From Morinoia aosen (Eukaryota; Arthropoda; Malacostraca; Amphipoda; Talitridae): DNA of 64,000 nucleotides. Position numbers and translations under genes: made by a program. This document shows positions 1 through 64,000 of this stretch, one piece after another. Every line of letters starts with the position of its first letter. The first letter of the stretch is position 1. The DNA is taken from assembly GCA_030386875.1 (NCBI GenBank), contig CM059560.1, positions 26,964,183 to 27,028,182 of the forward strand. Reading direction: 5' to 3'. Under the pieces are notes generated by a model, which searched no databases, was not told the DNA's origin, and worked only from the letters and a program-made list of their open reading frames with translations.

Positions 1-3000
1 CTATCTCCTCGCCATTTATTTGTACATGGGGTTGGCTGGCCTTCGTTGTTGTCCAGACAAGTACCGTCTCACGTACGTGCGATGACGAGCTATTTATAAC
101 ATGTTCTCGGTGTGATGTGACAAGCGTGGTAATTTTCATCTGGTTATAAATAGTACTATTTGTAAAACAGAAAATAAGGTTTATTCAATTCATTTATACA
201 TTTTCTACCTCAGCGTATAATCTGTCTTGCATTTATGTGAATTTTAACTTGATGTTGAATGCGCTGTATATAACATAACTTGAAAATATCAGAGTGACAG
301 TGAATGTCTGTGAACATATAGTGACGGGTAATAATTTTTTAATGTTGCAGAAGTACTGTTTATGGTACAGAAGACCACTATTCGAATCTTGGTTTGCGTA
401 CACATATAGTGTAATGGATGAACTTTAGTCTACTCAAATGCCAAATGATGCCATTTTAGTGTTATTGAACGTGAGAGTTGTACTGGGAAAATACCTAGAT
501 GAGGGCGGATGCATTTCATTATCGGTTAAGTGAAAGTAACCCTCCAAGGTTAAACAAAAAATATTCGATGGAAAATGATCAAACGTGGTGTAACGACTGA
601 TGTTTTCGACGCTCAACGTGGTGTTGTTGAATCGACAGATATCAGTGAAAATGGTGCAATACCCTTGTTTAGCTGGGGGGACTACTATAAAGGAACGCTT
701 TTGTGAGAAATCGTCCAGTGTGTGCAGTGGGTTTTGGTTCAGCACGTGTCATTCTACATAGTTACGGGTCCCTGACGTGTTAACGTGCACTAGCACCGAG
801 GTGATTTCATACTTCACTAGGTTCGTGCTGAAAAATGTTTTTAAATGTGTGCTTTATTTTGAAAATCGCAATTTGTTGCAATTACAAGAGTTTTGCAGCT
901 CTTAATCTAAGATGGTGACAAGAAAATAATATCTCATGGAGTACGAGGCTTTCAGTCTTATCTGTTTTCGTTGTTACTTGAGTAGCTGTTTCTTCAGGCA
1001 AGCAGTCGAATTACCGAACAAATAATGTGAGTCTTCATGAAAGTGAGTCATTAAAGACGGCTCCAAAGCATAAAAAAAAGCCAAATATTGGCTTTTTGAA
1101 ATTAACTTGTATTTTTTGAGAAGCCTAGCTTGTGGGCGCCCAGAAAGAAAAGTGTACTCGACTGTGAATAGCCCTACTATCAGACTTTGTGCTGCATCGG
1201 CTCTAGACGAAATAATTTTCGTCTAAGATAATCAATTTCCGACGAGGTGGTGTAAGAATCATGTTTCTGAAACAAGTATAGAAAGCCGCCACGCAATTCT
1301 TAAATTACCCATAAGTTACTGTCACAGAAAACGGGAAAAGTTGATGTTTAATGAAAAATAAATTATTGTTTCATGTATGAATTTTTGATAGTCGTGCCCT
1401 TCGGTACTAATAAACCTGAAATTCGAGCAATCATTTCAAAATGAGGTATCATATCGAATGAATGCCTACCAAGAGTTGGAATTGCATATTTTTTAAAAGC
1501 AGTTCAATGCAATTCGTAAAAGATATATGTAACTAGGTGTACAAGCGCCGCCCGTAACTGAGAAACTACCTCTGTCCTGAATGGACTTACTTTTGATATT
1601 GGAAATTTCACAGCCTTTTAAACCATGCTGTAATACATCTTTTTATACACTCATTCAGCTTGAAAACAAATTGAAGACGTTTTCTGTTGATGTATCTGTT
1701 GATGACAACGCGACTGAATGCACTGCTTTGTACAGCCTGAAAATTCATCTTAATTCGGTAAATGAAACAGTTGATCTTAAATTTATAGTAAACGAACATT
1801 TGAAACATAAAAAAATGTCGGTGAGATTCTGGTCATCAGGTTTGGACAGGTTCAGAACAATCAGTTTTTTTTTCATTTATCTTTGTATCTCCCTGTGCGG
1901 GTTCCCCGTACCTCCCTCGCCTTGAAATGTCTGGTAAAAACATGAAAATTCGATTCAACGAGAAAATGCTGAATATATGAATGCTGAGCTCAATAAATGA
2001 GTTTTTCAAATAACTTTTTCTATAAATTCGCCGTAGTTTACTGCTCTTCAAACACAGCTTGACACGAACATGTAAATGAACAATTAATTCTTCAAATCCT
2101 TGACTGCCCATTAAATATGATCACATTTGACATTATCTTGTCGGAGTGGTTACATGCACATTTATCTATTTCAAATCCCCTGGTTTGAACTAGGTAACAA
2201 ATTAGTATACTTTTTTACAATGTCTTGTTTAATGTCAGTGTATCGACAATACGTTGATCAATCGTTCATACAAAGTGTGTCATTCTGAGAGCATGGCTAA
2301 TTACCAAAATAGTCATACTTTCTTCTTACTGTCGATGTCTCTGCAGTTGCCAGACTTCTGCGAACAAAGGAAATCAGGTTGTGTAAATTCATACTAATAA
2401 TTTTCTCCAATTGCGAGTCTCAAGTTCAGAATTACATCATATATCTTCACTGATGGATGAATGTGAAAAAATTACCATCTCACACAAATCATGGCCTGAG
2501 TTTTCCACTGAATTATCAAAAAATTGTTCGATTAATTTGTGAAAAATTTTATTCATCATAAGTTTATTTATTTATAGGGAAGCACTTAAAGATTCAGTAC
2601 AAATAAGCCACTGAACAAGAAATTTTTCAAATGAGAAGTGCGCATGAGGAGTGCTGGAGTAGCATTACGAGAGATCGAGGGTGCGTTAAGACAGTAGACT
2701 TGGACCGAGATTTGGTCGGGCAGCCAAGTTGGTGGGTGAACGAATAGCCTTAATTCTCGCCCTGTGTGGTTTGTCTCAAATGCCTACTTTCAGAATTTTC
2801 TCTTCAGTTTGATTATTGGTTGGTTCCTTTTTTTGTAGTCCGAAAAGACATAAAACGAGCCAGAAAGTATAAATATAATCTGTCATGCGCACGTTAAAAT
2901 GAAGAATTTTGACTATTTTTTGAAACGTTCTTGTGATGTCTTTCTGAAAACGTTTTGGCATCAAGAAACTGTTTTAACGTCATGAAATCTCGTTCACTCG

Positions 3001-3925
3001 CGGTAGACATGAGAATATTTTCGTGTTAAATCGCGTATTCTACTCGTACCTACAAGGAACCAAGGGAATTAGATCTTTGTAAATTTGGACCTATGTATCA
3101 GTACCTTGATTGTACACAATACCTACAATCAATTAAACTTGTGTTTATTATTATTGTTTTAATTATTTGTTTTGCCAAATTATATAAAGAACTAATTACT
3201 TCGTACTGACTTCCACTCAAAGCGTCATGCGTAAGTCAGAATTTTTCATAACTCCAGTTCAATAAACCCAAACCAACGTAAAACAAATTTTTGTTAATTA
3301 AAGCTTAGAGTTTCGATCACGGTGATGTCTCGGCGTTCTGCTTCCGTTGTCATTTCATTACTTGTTTGGGCTTTGACGGAATGATGTAAGAGTAATGTTG
3401 AAATAATGCGCCTGCAAATACTTTGGGTGATGCTTGTTTATCAGTTTGCGGAGTAAAATTCGTATGAAATACTAAAAACGTCTACAGATAGTTGATTTTG
3501 TTGTATGATGAATTTTCGCATAGCGATCCTGTTCGTACGTGGTGTAAAGCTTGCAGGCACAGCTGTCCTGTGCCGGTATTGTCCTGAGACAAAGTCGCTT
3601 TTGACGCGTTGGGCTCCAAAATTAATATGGTTTCTTTAAAACATGTGTTAGGGTTTCAGAAAACCTCATTCAAGTATTTATTATCCATGTACTACTTTGT
3701 CGATTTTTCCTATCAGAGAGGAACAATGAAAATATTAAGTGAGAGTGCCACCGAAGGTCGTTCATTTAAATAAATATAGTCAGCTAAACCTGAACAAAGA
3801 AGTTACACGCTCATATCAATTATAGAAATTCGTATTTTTGCCATGCAATGTTTTTTGAGACATGAAGATTACAGATAATCTATAAATTAGAGTTATTGAA
3901 GCCAAAAATCTGTGCGCCAGATCGT
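1..3925. other. Gene-poor stretch, nothing supported
   Basis: I see no convincing exon, RNA gene or repeat here. The open frames are short (under 115 codons), AT-rich and overlap on opposite strands. None has a recognisable domain together with flanking splice sites. It may be intron or upstream sequence of the gene whose last exon begins at 13929, but that is a guess. Confidence 0.5.
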
Positions 3926-4075
3926 GTTGAATCGCGTAGCAATCGTAACGGTGGTGACCGTTTTGTTGTCGACGAGGCTCGAGTGAGAGGCTGGAGGGAC
4001 AGAGGGAGGGTCGCCAGGGCCTCACTGCCAGTCTCCACCGGGGAGCGGAGATGGCAGCATAAGCGTCTCTGAGTA
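3926..4075 (+). promoter_or_regulatory. GC- and purine-rich island, possible promoter or first exon
   Basis: A locally GC-rich, G/A-rich patch on the plus strand in otherwise AT-rich DNA. It resembles the purine-rich sequence upstream of the Nrarp gene and of the secreted-protein exon at 45785. It may mark a plus-strand transcription start, possibly for a non-coding first exon of the gene ending at 15035. No TATA box or clear initiator is seen. The assignment is inference from base composition only. Confidence 0.22.
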
Positions 4076-5977
4076 CAGATTGTGCAGCCCGTATTCTAAT
4101 TTTGAGGCTCCTTACTATTCATCTAGTAAACTGTAGTACTGAAATTTCTCTACGTCTTAATTATTGGTTGTTTTTTCGTTGTTATTGTTCGAAGCCTATA
4201 TTCTAATGTTGTAATAGCCGTTTACAAGCCAAAATTCTGATTTTGAGGCTGCATACTATTCATCTAGTATTCAGTTAAAAAAAAGAATCAGTTTGCTCAC
4301 AGTTTTAATTATCATGCATACTTTTTATTGTAGAACGATCGCGTATTCCTGTGAGTGACAGTACATGTGCTCAATATTTTTTAAATTTTTCAAATTTCAT
4401 AAGATTTTTGGAGTGATATTCCTAAATGAAAATCGGCATTTGCGTACCGATTCCCGGATCTCAACTTTACTGAAGGAAAAGGGCTAACACTATTTCCTCG
4501 TTCTGTCCATCGAAGAGGAAATTAATTTTTTTCAGTTTGCTGTGTAAATAATGACAAATTTTAGGCGAAAATTAACGATTGTGGTCACGTTACGCTAAAA
4601 ATCAGTCGCGGTGTGAGAGGTCTCTTTAGTTATTTTATTTCTTCAAAATTTTCACGTTTTAAGATCACATTTAATCAGCAATAAGCCTGAAGTTGATGGT
4701 TTACGCCATGAAAAGGCCAATGTGTCACCCTTAGGGTTGTCTATTTATTGGAGATTATTTTCTTAACAAAAATAACAAAGCAAGCATCTCACTGGAGTTT
4801 TAATACTGAGGTTTAGCTGCGACTCGAGTTTCAATACAGATGCATTCTCGCGATTTTTCGTAGAACGGATGATCGCGTAGATCGTTGAAAATTATTTGAA
4901 CGAATCATTGCCGTATCTGCCCACGGACAGTTGGAAGTTCTATTGTAAAGGCATCTGCGAACTGACGCGCGTTTCTCTACATCATTCATTAATTAATTAC
5001 ATAAAATTAATTATTTACCTGATATCAATTAGTTACATGAATTGGCCATTTACGTTACAAAATTTATTTTAACCTAATAATAATATAAAGGTAAAATCAA
5101 AATAGAGCTGTTTGGTGTGCACAAATCAAAAGCGCTGCACAGGATTGTTGAAGCCAAGCTTAACTATTTTACGACAGTAATGTTTACAATTAAGTTCTCG
5201 TAGCCTATTTGCATAAAAGCGATTGCGTACAAGAAGACAGATAATTAACTTAACATATTGCTGTTAAACTATTGTCGTTACTGATAGTGAGCTTCACCAC
5301 CCATACATTCTTTGCCTCTTTTGTTTTATATTTTTGACGTAATTGGGCTAATTGAATTCAAGTTAGGAAAATCATTTCCGATTATCAAACCGTAGTAGTT
5401 ATAGTGGGGTGTTCTTCAGCTGTGTGCAGTCGACTGCTAATCATGAAATGTACATCTACTAAATTTTCCATTGTTTTGTAAGCGGATATGCACTCTTCAA
5501 TATTGAAGTTTTCTGTGCATTTTTTTGCTATTTACGGTCAAGTCTTTAATAGAATTGCGTAGAAGAAATTACGATGTCGATGCAGTACGACTATATTTCT
5601 AAAAAAAGTTATTGGTTTTGCGTAAACCCGCACTATTTAATTTTTACCTCTAGTGATAAAGTTTGTAGCACTTCGTGTAGCTCATGTCTCCTTCCTGATA
5701 ACCCCGGTTCATTTTCCAGGTTGAACGTGCTGTGAGAGCTTATGTCAGGTCCGTAGTGTCAGAAAAACGTTAAGGCTACCATTTACGAGGACTGTCAGAA
5801 CAAGGGGATCAGCGGGTTATTTTAGCACGTCGAAGCCGGCTCATCTTTTCGAAAGAAAAACTTCCATTAGCCTCAATATCTTCAAAAAAGCGGAACTAAA
5901 AGGTACGTGTTACAGGGTCTCAGAAGTGCCTTCCTTCAGGTTGAACACGGCCGTCGACCGTTGACCAGCGTATGTTA
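4076..5977. other. Gene-poor stretch, nothing supported
   Basis: AT-rich sequence with no long open frame, repeat or RNA gene that I can recognise. A possible splice acceptor (ttttccag) near 5725 precedes a very short open stretch, which is too little to call an exon. Confidence 0.45.
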
Positions 5978-6110
5978 GTTTTGCTATTTAGTGTTTTTCG
6001 TTTTGCTATTTGGTATTTTTCGTTTTGACCTTTGGTATTTTTCGTTTTGATTTTTTGTATTTTTTGCTTTACTATTTGGTATTTTTCATTTTTATCTTTG
6101 GTAAAGTTCG
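5978..6110 (+). repeat. 22-bp minisatellite, about six copies
   Basis: Six consecutive units with a 22-bp period start near 5978, 6000, 6022, 6044, 6067 and 6089. The consensus is close to gttttgctatttggtatttt followed by tc. The first three units agree well, and later units gain one base and diverge. The array lies about 160 bp outside the left end of the fold-back transposon and is probably independent of it. Confidence 0.8.
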
Positions 6111-6269
6111 TTGTTTTCTGTTTCAGAGAGCAATTGAAGGTTAGACTTGTCTTCAACGAGGTGATCTTAATGGAAAGTATCTACATTCGATCGTTGAGAA
6201 ATCGATTGAGTGACGAATTTGAAAACAAAAATTTTGTGATAAAATTCTGTTGCAGTTCGTTAAAAGACA

Positions 6270-7512
6270 TTTTATTGGGTAAATCTGAAGGAGATGACAG
6301 TTGTCAATTTTGTAAATTTCGATGCCTTAGCATAGTTAATTAGATCGAAATAAACAAGTTTTCTTCCATGCACTTTTTGTCTCAAATGAGTATTTTATTA
6401 GTTATAGCGGTAAATGACTTGGTCAATGTGAAGTTTCATGCAATCACGGAAATTGATAATGCCGATCCCAGGAATCACTAAAGGAACACATTTCAGAACG
6501 TTTTACATGAATGACATTCTGCTCGCTGATGCGTTATTTTCGAATAATTGAACTTTGAAGTTGGCCTTGGCGCCAAAGGAAGCGAGCGCGTGAAACGTAA
6601 TTTAATTAATAACGGAAGCTATTACAAACGTAAAGAGGTTGGGTCGTGAGGGGGAGGCACAGTTCTTCTAGTGAAAATTATAAATAAAGCTTCTAACCCA
6701 CCCATTAGGGTGACGACCGCAATCTTGTTGACATTGGGTCCAAAATGGCGGCGCCCATGGTGGTCGCCATGTTAGACCCGATGTAAACAAGATTGCGGTC
6801 GTCACCCTAATGGGTGGCTTAGAAGCTTTATTTATACTTTTCACTAAAAGAACTGTGGCTACCCCTCACGACCCAACCTCTTTACGTTTGTAATAGGGGG
6901 TTAGCTTCCGTTTTTAATTAAATTACGCTCGCTTCCTTGGGCGCGCGACGGCCAACTTCAAAGTTCAATAATTCGAAAATAACGCATCAGCGAGCAGAAT
7001 GTCGTTCATGAAAAACGTTCTTAAATGGGTTCCTTTAGTGATTGTTTGGAATATCATTATCAATTTCCGTGATTGCATGAAACTTCACATTGACCATAGA
7101 CTTACCGCAACTCCACTCTTTGAAGTGGAAAGAAATTCTTTGATCGAGTTGTATGGCAATACTGCAATGGCGTCTCGCTTCCAGCGCTCTGTCTTGAAAG
7201 ACGAAACCAAACCTACCGCTATACCTCGTTAAATACTCATTTGACGAAAAAAGTGTATAGAATAAAAGTTGTTTACTTCGATGTTATTACCACGTTTCAA
7301 GCAACAAAAATTCGAAAATCGATGAGTAGCTGTTTATTCGAGCGCATTCATCTATGACGAAACTAAACTTACCGCTATAAATCGTAAAATACTCATTTGA
7401 GACGAAAAAAGAATAGAAGAAAACTTGTTCATTTTGATTCAATTAATTAGGTTCAGGCACCAAAAAGTGGAAAATCGACAACTGTCATCTCCTTCAGATT
7501 TACCTTTTATTG
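6270..7512. mobile_element. Fold-back, non-autonomous DNA transposon with 8-bp TSD
   Basis: A near-symmetric palindrome centred near 6757 (the CCATGG within an ATGGCG...CGCCAT core). The left arm spans about 6278-6757 and the right arm 6758-7504. The ends are inverted: the left begins GGTAAATCTGAAGGAGATGA and the right ends with its complement. The flanking octamer ttttattg occurs at 6270-6277 and again at 7505-7512, which is a perfect 8-bp target-site duplication. The right arm is longer because it carries about 255 extra bases with a second, diverged copy of subterminal sequence (7217-7322 against 7372-7478). No transposase frame is present. An 8-bp duplication is seen in hAT, P, Merlin and some other superfamilies. 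The termini do not let me choose, although long-armed fold-back forms are known in the P superfamily (Galileo-like). Confidence 0.88.
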
Positions 7513-8342
7513 TCGCACATTTCTGAATAGGAATTGATATACATGCAGTAAATATCCGTAATGGATATTGCGCTGCTAATTTAACGTTCATGAAATGGAA
7601 GTGTGAATTTTCGAATTTTAAAGCAAATTACGCTTCATTTCTCTAAAGAAATATAAATAAATATTTCATATTTGGCCGTGAGTCGTATTAAAGTATTGAT
7701 ATGCATTAATTTTCATTAATTTAAGCTCCCCGTAAGTCAAAATTTATTTATTGCGCAAAAGTTGTGCTATTGATTGGTTCGACGATAAATTTTGCTCAAC
7801 AATACTTCAGTAACGCGCCTCAATTTCAGACATGCAGAAGGATGCTCTGTAAAAAATATCGAATATAAACTCCAAGTTTGAAATAACACACCCTCCATGC
7901 ATTCTAAAACGAAGTTCGTTCCTGACGTCATTTCGAGATCAAGGGAATTCTCATCTAGGGCGCTACTTCTCATTTCTCCTTTTCATTTCTAAAGTTCAAT
8001 AACACTGACCAACGGTCTCTAATTGGGAAGTGCGGCAAGGGACGGCTCTCAGAAAATGTCTAGAGAATACTAGCTAGTACGAGTGCGTTTCCTACATCGT
8101 ATACCTGTTCGAACATGTACCTCGACCACTCCAGTCAGTCACCACGCAAAACGCGTTCAAGAATAGAATGTTGCCACAGTTCGTGGAAAAGAATATTTCA
8201 ACGTTTATTGTGCGTTTATATTACACCATAGCTATCCATGGTACAAATTTAAAATACATATTTGAAAGTGAGGAAAATCATACTGAAAATGAATTATGAA
8301 CTCGAATTACACATAGAAATTAATTTTTAAGCTGCCAGCTTT
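7513..8342. other. Gene-poor stretch, nothing supported
   Basis: AT-rich sequence between the fold-back transposon and a promoter-like patch. I see no supported exon, repeat or RNA gene. Confidence 0.4.
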
Positions 8343-8510
8343 GGTTTTGATCGGGGAGTGACGACGTCACGTGAACGCTGTGTGCGAGCGTCATGTCACA
8401 GTTCACTCAGAGCCTCAGAACAGGCGCAGTTGTAAACCAGCTTTCGTCTAAGACGGAGAGGTGGGTGCTCCTCTCGTTGAGCATATAAAGTGAATGGTTT
8501 TGGCTTATAG
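8343..8510 (+). promoter_or_regulatory. Promoter-like patch: CRE, palindromic E-box and TATA box
   Basis: A CRE-like GACGTCAC (8363-8370) overlaps the palindromic E-box TCACGTGA (8367-8374). About 115 bp downstream is a TATA box, TATAAAG (8484-8490), in a locally GC-richer stretch. The order and spacing suit a plus-strand core promoter with a start near 8515. The only supported plus-strand gene downstream is the one whose terminal exon starts at 13929, so this could be its (or an alternative) promoter. No transcript evidence is available. Confidence 0.4.
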
Positions 8511-9335
8511 GTGAAGTTTAGGTTATTGTGCTTTGTAGAGTCTACATTATTTTCGTGTGTTAATACCGGGGCATAAAATACGTATCTGGCTTGGACTGCA
8601 AGAAGTATTGATTTAATTAGCTTAATGAATTAATCAAATACGATGGGAATTCTAAATAGAGTATTCAACAAATCGTATAAGTTAGCTCATTGCGGTGGCA
8701 ACCGTGTGTCTTCAGTAACTACCGGCTTTTTGAATAGGATATAATAAACGAGATGAATTGTATATCAATAACTGCGTTTGCCGTGGAAATTATCGTGTTA
8801 ACGCTTCCGCCATTTTTGTACTGTTAATAGTTTTTAGCGCTAAATACCGTTTTCATTTACATTATTCAGATTACAAAGGTGAATTGAAGAGTCTTGTGTA
8901 TTTTAACGTTACACTGAAATGAAACAGTTTTCCTACAGGCGATGTATGCATCGCGTTAAGTTTGGCAGCGATAAAATTTACGGAAGGGAATTGCGAGCTA
9001 GAAGCGTATACTTAACCCCGATAGATAATTGAATTTTTACTGAAGTTTGACGTTTCTAAACGTGAATTAAATTTAATGCGGTGATTTTGAGCGTTCATAA
9101 ATGGTCTGAGGATTTTCTTCAGTTTGAGTACACGCTGACTTTGATCAAAGATTAATCGCATTCCTGGTTTATTTCTGCTGGAAAACAAAGCATCAGCTCC
9201 GTGGCACCTTAACGGCTGCATTACCCGCGAGTTATTTAAAAATAAAAGAAACCGTGATATTAAAGCAGACCTCATCGCTGTTTAAAGGCGACAGGAACGT
9301 CTAACGTTGAAAGTAATTTTATCTTAAAGCAACTA
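8511..9335. other. Possible 5' leader or intron, no coding signal
   Basis: If the TATA box upstream is real, transcription would enter this AT-rich stretch. No coding exon is evident. Confidence 0.3.
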
Positions 9336-9691
9336 CCCCTCAGGGGGATACAACTATTGTATGTATGGGAATTAGCACTCCCAGGGGGAAAATGTGTGAG
9401 AGCTCGAGCTGAAAGTTGGGTAGGCCTTCTTTTTGTTGAAATAATTTTTTTATTATGTTAAGAACCACCTTTTTTCGGTTCACTGCTATCCTGTTCTTCA
9501 GCACCAATACTTTCATCTTCTACTTTTATCTTGTTTCTTGAACTTATTTCTCAATTTACTGTTTCTATGCCTCTTCTGCATAGATTCCGCATTCCCTTAC
9601 CTCCATACTGAATGGTACCTTCCTCTTTCTTCTTTGATACGCTCTTTTTTGTAGCGGTTAGGGAGGCTTAAACTAACTTATAATCATAATC
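9336..9691 (+). mobile_element. SINE-like element, copy 1
   Basis: A full-length copy (about 356 bp) of a family found seven times between 9.3 and 19.7 kb, always on the plus strand. It starts cccctcaggggg, followed by the hairpin gatacaactattgtat. It has a central motif resembling ctgtcctgtttttcagcacc and ends ggttagggaggcttaaacta plus a short taatc-type tail. Flanks cttaaagcaact and cttataaccaat could be an eroded target duplication, but only 8 of 12 positions agree. Confidence 0.8.
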
Positions 9692-10737
9692 ACTTATAAC
9701 CAATCCTGGAGCAACTTGTTGCTATTGAAGGTCTCCAAAGTTTAAAATTCTGTAATAAAAACGCGGTTTACCTCGCGCGTAAAGATATTTTTTATACTGC
9801 TTCTGATGAAATCTTGGTTGTTACTGGTGCGTCTGAGGCAAAAATTTCCAATTGGCCGACACGTGTAAGCAAAATCCGCATAGCTCAGGCTAACTTGTTC
9901 TGGCTCCTTCTCTACTGACGCGTGCGTCATTCAACGGTTGGTTACATTTCATCCGCTCTCAGACGGGAGCCTCTTGCATTGTACTTCCTATTATGAGGCC
10001 GCCCCATCTTTCTTCATAACTTACTCGGAATAACAGTTGACTTTGTTGTGGAGGTAAAATTCCCTCTGGGAAGTGCGTTGAGGGCCGGTGTCTCAACGCG
10101 CACGTGTCCCTTCGACTTGGGATTTTGGCTATAAGATTCCTGACCTTGACTTGACACTTCGACTGCGGCAAGTAAAATTGAAGTTCAATATTCAACTCAA
10201 ATTTGAATTATTAACCAATGCCGAAAAAGGCAAACGTGAACTGCATTGTTCCTTTATTTAGTTTTAAGTATTTATGAAAACTGAGTTAAACCACTGGTCG
10301 TTCAGCAGCATTATCAAACTAGCCCCCCGTGTACCATCAGTTGCTCACGTCGCAGTCAGTGTTAAAGGGGTATGGTGATTTTTTTTGTTCTAGAGAATCT
10401 ATTTTAGAGACCACTGCGCTCCTTGATGGTAACTAAAGACATTCATCGCAAACTTCTTGGCACTTACTGCAGGTTAAGGTTTGTACTTGACATGTGAACT
10501 GCGTTGGTTAAATAAACTTGGGTTGAAATCCAACTCCAGATGAATACGATTTCAATATTGAACTATAAATTATTAATGGCCTTATTCACTATAGAGTGTA
10601 CATGAGGTTAATTTGTGGCCACTAGTATGTTCCTTCTTAGAAAACGTGTAGAAGAAGACTCGCTTTTTCATTCTCTGCTTCTTTAGTGGAAACCCTGGCA
10701 TGTCCTGCACGAGTGACATTGTTTCAGAGTGGTTCTT
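9692..10737. other. Between SINE copies, nothing supported
   Basis: Short overlapping frames on both strands, none with a recognisable domain or a good splice context. I see no gene. Confidence 0.4.
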
Positions 10738-11096
10738 CCCTCAGGGGGATACAACTATTGTATATATGGGAATTAGTACTCCCAGGGGAAAGTGCGTGAG
10801 GACCGAGCTGAGAGTTAGGTAGGCTATTTTTTTTGTCGCAATAAAATTTTTTTTTACGTTTAGGACCACCTTTTGCGGTTCACTGCTGTCCTGTTTTTCA
10901 GCACCTACTGCTTTTTCTTCAACTTTTATCTTGTTTTATAATCTTCTTTCTCAACTTCCTGTTTCTATGCCCTTTCTGCATAGATTCCGAGTTCCCTCAT
11001 CTTACTAAATGGTGCCTTCCTCCTTCCTCTCTTCGCAATGTTTTTTTTTATTGGCGGTTAGGGAGGCTTAACTAACATATAATCTATATATAATCT
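10738..11096 (+). mobile_element. SINE-like element, copy 2
   Basis: A full-length copy of the same family, starting ccctcagggggatacaac and ending in the ggttagggaggctta block and a taatct-type tail. It has small indels against the other copies. I do not see a convincing target duplication, which suggests it is older than copy 4. Confidence 0.8.
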
Positions 11097-12556
11097 CGTG
11101 TTTCTGATATTCGGTTCATTTATGATGATTATCAACGTTGTTATCCTCGGGAGCCCATTGCGTTGACTGAACGCTCGCAACTGTAGACAAGATTAATTGT
11201 GCAAACGCTTCGTTGCACTATTGTCATTTCATTGAATTGGCAGTAAAGTCGACCTTATTTCATTGGTTTGTGTCACATCCATGAAATCAAAGAAGAGCGA
11301 TGGATGAGCGTATCAGAATTCTTGCTCTTGAAAACTGAACAGTGCACTTGGGGTCAAATAGGCCGTAAGCTAGAGAGTAGTTTCGTGCAGCTGCCCATGT
11401 GGGGTAGATGACGTGCCCAGACATGACCAAAGTTGTCGAACGTGCGATGCGACGTTCCAGTTTCACTATTATTTCTCTCCTGCTACTTTGCAAAACGCGT
11501 ATATACCGCTACCAGGTGGAGGATATTGGGCTTACCTCGAGTTGACCGTCAGCAGAGTTTGTTGACATGCGTTTCCGAAGTGTTAATTGTGAACTTCTTC
11601 CTTGTTTTTCGACCTAAAAGAAATTTCTGTGACTACTGTTATAGTTGTGATTTTTATCTTCCTTTTCTTGTAACAAACATGATTGTAGCGCATTGGTGAG
11701 ATTTTTTTCTACGTAGACAGGGTACGCTTGGTTACTTCTCATCTATGCCCACTTCTCACGGTCTTGCTTCTTATTATGTAACGGATAATTATTATATTTG
11801 GGAGTAATTGACAGATTGAAATAACTCTGCTAAGCGTTTGCAGTATTGGAAATGGAAAGCAGGTCACAGTGGGACTAGGCGAAGAAACTGTAGAATGCTT
11901 AAGTGGCCTTTTGAACAAGTGAAATTTTGCTGAAAATAATTATTGTAGCCTCTTCACTTGCTGTTGAAACATTTGGTTAGAAAATCGATCATTAACACGG
12001 GGTTAAATTGAAATTCAGTATATAATCTCAAATTTATGGCAAATTGTACATATTGTAGTAAGCAATTCCGAAAATAGCAACCATTAACTGGATCGTGCCT
12101 CTCTTTAGCGTCAAGTATTAATCAGAATTGAGTGTCAGCGGCATGTCGGTCTCAATCGACTACTAGTCGGTCAGCGGCATAATGAAAATTCCATCTGAGC
12201 ACACCAGCGTACCGCATAACGACCAACATGTCAAGTCGTTAGTAAAACTCCGCTTACTCAGCAAAACGTTCACCTGATCAGGCTGTATTACTGGACAGAA
12301 TTTCATAAAAAAGACTTAGGGATAAACGAGATAATCCAGAGTGGCAAGAGTTTAAAATGATTGAGCTCTTTGAGAAGGACAGCACTGGCGCGCGTCAACA
12401 GCCATGGGGAGAATTGGTGTCGTTACGAAATTGTTACTATTGATTTAAATTTTGCTACCTTTGAAATATTTTCAATTGAGTTTAATCATATATATTTGGT
12501 GATGAGAGGGAAAAATATTTGACTAATAGTGCATATAATTCGAAATTTTTGGTGTT
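11097..12556. other. Between repeats, nothing supported
   Basis: AT-rich sequence with open frames up to 88 codons that have no recognisable domain. I see no gene, RNA or repeat. Confidence 0.4.
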
Positions 12557-12785
12557 ATGGCACGAACCTTGGTCTTGCTCTCGCCACGTACGTCCCTCGC
12601 AGTGGCCTCTCTCAGCCCGCCTAAACCCTCCCCACCTCCCATACTCGCGCCCCCTCCATTGAAGATCGGCTGCTGCTGTGGTGAAATGCCTCTCCCTCTC
12701 CCCCCTGCTGCTCGTTTCTTTTCATGCAGGCCTCCTCGCCTGCGTTGCGAGTCGGTACATGTACCAACGCCGTGACTGACGATAG
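12557..12785. promoter_or_regulatory. GC-rich, strand-asymmetric island (possible promoter or 5' exon)
   Basis: A 230-bp island of cytosine-rich pyrimidine tracts on the plus strand (purine G/A tracts on the minus strand) interrupts AT-rich DNA. Both strands stay open across it (72 codons plus, 141 codons minus), but the predicted peptides are low-complexity Pro/Ser or Gly/Arg, so I do not call them coding. It could be a non-coding first exon of the plus-strand gene at 13.9 kb. Judged by the purine bias seen upstream of Nrarp, it could instead be a minus-strand promoter. A tgatcacgtcagc box lies just downstream near 12832. Confidence 0.3.
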
Positions 12786-12879
12786 CGCTTAGTGTTGCTC
12801 GAGTCTGGAAATTTCCCGAGAGTGGTAGAATGATCACGTCAGCGAATGCGAAGGGACTGGATCGTTGTGTAGTAATAGT

Positions 12880-13128
12880 TGTATAGGTTTTATTATTATT
12901 TTGAAATAGCATATTTTTTCGGTTCATTGCTGTTCTGTTTTTTAGCACCTACTACTTTTTCGACTTTGATCTTGTTTCCTAATCTTCTTTCCCTACTTAC
13001 TGTTTCCGCGCATAGATTCCGCGTCCTTTTTGCATAGATTCTGCGTCCCCTCTACTCCGTTCTAAATGGTACCTTCATCGTTCCTGTTTTTTGATTGCCT
13101 TTGTGGCGGATAGGGAGGCTTTAACTAA
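12880..13128 (+). mobile_element. SINE-like element, copy 3 (5' truncated)
   Basis: Only the 3' two-thirds of the family is present: the ttcggttcattgctgttctg block, the cttcctgtttttt/cgatacg-type region and the terminal ggatagggaggctttaacta block. The 5' head (cccctcaggggg and hairpin) is missing, as expected for incomplete reverse transcription. Confidence 0.7.
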
Positions 13129-13928
13129 CTAATAACCTTCCATGTTGGCCCGAACTGAAGCTCGTTTCAACTCATCAGTCTTCATCCGTTCTTTAATTGA
13201 TATTTTGAAATTACTGAACTGACTTTTATCAGTTGCTAGTTTTATGTAAATGTGTTTACTCAGTCGTAATTTCCGATTACTCATCATGTAGGAAATGTGC
13301 ATCATCATCATCATGGCGCCGTTCACACATGCCTCTTTAATGCGTCATTTCCCTTGCACCACTTGATTGAGCTTCTACTTCAGTGGATAAATCGTTAGCT
13401 TTCAGTTTAATCACTCATTAGTTCGCATTTCAAAAGTTGGCAACCCAGGTTATTAATATTTGATGAATTATTTTCGAAGTCTCAAATGGGACTATTTTAA
13501 TACAGGATTCCTACGAAGCTGTTCTGTTTGTGTTCGGGCGGTCATTGATGTGATTTGTGGGGTGTGTAAAGAGCTCCTGATGATTCTTATAGGTATTAGA
13601 TTTCATCACTATTTTCTCGGCTAATTTCGTTCCGAGTTATTAGTACGAATTGACTTCGGTTTGCGTTGTTTTAACTATCGTCGAGGCAAAGAATTGGTGC
13701 CTGGTTTTTCTTGTTGCATAGTTTCAATTTTTTACGCGTAATGAAGCATCGGCCAGACCTGGTTTTCCTTGGTTTTGAAATTTTTTTGAATTTTTCATGC
13801 ACGTCTTTGTTACGTGAACCTTCACTTAATCAAAGCATAAATTCACTGGTTTCTAACGTGAAGTGTTTATTTAGAATAAGTTAATAAATGATTCAACTCC
13901 GCATTAAAATTCTTTATTTTAATTTCAG
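13129..13928 (+). other. Intron sequence upstream of the 13.93-kb exon
   Basis: AT-rich, ending in a strong polypyrimidine tract and acceptor (ttattttaatttcag, AG at 13927-13928). This shows that the coding exon beginning at 13929 is not the first exon. The matching donor and upstream exon(s) could not be identified. A short (atc)n run lies near 13303. Confidence 0.55.
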
Positions 13929-13934
13929 GTCGTA

Positions 13935-15035
13935 ATGGTGGCCGAATTTCGTCGAGCGAAACCTCACATGGTCTACGTGAACCTGAGCGACTCGAACACC
14001 AGCGGAGGATCCAACGCAGAGTCACCTGAAGGGTCGCAGCCCTACCGGCCCATCGTCAGAGAGAACATCATTCGCCGCGGCGATAACAACCTGCTAGTTA
14101 AACTGTTGGACGCCGACCCGGAGTTGAGACCAGTGATCATGGGTACCTCTAATCCTAACCAACCTGAACTTTCCCCGTACTCTCATGTGGGGGATTATTC
14201 AAATGATGAGAATTTCAGCGAGCATCGGCCTAATGATGATTTGAATTTTGGAACAGAGGCATCGTTAGCAGCCGGTCGATCTAGTGCCGATTCCACCCAT
14301 GCAGGTGGAGGCAATCGTACCAGCGCTAACAATTCTGCTACCGAACACGGTCGTCAATCAGATGGCTCTTCTTCTCACACCAATACTCCACTAATTAGGC
14401 TAGCTGATTTTTCAAACGTTTCTTCGTTTGGCCATAATGACCGTTCTTTAGTGAACTCTGATCTTCCTCGATACTCCTTCTCTGATCCGATTAGTTCTAA
14501 TTCGTCTTATGGTAATTACAACAGTGGATCGGTGCCCAGAGTAACGATTATACGTTCTACTTCAACTTACGAAGTACAAACTGTCCCAGCAACCGCCTCA
14601 TTCAATAATAATAATGTGCATGGCTTCAGTGTACATGACACTCATGCTGCTGCTAACTTTGGACGCGGTGTTGGAGCTCAAGGAAGCCATAGCTATGGGG
14701 CTGCTCCTCATGCTAACCATGCGCATGGTATGGCTGGGTGGTGTGAGCCTGCCGCGAGTAGTCACTGTGGTCGGAGACCTGGGGGATCAGTAGGGCCTGT
14801 GCGACCAAGATATTCCTCTACTGATGTTTTGTGTACTGATCCTCAGTGTAAGGCGACTAAGTACCTTATGAATCAGGAATCCTTATTGAAGGAAAATCAA
14901 GTGTTGAAAAGGAAGTGCCAAATACTGGCTGGCACCATCAGCGATGAAGAAAAGCTTCAAAAAGTTTTGCGTTGTTTAGCTGATAGAAAGCGTGCGGCAG
15001 CTGCTGCTGCCTCAGTTGCTGCTGCTTGCCCTTAG
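13935..15035 (+). CDS. Unrecognised Ser/Asn/His-rich protein with C-terminal coiled coil (terminal exon)
   Basis: A 366-codon open frame in an exon that starts at 13929 behind a good acceptor. The two codons before the ATG are also in frame, so the methionine may be internal to a longer product. Residues 1-60 are the most conserved-looking part: a VYVNLSDS segment and RPIVRENIIRRGDNNLLVKL. Residues 60-290 are low-complexity Ser/Asn/Gly/His and probably disordered. Residues ~293-350 hold two cysteines (CTDPQC) and then a charged heptad-like helix (LLKENQVLKRKCQIL, then EEKLQKVLRCL). The chain ends in a poly-Ala tract. No enzyme motif, signal peptide or membrane segment is seen. Codon use and length support a real gene, and nothing in the sequence identifies its function. 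A basic-leucine-zipper role is unlikely because no basic region precedes the helix. Confidence 0.78.
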   Translation: MVAEFRRAKPHMVYVNLSDSNTSGGSNAESPEGSQPYRPIVRENIIRRGDNNLLVKLLDADPELRPVIMGTSNPNQPELSPYSHVGDYSNDENFSEHRPNDDLNFGTEASLAAGRSSADSTHAGGGNRTSANNSATEHGRQSDGSSSHTNTPLIRLADFSNVSSFGHNDRSLVNSDLPRYSFSDPISSNSSYGNYNSGSVPRVTIIRSTSTYEVQTVPATASFNNNNVHGFSVHDTHAAANFGRGVGAQGSHSYGAAPHANHAHGMAGWCEPAASSHCGRRPGGSVGPVRPRYSSTDVLCTDPQCKATKYLMNQESLLKENQVLKRKCQILAGTISDEEKLQKVLRCLADRKRAAAAAASVAAACP

Positions 15036-15700
15036 TATGCACTTGTATTTTGGTCTGCTTATCTGCTTATCGGTGAAGCTGATCCATTTGTAACACGTCT
15101 TAGTGCATATTTGTGGGTGCTTTTGAGGACCTAACCATTAGCAGAAGTATGTCTTCAGTTACTATGTCAATAGTTGCAGGTGTCGCGAAGTTCTTCTATG
15201 TCTTGATTTTTCATTTTCTATGTTCAATAAGCTTTCATAACCTTTGTGTAGGCACTTACATGAATTCTTGCAATTTTTGTGTTGAGTCGAAGATTGGAGT
15301 TTATTTGTTTCACAGGTATTGGCCTATTTGTCCAACGCGTTGGAACTTCATGATGGATGAAATTTTGTTAGACTGAAATTTGAGAAGTCAATTTGCGGTA
15401 CACAGTATTAGAAGTATCAAGATATTAGAAGTGACAGTGTTCAAGTGTGTTCGCGCAAACAGGTTCGTAATTTTTCCTTGAACATCAACTTGTATTGTCG
15501 GAGTCTTTTTATTATTGGTAGTATAACTTTATTTTCTTAGCGGAAAACCTAAGAATAGATTTTCGCTGCGCCTATGCAATTGTCACATGACGGCAGAGCA
15601 GAATTACAGAATGGTTAGAAGACTAAAATTCTTCCCTGTGTGACTATTTTCTGACTGGAAATACATTTAGAACAGCTCGAAATAAAAACGCTGCTTGCAC
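15036..15700 (+). other. Probable 3' UTR of the coiled-coil gene
   Basis: AT-rich sequence following the TAG stop. The first canonical poly(A) signal I see is AATAAA at 15681-15686, giving a 3' UTR of about 660 nt. An 87-codon frame inside it is not supported as a gene. Confidence 0.5.
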
Positions 15701-16043
15701 ATCGTTCGTCGTACGAAGCCTATAAATTATCAGAATTTAAATTTGAAAGCATCTTCGTCTCAAATGTCCAAAAATATTGAGAATTACTTTGCTTCGTGAA
15801 GGTAAGATTTTGCAGAAAGCCGCACTGTATTGCGATTGTGTGCGTACGGGGTGATTTATTATCTTAGTATTGAGTGCAACTCTAGTCAAAATTCATTGAG
15901 TAGCAGATGGAATAAGGATAATGTAGTTTCATTTTCACCTTGAAAGTACTTCCTACCCTGAAGTTTGCAATAAAGTATCAGTGAGGTATCTTACCTTCGA
16001 TAGTTTGAAACTTGGACTCATCTATTTTGACTCGTCAAGTCAA

Positions 16044-16423
16044 ACTACACGCTTCTCCCCTCAGGGGAATACAACTATTGTATCTATGGGGATTAGCGCT
16101 CCCAGGGGAAAAATGTGAGGGCCTGAGCTGAGAGTTAGGTAGGCCTTCTTTTTGTTGAAATAAAATGTTTTTGTTATGTTAAGGACCAACTTTTTTAGGT
16201 TCACTACTGTCCTGTTTTTCAGCACCTCTGACTTTCTTCTTCAACTTTGATCTTATTTCATGAACTTCTTTCCCATCTTACTGTTTCTATGCCTTCTCTG
16301 CATAGATTCCTCATTTCTTATCTCCATATTAAATGGTTCCTTCCTCTCTTCGATACGCTCTAGTTTTGTAGCGGTTAGGGAGGCTTAAACTAACTTATAA
16401 TCTTAATCTTACTACACGCTTCT
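16044..16423 (+). mobile_element. SINE-like element, copy 4, with 13-bp target duplication
   Basis: The element occupies about 16057-16410 and is bracketed by perfect repeats of actacacgcttct at 16044-16056 and 16411-16423. A 13-bp duplication of this kind is typical of target-primed reverse transcription by LINE machinery. This copy therefore fixes the family's ends: the cccctcagggg head and the taatcttaatctt tail. It is the clearest single insertion in the window. Confidence 0.92.
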
Positions 16424-16554
16424 TTGCTCCATGAAATTAGAGGATTCCCTATGTTTATTCTATTGGCTTCTCAACAGCTGTGACTTCATAAAATTAGCAC
16501 GTCCCACGGTGATGTCGATAACGTGTTCGGGGACACATTGATGTCACAAAGTTG

Positions 16555-16919
16555 CCTCTGGATGATACAACTATTTTATCCATGGGAATTAGCGCTCCCT
16601 GGGGAGGGAGAGGAATACATCAGGTTCCGAGCTAAGAACTAGGTTAGCTTTTTTTTTTTTTTTGCTGAAATAAAGTTTTGTTATTGTTTGAGGATCATCT
16701 TTTTTTCTGTTCATTCCTATGTTGTTTTTCAGCACCCACAACTTGTAAATTTTCATTTTGTTTTATGAACTTCTTTCTCAACATCAAGTTACCATGTCCC
16801 TTGTGCAAAAAGTCGGCGTTCCCCTAAGTCCATACTAAATGGTGCCTTCCTCCTTCTTTTCTTTGGAACGTTTTCGTTGCGGTTAGGGAGGCTTAAACCA
16901 ACGTAATTTACATAATCTT
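16555..16919 (+). mobile_element. SINE-like element, copy 5 (diverged)
   Basis: A full-length but clearly more diverged family member. It keeps the head hairpin (gatacaactattttatc), the gggaattagcgctccc block and the terminal ggttagggaggcttaaacca. The block gttccgagc in the 5' part resembles a Pol III B box more than in other copies. No target duplication is visible. Confidence 0.78.
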
Positions 16920-18962
16920 ATTGAGTCGCATGTATAATTTAGTGGCTTTCGTGGCGTGTCCATCGTAAATGAATGAGAGGTAATATATTCTAGTTGTTGG
17001 ACGGTGTGTTGCCAACCGCAGTACGAGTAGCCTTATGGTATTTATTCCTCTTCAGTTAACTCTCAACAACCAAATATTAACTTAAAAAAAGATATATTGC
17101 TATATACTAATTACAAGCCATCCATTTTCAGTTATCTGGAAAAGATCATGCTTCATTCTTCGAACTGTAGAGTGTGCTGATTGTAGGTAGCGGATTATCA
17201 GCGGGATAGTACATATTTGTAACTCCCTTTAATTAAAGCCTCGTGTCGATGCGTAGGAGAAAATTATTCTCAAATGCCAAAATCTTGCGCATCAGGCGTG
17301 CCTAGTTGACCATGAGGGAAGCAGTGATATGGAGGTGTGTTGACTGAAGTACCTTAGAAATTAAGTGTTGCTTGGTGCGATAATTTCATAACTGCTTGTA
17401 ATCAGGAATAGAGCCCGGAGTGCGTTGTTTCAATTTTATATTTGGGGACTGCTAGTTTTACTATTTTTATTCTTTTTGAAATAAAATTGACTAATCATGA
17501 GCTCTCGAACTGATTTTTTTTCGTTTTATTTTTCGCTTATTTTAATTTTGTTTTCTTGTGTTTCACTAGCTACGTTTTATTAACACTTTTTAGAAGAATC
17601 GAAATAATCACACTTATGGTGTAGCTCTCCGCTCCTCAGTGACCCAACGGAAAATTCCACTAAAGAGAACAAAAATTCAGCCTACCATGTGATTCAATAT
17701 GGGATTATTGAGAGTACTGAATTGAACTGTAAGTTATCGGCGTGTAAACTTCGCACTTTGAAAGTTGTTCTGATGGATACGATAATGGATTCTGTCTTGT
17801 CGATGGCAACTTGGAACCTCGTCTTCAGTGTAAGGCGAATTGCGACCAGTAGTTAATGATGCTGTATAAATATTCGTCTTATTTAGGGATAGTTGAATGT
17901 AACATAAGCACATTAACCATCACGCATCACTATCGGCACTTCGAGCCTTGTGCCTTTTGGTCTTCCAAAAACAATTGATTTCACTCGCTTTCTGTTGAAG
18001 TTTATTTTTCTTTTTAGGCTTATGACGCGCTGCTGCCAGAAGATTATTTTTCCTTCAAAGTTGAGTTCGTTCTCGTTAGCAACTCCAGCATCGAGAGTTT
18101 AATCGATGATTAGGTCGCTTGAGTCTATGAATCTCTCCAACGTCTCCTGGCCTGCTCATACAGATGTGGCGCTACTGTCGAGGCTGGAGATCTTACGCCA
18201 TTTGTTAAGAACTGAAGATGCGAAATTAAGTTCGTTTCAATTCATCGTTGATTTTCCAAAGAACGGGGCTGACCAGGGCTCAAAAATTTCTAGATGTGCA
18301 GTGACACGATTTCTCTCGAATGGGTGTTGAAATAGTTTCGTACCATTATTGTTGATACGATAGAAAATAGACGTGTTATCGAGATTGTTTGGGTTTTGCG
18401 GCGTCCGATTAGGCAATTTGACTCAAGAAAATAAGTTACTCCTGCATTTTCTAGCTACCGTAGGTTAGGATCGTCCTCTGATCATTGGAACGAGCGTGCG
18501 AGTTGCAGGAGGTTGAACTACGTCTCAAAATTTTCCTTTTCATCTTGATCCTATGTAACATGAGGTCGTCAAAGCCCTTCAAACAAAAGCTTAGCTCAGT
18601 TCAACAAACTAGCAAGAAAATTCTCAGAATTGGAAATTATCAATGGAATCTGCATGATCAGCTGCGCTCATCTTCTAAGCGATATGTGGGATTCACGCCC
18701 TAATTGCACGATTAAATTTAAATATAGTATAAGTAGACCTATTAAGTATATATTAATTAAGGCTTGGATATCCTGATGCTCGGATGATATGTCGAGACAT
18801 TATTCCTCGCGATAATCTCAACAAAAGATTATCGTATTAAGTAATGCGTACAAACGCTATCGGAAGAGTTCTGATATAGATCATGCGGAGTTATTCATTT
18901 ATTTCCATCCGCTTCCTTTGAAACACGCTATTCAGACAAGCAGTCTGACTTCGTTGACATGT
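16920..18962. other. Gene-poor stretch, nothing supported
   Basis: Two plus-strand frames (18106-18330 and 18485-18703, 74 and 72 codons) are open but show no domain, signal peptide or good splice context. I treat them as chance. No repeat or RNA gene is recognised. Confidence 0.4.
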
Positions 18963-19684
18963 CTCCTGAGGGGGATACAACTATTGCATCTATGGGAATT
19001 AGCACTCCCAGGGGGAAAATGTGTGAGGACCCGAGCTGAGGTAGGTAGGCCTTCTTTTCGTTCAAATAAAATGTTTTTTGTTATGTTAAGGACCCCTTTT
19101 CACGGTTCACTACTATCCTGTTTTTCAGCACCTACTACTTTTGTATGACTTTATCTTGTTTCATATATTTCTTTCTCAACTTGCTGTTGCTATGCCCCTT
19201 CTGCATAGATTCCGCGTTCCCTTATCTCCATCCCCTCAGGGGGATACAACTGTTGTATCTATGGGAATTAGCGCTCCCAGGGGGACAACGTGAGGGCCCG
19301 AGCTAAAGGTTAGGTAGGCTTTTTTTCTGTTAGAATAGAATTGGTTTTTGTTATGTAACGGACCACCTTTCTTCGGTTCACTGCTGTCCTGTTTTTCAGC
19401 ACCTACTACTGTCTTCTTCAACTTTGATCTTGTTTCATGAACTTCTTTCTTATCTTACTGTTTCTATGCCCCTTCTGCATTGATTCCCCATTCTCTTATC
19501 TCCATACTAAATGGTGCCTTCTTCCTTCCTCTCTTCGATACGCACTTTTTTTGTAGCGGTTAGGGAGGCTTAAACTAACCTATAATCTAATCTAATCCCT
19601 TATCTCCATACTAAATTGTGCCTTCCTCTATTCGGAACGCTTTTTTTAACGGTTTGGAAGACTTGAACTAACATCTAATCTAAT
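18963..19684 (+). mobile_element. SINE-like element, copy 6 (outer copy, interrupted)
   Basis: The 5' part (18963-19231) runs from the head to the block ttcccttatctccat. It resumes at 19610 (actaaattgtgcc) and ends near 19684 with the taatctaat tail. Between these parts lies copy 7. The outer element has its own flanking duplication: cttcgttga at 18949-18957 and again at 19685-19693, with the next bases (catgt/tgtgg) partly matching. Confidence 0.88.
19232..19595 (+). mobile_element. SINE-like element, copy 7, inserted inside copy 6
   Basis: A 364-bp full-length copy from cccctcaggggg to tataatctaatctaa. It is flanked by exact copies of tcccttatctccat (19218-19231 and 19596-19609). This sequence is part of the family's own 3' region, so the nested insertion proves the duplication length (14 bp) and gives relative age. 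Same orientation as the host copy. Confidence 0.93.
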
Positions 19685-19693
19685 CTTCGTTGA

Positions 19694-21654
19694 TGTGGTA
19701 CCAAGTCTAGGACGAAACCTGAAGGAGCCATTGGTCCATTGCAACAGACTCGCCTCCACTATCCTACAGGAGTGTGCTTTGGGTCGAGGATACGCAGTTT
19801 TCTAACTTTCTTGGTTTTGTTGGAAAAAGTGTTTGCCACTTTGAGCAGTTTCCAAACGAACTTGAAAATCATGGTCTCTGCTTCCTTTGTTCTTCAAATT
19901 TTCAGCTCTTTTACAGCGCGAAACACTAGCGTGGCGGTTGAAGTAGCAACATGTATAATAAACTAACCTATAATTATTTTTAATTTTCAGTCTTGTCCTT
20001 CGTTGTAATTATTTTCCATAGTACTTGAGTGCGACTTGTTCTATGAAGTTTAGAGCCAGTAACGGTTTAATTTGTTTTGTACAATTGTTTGGTATTTTTT
20101 ACTGGAAAACGCCAAAAAATGTGCATCATTTTTATTTTGCTCTCAAAGAAAGTCAAAGCTTTAAGAAGAAATAATTCAACCACGATTTTCGAACTTGAAG
20201 GAATTTATCCGAGCGCTAGCTCACCCGCCAGGTCTGTTTCGGGCATGCTATTGAGCGAATAATCCTATGGTGATTATTCGAACAATCATCTGATGAAAGA
20301 TATATGTTGTCAACTGCTACTAAGACGTGTTTTACAAAATGTATGGAACTTCAAAACATGTGTGGAATTAATTTCAAGAAAGCATAGAAACAACATTACG
20401 ATTCAACGTACTAAGTAAACGCAAATTCTTACGAGAAGCTTTTTTTTTTGTAAATGCGATGTTGAATTTGATGGAAACAAATTTTCGTTACTAAGTGCAA
20501 CACCATAAAACTACCAGATTCCAGTGTCTTGGTGTTGGAACTAGTCTTTGATTTATTTTTGTTTGCAAGTAAAAATGTGCGTAGAATGTTACATTTCGGC
20601 TATGAGTCTCATTTGCTGTAATTGCGATCCTTGTAAAAACGTTTATTTTGTACCAGTACCAGTCTTGATCGTGGCTCATGGTTGTAACCTCCTACTATAA
20701 ACGCGCACACGGTCGATCTGGTCCTGGTCTGGCAAATCTATATCTGTCGTATCGGTAAAATAGCCGGCATTTTTCTAAGTGGTATTAGCTACGTCACATA
20801 GTATGAACATGTTTTGTATCGGAGTCAACATGAAAGAACTTCAGCCGCCAGCTACATTGAAGTGAACTGTTAGAATTTCTTGACTTTTTTTTTGCAGTAC
20901 GATAAGCCTAATTTTGAGAGTTAATAGATAGTGTTGAGTAAGTGGGGAGCGTACTCTGTGTAAGTTACTTTTGTATGATAGCACAGTTATCATTAATGGA
21001 GTTAAGCTTCGTTAGAAACTAACATAGTGAATTAACTAATTTTGTGCACGCATCTCTCTGTTATTCTACAATCTACATGGTTCTCTGTTATTCTACTATC
21101 TATTTTTAATGTGACCGAATACGGTGAATTAAGGTTGAAATTCTGTGCCAGGTCCTAGATATTTTACAGCGATCATTAAGGGGACGAAATTTAAGTAAAG
21201 ATCCGAATGGCGCTATCCTTATGGTTATTCTGTAAGAACTAAGAAGCATATACATGTTGTAGTCATTCATAAAAATTCTTCATACATACGTCAATAAACG
21301 GAACTGTAAACACCCCAGAGCTAATTACACTCTTTGTAAAAGAAATCAAGTTGCTTCTAGATATGTTTAATTCTTACGATTCCTTTATAAATTGTACGCA
21401 TGGCTTAAGCACGGAACCACCACTTGAGCTCGTTAGATCATGTAAAGATGAAGGGCTTTGCTGTTATACATGTGAAGAATGCGAATGTCATCGTTAGTGA
21501 TATTGCTTATTTTTTAGGTAACGTTGAAGTAATGAGATAGTAAAGGCGGATTAAACCCCTGTCATTATTTTTGTACAAAAATGGTAAGATTTTTTTAATG
21601 TTACTCAAAAAAGGACTGGTGCTATTGATGTTCAAATATCTCTCGTTTGATTTC
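19694..21654. other. Gene-poor stretch, nothing supported
   Basis: AT-rich DNA with short frames on both strands. No exon, RNA gene or repeat is supported. Confidence 0.4.
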
Positions 21655-21860
21655 GTTGTATGGTTGAAGACTAGCGACATGAGATGTGAGCATTGTCCAG
21701 CAGTAGTATACGAGAGCCCACCGAGCGTCTTAATATGTTTAGCGCGCCTCCTCATAGCGCAGCACATCGTGCTTGGTGCGGCGGCCAGGCTGCGAGTGCG
21801 CGACGGGATCGTTTCAGGGCTCCTTTTCAGCGCCCAAACTTCTTTGAACTTCTCAACGGA
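21655..21860. other. GC-richer island open on both strands, unassigned
   Basis: About 200 bp markedly richer in G+C than the surroundings. Frames are open across it on both strands (105 codons plus, 139 codons minus). The minus-strand peptide (…KRSPETIPSRTRSLAAA…) is not one I recognise. The minus strand has tactactgctggacaatgct, reminiscent of phrases in dispersed insect repeats, so a fossil repeat is as likely as an exon. Confidence 0.25.
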
Positions 21861-23530
21861 AGAGTGTAAAATTTCTTCGTATTTGTAAGGGAAATAAAGA
21901 GCAATAACTTGAAAGCTGTGGCTCATTTTAGCCTCTGTTTTAAGTTAGTAAAATAAATAGCACAGTACAAAATAAAACTATTTGTGAAATTTATGGACAC
22001 ACTACATATGCTAACGCTAACAGTCATACGATTTCAGAAATATTTCCTAGGGCAAATTGGGGCGGTATTCGTACTTGAAATGGATAAATGAACAGCAAAT
22101 GTTTGCTTGATTAATACAAACGGCACGACGATGCAACATACCTAAATAATTTTAAGCTGGAGTGCTTCGAATAAAATATTTGAAATAACGCGTGAATTTT
22201 CAAGCTTATAGCTTTCACACTATTTATCTTTGTGAAGTTCTGTTTACTCAATACCTTGAGTTGAACTCTAGAAACTTCATTTGGCTCGCTGTTGACGCCC
22301 GACAGCTTTCAACATCCAATAGACTAGTATGTTATCATGGAAGAACAGTAAGACATCTGAAGTTTAAATTCAGTGATTTACGCGACGTTATACCCAATAT
22401 ATCTTTCCTTTCCGTCCAGGTGGATTTCGAATTTCACGCTTATTGGCAGCTGTAATGTATTTAAGTTAAAGTATAATTTGTACCCTAATGTGCTCTTCGT
22501 AATTCAATGTCGAGTGACGGTTTCACTGCCATTTTAATGCCAGTGCCTGCCAAATAATGGCACAATGAGCAAAAATTTCACCGAGCAGAAAATTAAATGG
22601 GAAGAAAATGTACGAACTGGTCATGCAGTACTACCTTGAGTGATCAACAGGGAAGTATCCATCACTGTACAGAGTTAACCCTTGTTTCGAATTGAATCCT
22701 TCACTCGGCATATGAATTTAAATGTACGTTCATATATTTACTGACGAATTTTAGCCTAAGTGCATCATTTAAGGCATACCTTTGGTCGATCATCGTTCTC
22801 TCCATTTCACAGTTTCTTGATCTTTGTCATTGAATTTTACTTCTCTTGAATACTGTCACAATTAATAATGGGCTGACTTGGTTTATGCTAGTAGAAATAA
22901 ATTTTGTAAACACTTCGTTGTTCATTGACCCGTGTGGTGTGAAATATATGACGCATTGTAACGTGTACACGGACGTCAATAAATTAACTAAAACCCGGAG
23001 AACATCCTGCTACAATCATTGAGGTGAAGTCGAAGTAGAACGACGCACTCATCATTTCTAATTAAGCCCCGGTTTGCTTATTTCCAGAGAAAGACGAGAA
23101 TGTGATGCTCCTGCTCTGATAGACGTTCCATTGAAGATGTTTTGCGCGCTTAATGCTGAAATTTATCATTAGCTATTCCATAATGTACACGACCGCTATT
23201 CCGTCTTTTTGTTAATAGTTAACAAAAGCGTCAAGTTTAATATAAGAACCGCACAGTCGTGAATGAGACACAGGTGTTGTAGAGCAAGTCGTACTTCGTA
23301 AGCGTAATTTCAAAAATTCAACGTCGAGTGCAATCAAATCATTATTTAGTATGATGAACAAACCCGAGACTACCGATACGGAGTCAAAAGAACTCCTGCC
23401 CATCAGTGGACCCAAAGTGAAGAACCTCTCCTTGTCTAACATGGGAGCGCCATCACGAATTGTTCATGAAATCCTTCCGGATATGATAAAACTCTAACAC
23501 GGAGTTAACGTTACAGTCGTTTATTCCGCT
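21861..23530. other. Gene-poor stretch downstream of the membrane-protein gene
   Basis: No supported exon. This stretch lies beyond the likely poly(A) site of the minus-strand gene. Confidence 0.4.
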
Positions 23531-23532
23531 CA

Positions 23533-23952
23533 TTTATTGTGGAATAAAAGAAGCTAAGTGGGAATCACCGTTGACGAAACTCTATAGTTAGAATTAGTAC
23601 CAACACCAGCCCCTCGCTGAGTTCTCGCTTAAAAATTTAACCTATGCCCTTCGAGATATGCGTGCGAGTATTTTAGTTGGTTTGAGGGCATCTTAGCAGC
23701 GGTAGTGCCTTATACATCAGTGAATATTGGTTACTAGCAAGCTCAGTAGTAAATTGAACCAGTTAGAAGCTGAAGCAGGATAATGAACATCAAATTGTCA
23801 AAATATGTCATACCCTTGCTTTCAAATAGGTTGTCAGTATTCACCAATAATAAACAATATGCGAGCTGTGTTTAAAAAATCATCTCTAGCATGATCAAGA
23901 TAAATTATGCCCGCTGACCTGTAGTCCCGATGAAAATCCTGAAGAAATAACT
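23533..23952 (-). other. Probable 3' UTR of the CUB/LDLa gene
   Basis: Downstream of the stop codon at 23953-23955 on the minus strand. A canonical AATAAA (plus-strand tttatt, 23533-23538) would give a 3' UTR of about 420 nt. Confidence 0.45.
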
Positions 23953-24723
23953 TTAAGCTAATGACTCGTCACTATCATGCTGCTGGATGTTAGATAACTC
24001 ACCATCATTTCCAAACTGCATCGCATGGTTACTTAGAGCTCGCGAACAAGAGGGATTTTGGCGATGACTGTTAGAGTTAGCTTCATGGCTAGCCAAAAAT
24101 TCTTCACTCGACCTGTAAGGCCGATGACTATCTGGTGACATTAATGACGAATCATGGGCTTCGTATTCTGGAGGAGATTCAGTAGGGAATGGGGGAGAAA
24201 CAGCTAAGTGCATTTGCTGTTTAGCAGCTCCATTTCTCAAGGATACTCTTCTATCCAAAGAACGATTGGAGTTGAACGTCACACACGATTCCTGTGGTTG
24301 AGTTCTTTGCGGTTTCAACGTTGAAGACCTACACCGTCGAGCGTCGTCCAGGCTATTATTCATTGTACCGAAAGAATTTCCATTAAACGTGACTGTTGGT
24401 TCTGCCATCGGCAACCCAACATTACGTTGGGTGTCTAAATTTGGAGTTGTGGAAAATGATCGAGTGAGGCTGCTTGTGGCGCTTGACAGTGACGACGTCG
24501 GTATGGCATTTGAGGAAGACGCTGTTTTGACGTACGAAGAAGAGCCGGCAATTGCGGGCACGAATTGGGCAGGATGCACTTCTGGGACGATGTTGGTGGC
24601 TTCTTGGGGAGGCCCGTGAGGGAACAGGGCCTCGTATGAAGGAGGATTGTCTTGTTTCCAGACTGACGCCCCAGCGGTGCCAGCTGGCCACGACTGGCCG
24701 GCAGGATTGCACACCACTCGAAC
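23953..24723 (-). CDS. CUB/LDLa gene, exon 8: PPxY-bearing cytoplasmic tail and stop
   Basis: A phase 0 terminal exon of 256 codons plus stop, after the acceptor aaaatatttcag. It contains NPPSYEALF and SPPEYEAHD, two well-spaced WW-binding motifs, with Ser-rich sequence between. It has no catalytic domain and ends DSDESLA. Confidence 0.88.
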   Translation of the reverse strand, partial: VRVVCNPAGQSWPAGTAGASVWKQDNPPSYEALFPHGPPQEATNIVPEVHPAQFVPAIAGSSSYVKTASSSNAIPTSSLSSATSSLTRSFSTTPNLDTQRNVGLPMAEPTVTFNGNSFGTMNNSLDDARRCRSSTLKPQRTQPQESCVTFNSNRSLDRRVSLRNGAAKQQMHLAVSPPFPTESPPEYEAHDSSLMSPDSHRPYRSSEEFLASHEANSNSHRQNPSCSRALSNHAMQFGNDGELSNIQQHDSDESLA

Positions 24724-27700
24724 CTGAAATATTTTGCTTCTTAAAGCTCCCAAAATATTCAAAAATAATTTGAACTTAAACCCCATGGATTTTGAATTAC
24801 CGTGCAGGATTTTTAATAATTTCAATATTCATTAGAAGTATATTTTACAAAACATAACGTAAAATTATAATGGGTCGTGAGTCGGATTTTCAAGCAAATT
24901 ACATCGTTTCAGCTTATGGCAGAAGTTCCTTCGTCGACTTAGCTACGTTTAGTGCTATTTTTTTATGCTCAAAATTCTCAAGTTTTAGCCTTTTCAAAAC
25001 AAATTTGGGCTCAGAGAATGTAGCTACTCTACAGGTCTCCTGAACTTATAAAATTAATATTCAACCTTCGACGCAAAGCTAAGACGTAACCAGAGTGTCA
25101 ACATTTGTAGTGATTTATTTAAAGAAGCATGAAACACGTTCGCTACTCTTTCATTCCTTCCACAAAAAGTGATAGTGTATACAATGGTGCTATATTGTAC
25201 CTGCCGTTATATGTGGGGTGTATAGTACACTGTGAACAATTCAACTGTAACTTTCGAAGCCATTCACGACAGCTTACGCAAATAGAAAATAGTATAGTTA
25301 TAAATGAAAATGCGGGCCAATAAATGCCCACTTAACATTCGTCCATGCCTTGCCATTGTGAAATCTCCAAAGAAAAAAGACGTCCTACATCTACTGTCAC
25401 ACGTTATGGCATATTCGCTCACAATCATCCAACACGACGTAACCGTACTACACTCATACCGCCAATCCAAAAGTATCCAAAGCATTTTACACGTAGCGGT
25501 TTTTCTAGAGATGCTATGGAAGCAATAACAAGGTTCAGAAGCCCTATGTCTGTTCTGTGAGGCCACGTGAGGAGCAGAAACTGTAAAACGTCTCCTCCTG
25601 CATGACAATGTGAGTGACAAAAGCATCTAAATGCCTCACCTGCGTAATTGTCTAACATCTCTTCTGTACGGCCCTGTGAGGAGCAAAAATAACCCGAAGT
25701 CTCACCTGTATGGCTATGTGAGGGGCGGAAGTAACTCACCAGTATGGCCATGTGAGGTACTGAAGTAACTCACTTGTATGGCCATGTGAGGGCAGAAGAA
25801 CCTCACCTGTATGGCCATGTGCGGGGCAGAAGACACGTTGGACGACACCTCGTAGCTCTCAGCGTAAGAGTTGAAGTCCTGAGGCGGGAGCTGTACAGCG
25901 GGGTGCTGGCGCTGCACCTGAGCGCCGGACGCCAGCGCAGCCCGCGTCCTGTTCTTGTAGATGACGGAGGTGAGCACCAGCACCAGCAGCAGCCCCGCCC
26001 CCACCCACGGGCCTGAGGCCACCATCAGCGCCGTGCTCGTGTTCTCTGCAGCATCATAGTGAGATAGATTAGCCCTGAGACAGCCATCAGCGCCGTGCTC
26101 GTTTTCTCTGCAGCATCATAGTGAGATAGATTAGCCCTGTGATCACCAATAACACTATGCTTGTGTATTCTACAAAATATGTAACAAGTGTTGAAAAAAA
26201 AATGACTATGGACAGAGCCTACTGGCATATTTTTGGGTTACCACCAAATTCCCATGCCAATAGCGATCAATAAACCATCAAATAATTCAAAATTTAGGTA
26301 ATTTAGGAATAACAAACAATAAAAGCCTTATTTTAACCGACGGCAAACAAATGAGAAGTTTTTGGTAGAATTGAAATAATTTAATTTCAATCCCGTGTTA
26401 GCTCGTTTTAAAACCGTTGTCCTTAACTATGCTTCTTCCATTTGAAACATAGTCTTGGATGTTATAGTTGCCTCTACACATACAGCGCGGGCAGATGAGC
26501 TGCCTACACACGTAACTGCACCATGCGCTCCGCAAGAAAGTAAACACAAAAGCTTTTTCTACACGACTACCTTCATGAACACCTCCACCGCGTTTCTGCG
26601 GTTGTTACCGGTTGGTTTGGTTAGGTTGTAAGTAGCAAAATAGGGAAATTGACTTTACTGCTCGAATATAATTGTATTTTTCCTAAACAATATGAAAAAT
26701 ACAATTGTACGATGATCCTCGTGATACACTTATTTTTAAAAAAGGTCACGGAACAGATAAAATTATCGTTCATTAATAATAAATGGGAAATTTAACAATT
26801 GGTACACATATAGCCCACTACGCGGAGAATGTGTTAAAAGCTGTCCTGACGCAGGGGAAAATATCAGAGAACACACTGCACTAGTATACACTGAAAACAA
26901 GAATACATTGCACAAAGGATTGCAATATACAAATGGTCAAACTTGACCACAAGTAGACGATGTACGCATTGACATTTCAGCAGAGAATACCTCCGATACA
27001 GCATTGAAAAGGCATTTTATCTGACGTTTCAAAGCTGGGGTTCTCGCTTTGCAATAAGTTGTATTTACATGCTTGAGAAGTTGCGAAGTGGAATCAACAT
27101 ATTTTAAAGCGTTTTCCAACCATAACAATAAAAAATGAGGTTTGGCTTCTTCGTGAGGCGTTATGAAAAACGGTACTTAGACTGGTGTCAACTCAAGTGA
27201 AGTGAGTGTGAATTTTGTGACTCAATGGACAGGCAACGCGTTCATGTCTCTCGGCGTATTTAATACGGCATCAAATTTCTTTGTTTTCATCCAAGAACTT
27301 GGATAATTTCAAAAATTTTGAATTGAAAGACTAGCGACCATTCAGAGCTGTTTCTGACTCGGAACGCAAGATATTTGAATGATATGCTTCATAAATGTAT
27401 CTTCCGGCATTTCGATCATTGGGTTCGACATTCAAATCCAATATAAATACTGACTACTTTTCCACCCCATGTTCCATGTTTCGACCATTATATCATTGTG
27501 TTCTACATCCACAGTAAAATGCAGGTATCGCCCAGTTGTTTCATACCGAATCCCATGCTTCTGTTTTTATCATTAAATCTTACATTCACAATAAAATACA
27601 GATATTGAGCAGTTTTTCGATACCGTGTTCCATGTTCTAGCAGCAATGCTGTTGGGATTGACATTCACAATTAAATTGGGAAATTGAGAAGTAGTTTCAT

Positions 27701-30700
27701 GCCGCTTTCGATGCCTCTGAACTTATATCATTGGTTTCCGCAATCAGAATGTTGATCGGTTGTTTAACACCGTGTTGCATGTTCCAGCATTTGTGTGATT
27801 GAGACCTACATTACAGTTAAGTAGAGATATTGAATAGCTGTTCTATACCGTGGTCCATGCCTTAGTACTAACATCATTGGCTCCACAGTTCCAGCACCGA
27901 GCAGCGCTGCCATACCGTGGTCTATGCCATAGAACTAACATTACTGGCTCCACACTCCCAACACCGAGCAGCGCTGCCATACCGTGGTCCGTGCCTTAGT
28001 ACTAACATCACTGGCTCCACAATCCCAACACCGAGCAGCGCTGCCATACCGTGGTCCGTGCCTTAGTACTAACATCACTGGCTCCACACCCACTCCCAAC
28101 ACCGAGCAGCGCTGCCATACCGTGGTCCATGCCTTAGTACTAACATCACTGGCTCCACACTCACTCCCAACACCGAGCAGCGCTGCCATACCGTGGTGCG
28201 TGCCTTAGTACTAGCATCACTGGCTCCACACTCCCAACACCGAGCAGCGCTGCCATACCGTGGTCCGTGCCTTAGTACTAATATCACTGGCTCCACACTC
28301 CCAACACCGAGCAGCGCTGCCATACCGTGGTCCGTGCCTTAGTACTAACATCACTGGCTCCACACTCCCAACACCGAGCAGCGCTTCCATACCGTGGTCC
28401 GTGCCTTAGTACTAACATCACTGGCTCCACACTCCCAACACCGAGCAGTGCTGCCATACCGTGGTCCATGCAGTTGCGCTCGTCCATGCTGCGCAGGACA
28501 CCGGGCGACGGTCCGCAGTTGACGTGGCCGTCACAGAAGAGCGAGTCGTGCACGCAGTAGGCGTGGTAGCTGTCCCGGCCCTCGTAGCCGCACGACCGCA
28601 GGTCATTGGCGCACTGGTTCACCCCGTCTGGTGTGGTGAGGGAATGGTGGTATGATGGAAAATGGTGGCGTGATGAGGAAATGGTGGTGTTATGGGGGAA
28701 ATGGTGGTGTCATGAAAAAAATGGTGGTGTGATGGGGAAATGGTGGTGTGATGGGGAAATGGTTGTGTGATGGGGAAATGGTGGTGTGGTGGGAAAATGG
28801 TTGTGTGATGGGGAAATGGTAGCGTGATGGGGAAATGGTGGTGTGCTAAGGAAATGGTGGTGTGATGGGGAAATGGTGGTGTGATGGGGAAATGGTGGTG
28901 TGATGGGGAAATGGTAGCGTGATGGGGAAATGGTGGTGTGATGGGGAAATGGTAGCGTGATGGGGAAATGATGGTGTGCTAAGGAAATGGTGGTGTGATG
29001 GGGAAATGGTGGTGTGATGGGGAAATGGTGGTGTGATGGGGAAATTGTGATGTGATGGGGAAATGGTAGCCTGATGGGGAAATGGTGGTGTGATGGGGAA
29101 ATGGTGGTGTGATGGGAAAATGGTAGTGTGATGGGGAAATGGTGGTGTGATGGGGAAATGGTGGTGTGATGGGGAAATGGTGGTGTGATGGGGAAATGGT
29201 GGCGTGATGGGGAAATGGTAGCGTGATGGGGAAATTGTGGCGTGATGAGGAAATGGTGGTGTGATACGGAAATGGTGGTGTATTAAGGGAATGAATGTGT
29301 GATGGGGAAATGGTGGTGTGATGGGGAAATGGAAGCGTGATGGGGAAATAGTGGTGTGCTAAGGAAATGGTGGTGTGATGGGGTAATGGGGGCGTGACGG
29401 GGAAAGGAAATGGTTGTGTGCTAAGGAAATGGTGGTGTGATGGGGAAATGGAAGCGTGATGAGGAAATGGTGGTGTGCTAAGGAAATGGTGGTGTGATGA
29501 AATGGTGGTGTGATGGGGAAATAGAAGCGTGATGGGGAAATGGTGGTGTGCTAAGGAAATGGTGGTGTGATGGGGAAATGGTAGTGTGCTAAGGAAATGG
29601 TAGCGTGATGGGGAAATGGTGGTGTGCTAAGTAAATGGTGGTGTGCTAAGTAAATGGTGGTGTGCTAAGGAAATGGTGGTGTGCTAAGGAAATGGTGGTG
29701 TGCTAAGGAAATAGTGGTGTGCTAAGGAAATTGTAGCGTGATGGGGAAATAGTGGTGTGCTAAGGAAATGGTGGTGTGCTAAGGAAATGGTGGTGTGCTA
29801 AGGAAATGGTAGCGTGATGGGGAAATGGTGGTGTGCTAAGGAAATGGTGGTGTGATGGGGAAATGGTGGTGTGCTGAGGAAATGGTGGTGGGCGAAATGG
29901 AAATGAGGGCGTGATTGGGAAATGGTGGTGTGCTAAGGAAATGGTGGTGTGCTAAGGAAATGGTAGCGTGATGGGGAAATGGTGGTGTGCTAAGAAAATG
30001 GTGGCGTGATATGGAAATGGTGGCGCGATAAGGAAATGGTGGCGTGATAAGGAAATGGTGGCGTGATAAGGAAATGGTGGCATAATAAGGAAATGCTGGT
30101 ATGATGAGGAAATGGTGGCATGATAAGGAAATGATTGTATTATGACGGAATGATGGCATGATATGGAAACATTGGCATTACAAAGAATGCTTGTATTGTA
30201 ATGTAATTGTTTACAAACCGAACACGGACAGCTGCTTAGCATATTCTCGTGTCCGTAATCTTCCGTCTCGACAGAGTAATGATTAATTGATGTTACGATT
30301 CATCTCAACATTTTCTAGAATTTTTGTTTGGTATATTCTAAATTTTCTATAGATGATTCATTATTCTAAATAAAGATTGTTAGAATAATTCGTCAATGTA
30401 CATATTAATTATTTTTCTGTCCCTGATTATTTCTGTCCCCGTAAAATACTTTATGACCATGTTTGTAGGAAACAATTTGTGTATCAAGAACTTTAAGGCC
30501 TAACTAAGTGCTTAAATGCCGCTGCCACTTAGAATGTATAAAGAAATATAAAAAACAACTACTATGTATAACAGAAATATTAACCGGCCTACAAAGTTAT
30601 TCATATTCTCACCTACGTTTTCTTTGCAAGTTCAAGTTGTCTTCACTGGTAGGTTGTCGCTGGGTTCCATGAATTAAAATCAACAATGAAGCTTTGAGCA

Positions 30701-33700
30701 TTAATATTTAAACTCTCGTTCACCACCTACCAGATCTGTTTAATTATTAGAGAGCTTCAAAGATGGAAGAGCGAGAATAGAAAAACTAAACACTAATAAA
30801 AATTTCAATTTTACACACATGAAGAAAGAAGAACGAAGTGGAATTTACTGATATTAAAATATGGTTTTCAAATGGTATTCATTTCGATAGTTTTACAAGA
30901 GAGTAAATGTAAGACGCTCTGCTGCACCATCTGCTAGGTAATCCTCATCACAGAGCGCAAGAATCAATCACGATCTTAATTTAATTTGTGCTTGACCCTG
31001 TAGATTAGAGCTTCATCACAATAATAGCTACAATATCTAAGGCAAGAATGTGTTTTCGTTATGGCTTGCGTGAACTCAGGGAGAAGGAAGATGTTGTAAA
31101 CGCTTGACTTACCTTACATAGATGCACTGCAAAATAAAACAACACCATGAATTTAATAACCAACGTTAAATAACATACTAAGCTCTAGAGTTCAGATAAG
31201 TTTCATTCCAGGGCTAGAAATGTCCAAATAATATTTGTGAGTGGATGAAAATAAGCGATGAGTTGCGAAAGACTTACAGGAAAAGCTGTATGCGGTCACG
31301 ACAAAAGTGAAGCCCTTATGTCTCACGCCTTGCATCTTGTTCCTTGTATTTTGCCACAGATATTGGTCCTTGATTTGCCGTCCAATCTCCACACGCACCG
31401 TCAGCTCTCGCACAGGCTGTGGATGCGAATGAATTTATATTCATCGAATCATAGACAAATTTTGTCACCTAAACCCTCTGTGTAGATTAGATACATCTGA
31501 AATAAAGTTCAGGAAGAGCTAATACAGCTACAAAAGTTTAATGTTACATGCATGCTTTGAGTTTGTCCCACACGCTATCCGTTTTGTTTGAGGTAGCCTA
31601 GCTGATGAAAATTTGACTTTTACAGGCCAATACATGATGAAAATTACCTAAGTTTATCAATCACTAATGCTATAAGTAATTCACGCTGTTATTACCAACA
31701 AATTAAGGCTATTAGCCGCGATCAAAGAGTCGAGGGGCAGCAGAAGTAAATATAATACGTAAAAAAAGAAAATGAAGGGAAAGAAGCTAACATGAACTGA
31801 CCTCACACGGTGCAGAGGCATAAGAGCAGTGGCCTACCAGTGCCTTGCTGTACCCGACGGTGGGCAGGTACTGGCCAGGGTGTACGGACCACGCCCCGCA
31901 CTGCTCCTGGCGGTGTGCGCTCGAGTGGATCTGTTCCGACATCACGGGAATCGTGATCTGCAACGATAATAGTTATGGTGCGCGGCTGATCAATAACTTG
32001 CTCTCGCAGCTGAGCCAAACTGACATGTCGTAGGTACAGTACACCTGCTGATGGTAATACGAGTTTGAAGTGCGCAGAATCCCAATTTTCAATCAATTTA
32101 CGTTGTTATAGCAGTACTGCCAGCAGCGAAAGTTCATAGGTTCTCCACGTGGCGTTTTTCTCATCTGAATTCTCAAGCTTAAGCCAAAAAAATGAGGATT
32201 AGGGCCCGAAAGAATAACATGTAGCGTAGCCTAGTGAACAGAATGGCTTTCGTTGCCATCTGCGCCGCTACAATAGTATAAAGGTGAAAATTCGGTTCTG
32301 TACTACGTAAGGCTAGGTGAAGCGAAATTTTTTGAAAGAGAAAGTTTCTACATGGCTCTGGATTCCTTCTATGTTGCACGCCGTAATTGTGAACTATATT
32401 TCTGTGTGCAAAGATCTGTTTTGTTTTGCAGGCTTGACTGATTCCTTATTCTCCTTTTAGAAGGTGACAAAGGCACAGAGCAAAAGTAAAATATGCTTTT
32501 TCGGACTAGACATGTAGCAGAAATACATGATATTCTTCAAGCAAGTGGGTTGATAGAGCTTGCATACAAATGAATTGTGAGTTTATTTTGTGAGTTTTTA
32601 TCAATTACCAGAGCATAAAAAGTCTACGATGTGCTTCACGTTCTTTGTTTTTTCTACTGAGAAGTCTTAGGCAAAATTTGTACTGAGCGTCACCTACTCT
32701 GTTAACCTTGTAAACCCGAGTTATTACATCAAAAAATCATTTACAAAAATACATGCTACCCTCGAAGCATGTCAAAGCAATAAAATGAAGGAATGGTAAA
32801 GGATTTATGTTGCAAACTCCGAATTTTCGAAATGATGAACATAGTTACATTTTAATACATAAGTAATTCATTGCATCACGTATCAGGCAGACAGTAATGG
32901 CTGGCCAGGTAGGTCACACTCACTGAAATGTAGTCTATGCACACAGACTGAGCGAGGTGATGGCCTAGGTCTTCATACCGCCGTAAGTCGATGCTCTCCA
33001 GCACGCCAAAAAGCCCAGACCCTGTGAGCAAATTTGTGATACTCAACATTGGTCATTTGGCAAAAATATGAAGTACCTTTAAATAGGGTATTATAACCGG
33101 ATAATATAATTTGTCGCCCCTTTTCCAGCACTTATTCAGGATCTGAAGATAGTCAAAAATGAACACGTGGGGAAAAAAGTAACGGTATTTGAATACCTTC
33201 CGTGAGGATAGGCGCTCACAAATAGGGATCACTCAGCGTTGCTGGTGCAGATTTTCGCCAGTGAAATATCAACGCGTACGACAGCTCGACTGAAGTAAGT
33301 TAACTTGGGAGTATAGATGCGAGTTTATTAATCTGATGAATTGAACCCAAAAGACAAGTTTAAGATGCAGAACTGCGTGCGTAATTCAAAGCTCTAGACT
33401 GCATATATTTTTGTTTGGTTCAACTTGAAACACAGCGTATTTGAGAGAAGCTCGATAGGTATTAGGCGCAGTTCAGCTGTATTTAGATAGCTATTCTTTT
33501 GAATTTCACGCGAATAGTAAAACATAACATCGATGTAAAACTATGTAATCCATTTGTTCAATACAGGCTTTGTAAACCGTATCACAAAAATAATGCACAG
33601 CAGACCAACTAAAAATGGGTCTGATGTTGAAAGTTTTATGATCAACGGATGCAGTATTCCTTCAATTGAGTTGAGATCAGCAGCATCCCATACAGTGTGA

Positions 33701-36336
33701 ATGAGCGATGCTCATGCAGACACTTGCATGCGACTTACGGAGAGGTTATCGCGCTTTTAACACGGTTAGTCGATTACCTATAATAATTCTGCTTGAAATT
33801 CCTTCGAATGGCAAGTGAAAAGATGATGAAGGTGTTATTTCGATTGTTTATGATCTCATTTGTTGATTGAAACTCACTTGTTGTTTCAACTGTTCATTGA
33901 TTCAAGAGGATTGTTCTTGATTTAGACCTCATGACACAAATTTGAATATTCCACCATTTAAAAATTAAAATTTCTTTTACCTGCTCATTAAATCATTTCT
34001 ATTCAATAGAAGGAGGGGACGAAATTGCGCAGAAAATATGATCCATGCTATAATTTCACAAATACAGTCGCATATTCATTTTTTTGGCCTCACACGAAAA
34101 TTTTAGGGAGACAAAACTGTTGTCCAGCGTATAAAGGATGATAGGAATATGAATCTTTAATTTCTTCAAACGCCATTCATTATTTCACTTTTTTACAATA
34201 AACATGAGGGTACAAGTAAATGATAATGATTACCAACAAATTACAAATTTCATGATTAACAGTGTCGAAGAAAACTAATATTAACGTAAAGAATAATGAA
34301 ACATTTCGCGAAAAAATTGAACGTTCCTTCGGCAGCGTTGGGTGCAGGCATTTGACTCATTTGAAACGAGTCCACGGGTTTATTGCGTGTGAAAACAAAA
34401 AAAATGAAACTCAATCTTTCGAAAAAAATGATAGATAGGATTATAAATGTACAACTTAACATCAAACTACTGAGACTTCAGTCTGGCTTGATCATTTTTA
34501 AATATGAAGCGCACAGTAAGTTAGTTTGGATGAGAAATAGCTCAAAGAAAACACTAGAAAGAGAAGGACTAGCTAGACTTCAACCCAAGGTTTTCTGTGA
34601 AAACGTACTAATTTCCTCTGGGTTAAAAATTATTTACATATATTTTATCAACGTGTCATAAGAAGCAACAAAAAAATAAAATTACACAAAACCGAACAAC
34701 AAACTAATCTTTCATCAGGCTTGAGTGATCACGTACGTAAACTACCTAAAAGCAATCTCACAAATGCGATGAATACATAATTTTCAAACTCGATGAACTA
34801 AAAATGACTTACCTACGTGGGGAATGAGCACTTCAGAACGTGATAAAAAACCCTGAAGTACGAACGTCACGAAATAATGATAACCTACAAACGCGATGAA
34901 TTACATGTACGAGTATGACGACTTATTTATGATTCCGTACACGCATGTTGAGATGCCTTGAACGTGACGATGCAGAGGCGCGGTGTGTCGTCGTAGTAGG
35001 GACGTGAAGTGAGGCGTAAGATAGCCGCGGAGTTGGGGCCGCGGTTCAGCCAGATGGTGTTGTTGCACACCTTGTCGTCCTCCACGTTGTCTGGGGGCGA
35101 ACGATGTTCGAGATCAGTGTCAATGACTTACGTTCATTTGTTCGAGATCAGTGTCAATGACTTGGGTTCAATTGCGAGATTTTTATTAACCACGATCGAA
35201 TTCCCCACGGGAAATAGATGAATAGTTATAAGAGAAGGTGTGTTAAAATCGATGATAAAATCGAACAAATGCAAAAATACTTCACAGAATGTGTTGAAAT
35301 TCACCTAAATTCGTGAAACTCGAATTCAAAACTGCATTAATGCTTAGTTTTAATTTGAAGTTATATTTTCTGCGCCACAGTACTGTCTAGAAAATATAAG
35401 AAAAAACATAATACTTTGATTACTGGCTTTTGGAAAAATTACTGCAAGAATTCATTAAAGACCAACCAAGCGAAACATTTTCGTTTAAACTTTAAATCAA
35501 CCACTCATAAAGCATAAAGCACAAATCAGGGAACCACAAGTCTTTAGTTTTGTTTAACTTCGAGGAAGAAAATATTTAATTAAAAGGTTTGTAGAAAACG
35601 TGTCTTTACGTACCCTTTAATTTCAGCAAAATTAAAGTATAATGTTAAAATCTTGAATACGCGTCGCCCAACACTTCACGGCGCATCAGACGTGCGTTGG
35701 TAAATAAGGACACTTACGAACCGCAGAGACTGTGGATGACGGTTATCTTTGTAAATATTTACTCGGTAAAATAAAGTGAGTTCTCATTAATACTAGATTT
35801 TCCTCTGGCATTGCAGTTGCCTCCAGCAGGCCCGGAGATGCTCTAGCGACGGAGTAACTCAGAATCAGCAACACAGAAAAAGGCACACTGATCGATGCCG
35901 TTGTAGATAATAAAACACAGCTATTTAAACATTTTTTGCCCTTTTCCTCTTATCTTGATCTGATTATTATTGTTTGTTTTTGAATATGCTGAATAATCCC
36001 GGATCTCTGGATTAAAAACCATTAGCGTCGTATTCTTAACTCTCAAAAGATAAATGGAGCACGCTAAAACCACTTCATATTAATTTGGAAGATGGAAGGC
36101 ATAGCGTGAATTTTTTATCTAGCAAACAACTGCAGATGATAAGAGAAGAATACAAAAAAAATTACATCAAGAACATACGAACACAAATAAGACAAATACA
36201 CCGACATGCAGCTTGCATACCCTCACATACTTTTCCTATCCTAAATTTACTTACAGATTTGATATCCAATACTGTAACGCGATGATGCGGCTACGAAGAC
36301 TGTTGTCCACGCCACGAGGAACCAATTACTTTTCAT
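23953..36336 (-). CDS. Type I membrane protein: signal peptide, CUB-like, LDLa, TM, PPxY tail (8 exons)
   Basis: Coding exons on the minus strand: 36255-36336, 34941-35090, 32924-33021, 31838-31957, 31278-31416, 28460-28627, 25807-26045, 23953-24723. All have GT-AG borders and compatible phases (1,1,0,0,1,1,0), totalling 1,767 nt or 588 residues. Residues 1-~22 form a signal peptide. Residues ~30-196 form a CUB-like region (LCIVTFKA, SVCIDYIS, KGFTFVVTAYSF). An LDLa module has six cysteines at 202, 209, 221, 228, 234 and 249 and the CDGHVNC...DERNC signature. The transmembrane helix is at ~259-281. The 306-residue tail is Ser-rich with PPSY (359-362) and PPEY (516-519). N-glycosylation sequons lie at 37 and 254. 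PPxY motifs bind WW domains of Nedd4-type ligases. LDLRAD3, LDLRAD4 and PMEPA1 pair LDLa-TM with PPxY, while Neto pairs CUB with LDLa. I cannot name an ortholog; ligand and function are unknown. The 34941 donor is the least certain border. Confidence 0.86.
24724..25545 (-). other. Intron 7, non-repetitive part
   Basis: AT-rich intron sequence. Several short frames here are not supported as genes. The part nearer exon 7 is the donor-bearing tandem array described separately. Confidence 0.6.
25546..25820 (-). repeat. Tandem array carrying the exon 7 splice donor (33-36-bp units)
   Basis: Units of about 34 bp repeat the last ~15 bases of exon 7 plus ~20 bases of intron. On the minus strand the sequence CACATGGCCATACAG|GTGAGG recurs with donor borders at 25807, 25774, 25740 and 25706. 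Their sequences are ACAG|GTGAGG, ACAA|GTGAGT, ACTG|GTGAGT and ACAG|GTGAGA. More eroded copies extend to about 25546. Similarity falls with distance from the exon. Confidence 0.9.
25807..26045 (-). CDS. CUB/LDLa gene, exon 7: transmembrane helix and juxtamembrane tail
   Basis: Encodes a short Ser/Thr linker, the helix from ALMVASGPWVGAG through LLLVLVLTSVIY, the stop-transfer KNRTR, and a Tyr-containing stretch (FNSYAESYEV). The acceptor ctgcag and the donor ATACAG|GTGAGG are both tandemly duplicated nearby. Confidence 0.88.
26023..26138 (-). repeat. 62-bp tandem duplication of the exon 7 acceptor
   Basis: The block at 26023-26076 (start of exon 7, acceptor ctgcag and upstream intron) recurs at 26085-26138, 62 bp away, nearly unchanged (one g/t change in the core). 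The second copy therefore contains another intact-looking 3' splice site. Using it would add 62 nt and shift the frame. Confidence 0.92.
26139..27455 (-). other. Intron 6, non-repetitive part
   Basis: AT-rich intron sequence with no supported exon on either strand. Confidence 0.6.
27456..28472 (-). repeat. 67-bp tandem array carrying the exon 6 splice donor
   Basis: On the plus strand the motif gccataccgtggt recurs at 27909, 27976, 28043, 28114, 28185, 28252, 28319, 28386 and 28453, with an earlier copy at 27842. The spacing is 67 bp, with two units of 71 bp. The last copy overlaps the 3' end of exon 6, so each unit contains a near-copy of the last ~12 exonic bases and the donor (GGACCACG|GTATGGC on the minus strand). 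Between 27456 and 27842 the array decays into older, roughly 80-bp units around ataccgtgttccatg-like cores. Confidence 0.95.
28460..28627 (-). CDS. CUB/LDLa gene, exon 6: LDL-receptor class A module
   Basis: The whole six-cysteine LDLa module sits on this exon. The calcium-cage acidic positions are partly altered: CDGHVNC instead of the usual CDG-x-x-DC, with SMDERNC at the end, so calcium binding may be weakened. The donor is CCACG|GTATGGC. Both edges carry tandem repeats, a 67-bp array at the donor and a 19-bp array at the acceptor. Confidence 0.92.
28636..30175 (-). repeat. 19-bp minisatellite, about 80 units, abutting the exon 6 acceptor
   Basis: The plus-strand unit aaatggtggtgtgatgggg varies mainly at two positions, giving types ending gatgggg, gctaagg, and a tagcgtgatgggg form. 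Types are zoned: gatgggg dominates near the exon, gctaagg around 29.6-29.8 kb, and gcgtgataagg at the far end. The array begins about a dozen bases beyond the exon 6 acceptor, whose pyrimidine-rich tract (cattccctcaccacaccag) looks built from the same unit. Confidence 0.95.
30176..31277 (-). other. Intron 5, non-repetitive part
   Basis: AT-rich intron sequence between the minisatellite and exon 5. No exon or repeat is seen. Confidence 0.6.
31278..31416 (-). CDS. CUB/LDLa gene, exon 5: C-terminal strands of CUB-like region
   Basis: Encodes VRELTVRVEIG (the usual L-x-V/I strand) and ends in KGFTFVVTAYSFS, matching the closing GF-x-x-x-Y pattern of CUB domains. The donor T|GTAAGTC is strong, phase 1. 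Confidence 0.86.
31838..31957 (-). CDS. CUB/LDLa gene, exon 4
   Basis: A 40-codon phase 0-0 exon from ITIPVMSEQ to VGYSKAL, with a QCG motif like the QxCG of CUB domains. The acceptor is atcgttgcag and the donor CTG|GTAGGC. Confidence 0.83.
32924..33021 (-). CDS. CUB/LDLa gene, exon 3: CUB-like core
   Basis: Encodes SGLFGVLESIDLRRYED and AQSVCIDYIS, resembling the C-x-D-Y/F strand of CUB domains. The acceptor is ttgctcacag and the donor TCA|GTGAGT is strong. Confidence 0.85.
34941..35090 (-). CDS. CUB/LDLa gene, exon 2: first half of CUB-like region
   Basis: Encodes VCNNTIWLNRG, LRLTSRPYYDDTPR and LCIVTFKA, with two cysteines and one N-glycosylation sequon. The acceptor is gttcgcccccag. The donor chosen (GCGT|GTACGG) is the only nearby GT that gives the phase needed by exon 3. 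A GC donor directly after TTCAAG is another possibility but breaks the frame. Confidence 0.8.
35106..35173 (-). repeat. 34-bp tandem duplication beside the exon 2 acceptor
   Basis: The block gttcgagatcagtgtcaatg occurs at 35106 and 35140, a 34-bp period, with a partial third copy of the unit tail. It starts 16 bp outside the exon 2 acceptor on the intron side. Confidence 0.85.
35174..36254 (-). other. Intron 1 of the CUB/LDLa gene, remainder
   Basis: AT-rich intron sequence. No additional exon is needed because exons 1 and 2 join in phase. Confidence 0.55.
36255..36336 (-). CDS. CUB/LDLa gene, exon 1: start codon and signal peptide
   Basis: The ATG at 36336 opens MKSNWFLVAWTTVFVAASS, a classic hydrophobic leader. 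The exon ends at a strong donor (T|GTAAGTAAA), phase 1. Joining to the next exon gives TAC and an uninterrupted frame. Confidence 0.85.
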
Positions 36337-36452
36337 GATTTACTTTGATTTACGTATCCACTACAAGAATAAATCACTACGAAAATAACTGGTAATCTTT
36401 CGTTGCGCGTGCATTTGTATTCCTTCGCAGTTCGATTCCTGCTATTCCCTTC
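36337..36452 (-). other. Probable 5' UTR exon part of the CUB/LDLa gene
   Basis: On the minus strand a pyrimidine-rich tract and acceptor (ttattcatccattcctacag) end just before 36452. The sequence from there to the ATG is 116 nt. This suggests a spliced 5' UTR. A possible upstream leader exon lies near 36796-36850, ending GCAGGAACTGAGG|GTAAAT. Both are inference. Confidence 0.35.
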
Positions 36453-37633
36453 CTGTAGGAATGGATGAATAAAGAGACATTGTTAAAGTAGTGAAAGTTA
36501 TATGAAACAACCCCGTCGCGCGCAGGAAGACTTTTATTTAAATATTTTTAGAATGCGGCAAGCAGTGTCTTTTGCACGCTGTCTTGCTGCGAAAGCAAAA
36601 TATTTCTCCGCTCGTAAATGCTAAACGAGATTTCTCATCACCGAAAATATACACATTTTAATGTAAGTGCAAAATTTTAGTACCGCTTTCGTTGATTACA
36701 AGCACCACACAACACTTAACATGCCCGTAAGCATTGCTGTCACACCACACACGCTCAGGTTTCATTACTGACTCGAAGTCTCTGAACGGATTTACCCTCA
36801 GTTCCTGCTTGAACGTCGCTGTCTCGTTCTCTCGTACCTCCGCCACCTAACGTAGGACTACAAACAGCAAGCTTTTTCTTTTTTCCATTCAAACTTTGGC
36901 TTTCTTCGCACCAGCTAGAATGAAAATGTGTGAAGTTATCATGAAAATTAACTTAAAGTCATGGAAATGCATTACTCTAGAAAATATTACTAGAAATTCT
37001 ACCACGCTTCCCTCGCTGCGGAATCGATCGTTCCAGCGGACAGATGGACGGGCAGAACATGAACGTCGCAATTGGGGCCATTCCGCTATTGATCGTGTTT
37101 TCTCCTAATCAAATGCTCATAATTTTGCATAATTATCTTTAATATTTTAGAATGTTTATTCAAATCAGGCTACTTTTATTCTTAGAGAGTCGCATTTTCA
37201 AATGGCTAGCCGGTAATTTTCATACGTATAATAAAAAAATTAATGTCGCGGAAAGTGAAAAATGTATTGTGTAACACTTCAATTATAATGAAAGATCTTT
37301 TCACATGTAATAAAGTTCAAATGTTCATGAATAAGTCTAGTAATATTTCATGTTTATCATTTTTGAATTTATGTACTCAGCTACTCATAAAACAATTTTC
37401 TTTCAAACTATTAGATGACACTGAATTTGATGGCAAACTACACAAAACTAGTTTCCCCATAAATTGAATCATAGGTATTTCATCAGAGCAGAGTGAATCA
37501 TATGATATTCAAAAGTAATTTTGTGATTAGCATCAATTTTTATTTAAAAATCTGGAATATTATATTATACTTTGATTTTTTGCCATCTTTTGATAGTTGA
37601 TAAACTAAACCGAAGTAATGAGTTCCTTTATGT
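36453..37633. other. Upstream region of the CUB/LDLa gene, nothing else supported
   Basis: Contains a moderately GC-rich patch (36.72-37.08 kb) that may include the minus-strand promoter. Open frames on both strands are under 75 codons with no recognisable domain. Confidence 0.35.
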
Positions 37634-37976
37634 ATATAAATATTCGGGAACTCTGTTATTGACTGCTAGTCAAAAAAGGTAAGTTCTTATACATTTCTTC
37701 ACGTACCGTCTGAGCTTTTTACACTCTCTTTTCCACCTAGGAAAGGGAAAAATCCTTCTTCTCTGGCAAAATCGTCGTTATTCAATTGAAAAGCATTTTA
37801 GATGAGCAACTGAATCAGATAGCAATCTTTCACCGGTCTGCAGTACACAATTTGTTCGTGTTCTGTCGCTCATACTCAAGTAGCTGATAATTAGTTTGGC
37901 AACCGCAGGTAACCCTTAGTTTTTTACTAATATAATTCCCTCAGCTTCTTTCGAAAAGTTTCTAAAAGCGTTACTA
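37634..37976 (+). repeat. 343-bp direct repeat, copy A
   Basis: Matches 38941-39284 over its full length with scattered substitutions; I estimate well over 90% identity by eye. It starts near atataaatattcgggaactc and ends near tttcgaaaagtttctaaa. No terminal inverted repeat, poly-A tail, target duplication or open frame is seen, so the class is unknown. Confidence 0.85.
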
Positions 37977-38940
37977 CTCACTCAAAGTTGCTTATTTCCT
38001 TAACGCAATGTAAGCAGTTTATGATTTTACTTATTCACCGTATGATTATTCATGAATCATTCTATGTATGTAACAGGGGCAACTCATAGAGACATTTTTA
38101 TTATGAAGCTAAAATTAGCAGAACATAAAGGATAGTAAGATCAGCAGATTCACGAGTGCTGTAGGCGTGCAACGCAAAAAAATAACCTGGGCTAAACAAG
38201 CAGTGAGCTCAACGACTAGGAAGACTCAAGCTCTACAGTCTCAACAATTTTGGCTCTTGACAATGAAGTTCTCTTGCGTTTCCCGTAAAATTATGTCACT
38301 GTAATTTGTGTGAGATGAACTCCACAGCCTGATCAGCGGTGTCATAAATAGATATGGTAACATTCACACACTATAACGGAATATTAATTTGAATGTTCGC
38401 TCAAAGTAGTGTCAGATTATTCAGAAATTTCCACTGTAGTACAAGTGTTGTTAGCATCTCACGTCGTGAAACGTCAGTGTAAAAAACGCGATGTGACCTG
38501 GTGTACATGTTCCTTCAATGTGTGATGCGTATTTTGTGTGCTAGATTTTTAACGTTTCATCAAGACGTAAAAATAAGTTTTACATCAGTGCAGTATTTTT
38601 TTCAATAAATCTTTCAATTAGACGGGCATAAGATATGAGAAAATTAAAGTTCACGTTCCTTCTCCTTATACCCATAAATTTCACTGATATTTTAACTCTA
38701 ATGCTACTAGTGTTGCTCACAACAATTACGACAGAATGATTAGGATACGTTCCGCAATAAACGGTCGAGCAGTCTCAAAAATTTATCGATAAACAAAGTT
38801 TTGTAATTGGCTCCGCGGAATGATCCGAAACGGCAATCAAGCTCTGAGTTTTCGGTAGGCTTTTCTTAAACTTGAAAGTCCTCGCTGCCGAGTTAGGTTC
38901 GTTCGATAGTACGTTGCTTTTGGTCTAGCGTGCTTATTTG
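37977..38940. other. Spacer between the two 343-bp repeats
   Basis: A 964-bp AT-rich spacer with no open frame of note, no tRNA-complementary site after copy A and no purine tract before copy B. I do not interpret the pair as terminal repeats of a retroelement. Confidence 0.4.
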
Positions 38941-39284
38941 ATATAACTATTCGGGAACTCTGTTATTGACTGCTAGTCAACATAGGTAAATTCTTATACA
39001 TATCTTCACGAATCGTCTGAGCTTTTTACACTCTCTTTTCCCCCCTAGGAAAGGGAAAAATCCTTCTTCTCTGGCCAAATCGTTGTCATGCAATTGAGAT
39101 TCATTTTAGATGAACAACTGAATCAGATAGCAATCTTTCACCACTCACTCTTACACAATTTGTTCGTGTTCTGTTGCTCATACTCAAGTAGCTGATAATT
39201 AGTTTGGCAACTGCAGATAACCCTTAGTTTTTTACTAATGTAATTCCCTCAGCTTCTTTCGAAAAGTTTCTAAATGCATTACTA
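38941..39284 (+). repeat. 343-bp direct repeat, copy B
   Basis: Second copy of the repeat at 37634, same orientation. Small differences include caacatagg in place of caaaaaagg. The flanks of the two copies are unrelated. Confidence 0.85.
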
Positions 39285-42200
39285 AATTTGAAATTACACT
39301 TTTCGTACATTTACAGTCGTCTTACATCGTCAGTCTCTAAGGTTCTGTCACTTAGTATTCACTATCTCTAACGATCACACCCCCCACGGTTACGTGACGC
39401 TGATTTCAGAAAAAAAATTAATTCGTACCACATCTCATCTTCGAGTCAAAATTTCGCGGTATTACACAGTTATACGAGGATATCAATACACTGTCCACAG
39501 AACTGAAAAGCTAGGAATTTTTGACAACCTCATAAGCAGCAACTATGTCTACTGCTCGACTGCAGCCACGGTATATAGAAGACTGCAGCTGCTTTCAAGC
39601 GTTTTCTCAGTTCATATCATACGATGAAAAACGAACGACAAGTTTCCCTTCTCAAAAATGAGAGATCATTTCACAAGGAGATGAGCACTCAATCATGAGG
39701 AAATCAACTCATTTTCCAGAACCTTTTGAAAAATAAGTCATGATGAACAGTCTGGTCCATACAATGCTACATTCGATCGCTAACTGTGATCTTCAAGCGT
39801 TAAAACGCAAAATTATCAATAAGTAACTAGATAGCATTGAAAAGCGGGGCAAGTTGGAAAATTTTGAATATTTCTGAGTACGTGACTATGGCACTTGAGT
39901 ACTATTTCTATGGTACGTTCATCTACTCTACACAGATCTATAATTTTAAAGTTTTCCATTTAATCGATTGACGGTGATTGAACGACTGGGCGTTTAAATC
40001 AATCGTCTGTTTTTAAACCTATTTTTGTTGTACCCCGATCTATTCTACGATTAAAATTTTAAATATGAAAAACATTGCACCATCCTGTAGTGCATAGTTT
40101 CGTTCGCATTAGAAGGTGGACACAGACCCAGCTAAGCATCGAGAAATTTGAAGCGAAAATTTGCAAGAAAATTTAGGTCAAAAGTCCTTCAAAGGACTAA
40201 AAAATGTATAAATACTGTTCAAAACAGGAAAATTCATGAAGAAAGTAAAAACTGGCCAATACTTTTTCATTAATCTAATGTTTGAACCAAGTGGGCCAAT
40301 TTGCATGGGTCATTGGGACGGGTTGCATTGTACGGTGCCAGGAATGCTGACGACGAAGAGCCGAATGTGGCCAGCTAAAGAATTTCATATTTTACAATCA
40401 TCGATGTTGATGATTTGCTAACTATTATTAGGAACTGAATACATTTTATTTTCAAAATATCTCTCATGATTCTACACGTATATAAAGTATTTCAAGGTTC
40501 AATAGAAATTTTGATGCGTGAAGCACCTCTAAAACTAGAAGAAGAAATCATAAACTTTTCTGGTGAGTAGTTCGTAGCCTTGCCCACTTGCCTCAATTCT
40601 CCCGCTAAGTACCCTGCATGTTTCTTCACGAAACTTTTACGAATGAAAAATTCGTACTGGGGCACGAATTCAAATTCTCCTCTATTGAGGTGTTGCTAGA
40701 TTATACGAATAGACTTAATTGAGAAAAATTTAGTTTGAAAATGAAACGTATAACAAAAGCCACTCAACATATTGTAATTTCACTGCTAATAAAAATGCAA
40801 TGATCGAGCACTATCATCACTGGCTTCCTGAGCGCAATGAAAGAAAGCGAGGGAAAATTCGCGTGCTACAAATTATTAAGCAAATGAGAATCTGGGGAAA
40901 TACGAGACAAAAAAAATCTCATTTTGGGAACCCGTAAATATTAGAATTTTTTCCCAACGCTTCTGTAACTGGGTTTGCAGCTATGGCTATTTTCTACATA
41001 TTTTCTAAAACAGTTTTCTACAAAAAAATAGGGCAAAAAAGTTTAAACTGCAATATTCAAGCAAGACTTCAAGTTTGTGTGAATGATTTTGCCCCCTGGA
41101 ATAAAATTTCGTTGGTCTATATATTGAACTTATTCTTATTTGTATCTTTATTCATTTTTAAATCATATTATGATAAAACGAAAAGTCATCTCCGTGCTCG
41201 GATTGTAGCGCATAGGTGAATTTCATTTAACGTGATAAAGGTTTCAAAAATGCCTTTGATGAAGATATTGAAGAAATTCAAAAGCGAATTACTTTTGATA
41301 CCCGTGACACATGTACAGTTACATTTAACTTCTTTTTTCTACCACGGAATTTTTTTAATTCAGCCTATTTACGGAAATTCTCCAATTCTGTCTTCATTAC
41401 TTGTGTTTTATACATGACCCTTCAAAAGCAATAATTTTTATCCATGGCTAATTCATAATTTATTACAAACATAGCTAACTTTTCATCTATTCGTAGTGAG
41501 CGCTGCTTGAGGGTAGTAATATCGAATTGAGTAGATCATAACCCGTAGAGTTTTACGCGGAGTAAGACTGGGAAGCAACATAGACTTAAATAAATCCTCC
41601 AATTTGTAAGAACAACAAAAAACGGTGTCGTTCGTAGAATATCAGCCCATTTAACTTTATTTTATAGAAGAAAGACTATTATTAAATTTAAAATGTATGA
41701 TCATGATCGGAGGTTTTATGATCACTTATAACGCCTCATTCACATAAGTTGATGATATATAACCCGAAGGGAGCTGCATTTTTGTTATCAACAGCAAATC
41801 CAAAACTCTCACACACACAAAAAAAGAGAATAAGCGAGAAGCTCATGACCATAGCCTGACCTGATGGACTGCGGCCGTAGTTCATCATAAGATTATTCCT
41901 TTATCTCTGAACGCGCACGATGAGAAAATTTTTGTTTAATGAGAAGCGCGGAACGATAACAATGCAAGTATAATCCCGACTAGGGTGATTTATTTCATCT
42001 TCGATAAACTAAAGCGATTGCAAAATTTGATCGCAGGAGGCTTTGAAAAAGATTTCAATTATACTCGGTACTGGTAAAGTCGTGTAAAGGAAATGTTCCA
42101 TTCTGGCAAAATTTTAGAAGCTCGATAATTGAAATAAATATCATATTACGTATTTAATTTTTTCTCTATAAGCCAATTATTAATTTAATTGTTTGCTTCA

Positions 42201-42750
42201 TTAAATTCAGAAAAAGTCGAGTGTCTCGTATTTCCTCTTTAGCGATATCTTGAAAAATGTTAAACTGATATTATATCTGTTTTGTTATCAAATACATGAG
42301 TTTACGATACATAATTTGTACGATAACTGAATTAATGTTACATTCCATTGCTGATTTTCAGGAATGTAACTTAGCTGAGAAAATAATAAACGATTTTCCG
42401 GAATGTATCACAATTTTCATTCTCTTTTCGCCTCCCTTGATCAACATTGAATTATTCGTGAACAGTACTGAAATTGCCGGGAACGAATAATATCTTCTTA
42501 GACTCTTACTGAACATTTAGAAAAAAAGGCATCTACCTACACATAGTTGACGCGCTTGGCATCGTTGGAAGAGCCCATCGATAGCGATCTTGAGTGTCCT
42601 GAAAGTTCGTTCCCCTAAGCAACGAGCAAGTGCAATCATCACGAAGATCGCAATGGTCGATACTTTGAGCGACTCTCCGTGATTGTGGGTCTGTGAAAAA
42701 CAAGCGACGATGGCCTGTGTGTGTGTGTGAGAGAGCCCAACATAATTGAC
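39285..42750. other. Gene-poor stretch upstream of Nrarp
   Basis: AT-rich with short frames on both strands, none supported. The last few hundred bases become richer in G+C and lead into the Nrarp upstream region. Confidence 0.4.
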
Positions 42751-42756
42751 TGGGAG

Positions 42757-42765
42757 TGTGGGAAA
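42757..42765 (+). promoter_or_regulatory. Consensus CSL / Su(H) binding site upstream of Nrarp
   Basis: TGTGGGAAA matches the high-affinity CSL consensus YGTGGGAAM exactly. It lies 676 bp before the Nrarp start codon. A weaker relative, GGTGGGAAC (8 of 9), lies at 42854-42862 in the same orientation. Nrarp genes elsewhere are direct Notch targets, so the site fits, but one 9-mer is modest evidence. Confidence 0.5.
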
Positions 42766-42829
42766 TGGAAATAATAGGAAAGCTATTGGGTGATGAGCAG
42801 ACCAGCCTGGGAAAGACGTTGTGAGAGGC

Positions 42830-43432
42830 GGGACATACGGATGGAGGAGTCATGGTGGGAACCAGGCACAGGGAGGCAAGGGGAGGGTGGCTCTGGGAAG
42901 TTGAGAGAATTAATGTGTGTAAGGCTTCACTGCTAGGGATGGAGGAGGGGCAGATGGGACCTCTGGGACAATGGTGGGCATGAAGGGAGAGGGAGGAGGA
43001 GAAGTTTGGTGTCGCGCTTGGTTGTGTGAGCTCTGCCAGGCAGCCTGCTTCATCGTTGGCTCAGGCTCGTTGCTGAATCGCAGTTAACAGCGAACGCTTG
43101 CAGTGGCAGGGCGCATTATTGCTCCGCACGTTCGATTGACTTGGCTGTGTATAACCGTCGTCGTACACTAAACGTTGACGATAGTGAAAGCATTTGTCTA
43201 CTCTCAAGTGGCAAAATTCACGTGATTCCCAAGTGCCTATCTACTGCTCTTCGAGCTGCGCGTTACTGTTTAGATAACGTGAAAACTTTTATGAGGCGCG
43301 TGTGAAACCAGTGACATCAACTCGTTGGTGCCAATCCGTACGTGACTCACCATCTGGTCTAATGAATGAACATTTTTGTGACTTCAATTCGAAGTGTACA
43401 TAAGCAGTTCTTCTCTCGTTAACTACACCACC
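42830..43432 (+). promoter_or_regulatory. Nrarp promoter and 5' UTR region
   Basis: A purine-rich, GC-richer block (42.83-43.02 kb) is followed by a TATA-like tataac (43150-43155) and then about 270 bp of leader to the ATG. The exact start site is not determinable. The purine-rich block on the sense strand is a compositional feature shared with the 45.6-kb promoter. Confidence 0.4.
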
Positions 43433-43975
43433 ATGATGAAAGTCACTCGCTCCAATTCAGTTGGATCTGAAGAAGCGCCTTCTTCGCCGGAATCTATTCT
43501 GGATTCATCGCCTCAACCCTCACCGAGTCCTCACACAGATTCTGTGTTTGAGGAAGACCCACCTCAGTATTCACCAGCATTTCGACCGGATGACAAGGAT
43601 GATAAATTCTCTCACTATGACGGGTACCATTCTTCCTCTCCTCAGCCTATCGACTATGATGAAGTAGATGAAACTTTTGGATGCCAAGATGATTTCGTGC
43701 GAGCTGTGCGCAGCGGAGATGCGCGAGACCTCAAGCGAATTCTGACCCGATATTCTCAGCTCATACAAATCAACAGAATGACAACTGACGGCCAAACTGC
43801 TCTCACTCAAAGTTGCTTAGATGGTAACTTAGAGATAGTCAAAGTTCTAATTGCCCATGGAGCCAACCCAGATCAGTCAAACCGAGATGGATTTTTACCG
43901 ATCCATGTAGCATGTTATACAGGTAGAAGTGAGCTCATAAAATTCTTTATGGATTTTGCGAGAAATAGAAGTTAG
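43433..43975 (+). CDS. Nrarp: Notch-regulated ankyrin repeat protein (Nrarp)
   Basis: A single-exon gene of 180 residues. Residues ~84-176 align well from memory with vertebrate Nrarp: an FVRAVRSGD helix, then GQTALTQSCLDGNLEIVKVL (vertebrate GQTALHQSVIDGNLELVKLL), then NRDGFLPIHVACYTGRSELI (vertebrate NRDGWSALHIAAFGGHQDIV). These form the small ankyrin block that binds the Notch intracellular domain-CSL complex and promotes Notch turnover. The ATG at 43433 sits in a strong context (accaccATGATG); a GTG 39 nt upstream is in frame but not a plausible start. Residues 1-83 are an acidic, Ser/Pro-rich extension with a PPQY motif (43-46). It has no counterpart in the roughly 114-residue vertebrate protein. 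It acts in the nucleus as Notch feedback, by family knowledge. Confidence 0.93.
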   Translation: MMKVTRSNSVGSEEAPSSPESILDSSPQPSPSPHTDSVFEEDPPQYSPAFRPDDKDDKFSHYDGYHSSSPQPIDYDEVDETFGCQDDFVRAVRSGDARDLKRILTRYSQLIQINRMTTDGQTALTQSCLDGNLEIVKVLIAHGANPDQSNRDGFLPIHVACYTGRSELIKFFMDFARNRS

Positions 43976-44990
43976 TGTTTAGTATTATTTTATCTCTAGC
44001 TGCGTAGATGCTCAGCTGAAGATCGAATGCACCTTTATCTAAGTATTTGAGTGTCTTATTCAATTCATGCGAGGCAGCTACGAATGTCGCATGCTAGCAT
44101 TCGAACTACCTGTTCTTTAGTTGACGTCTAGGCGTTACAGAGTGCCATAGAGACCTTTCTCATCTCATGTCAGGATGTGACCCAGCCCCTCCGCTTCAAT
44201 CGTCTGCTACTCGTAGTCTTTGAAGGAATTTGAGGGTGCCTTCACCGTAAATTCGTTCGCAACATTTTTGTACATTGTGCCTACCGACTCTCAACTGTAA
44301 AAGTCATCCAATTTGTTAAATTAGCCCAGGACTCAGCTACTCATTTTTTAAACCGCCCCATCTTTGTTCTTTTTGTATTATTATTGTTAACTTTTATCTA
44401 TTGTTATGTGCTCTAGGTCAAGGATTAACGTACGAATGACTCTATACATTCCCATGTAAATATATCCCTTGTAAAATTTCATTGTTATGAAACATGTGCT
44501 TCTGTGAAGCTCTTAGCTTACGAACTCATAACTTGATCTGTGGCGTTGCATAGTTGAGACTGTGATCCATTTGTAACAGTGCCTTGTGTGCTATATTCAA
44601 TGTTATTGTTACCTCTTGAAAATAATTAGTGGAAGTTTCTGTTGGAAAGAAACTTCTTTGTGTAATTATTTTCATGTCTTCATCAATGTTAGTGAAGACC
44701 CAATGTATTTTATTATCAATTTCAAATATAAACCATATATTTCGGAGTACAGTTATCTATTTTTTTACATACTTGTTTTCCTATCCTCCTGTGATAGGAT
44801 GTTTGTGAAGGAAGGGATATCCTTTACTGAGAGGCCTGGTAATAGCAAAATTGTAAATGGAAAACAACATGTGGCTTTAAGTTGCGTATGCTTCAAGAAA
44901 ACAGCATAAATGTTGATTAAATACAACCAGAAAAGTTCATCTTGAACATTTACGATTTGTCATTAGAAGTGTAGAAATAAAGGCCACTGA
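43976..44990 (+). other. Nrarp 3' UTR with two K-box motifs
   Basis: About 1 kb of AT-rich sequence to the first canonical AATAAA (44976-44981). K-boxes (TGTGAT) lie at 44561-44566 and 44790-44795. In Drosophila such boxes in Notch-target 3' UTRs are bound by miR-2/miR-11-type microRNAs. No Brd or GY box was found. A 107-codon frame (44586-44909) is not supported as a gene. Confidence 0.6.
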
Positions 44991-45599
44991 AAAATGGAAC
45001 AAAATATGAGAAACGAAGCAATTTTTAGACGAGTATATTTTTTTATTCTGACACGGAAATCATAATCAGAGGTTATTTGTAATTTTGCAGTTAACATTCT
45101 TCGCATTCGGATTTTAAACTCCTTTCTGGGCCATTGAGAGGTTTTTAGAAATATTCACCCACGTTAAACCTGCCGGCTCATGGATACTCGTATTCATTTC
45201 TTTACGATACGTACTAAATTGTGGCTTTAAAAAAATTAGCCCATTTACAATTCACTGAATACGTGGACGCGTTGTCGTAAGCTAATATGAAAAAAATGCA
45301 AGCTTTTCCAGGGACACCTGTGGATGACAGGTAGAAGCCAAGCGCTAAAGCGTCATCACGGCTAGATAGGAATTTTGGAGCACGCAGTGGCCTTCTCTAA
45401 TGCCCAGGAGTGGCGAGTAAGAATGAGTGGAATTTGCTTAATCAGGACCCTGTCCATCAGTTTGTGCTTGATATCTCTTAGGGTTGATGGTTCCCATGAT
45501 AAAATCTTGTACGTTTTCTAACTAACGGTGAACAAAGTATAATGGACGGTGAATGGGTGGCGGATTATAGCTTGGCTTACATTTTGCTCTAGTGTGAGT
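44991..45599. other. Intergenic, nothing supported
   Basis: Sequence between the Nrarp poly(A) region and the next plus-strand promoter. I see no exon or repeat. Confidence 0.4.
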
Positions 45600-45784
45600 G
45601 CCTAAATCGGCAGAATATTGTCCCGCCTTCGAGAAGCGGGCTTGTCTGGAAGAGGAGCCACAATCTGGCGTGGACGGGAGTGAGGGGAGAGGAGCGGCGG
45701 TGGTGGAGGGGCTTGCTCAACCAGTAGCGTGAGAATCTGCCTATACTCTCCAACCAGCACTTCTTGTAGTGGATAGCTGCGAGG
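45600..45784 (+). promoter_or_regulatory. Purine-rich GC island, probable promoter and 5' UTR
   Basis: A G/A-rich block (gagtgaggggagaggagcgg around 45690) lies immediately upstream of a signal-peptide-encoding ATG, with a weak TATA-like tatact near 45740. The composition resembles the Nrarp upstream block. Confidence 0.4.
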
Positions 45785-45962
45785 ATGCTGATGCTGCTGT
45801 CGTTGTTGGCAGTTGCTGCGACGGTGGCGCTCTCCCTCCCTAGCAGTGCCCGCCCGGTCGCGTCTGAAACTGATACCTCGGCAGCAGCATGTGGAGCTCC
45901 TCTGCGCGACGCGAGTTGCTGCTGCTCTGTGTATGGTTTCTCGTCCGCTACAGTTAGGATTG
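45785..45962 (+). CDS. Probable first coding exon of a secreted protein (partial)
   Basis: The ATG at 45785 opens MLMLLSLLAVAATVALSL, followed by small residues: a typical signal peptide with likely cleavage after about residue 20-26. It is followed by a Ser/Ala-rich stretch and four cysteines (one single, then CCC). GC-rich codons contrast with the AT-rich surroundings, which supports a real exon. The frame runs to 45991, but a splice donor is likely before the stop. Candidates are TTG|GTAAAA (exon end 45962) and TCTGT|GTATGG (exon end 45930). I could not find the next exon within the window, so the product is unknown. A secreted peptide or cysteine-rich extracellular protein is possible. 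Confidence 0.5.
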
Positions 45963-45991
45963 GTAAAACTTCAAGAACGCAGATGAAATAG

Positions 45992-47467
45992 TAAAACTAA
46001 ATACGTATTTTAGGTTTTCCCTCACCAACGGTTTTATGGCAGCGCTCATGACGAAATTTTCATCTCTGCTCCACTTTTTTGAATGATGAGCTCGTACAAA
46101 AGTCCACGAAAATGATATGCTCTTGTGAAAGTAGTCAAAAAAGCTTCTAGGGCAGCAGTATTAGTTACGTGTCGTAGGAATTGCAAATAGGTGTGAGCAA
46201 GCGCATATTGATTTGAATTTTGAACGATCTCGCACACAAAATTTTATGCGTTTGCAGCAACGCTGAAGCATAAACAAGGAACTATTTAGGATACAGACAC
46301 TCAGAGTACAGTAAAGGTCAACTCGATAATCACCGTGAGCGGATGAAATAACCAATTCTGCAGGTGAAAAGTACGGATAGAATCGCTATCTATCTAGTTT
46401 GCCTTTGTCCAACAAACCGTGCTCGAATTCGGGTTTTTCATTTAATTTTTGTGTAAATATTTGTCATTCAACCCTCTTCCATAGAAAAACAATTTAATGC
46501 AACATGTGAAACACTTGCAAATGGAGTACATTCTGATGTAAAACTTGTTTAACGACGATAGATAATTGCAATGCGAACTCGAGACCAAATCGTCTGATTT
46601 TCAGATTGATTTGCATCTTCATGCTTGAGCAAGACTAAGTTGTTTGATTATAAACCATTTTAGGTTGTTTAAAACAAATTAATGATTGAAATGACTTAGC
46701 ATTTCAATTACGTTGACACTTCTACATGAGTTTCTTTATTTACGTGAGTTCTTTTTTTTTAATACTTTGGAGCAGAATAAAAAATCGGATACACAATCGG
46801 CACCTACCTATTGGCACATTGACAAAAGCATCATCAAATTAGTGAGAAATTTATGTATTTTTGTGGCAGAGCAACTCCATAGTGGCAATGACGAGCGCTT
46901 AAGATTGCGCATCCGTTGTCCCTTCGGGCCGCGGATGTGAACAAAAACAAGAATTGCAATTTATTTCGTGTACCAGGTGCGTTTTGAAGTGGGCCACTCG
47001 GTCATGTGAGGCAAGATGAGGAAGGCAAGTTAGGAGACCACAACTTTTCATAACATCAGTAATTTGCCACGCTTCATTTACTGGAATTTGTTGACAATAA
47101 AATAGTCTTTCACTGATTCTTTCATTGACAAGGAATGGCGGTTATGCTTTTTCCTCTGCGTAAAAACATTTACAAATACCAGATGGGCAAATTCATCTTC
47201 AACACAATTTGGCTGATTAACAATTGAAAGCAGAACGTTAAATGGACCGTCACAAAGAAATAACGAAGAAGAAAATATTCGAAGAATGAGTCTATAACCA
47301 TGCCTGGAGCAGGTATTCCATTAACGATATCTGTCGTGACAGTGTAATTTGAAGCTGGTAATGACGACTGTTTTCTGATACCTGGTTGGGCTGCATGCGT
47401 AACAAATGAATAATTTCTTTTGTTGCATCTTAATTAGTCGACGACATACTATGAAAATAAGAGAAAC

Positions 47468-47468
<1 letters not shown>
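45992..47468. other. Gene-poor stretch, possible intron
   Basis: May be the first intron of the secreted-protein gene. Short frames on both strands have no support. Confidence 0.35.

Positions 47469-47517
<49 letters not shown>
47469..47517. repeat. (TA)n microsatellite
   Basis: An uninterrupted TA dinucleotide run of about 24 units. Confidence 0.98.
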
Positions 47518-47520
<3 letters not shown>

Positions 47521-50500
47521 ATGTTTATTAATGAATACTTTACTAAATCGTTTTTAGCTTATCAATTGAAAATTATCAACCCAAATATATGACCTTTCGC
47601 AACAAGGTTTAAATGTAACCCAACGCAGCAGAACTCGTACTTCAAAAGAAAATAATATAACAGAAGAAAATGATTTGAATTACGAGTCCAAACGTCCGCT
47701 ACCGGAGCACCTTTCGTCCAGCTCATAACTGTACTGAGGGTAAATGGAGAAATTTGATTCTTTTTAAGTGCGAACCCTATTCGAACATGGTACTTGGGTC
47801 GAAATTGGATTAAAAATCCCCGAGGGATTATGATCTAGAGTCTAGGGCAGTGAAATTAAGAATGTCAAGTGTCAATTCATTTCACGAAGCATAAACACCC
47901 CCAGAAAATATCGTTCATTGATAACTACACTTTACCTACGTCTTACTGAGTAATAGTAGCAGCACAAAGGTTACCAGCCCTTCGACAACATAGGACTAAT
48001 GCGCCGAATTCACGTCTAACTGAAACAAGAAACTGTTTATACCTGACTTTCATGAAAGCAACTACCGCATATCGTATAGAGATGGTAATGTGAGGAATGG
48101 ACTGAGAGACACGTAACAGACATCGATGTCTCATCCTCACTTAAATTTGGCAACGGATATCCAGTTACTGATACGCTCAATCCTTCGTTAAGCACCAACC
48201 GGAGACAGAAGACATATCTACAGGACGCTTGCAGACTCATCATAACAGCAACGTGCAACCTCTTCAAGTCTTTTCTTACTGAATATGCGAACAACAATAC
48301 TTATAGATGTAAACGCTGGGCTGTATAATATGAACGATAAACCAGCATTTAGTTTCCTGTAAACTTTGTAAAGGCTTTACATTTTCTGATACATCGGTTC
48401 ATAATCGCGAACTAATCTGTTTTAAAGAACTCTCGAATAAGAAGACACAACTCTCGGAAAAAACATTCTATTTAAAATCTACACTTCTTCCATAAACCAC
48501 CGTACCCATGATCAGGAGATTGAAATAAAGCCAGAATGACACGGGAAAAAATGACTTTCGATTAAACATCTTAACAAACTTTGTCTTCATTGAAACCGAA
48601 ATAAAACGCTTGAGTTTTAGAGCCAAGAATGGTAAAAACATTGGTCGTTTTTGCAGATGAAAGGCAGAGGCTAGACTGATGTGCAGGTTTATTAAAGGCT
48701 CAACCAAAAACGTTTCTGTCAAAAAAATCATTATACATTGGGATAATAAATGGAATGAGATTCTTAATTTCTATCACCTCTTAATTTCTATCGAGTAACT
48801 CAGAAACGACCCTAAAGAATAGGAGTTGATGGGCATTACATCAAAGTTTCAAAATATGTTACATCTCATTTAGGGTCCAAGTCTGGGTTTGGGATTGTGT
48901 ATTTCCGACGAAGCATGTAACTAACATTGTTTTTGATTACGACTATGCCCTTTTCGAAACGGGCGGTCTTCAACTGTACAGCTTAGTAATGAAAACGATA
49001 TTCAGAAGGGTAAATAAACTTGTCGACGAAATCTGACCCTCTGGCAGTATGATCAAGCGAGCGAGTACATGTCTCTCATTGACAAGTCGTTGCTTGCATA
49101 AATCCCCAGGTCTCACGTCATTGCTTGCATGAATCCTGACGCCTCAAGTCGTTATTTGCAAAAATCCCCCGTTAACCCCTCGCCGGGCAAACACTCGTCA
49201 TCATCCAATTTCGCCTTCCCAGACTGGAAAGAGTAAACTCGTTCCAAAATACAAGTGAAATAGTAAAAATGAATAAAAACAAGAGTTATTCCAAAGTTCA
49301 AAGTTGAAAGTGACAAAAAAGAAATATTTTTTCTTTGATAAAGAAATATGCTTTCATGCTTCCCCATTGAAAATTTTGCCGAAGAAGGGGTTAATTCGGG
49401 GTAAATTTTTATGGGAGCAAGAGTTAAAGGTTAATTTTTTCTCCTTTGAATGAACTGACCCGTTTCTGAATGAACCCGTTTCTGAGAAATTAACCTCATG
49501 AGATATGTTAGGCAAAATGTCGTAAAAACATATTTGAATTTACTACACCACTCGATTTAAACGAAGGAATGCGTACAGAATGAGAGTTATTCATCAAATT
49601 TGAAGTTACACGACTGTTACCGCAAAAATTAAGACCATACAAAAGTTATTGGAAAGTCGTATACATTTTATGAACAGGTCGCGTACGAGTTCCATCGCTC
49701 ATAACCAACGGTGAAAGAAGATGTAACTTCGAACGTTTCTCATTTTCATTTTGAAGACAGGTATTTTGACGCGAAAACTTACTCAAGGCTCATGAATTGT
49801 AAAAGAAATTTCATCTAAGGCTTGGAAATGATAGAATAATCAAGTACATATTTACGAATACTTTACAAATATTTGATAATATTTGTTTGCAATTACGTAA
49901 GATTTTTGAGTGTAAGAGATAGCAGTTCTCAAAAAGAGACATAATAGGTATCTATATATTGCTACTATAGATATCTACTGCTAGGCATAGCAGACAATTC
50001 TTGCTACGACCATAAACGTTGTCAGATCTGCATTTATGTGATGAAATTTGAATTATTTTACAAGACTTTATCAAAACCTTACATTCCCATGCGTTACTGC
50101 AGCTAATCGTAAAAAATGGATAAATTTTAAAAAAGAGAACACAAATTTAAATCAACAGAACTGACATTTGAAAAAAATGAAGCTATCAAATTCAAATAGA
50201 GAGGGCATCTCGCTGTTCAAACGGTTTATTTGTTTAGTAATCTTGAGCATGGGAGAGGTTGTATTTGTGACGAGGTTCAGCGTATCTGGCTGGGTCCGGC
50301 CTTACTTCGCGCCTCACAAGGTTTTGACGAAGGTTTGAGGTTTTAATGCTGGCTTTACTGAAGCAAGTTCCCAGAGTGGCCTTCTATCGGCCATAGTTTC
50401 TTGTATTAATAGAAATTTACATAGAAGATACCAAATTTGTGAATTTAGCCAATTTTCACACGAAAATACCCGTCTTGCGTTTAGCCTAGTTTTACCTGCA

Positions 50501-51025
50501 ATTGCCATAGTCACCCGAAAGTATACTAGAAAAAAGCTAAATACTAATTTTATGAATTGAGGTTATTGAAGTATCATCGCAATTATTCCCAAAACTAAGG
50601 AAAAGAAAATCAGTGCGCATTTGCAGACAATCTGCAGAAAAATGTTTTGGTTTAGGCCATTAATTTTGAAATTTGTATAACTAAAAACTAGAAAGCTTAT
50701 ATACGTATTATGCACGTTTGTATCGCACGTTTGTACCATATGGGGCTTTACTGCACTTGTCTCAAATATAAAATATAAGGCCCTTCTAATGACTCTCCTA
50801 CAATAAGAAAAAGAGCAATTAAGATCAAACTTTTTCACTCAATAATATCTCACTTAAATATTTGAATATTCTAGAATATTACTTGGCAGTTTTGTTGACG
50901 ATACGATTTTTCATCGAAATTTGTTATGTTTTTATTGCTTATTGCGAAGCTAAAATGAGGAAAACCCATGCAACAAGTACAGGCAGTTTGACTGAGCATA
51001 CCGCTGTTTTTTATGGATAATGTTA
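47518..51025. other. Gene-poor stretch, nothing supported
   Basis: AT-rich, with no frame longer than 91 codons and no recognisable domain, RNA or repeat. Confidence 0.4.
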
Positions 51026-51101
51026 TATCGGTCCAATTATGATTGATTTGTAATGTTATCGGTCCAATTATGATTAAGAATATATCGGTCCAATTATGAT
51101 T
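51026..51101 (+). repeat. Three copies of a 19-bp motif
   Basis: tatcggtccaattatgatt occurs exactly at 51026, 51057 and 51083, with spacers of 12 and 7 bp. The motifs are perfect while the spacers differ, which is unusual for a plain tandem array. Confidence 0.92.
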
Positions 51102-53079
51102 GAGCAGCTATCTCACGCGGGCCCCTCGTGTACAGTAAGCTGCTGCAAAACCCGTTAAAAACACATTGGAGGATGAACATTTGCCCAAACTAGCCAGACG
51201 CAAAACTTCGCCCTCTTAAATTTACCGCTGCATCATGTGCTGTAGTATCACCTGCTGCACAAATTCAAAATTGACACTGCTCGCACAACAAAAAATAAAT
51301 AGAATTGCTTAGCTAGGTATGCAGCTCGCATCTGTCTATACCGCCCAATCGAGTTCAGATGAACTGTGTAAGGCTGAAAATTTACTTATCATGGTAAAAA
51401 ATTTGCCAATAAACACCAATTTGCCCAAATTTTCAGCAAAGTAAAGTAAACAGATTTAATCGAGATGTTAGAGACCGAATTAAGGCGACAAGAGGCTTCC
51501 TGTATAGACAGACTATGAGGCCCAGTATATGGAGTGAGAGCGCCGTTATCTGGCATATCAGCAATGAGAGATCAAGTACCCCACCGTGTACAAAAAATAA
51601 AAGCTTCCATCGATAAACTTTTATCTGTATTGAAACTACTCTTCTCTCTGAATGAGTTGGTCTCCTCGACATGGCTAAGTTTAAACTTTAATATAATTCA
51701 CAGGATATCAAATGCACTTACCTTTCTCGACGGAATATTGAAACTTCGCACAACTAATATTGCAACATGCTATTCTGCGCAATTTACACATGGGTAAATT
51801 CTAGTGTCAAGGCGTTTAAAATTCATTGTAGTATTACGCTTACTTTAACTGAGAAAGGCACCCTAAAAACTCGATTCTAATCCCACGTCGCGAGCTTCTT
51901 ACCGAAAAGGTATCTAGTTTGTCTAGGGAGAGAGTTTATTCCTTATCGTCTAGACACTTTTTTTTATTGGCCGGAAGTACTAGTGTATCTAATTCATGAA
52001 AAATAGGTGAACATATTCAACCCAGCCCCAAGGCATGTGTTGCGTGAGAAGGTTGGCTCGCCGGTGACCAGCGTAAAACCAAGCCCCGAGTTTTTAATCG
52101 TAGATTGCATGGTCACGATAAGACATCAGCGATCACTTCAAGTGTTCTCTTCTGTATGAGCATAATAGTTTGCTCCTTAGAAGGACTCGCATGAGTGGCC
52201 TCCTGATAAGATGTCTTCAGAGGCCATTGTCACGGAGGTGTATTGGTTGTTCTTCTGACTCCTTTCATGATTGTCTTATTCCTGTGCTGTTTATGAGGTC
52301 ATCAGATGCAAGATTAAGCGTTCTTAGAACTGATATATCTTCCACTGATGTTACCCGTACATTCGCTTCGAGGTGGTTTTCGTTTACTTTAATACTTTTG
52401 AAATTTAATTAAATATTTCCAATCTCTCGTGTTGCTGAATCGTAGAGAACGGCACTAATTATTAAGGTAATCTTGAAATAGTTTTTGATGAAGAAATTCC
52501 GGCTCAGATGAAATTTTTTATCTTTATGGAAAGGGATACGTCAGTTTGGCACAAAAAACAGAATGACACAAAAAGTAAAGGAGAGCTAATAAGATACACT
52601 TTTGTAAAATTTAAAGCGTTTCTAAGAAAACTTTGAACGATATATTGCAGTACAAAGATGACTGTAGGCAATACAGCTTTCTAGCTGATACTCGGGACAG
52701 TTTAAGATCTAAAACAACAGCATCACTTCTAATTTAGGCTATCATCAATTGCCTCATTCAATTTCATTCCACAAAACAATCAACTTTTTTGTAACAGTTC
52801 AAGGTACAACTATGCATAACTCAAAATACAACCATTTCACCAAGTTGTGCAAGCACCCATGAAAGTCCCTCAACCCTCATAACCATTATATCAACTTACA
52901 AGTTACATTCACTTCAAACAACACTATCATGTCTAGCTCTTCTTTGCGTCACGGAAACACTTAACGTTGTCACCATTTTGATTCACTTTCATTCCCGTCT
53001 GTAGTTCCCTGCAGCAGCACGAGACTAGAGCTGATTTTTGAAGCGTTTCTAAAAGCATCCGTAGATGCCTTCATTATAA
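51102..53079. other. Gene-poor stretch, nothing supported
   Basis: Slightly GC-richer patches near 52.0-52.4 kb carry an 80-codon plus-strand frame with no recognisable domain. Nothing is supported. Confidence 0.4.
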
Positions 53080-53166
53080 TTATTATTATTACTATTATTA
53101 TTATTATTATTTGTATTATTATTATTATTTTTATTATTATGATTATTATTATTATTATTATTATTA
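53080..53166. repeat. (TTA)n microsatellite, imperfect
   Basis: An imperfect TTA/ATT trinucleotide run with occasional substitutions. Confidence 0.95.
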
Positions 53167-54038
53167 CTCTTTTATCATTTATTTATGATTTTGTTATAAT
53201 TTTGTACGATTAAAAATAATACGTGTTTTGTTAACAATTAACATACAATACGCTTTAGAGTTACATCAACTTCTTGTCGTTGTTCGTATTTGGTAAGTTA
53301 GCGTTTTACTAATATTAAACACACAACGTGACATGTACCTGAATATTACAGTCATTATTTAATTTCCTAATAGGAACGCAGACGTTAACAATTCTTCGGA
53401 TAGTTACATCGGAAATATACGCTTCTCTGTCTTTTTTTCGAAGAACTATATTTTTTGCGTACTATTTGCGGCTTCATTTCGATCTTCGGGTCCTCTGATA
53501 CGGAAAAAGTTAAGAGTACATGATCCAATCGTAACATGGCCCCTAACCTCTCACATTTACCTGAGCTCATTCATGTCTTTTGGCATTCCTCAACTAGCAA
53601 TCGTCAGGTACTGCGGAGCTGAAAGTTGCTCTTCAAGTATCGCACCTTCCAACGCCACCAATATATACTCCATCCTCAATGAAAAATAAATAGTTTATAA
53701 TTTACATCTGAATCAAAATTATCTCCTATTCCGGGAATTGACTAGGGATTGTCAAAAACATAAAAAGAAAATATCTGGGTCCTTAACCCTTTTCACACGA
53801 AGACTGTACGGACTCGTCCGACCTCGTACCTACTTACATACGTACTCGTAACTCAGTCACGACAACCTCCATTACAACCAGGGCCTAAATAACCGCCTCT
53901 CTGAATATCGTCACCCCCAAAATTCAGTACCACGAGTACTCTCATCAGTAATATATTTCTATGACTGAAGCAACCAGTAACATAATCTCCACGAATAACA
54001 CCAGCATCCCATGACCAGGGCAACTGCCACCATCGTAC
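53167..54038. other. Gene-poor stretch, nothing supported
   Basis: No supported exon or RNA gene is seen. Confidence 0.4.
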
Positions 54039-54080
54039 CAACCGCCACCACGACCACCATCACCACCACCACCACATCTC
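54039..54080. repeat. (CCA)n-type trinucleotide run
   Basis: A degenerate CCACCA/ACCATC run. On the minus strand it yields an artefactual poly-Val frame that mimics a membrane segment. Confidence 0.75.
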
Positions 54081-57000
54081 TCAGATAGTTCCCACGGACG
54101 GACTCTGAGCCATCGGAGGGATCGTAGGACGGAGAGCTAAAGCCTCTTACATGGCACCGCCACTTGCACTCCAAACCAGCTTAAAAACTAGAAAATTCCT
54201 CAAATCTGGACCAAGGTCGACTGCTCCTGAAATGGCCTCTGATTAATTAACGTCAGAAAATTAACATCAGGGCTTGAATACGTGGGATTTAAGAGCGGCG
54301 CGAAGCAAAGGGTGTAAAATGCAGCCGTTTGGTTACGCTCAGTCCTGGCAGAGCGCCATGAGTGCGTCTATATACAGTGCTTTGCTCAAAGCTTTACTAT
54401 TTCACTGACAAGAATGTGATAGAGCGAAACTCGCGCGCTCCAGAAGTTGCATGGGCTTCAAGATTTGCCTCAGCATCAAAGGGAAGAATGCAGCAAAATT
54501 ACGAAGCAGAAAAGTAGCGGTTGGAGAGCAATTCCATATGTATATATTAGCGACGACTCGAAGAAGTAAAACCATTGAATGGAAAACGAACACAGTAACT
54601 TTCACGGCCAGTTCACGCTTTCGTTCATCGCTATCATAAATTCATTTGTCGGGGCACGATTGACCTAGCAGCTGTATAGAAAGGGAAGGTAATATTTTCT
54701 GTTAAAACTATTGCACACGTGAAAAATAATTTCTACGTTCATCCCAATATTGTGTAATAGACGGAATATTTGCCAAGCTTTTAAATGTACTCACTGTTAT
54801 CCAATTGTTTTTTTCGAATTGTCTGCCACTTTCGAATTTGCGCTGTGCCGAATCTGAGAAAACAGCATTCGTATCTACACATGCAGGGAGCTGTGCTTCG
54901 TTTCAACTCGTGGAAAAAATGAAATTGTACTGTCTTCGCTAGAGAAGTATCTTAAATCAGTTAGTATCATGTGGATATAACACAGCCTAAATTAGGATTT
55001 AGTACAATTTCTGGCTCATAAGTGAAAAACTAAAAAGAAATTGATTTAACGAAAAAATAATACTAACTATTACAGTTCAGTTTGAATATAATACCAAGGA
55101 AAACTTCTGAAACGCTTGAAATTTTAGGAGTATGCTTGTCAGAAACAATGGCACGGCTCGAATGACACCAATCCTTGCTGTTCTTTGACATCGATGAAAG
55201 CTCCTGCCAGTAGTTTTCATCTGCCATTTGGCAGCACAACTTTTGAACGCCGCTGTGTTCAAACGCCCGCAAGTGATGATGATGCAATGAATTTTAATCA
55301 GAATATTTTTACTAAGACAATATTCTTTTGGCAGCACTGAAATTTGTCTCGAATCTTCCCACAACTTGTTCAGAAATATGAAGGCTTCTTAATTTCACTA
55401 TATAAATTGAACGGGCGTGGATTCTCTAAATAACCATAAGCATCATGAAAATTTTGCTTTAATAACATTGCGGTACAAATGATCTTACAGAAAATTTTAC
55501 ATTCACATGGATTCAAGATTGTTCGAAATAGATGCATAATTCATTTTCGAAGTCAAGGCGAACATTATCAACGGAAATTAGATTACTTTTTTATAATTAT
55601 GGTTGAGGTGTAAAATAAATTCCAACTTAATATTTCAACGGAAATTTCGGTCACTTATGCAATCAAAGTGCTCTTATTTTCGAGGCACTGTTCTGTGAAG
55701 ATATTTTGGTAGAAAGTGAAATTTCGCATTTGAATTGTCGTTGCTGAGTATATCAGAAAAAAAATCAAAGGATTTACATTAAAATTATACAGGCAAGGAC
55801 TCCTGAGGTATAGTGGGAAAAATGGAAAGTCTACTATTTTATGCCCTGTGTGAAGAGCATTTCAATGAATAGATGCTGAACTAGACGAACTTTCATCAAT
55901 TTTGATTGTGTAGCAGACATTTTCTGAAGCAGAAGTGTTCAGGAAAGAATTTGTACATGTAAGTAGTAGAAGTCGACCAGATTCAGCTAGAGAAATTTAA
56001 CAACTTCATTGCACAAAAATATTTGTTTCCTACAAGACTTTAAATGACCAATGTGGCGTAGCCACATCTGAATAATACAGATACATTCCAATAAAACGAG
56101 CATTGTCAGGCTGTTCAGTAAATTGAAGACATGTGATTGAAAAATACTTCAGAGAAGTGGGAAATGAATACAGAGAACAGAATATATTACAGTTGAAATA
56201 ACCTATTCACAAGTGAGCGTTGCTTTGGCTTGAGTTAATCGGCGTTGAAGCATCGTTATTCTACCGAGGGATTTGTGCGCACAATTTGAGCACGATGTTT
56301 TCGTTTACAGCTTGCAGTTCTTGAGATGTTTACTCGTTTCTTGCCCTAGTTAAATTCTTAAATTGAGATGCCTGTCCAGATTCTACTGGTTATCATTGAC
56401 ATTACTTCAGGGAAGATTGAACTAACTAATAAGCTACAATCTATAGATATCACTGCCTATGTTAGTTCACTAATATAAATCAATATTCGAGTCAATACAA
56501 GTACAAGACAACAAGGAGCCTTAAAACGTGTCTTATCTTGCCTTTAATTACTGAAGTTTATTGACATTCGGTGACGTCTGGTGCACTCTCGTTTGCTCAA
56601 CATAATGAGGGTGAAAAAAATAAACGCGGAGATTTCTTCTGAAGCCCCCAAAAACTTGGAATTTCGTTATATCGTGTAACAAATGCCTTGAATCGTTGCC
56701 GAATCGTTACTCACTTGAATCGTGGCCGAATTCCCTGCCTCAAAAATCAGTGTAGTTTTGACTCCGTCTGGAAATGTTTGAAGGACTGCTAACGACCAGT
56801 GGGTTTCATAAGCTAGTCATTTACTACAAAGCTATTATATCATTGTCATTTGTATGTGTATATAGGATTTTATCCTCAGGCCTGCCTAAATGCCACACTA
56901 CATCGAGAGAAAGCTGCGCAGGCTGCTTAAATATTTCATTTGATCAAGCTATATAAGTATTTGGAATCACATACCATGAGATTTCAGACCTCATTTAATG

Positions 57001-58845
57001 CACTTCCATTAACAAGTTCACCAGTCATCCTTAATAAGACAATACAAACGAACGATTTTTAAAATAGATTATTGAACACTTCGTTAAGTTTACCCAGAGC
57101 CGCACGATGGGCTATCGGGTGACTAATTAGAGTCAGTGGTGTCGTCCAAGATTAAGAGCTCTGAGATCTCAAGCAGTTTCTCATGCTCTATTAAGGGTCA
57201 TTACAGTTCTTTTGCCGGGAGGGCGTGAGAGAAGTGGTCACAACTCAAGTCTCGACCACAAAAAAGTGCGGACCACAGAGTCTGTTGCACTCGGACACAG
57301 ATATGTGTTCTTGAGTACCTATGGGATGCGTAGATCTAGAAAGGCTCGTGACTGAAGGTCATACACGTTCATGATTCCATAATTTGGCCAATTTAATGAA
57401 GTTCAATGCGTACAGTTCAATGGCGACTAATTTTGAGATAGTTAAGGACGAATATCGTAATGCTTCAGCAGCTTCGACCAGGAAAGGGCCTTACGATATT
57501 GTTCCGTTAAACGTCGATCTCCGTAAGACATTTATCCTGATTTCAAACATTTGATGGTATTTATGCTATGCGTGTACTAACGTCCAACATAGTGAGAACT
57601 AAGTATAAAATTATGTAGACCTTAATCTGAACCAATCGTAAAAGATCCCACTAAGAGATTAAAATTTCAAGGGAATTTCGACGTATCGCTAACTTTTCCT
57701 GATCACATCGCATCATAGCCGAAGAACTACCTGTAAACTGCGACAGTAGACACGCTTTTCAAGTAGAGATAAAGTGCTTGCACACGTATTGATTTTGAAA
57801 CATGCTCAACAATCTCCATGAGCCTTCGTTGAAACCAGTTATGTGGAAGAGTAATGGATTTCGAGATATTTCGATAGAGCAGCTCTTCGAACGCTTAGTT
57901 ACTTTTATTTTGAGGGGTTGTAACTACTTTCCAATGCATTACGTGACAATTTAATGAATATAATTGCCGAAACCTAATCAAAATTTAAACAACTGTGTGC
58001 ACAAATTGTTGCGTTCACAACATCTTCATGCATGTAATTTGAGTTACTTTGAACGTCATAAATGAAAAAAAATTCGAAGAACTACTAGAACATATACCAT
58101 GCAAAAGTTGTTCGTGAAGATGTTTTTCAATTTCATATTGAAAATAGTAGCCAGAATCCCGAATGTAAGCTGCCAAATTTTTTAAACTTCAAGCGAATGG
58201 AGATTTTTTTCCCCTCACATGAGCATGCCAAACGGCCTTACAAGAGTAACATTTTGCACGTAAAATATGGCTTACAAGCAGCCAATTGAGTAGTAGCGAT
58301 ATCATCTTCCGCGCTGTGTCCTTATAAAACACCTCACGTTCTTTCTTGCATTCTATTGCTAACGCATCGTAAGTTACTGGCATCTATCAGAGAAATTTTT
58401 AAAGCACATTGTGCAGCAGCACTTGCTTGCAGAGCGAGTGTGAGAACCTCGATCTCGCTATCTTACAGGAGATTAATTAAGTGGTCTCACTTGCGCCAAT
58501 AATCGCGGATCCTGACCAAAAAACCTGATGTGATGAGGGCAATGAACATGTGAGAGCAATAGACGTCAGAGTTGGGCAGCTCGGTTAAAAGCTTCAAACA
58601 ATTCACTTTTGAGGTTGATGAGTTAGTTTAAATCCATATTAGCAATTGGTCAGTATTCTTAGTTCAAAAGCCCACTTAGTTAGGTCTATGTTTTCCAATT
58701 TTTAAGTGAGAGTTTTGAGTTTCAACCATCCAAGTAATGAAGCCGTGGCTGAGCTAAACTGTAGTTAAAATATGTGACCAGGGGAGGATTAAATTGGAAC
58801 TCAAGTTATATCTGTTGTACAAACTCCACAGCTTACAGGATTCTA
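54081..58845. other. Gene-poor stretch, nothing supported
   Basis: AT-rich. Frames are at most 95 codons, with none recognised. No repeat, tRNA or exon could be supported. Confidence 0.4.
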
Positions 58846-58900
58846 TACAGGGTGTCCCCATCAAATGTCCTCATCCTTTGGCGGTTACTCAGGTATTTTT
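58846..58900 (+). mobile_element. Possible transposon terminus (tacagggtgtcccc)
   Basis: The phrase acagggtgtccc followed by a short AT-rich block resembles the outer end of dispersed insect transposable elements. No complementary end or target duplication is found nearby, so at most a truncated end is present. Confidence 0.25.
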
Positions 58901-61432
58901 TATTTTGTTTCAGGTGCAACTAAATTTTCTTTTGAGACATTCAATTTTCCAAAATGTAATGTTTTTTATTTGATTTAACTTATTAGACTCGTATCTATGT
59001 CAACCTACATCAAACAAAATACGCGAGTATTCCTCGGTCAAGGAGTGTATACACTCTTTTACGACGACCTGCATAAAGATTTCACACCATGAGTAATATC
59101 ATACCAATAAGATTGGTTACATACGTAGGTGAAACTTTAAAGTTACTAACTTCTTTGATAAAGCAATCAAGAAGAGGAATGTGAATGAGTTTAAATACAC
59201 AAGTATACAAGTATAAAACTTGTCAATCATCCAATTCGTGGGAATCAAACGAACAGCCACCAAATTTATATTTCGATGAATATTTCAAATAAATTTTCCA
59301 AACTAATGGTCTTGCAAATTTGCATTGATTGGAACGTAACTTGCGTGATGACGTGTCAAATTAAAGGTAACTTTCTCTCAAATCTTCCTCTAGATCGGTC
59401 ACTGGGAGCTGAGCTAAACGAGATCCTAAACTTAAAATAACGGCAATGGGATGCGGACTTGATGCTACCTCACGACATGTCCAAATTTTGCACGTTCGTG
59501 TCAGGAAATTAGATAATTATGAAAGCAGCAGACGGTCTAACAAGTAGAGAGTGCAGAAAGAAAAGAAGAATACAATCACCTGAGAATTTAAAGAGAGCGC
59601 ATCGCTGGTGCATCTGCTGTATATATTTTTATTATTTCATATCAACAATATAATGTTCGCACAGCTTCATAGAGGGTTTGGCCCGTTGCGAATGTTATTG
59701 TTTCTTTCTTATGAAGTACAGAGCGGAAGGTTTTCTGATTATGCTGTTCGATAAGATTACGAGAATTCTCCAAATCAAATTAACATTTTTACTGATAGTT
59801 TTGCAAATTCGTTGAAGTCTCACTACTGAGTTCACACGAATACATAAAAATATATATTTTTCAAGTACAGTGATGAGCCGAAATATGAATTCGTGAGATA
59901 ATTATTGTACTCACTTTGTAATTAGGTGTGCTACACATTGCTTATAAATTAGCTTCAATTCTGCCCGGGATGGATTAGCCCATTATGTGAACAATTTATA
60001 GGAAATCCAGTAACATTCTTACTCTGAAATACGAATCGTTTTGGTGATGCTGGAGACGGAAATATGGCTCTATGTGTTTACTTCGTCATATCATCAGAAA
60101 AGTCTAATTTTTTACTTTGATTTGGTGACTGTACTGGCCAGAGAAACTATTTGAAATTTCTTCATTGCTCAAAACATAATTTACCATCGCATGGTTTTTT
60201 TCTCCAGGGGAGTTTAAAATGTTTTGCAATGTTTTACTGGTCCTTTTAATTCTTCAGCATTTGAGATTTTGAGCTATTCATGAGCTCCATTAGCTATAGC
60301 TCGCTCACTGAAATTAATAATACAGGCCTAACTAAATGCATGAGCCGACATCGTTAAGAGCCATCCACTTACAAAATTGTTGTAAGCGTGGAGATCGGAC
60401 ATATGTAGGTATCCATTAGTGAACTAAAGACGAACCCGGACTGTTTGTTGGGAACAGATTGCACCAGTCGCGTGACATTCCTCTATTCTTCAATAATTGT
60501 CCTGCTTTTGATATTCATACATTCCTCTGTCAAAGCAAAGCTATAGAACTCTGTCGTGAGATTGGAAAATAGTTGCATCTCTTCCATGAAAAAGTTAGCC
60601 TCGTGGAGCTCTTTTCGCGACGGGATTGTAGGATCTTTAGGTGAGTCATGAGTTCGAATTTTGCATTTCTGCACACAATTCACAGTTTTTTGGCCGAAGC
60701 TTTGCTTTTGTGACAGGCTGTCGTTTTCAGTCTATTATGACTTGCGCTCGCTATTCCTTTTTTAAACATCTTACAATTTTTGTCGTCGCATGTGCTCACA
60801 AATGCGATGTCTCTAGGGATATGATGTATAATTTGACCATTTGTGCTATGAAAGATGCAGGTAATAGTGGAAGAACGAACTTTCCTGCTAACTGGAGATC
60901 CCAAATTTTGTTGTCTAATTCAGGTGCCTGTAGAAAACAGTTCAGTTTGCAATGATTTTCGAAGCCTCATTGGAATAACTCTGCAAATCCAGGCGGCACA
61001 GTTAGCTAGAAAAGAAGAAAACACTTCGGTAGCATTCTGAGAGCTCTATAGAGACGACTTAATCGACGCGCTAAATTCAACATTCAACATTACGATACTG
61101 TTATACAGTGCTTAGATGTAATTTAATATTTTTCATACCTAGAATGCCTTGTAATAAAAAAGTGACGGGTTTCATACGGATGCACAAAAAAAAGAAATCA
61201 AATGACTTGAACTGTGAACACAAATAAACGAGCGTTAGTATAAAATTACGGAGATGACGTCAATATTTCTGCTAAAAGTTATTTTTTACGCAAATGTTTC
61301 AGAATTCTGCGAGAAATGTTCAGGTTGGTGCTGAACTTGCATTCTAGCTTACAGGTCGTGAATTTTGACAATCACTGAAAAACATTTGCTCCGAGGGAGA
61401 ACTCATATTACATAATTTTTAATGCTTGCCAC
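58901..61432. other. Gene-poor stretch, nothing supported
   Basis: The region 60.48-60.96 kb has overlapping frames on both strands (66-104 codons) without a recognisable domain. I cannot assign it. The rest is featureless. Confidence 0.35.
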
Positions 61433-61661
61433 TTAACCCTTTAACGCCCCAGAGGACACCAGTGTCCTCTTTCAAAATTCCCCTCAATATATTTTATTTC
61501 TTATTCAATTAGTTCCCTAATGTGTTCTTTGAAGTTCTCTGCCGAGTGGCAGTTCTTATCCCATCCTGACACCGGTGACTGCCAGATGCCAGCGCCAGTT
61601 TAGTGACGGTGGTTGTGTTAACGGTAATATGAGTACAAAAATTCGGACGTTAAAGGGTTAA
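61433..61661. mobile_element. 221-bp piggyBac-type MITE flanked by TTAA
   Basis: The element spans 61437-61657 between TTAA at 61433-61436 and 61658-61661. Its ends are inverted: CCCTTTAACG on the left and CGTTAAAGGG on the right. Immediately inside the left end is a perfect stem, agaggacaccagtgtcctct (61451-61470). TTAA duplication and CCCTTTAACG-like termini are typical of piggyBac-mobilised miniature elements. It has no coding capacity. Confidence 0.9.
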
Positions 61662-64000
61662 GCAATATGTGACCAAGATTTAAAACATTCAGAAAACATT
61701 TAGTCGAATTTTAACGTGCGTATATTTTCAAAGGTTCATGCACTTCTGCGTCTCTGTTCGATCGAAAGTTCAATCAGTTTTATCAGCGCAAAAGATCATG
61801 CATATCATGCATAGGTCTTTTGGCCCGCCTCAGTCCGGTCGTTAAAAAGAAATCTTCAATATTCTCCCTCGAAGATAACATGCCTCAATACATTTTTTGT
61901 AGATGACGAGAGTAGATTGCTTTGGTAGATCTTAATAGGTATGGGTTTAAATTTTCCCTTCAAACTACGTGTGACGCCATGAACCAATGGTTAGTAAATA
62001 TATTACCGGCCGAGAGAAGTTTAGTTACCGTGGAAAACGGCACTGTAAATGGATAAGAAAGTGGGCAGAAAAAATTCTATGCGAAAGTTTATCTGTGCAG
62101 GCTACGCAATTGTTTGATCAGATTCATTGATGGACAATGTGTGCATGCAGCTATGACTCATTTCTACAACACAGGTTAAGATTTTGTGGGTTGAAAGTAA
62201 GCAAACTCTAGGTAGGGAACTCTATTTGTGTGAACATTTAAAGCTAAAAATAAAGGTTCGAATGTCCATACAACCCGCAGCAGCCGGCACTGCTAGACCA
62301 TGTATTCGAGTGTCATGTTCAGACGTTGTCATAGTGACAGCAACATTTATATGGAATATCAGAGAACCTGGAATTATATTTGGAGACTTCCCGTGTTATT
62401 ATAATAGCAGTGAGAATTTTTTTCGCAGAATTTACCGAATTCAAATAAGAGCTGCAAAGGTAGAGTAAATATACATCAAGTCATGGAAATCCCATTCCAT
62501 TCATCATCAAGCTTATGAAACTTGAACTTTTATAACTTGAAAAAGACACTGAAATATTATTTACTTGAATGGTGTATCGTTTTGCGGAATTTCGACTGCA
62601 TCTTTGTCTCATGAGAGAAAGCAGCTACAAAACGTTGAAATTTTTAGAATGCCACGTTATAAGTAAATGTTCACTTTCACCAACCGTTGAGCCGGGGATG
62701 TGACAATGTTTTGAATTGATTTTGAGACCACACAGTAACGCAGACAAACGACGCTCCGTTCGTTCCAGTCATTAATATCATTTGTAAACACAAGCATTCG
62801 AAGGTTCGTGTTTTTACTGAACAAATGTGGTCGTGATGCAGCAACCCTCCTGGTTCCCGTGAGAGTGTCGTGATGAGTCCGCTTTTTTGGGTGCATTATT
62901 TTTGCGCTATCAGTTTTTCCGCGTTTTAGGGGCCGAGTTGTGGGAGTGACGGAACGCCCCTTCCGGCTGTCCCGTTCCGCTTCTGCGTGGGAATGCGGAC
63001 CGGCACAAACTTTTGGGCTCCTTGTTGTGCCGTCCAGAAATTAAATTAAGGATGCAAAAGCGGAATGTGACTTTTCCAGTACTGGCTCTAACCGTATCCA
63101 TGCCACCCACACTCAGCACGTATGCCTCATTTAGAAGAAATCAAGATATTCAAAGCGCGCATCATAGGTCAGCGCATAATAATGTCTGCTACTCAAGACG
63201 ATCCGTTTTCAATTTGGTCCAATTTTCAGCACTTTATAAACTTTTACGTTGAGGCGATAATTGTGCATTTCTATTTAATTGAGCATCAACCGGCGAATGC
63301 GTTACTGATAGAAAAAAATATATATTTTCCTAACTCACTGCAGTGCCGTACAGGTGTAAATTCTATTTGAATCTCAATTGTTGTGCAGCGTAAACAGTAT
63401 ATAGTCTTAGTGTACTCGTGCATTGAAAAAAGATGAGTTTATTTTAAGTAAGAAATTTAACTTTTCTGAAAAAATTGTCTATTGTTAAACTTTTTCAATT
63501 GGTGTCTTTTTTCGATCCTTAAATTTTCGTGTAAGGATAACTTTCGAATCCATTTCAATAAACATTTTTGGAATAGAATTAAGAAGAAACAAAAATGGGT
63601 AGTCATTATGTAGCGTTCAGGTATACAGCTCACAGGGAGTGAGAGTGATAAAGCGCGCCAGTAAACCTCCTGCAAACCCTAAACTGTTAAATAGATGCTA
63701 GATAAAACTAAATTTGTGTCTCTAATATACACACAAGCTTGTGTCATTAAATGAAATATATCAGCCCATATGATATCGTGTATTATTATACAAATGGTTT
63801 CCGACTGCATCCTGTTTTCAGAGGAGATTCATAATGCTGCTGTGCAGAAATTGACAAGTTTGGCTTACAATGATAGTATCAGGGAGACTTAGAAAGTATT
63901 TGAATTCCTTTGAATGATTACTTGGACATTTATCTTCGAACAGAATAACTTGAAAACCACGTGATAACAACTCTTCAGAGACGCGTAGGAGCAATACCCT
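61662..64000. other. Gene-poor end of window, nothing supported
   Basis: A GC-richer patch near 62.92-63.12 kb is open on both strands, but the peptides are unrecognised. No exon or RNA gene is supported. Confidence 0.35.

What the first reader, a model, noticed from the sequence alone, without database searches (positions are those of the whole stretch)
25546..35173. Tandem repeats sit on exon edges throughout one gene
Seen: in the same gene, the donors of exons 6 and 7 are tandemly multiplied, the acceptor of exon 7 is duplicated, a 34-bp duplication begins 16 bp from the acceptor of exon 2, and a 1.5-kb minisatellite begins about a dozen bases from the acceptor of exon 6. Unit lengths (19, 34, ~34, 62, 67 bp) and sequences are unrelated, so this is not one repeat spreading. 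Tandem duplication of AGGT-containing segments is a proposed route of intron gain. Here splice-site segments look like preferred duplication points. The window has too few introns to show whether this is gene-specific or genome-wide. I know of no described system of this kind.
Basis: partly seen in the sequence, partly recalled or inferred. Interest (0 to 1): 0.85.

Follow-up and report, generated by a model that had tools for sequence, protein, structure and literature searches.

The report
Minisatellites crowding exon edges genome-wide
In this arthropod-like genome, short repeated DNA blocks often sit right against the ends of gene segments and sometimes copy the splicing signal itself many times over, a pattern described before in amphioxus that could help show how genes change their structure.

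Summary
Five tandem arrays (34, 62, 67, 19, 34 bp units) lie 1-14 bp from exon edges of one minus-strand gene; none of 100,000 random placements in its introns put even four that close. Three include exon bases plus the splice site.

It is not gene-specific. Of 190 predicted splice edges (108 exon loci), 30 have an array boundary within 60 bp, about three times background, and a second set of 60 loci repeats it. Junction-spanning duplications are clear at 7 of 190 edges, plausible at 2; one has about 26 copies of exon end plus perfect donor, another two versus three copies in two near-identical loci.

Directed duplication of splice sites is possible but not shown: repeat coverage does not clearly rise towards exons, edge arrays are not GC-rich, and few-copy duplications are only uncertainly enriched. 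Best reading: tandem duplication strikes everywhere, a junction-spanning one is silent because the exon-proximal signal still works, and arrays run up to exons and stop.

The kind is known: amphioxus "mirages". New are the host with arthropod-type telomeres and the genome-scale counts.

The parts
23953..24723 (-). Exon 8 (cytoplasmic tail), acceptor at 24723; no array at its acceptor
   Evidence: splice frame; ORF 23953-24828
25807..26045 (-). Exon 7 (transmembrane segment by eye)
25701..25832 (-). 34-bp x3.9 array spanning the exon 7 donor; about 26 exonic bases; further donor-like copy at +167 (about 25640)
   Evidence: TRF; donor scores
26022..26139 (-). 62-bp x1.9 duplication spanning the exon 7 acceptor; using the outer copy would run into a stop
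   Evidence: TRF; translations; acceptor at -62
27845..28471 (-). 67-bp x9.2 array spanning the exon 6 donor (about 11 exonic bases); nine equal-scoring donors
   Evidence: TRF; 4 genome matches, all here
28460..28627 (-). Exon 6 (cysteine-rich, weakly LDL-receptor-A-like, E 0.35, below Pfam cut-off)
   Evidence: its peptide has a single match in the genome
28629..30133 (-). 19-bp x79 minisatellite abutting the exon 6 acceptor and supplying its pyrimidine-rich tract (71% pyrimidine); 24 AG counting the real acceptor, none of the others within 217 bp of it
   Evidence: TRF
31278..31416 (-). Exon 5, no array at its edges
31802..31957 (-). Exon 4, no array at its edges
32924..33021 (-). Exon 3, no array at its edges
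34950..35090 (-). Exon 2 (donor end uncertain)
   Evidence: sequence and translation
35105..35174 (-). 34-bp x2.1 duplication, 14 bp upstream of the exon 2 acceptor; no exon bases
   Evidence: TRF; distance

Best explanation
These are mirage-type exon-edge minisatellites in a genome rich in minisatellites (10-20% of most stretches sampled). Step 1 (inferred): short tandem duplications of roughly 20-120 bp arise at random in all DNA. Step 2 (anatomy shown, splicing inferred): a duplication inside an exon would usually break the frame and be lost, but one that straddles a splice junction is silent, because the spliceosome can keep using the exon-proximal signal (first donor, last acceptor) and the extra exon piece plus extra splice site becomes intron. 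Step 3 (shown in near-identical locus copies): arrays gain and lose units. Step 4 (inferred): arrays persist or spread until they meet the minimal splice signal, where purifying selection stops them, so their boundaries pile up 0-60 bp from exons while the amount of repeat DNA stays about level. The gene in this window is a dense example of a genome-wide pattern.
For: Genome sample: an array boundary within 60 bp of a splice edge in 30 of 190 flanks, 1.30/kb against 0.38/kb at 101-380 bp; first set 1.50 vs 0.32, second set 1.17 vs 0.41. Counting best non-overlapping arrays: ratio 2.9 (cluster bootstrap 1.9-4.5), many-copy arrays 16 near vs 4 far, 9.3 (3.5-21.7), 24 of 91 gene clusters (the bootstrap adds a small constant to the denominator). 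Coverage about level: 12-15% at 21-390 bp, 10-14% at 391-1490 bp, 19.8% in 20 random 1050-bp regions. Exon-end 40-mers recur in their own intron flank at 12 of 190 edges, exon middles at 0 of 190, other loci's flanks 0.00 expected; like-for-like rate at non-coding positions 1.6-3.6%. Spacer between array and exon is array-like in 6 of 19 spacers tested, so some arrays reach closer than TRF says. L106/L125: unit of 38 exon bp + donor, two vs three copies; L064/L122 2.6 vs 4.6 and L093/L123 at least 11.7 vs 4.1 copies. L054: about 26 copies of 39 exon bp + CAG|GTGAGT.
Against: No transcript was available; use of the exon-proximal signal is inferred from reading frame. Step 4 was not observed: only 4 of 25 near arrays share sequence with the adjoining exon end, one of them (L035) at a doubtful edge, so most edge arrays lie beside the junction, and random seeding alone does not explain why many-copy arrays gather there. 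Few-copy duplications are more frequent at edges than at 101-380 bp (0.39 vs 0.15/kb; 0.32 vs 0.05/kb in the first set) and random regions had none, though not much above 401-1400 bp (0.23/kb); the raw junction-spanning rate, 6.3%, exceeds 1.6-3.6% elsewhere. A moderate preference for duplication at junctions is therefore open. Outside the gene the window itself is under 1% array. I-set exons (10 flanks) showed none.
Confidence: 0.55

Rival explanations
1. Directed duplication: splice junctions or the exon-intron step (transcription, R-loops, nucleosome edge, spliceosome-linked breaks) are mutational hot spots for tandem duplication.
For: Boundary density is highest at 0-30 bp (15 arrays in 190 flanks); raw junction-spanning rate 6.3% against 1.6-3.6% elsewhere; few-copy duplications 0.39 vs 0.15/kb at 101-380 bp, and none in 20 random regions.
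Against: After leaving out three hits at edges judged misplaced by eye, 9 of 190 (4.7%) against 3.6% in far flanks; few-copy duplications 0.32 vs 0.23/kb at 401-1400 bp; the few-copy ratio's interval includes 1; exonic share of units varies from about 11 of 67 to 39 of 59 bp; coverage not clearly raised.
Confidence: 0.26
2. GC-driven: tandem duplication prefers GC-rich DNA; exons are GC islands in AT-rich introns and selection removes the exonic arrays, leaving the edges.
For: Exon matches 53% GC, first 21 intron bases 46%, further intron 38-41%; the window stretch 28-30 kb with two arrays is 52.5% GC.
Against: Edge arrays are GC 0.417 against 0.380 for far arrays (p 0.19) and exceed their flanks in only 3 of 29 cases (those flanks include exon); far arrays exceed theirs in 23 of 68.
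Confidence: 0.05
3. Intron birth: the introns themselves arose by tandem duplication of AGGT-containing exon segments, and the arrays are the remains of that origin.
For: Units hold exon tail plus donor (L054, L106); tandem genomic duplication is an accepted route of intron gain (PMC3443670, passages).
Against: In the window, introns 5-6 and 6-7 hold more than 1 kb of non-array DNA beside the arrays; no outgroup could be tested.
Confidence: 0.07
4. Assembly artefact, for example false tandem copies or merged haplotypes.
For: Many near-identical hits lie within a few Mb of each other on the same contig, so haplotypes may be incompletely separated.
Against: Units within arrays differ from one another (79-98% matches), edge arrays occur in 24 of 91 gene clusters, and copies of one locus agree on array position while differing in array length.
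Confidence: 0.03
5. The arrays regulate splicing and are kept by selection for that.
For: The 19-bp array supplies the exon 6 pyrimidine tract and has no AG in the 217 bp before the real one although 23 others occur in the array. An intronic minisatellite is linked to alternative splicing in C. elegans (PMC4039745, passages).
Against: Units look different at each locus (by eye), and array lengths differ between near-identical copies.
Confidence: 0.04

Closest known systems
'Mirage' minisatellites of amphioxus (Adh3, globins BflGb6 and BflGb9, TnC, PGBD5); PMC3087553 and PMC3902484, passages read; the original Adh paper (Nucl Acids Res 2002, 30:2871, PMC117041) is not held and is known to me only through these
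   Same: Tandem repeats span an exon-intron boundary on the donor or acceptor side; units vary by locus (10 to 160 bp there; 34 to 107 bp for most of the spanning arrays here); many copies carry AG/GT signals; unit number differs between haplotypes there (6 vs 3) and between near-identical locus copies here (two vs three).
   Different: The host has arthropod-type TTAGG arrays; shown here in a genome sample with a background control, together with a larger class of arrays that abut exons without including exon sequence. There RT-PCR is said to support normal splicing; here splicing is inferred.
Intron gain by tandem genomic duplication of AGGT segments (PMC3443670, passages; PMC4974935, abstract start in a listing)
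   Same: Short tandem duplication that copies splice-like signals inside a gene.
   Different: Here existing junctions are multiplied and existing introns lengthened; no new intron was demonstrated.
Repeat-filled first intron of earthworm metallothionein genes (PMC12783039, passages)
   Same: Minisatellite monomers (25-216 bp) inside an intron of an invertebrate gene; duplicated fourth exon absent from the final transcript.
   Different: One gene family; the passages read do not describe arrays pinned to splice sites.

Membership tests
Mirage minisatellites (amphioxus type) | Tandem repeat unit spans an exon-intron boundary | tested here: met
   Exon 6 donor, exon 7 donor, exon 7 acceptor in the window; elsewhere L054, L064, L106/L125, L087, L047, L105, L116. 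Not met for the exon 6 and exon 2 acceptor arrays, which only abut.
Mirage minisatellites (amphioxus type) | Unit is private to its locus | tested here: inconclusive
   67-bp unit: 4 matches, all in this array. The other four units were not searched.
Mirage minisatellites (amphioxus type) | Copy number varies between alleles | tested here: inconclusive
   Five pairs of near-identical locus copies compared; each pair differs in the length of at least one array, while the 117-bp array of L106/L125 is the same. Whether they are alleles or duplicates is unknown; the exon 6 peptide of the window gene has one match only.
Mirage minisatellites (amphioxus type) | Normal mRNA despite decoy splice sites | not testable with these tools
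   No transcripts; exons 3-8 are in frame with the exon-proximal sites.
Intron gain by tandem duplication | A new intron absent in relatives, bounded by the duplicated AGGT | not testable with these tools
   The genome search tool states that no relatives are held.

The most novel reading that the evidence does not exclude
Exon edges in this lineage are hot spots where tandem duplications preferentially arise or mature into long arrays, through a process tied to transcription or splicing, so that splice junctions are continually copied and the genome keeps a standing supply of duplicate splice sites from which introns can slide, lengthen or be born.
Probability: 0.3. Interest if true: 0.8.

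Novelty: new member of a known kind. Interest (0 to 1): 0.55.

Why it matters
In the passages read, mirages were reported gene by gene in amphioxus and thought possibly general in cephalochordates. Finding them across a genome with arthropod-type telomere arrays, with changing copy numbers, would make them a general outcome of minisatellite-rich genomes. It gives a natural system for asking how the spliceosome ignores dozens of perfect decoy sites and how often junction duplication leads to intron gain or sliding. With about one sampled splice edge in six having an array close by, it is also a hazard for gene prediction and short-read assembly in such genomes.

Tried and rejected
Chance or a peculiarity of one gene: rejected by the second, separately chosen set of 60 loci. 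GC-rich seeding: not supported. One repeat family spreading: the 67-bp unit matches only this array. More repeat DNA near exons: suspected from the window, where the gene stretch is 22% array and the rest under 1%, but 20 random regions are 19.8% array, so the pile-up is of boundaries, not of amount. Idea that abutting arrays are worn-down junction-spanning ones: only 4 of 25 share sequence with the exon end. Naming the gene: no Pfam match over cut-off and nothing convincing in the PDB. Rfam (gathering cut-off) and tRNA scans of the window were empty.

Rows dropped before counting: L001 (the window itself) and nine of L002-L061 (L009, L013, L016, L057, L058, L060 as near-duplicates or, for L057, sharing a repeat with L041; L045, L048 for a long open frame; L014 with three stops); edges with a splice score under 3 (25 of 102 in the first set, 7 of 120 in the second). 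Kept although their match holds one stop: L019 and L024, both with a near array. Kept neighbouring exons of one gene share flank DNA in several pairs, so some far arrays count twice, which works against the enrichment. The second set (40 kinase, 12 PDZ, 3 CUB, 5 I-set) was hand-picked from hit tables that carry no repeat information. A first edge analysis took minus-strand hits in the wrong orientation; found, redone; one search is not used. Of the 12 hits, L071, L033 and L035 were judged misplaced edges by eye, the last two without a further check. When checking this report I found that I had left out the few-copy figures that favour directed duplication; they are now given, and I lowered the best explanation from 0.60 to 0.55, raised directed duplication from 0.22 to 0.26 and the novel case from 0.27 to 0.30, and trimmed the GC rival from 0.06 to 0.05.

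Literature searches for such structures; no listed title or abstract start names an arthropod case of repeats at exon edges. The library holds only open-licence papers.

Full report
Exact runs of five TTAGG units match 6970 times on one strand and 8901 on the other; the capped list shows a long run near the start of contig C2 and internal runs on C1. TTAGG as the usual arthropod telomere repeat is recalled, not tested. The gene in question runs on the minus strand. It looks like a single-pass membrane protein with a cysteine-rich region that resembles an LDL-receptor A module only weakly (E 0.35, below cut-off) and a long tail; no family could be named.

Exons 3 to 8 joined at the proposed sites read as one frame, good evidence for the exon edges; exon 2 has an uncertain donor. 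Distances from array to exon edge, counting only the intron part of spanning arrays, are 1, 1, 1, 2 and 14 bp; random placement of arrays of these lengths in the gene's introns put three within 17 bp in 14 of 100,000 trials and four or five in none. Three arrays contain exon bases and a splice site (exon 6 donor, exon 7 donor, exon 7 acceptor); the other two only abut an acceptor. The used exon 7 acceptor should be the exon-proximal one, since reading from the outer copy meets a stop.

To ask whether this is one gene or the genome, I took exons found by Pfam profiles, which know nothing of repeats: kinase and LDL-receptor A hits with 1500-bp flanks (51 of 60 loci kept), then a second set of 60 kinase, PDZ, CUB and I-set exons with 400-bp flanks. 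Splice edges were predicted by simple weight tables and open frame; 190 of 222 edges, in 108 loci, passed. Array boundaries within 60 bp of an edge: first set 14 arrays in 77 flanks (1.50/kb against 0.32/kb at 101-380 bp), second set 16 in 113 flanks (1.17 against 0.41/kb), together 30 of 190 flanks; with profile ends instead of predicted splice sites, 31 arrays in 222 flanks, 1.15 against 0.31/kb. Counting only the best non-overlapping arrays gives 28 near, ratio 2.9 with a gene-cluster bootstrap of 1.9-4.5; arrays scoring at least 100 give 5.6 (2.6-10.6); 24 of 91 clusters are involved. By family, near against far per kb: kinase 1.01 vs 0.47, LDL-receptor 1.58 vs 0.46, PDZ 1.97 vs 0.34; CUB has one near array in 6 flanks and I-set none in 10.

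The amount of repeat does not clearly rise towards exons. Coverage is 6% in the first 21 intron bases, 12-15% from 21 to 390 bp, 10-14% from 391 to 1490 bp, and 19.8% in 20 random regions, while the window outside the gene is under 1%. So arrays are widespread, and what is special at exons is that they run up to the splice signal and stop. If arrays were simply dropped at random into introns without touching exons, coverage should fall off near exons (my reasoning, not simulated); it does not, so arrays start at exon edges more often than that simple picture allows. The excess is clearest in many-copy arrays: first set 7 near (0.75/kb) against 3 at 101-380 bp (0.14/kb), 9 at 401-1400 bp (0.12/kb) and 0.17/kb in random regions; both sets 16 near and 4 far. 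For few-copy duplications the first set has 3 near (0.32/kb), 1 at 101-380 bp (0.05/kb), 18 at 401-1400 bp (0.23/kb) and random regions none; both sets 9 near and 8 far, ratio 2.6 (0.8-6.9). I read this as persistence or growth of arrays against a selective wall more than as more founding events, but the few-copy numbers are small and do not exclude the latter.

Junction-spanning duplications were sought directly by aligning the last or first 40 exon bases with the adjoining 390 bp of intron. At score 28 or more, 12 of 190 edges hit, exon middles 0 of 190, mismatched loci 0.00 expected. By eye, seven are clear (L054, L106 donor, L064, L087, L047, L105, L116), two plausible (L106 acceptor, L039), and three look like misplaced edges. 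The same test at non-coding positions lying in an array's terminal unit gives 2.5% (random), 3.6% (far flanks) and 1.6% (window outside genes) against 6.3% raw at edges (sampled positions overlap and are not independent), so junctions are duplicated at roughly one to four times the rate of ordinary DNA. Of 25 arrays within -5 to 60 bp of an edge, 4 share sequence with the exon end above all 80 control exons, and 6 of 19 tested spacers look like the array. Edge arrays are not GC-rich.

L054 is the extreme: an LDL-receptor A exon whose last 39 bases plus CAG|GTGAGT and further intron bases form a 59-bp unit in 25.9 copies to the end of the fetched stretch. L106 and L125 are near-identical copies of a PDZ exon 0.8 Mb apart; the unit of 38 exon bases, donor and about 28 intron bases is present twice in one and three times in the other, and in both the copy deepest in the intron has lost the donor. 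The four other pairs also differ in array length, though some arrays there are cut by the fetched stretch. Whether the pairs are alleles or duplicates is unknown.

This is a known kind. In amphioxus, tandem repeats spanning exon-intron boundaries are called mirages; passages of PMC3087553 describe them in globin genes and cite Adh3, with 6 versus 3 units in two haplotypes, splice signals in many copies, RT-PCR said to show normal splicing, and a proposal that they create introns; passages of PMC3902484 add PGBD5 and cite TnC. My searches listed no arthropod case. I therefore file the three junction-spanning arrays as mirage-type, the two abutting ones as minisatellites pinned at an acceptor, and the genome-wide pile-up as the new part.

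Noticed in passing
G000 contigs, e.g. C4:94.83/95.73 Mb, C2:33.43/37.47 Mb, C15:68.9/69.8 Mb, C17:70.0/72.1 Mb: Many near-identical hits lie within a few Mb on one contig (97.6% over 3.9 kb for L012/L013, 98.5% over 3.8 kb for L015/L016): retained haplotypes or recent large duplications.
   Followed up: partly
window 28629-30133: The 19-bp array holds 24 AG counting the real acceptor, with 17 CCTTAGCAC acceptor-like units, but no AG in the 217 bp before the real exon 6 acceptor: a possible AG exclusion zone, not tested against chance.
   Followed up: partly
random regions L127-L146: Four of 20 random 1050-bp regions are more than half minisatellite (main periods 32-40 bp); the genome seems unusually minisatellite-rich.
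   Followed up: partly
L071 (G000:C15:49700394-49701430): A kinase exon appears by eye to end in a GC donor (CAG|GCAAGT), with a 41-bp duplication starting about a dozen bases later.
   Followed up: no
window 43382-43975: Open frame with ankyrin repeats (Ank_4 E 4.7e-13), by recall like the Notch-regulated ankyrin protein NRARP.
   Followed up: no
window 13923-15035: 370-codon open frame, rich in serine and asparagine by eye, no Pfam match up to E 1.
   Followed up: no
window 47469-47517 and 53073-53166: (TA)24.5 without a mismatch and an (ATT)31 microsatellite.
   Followed up: no
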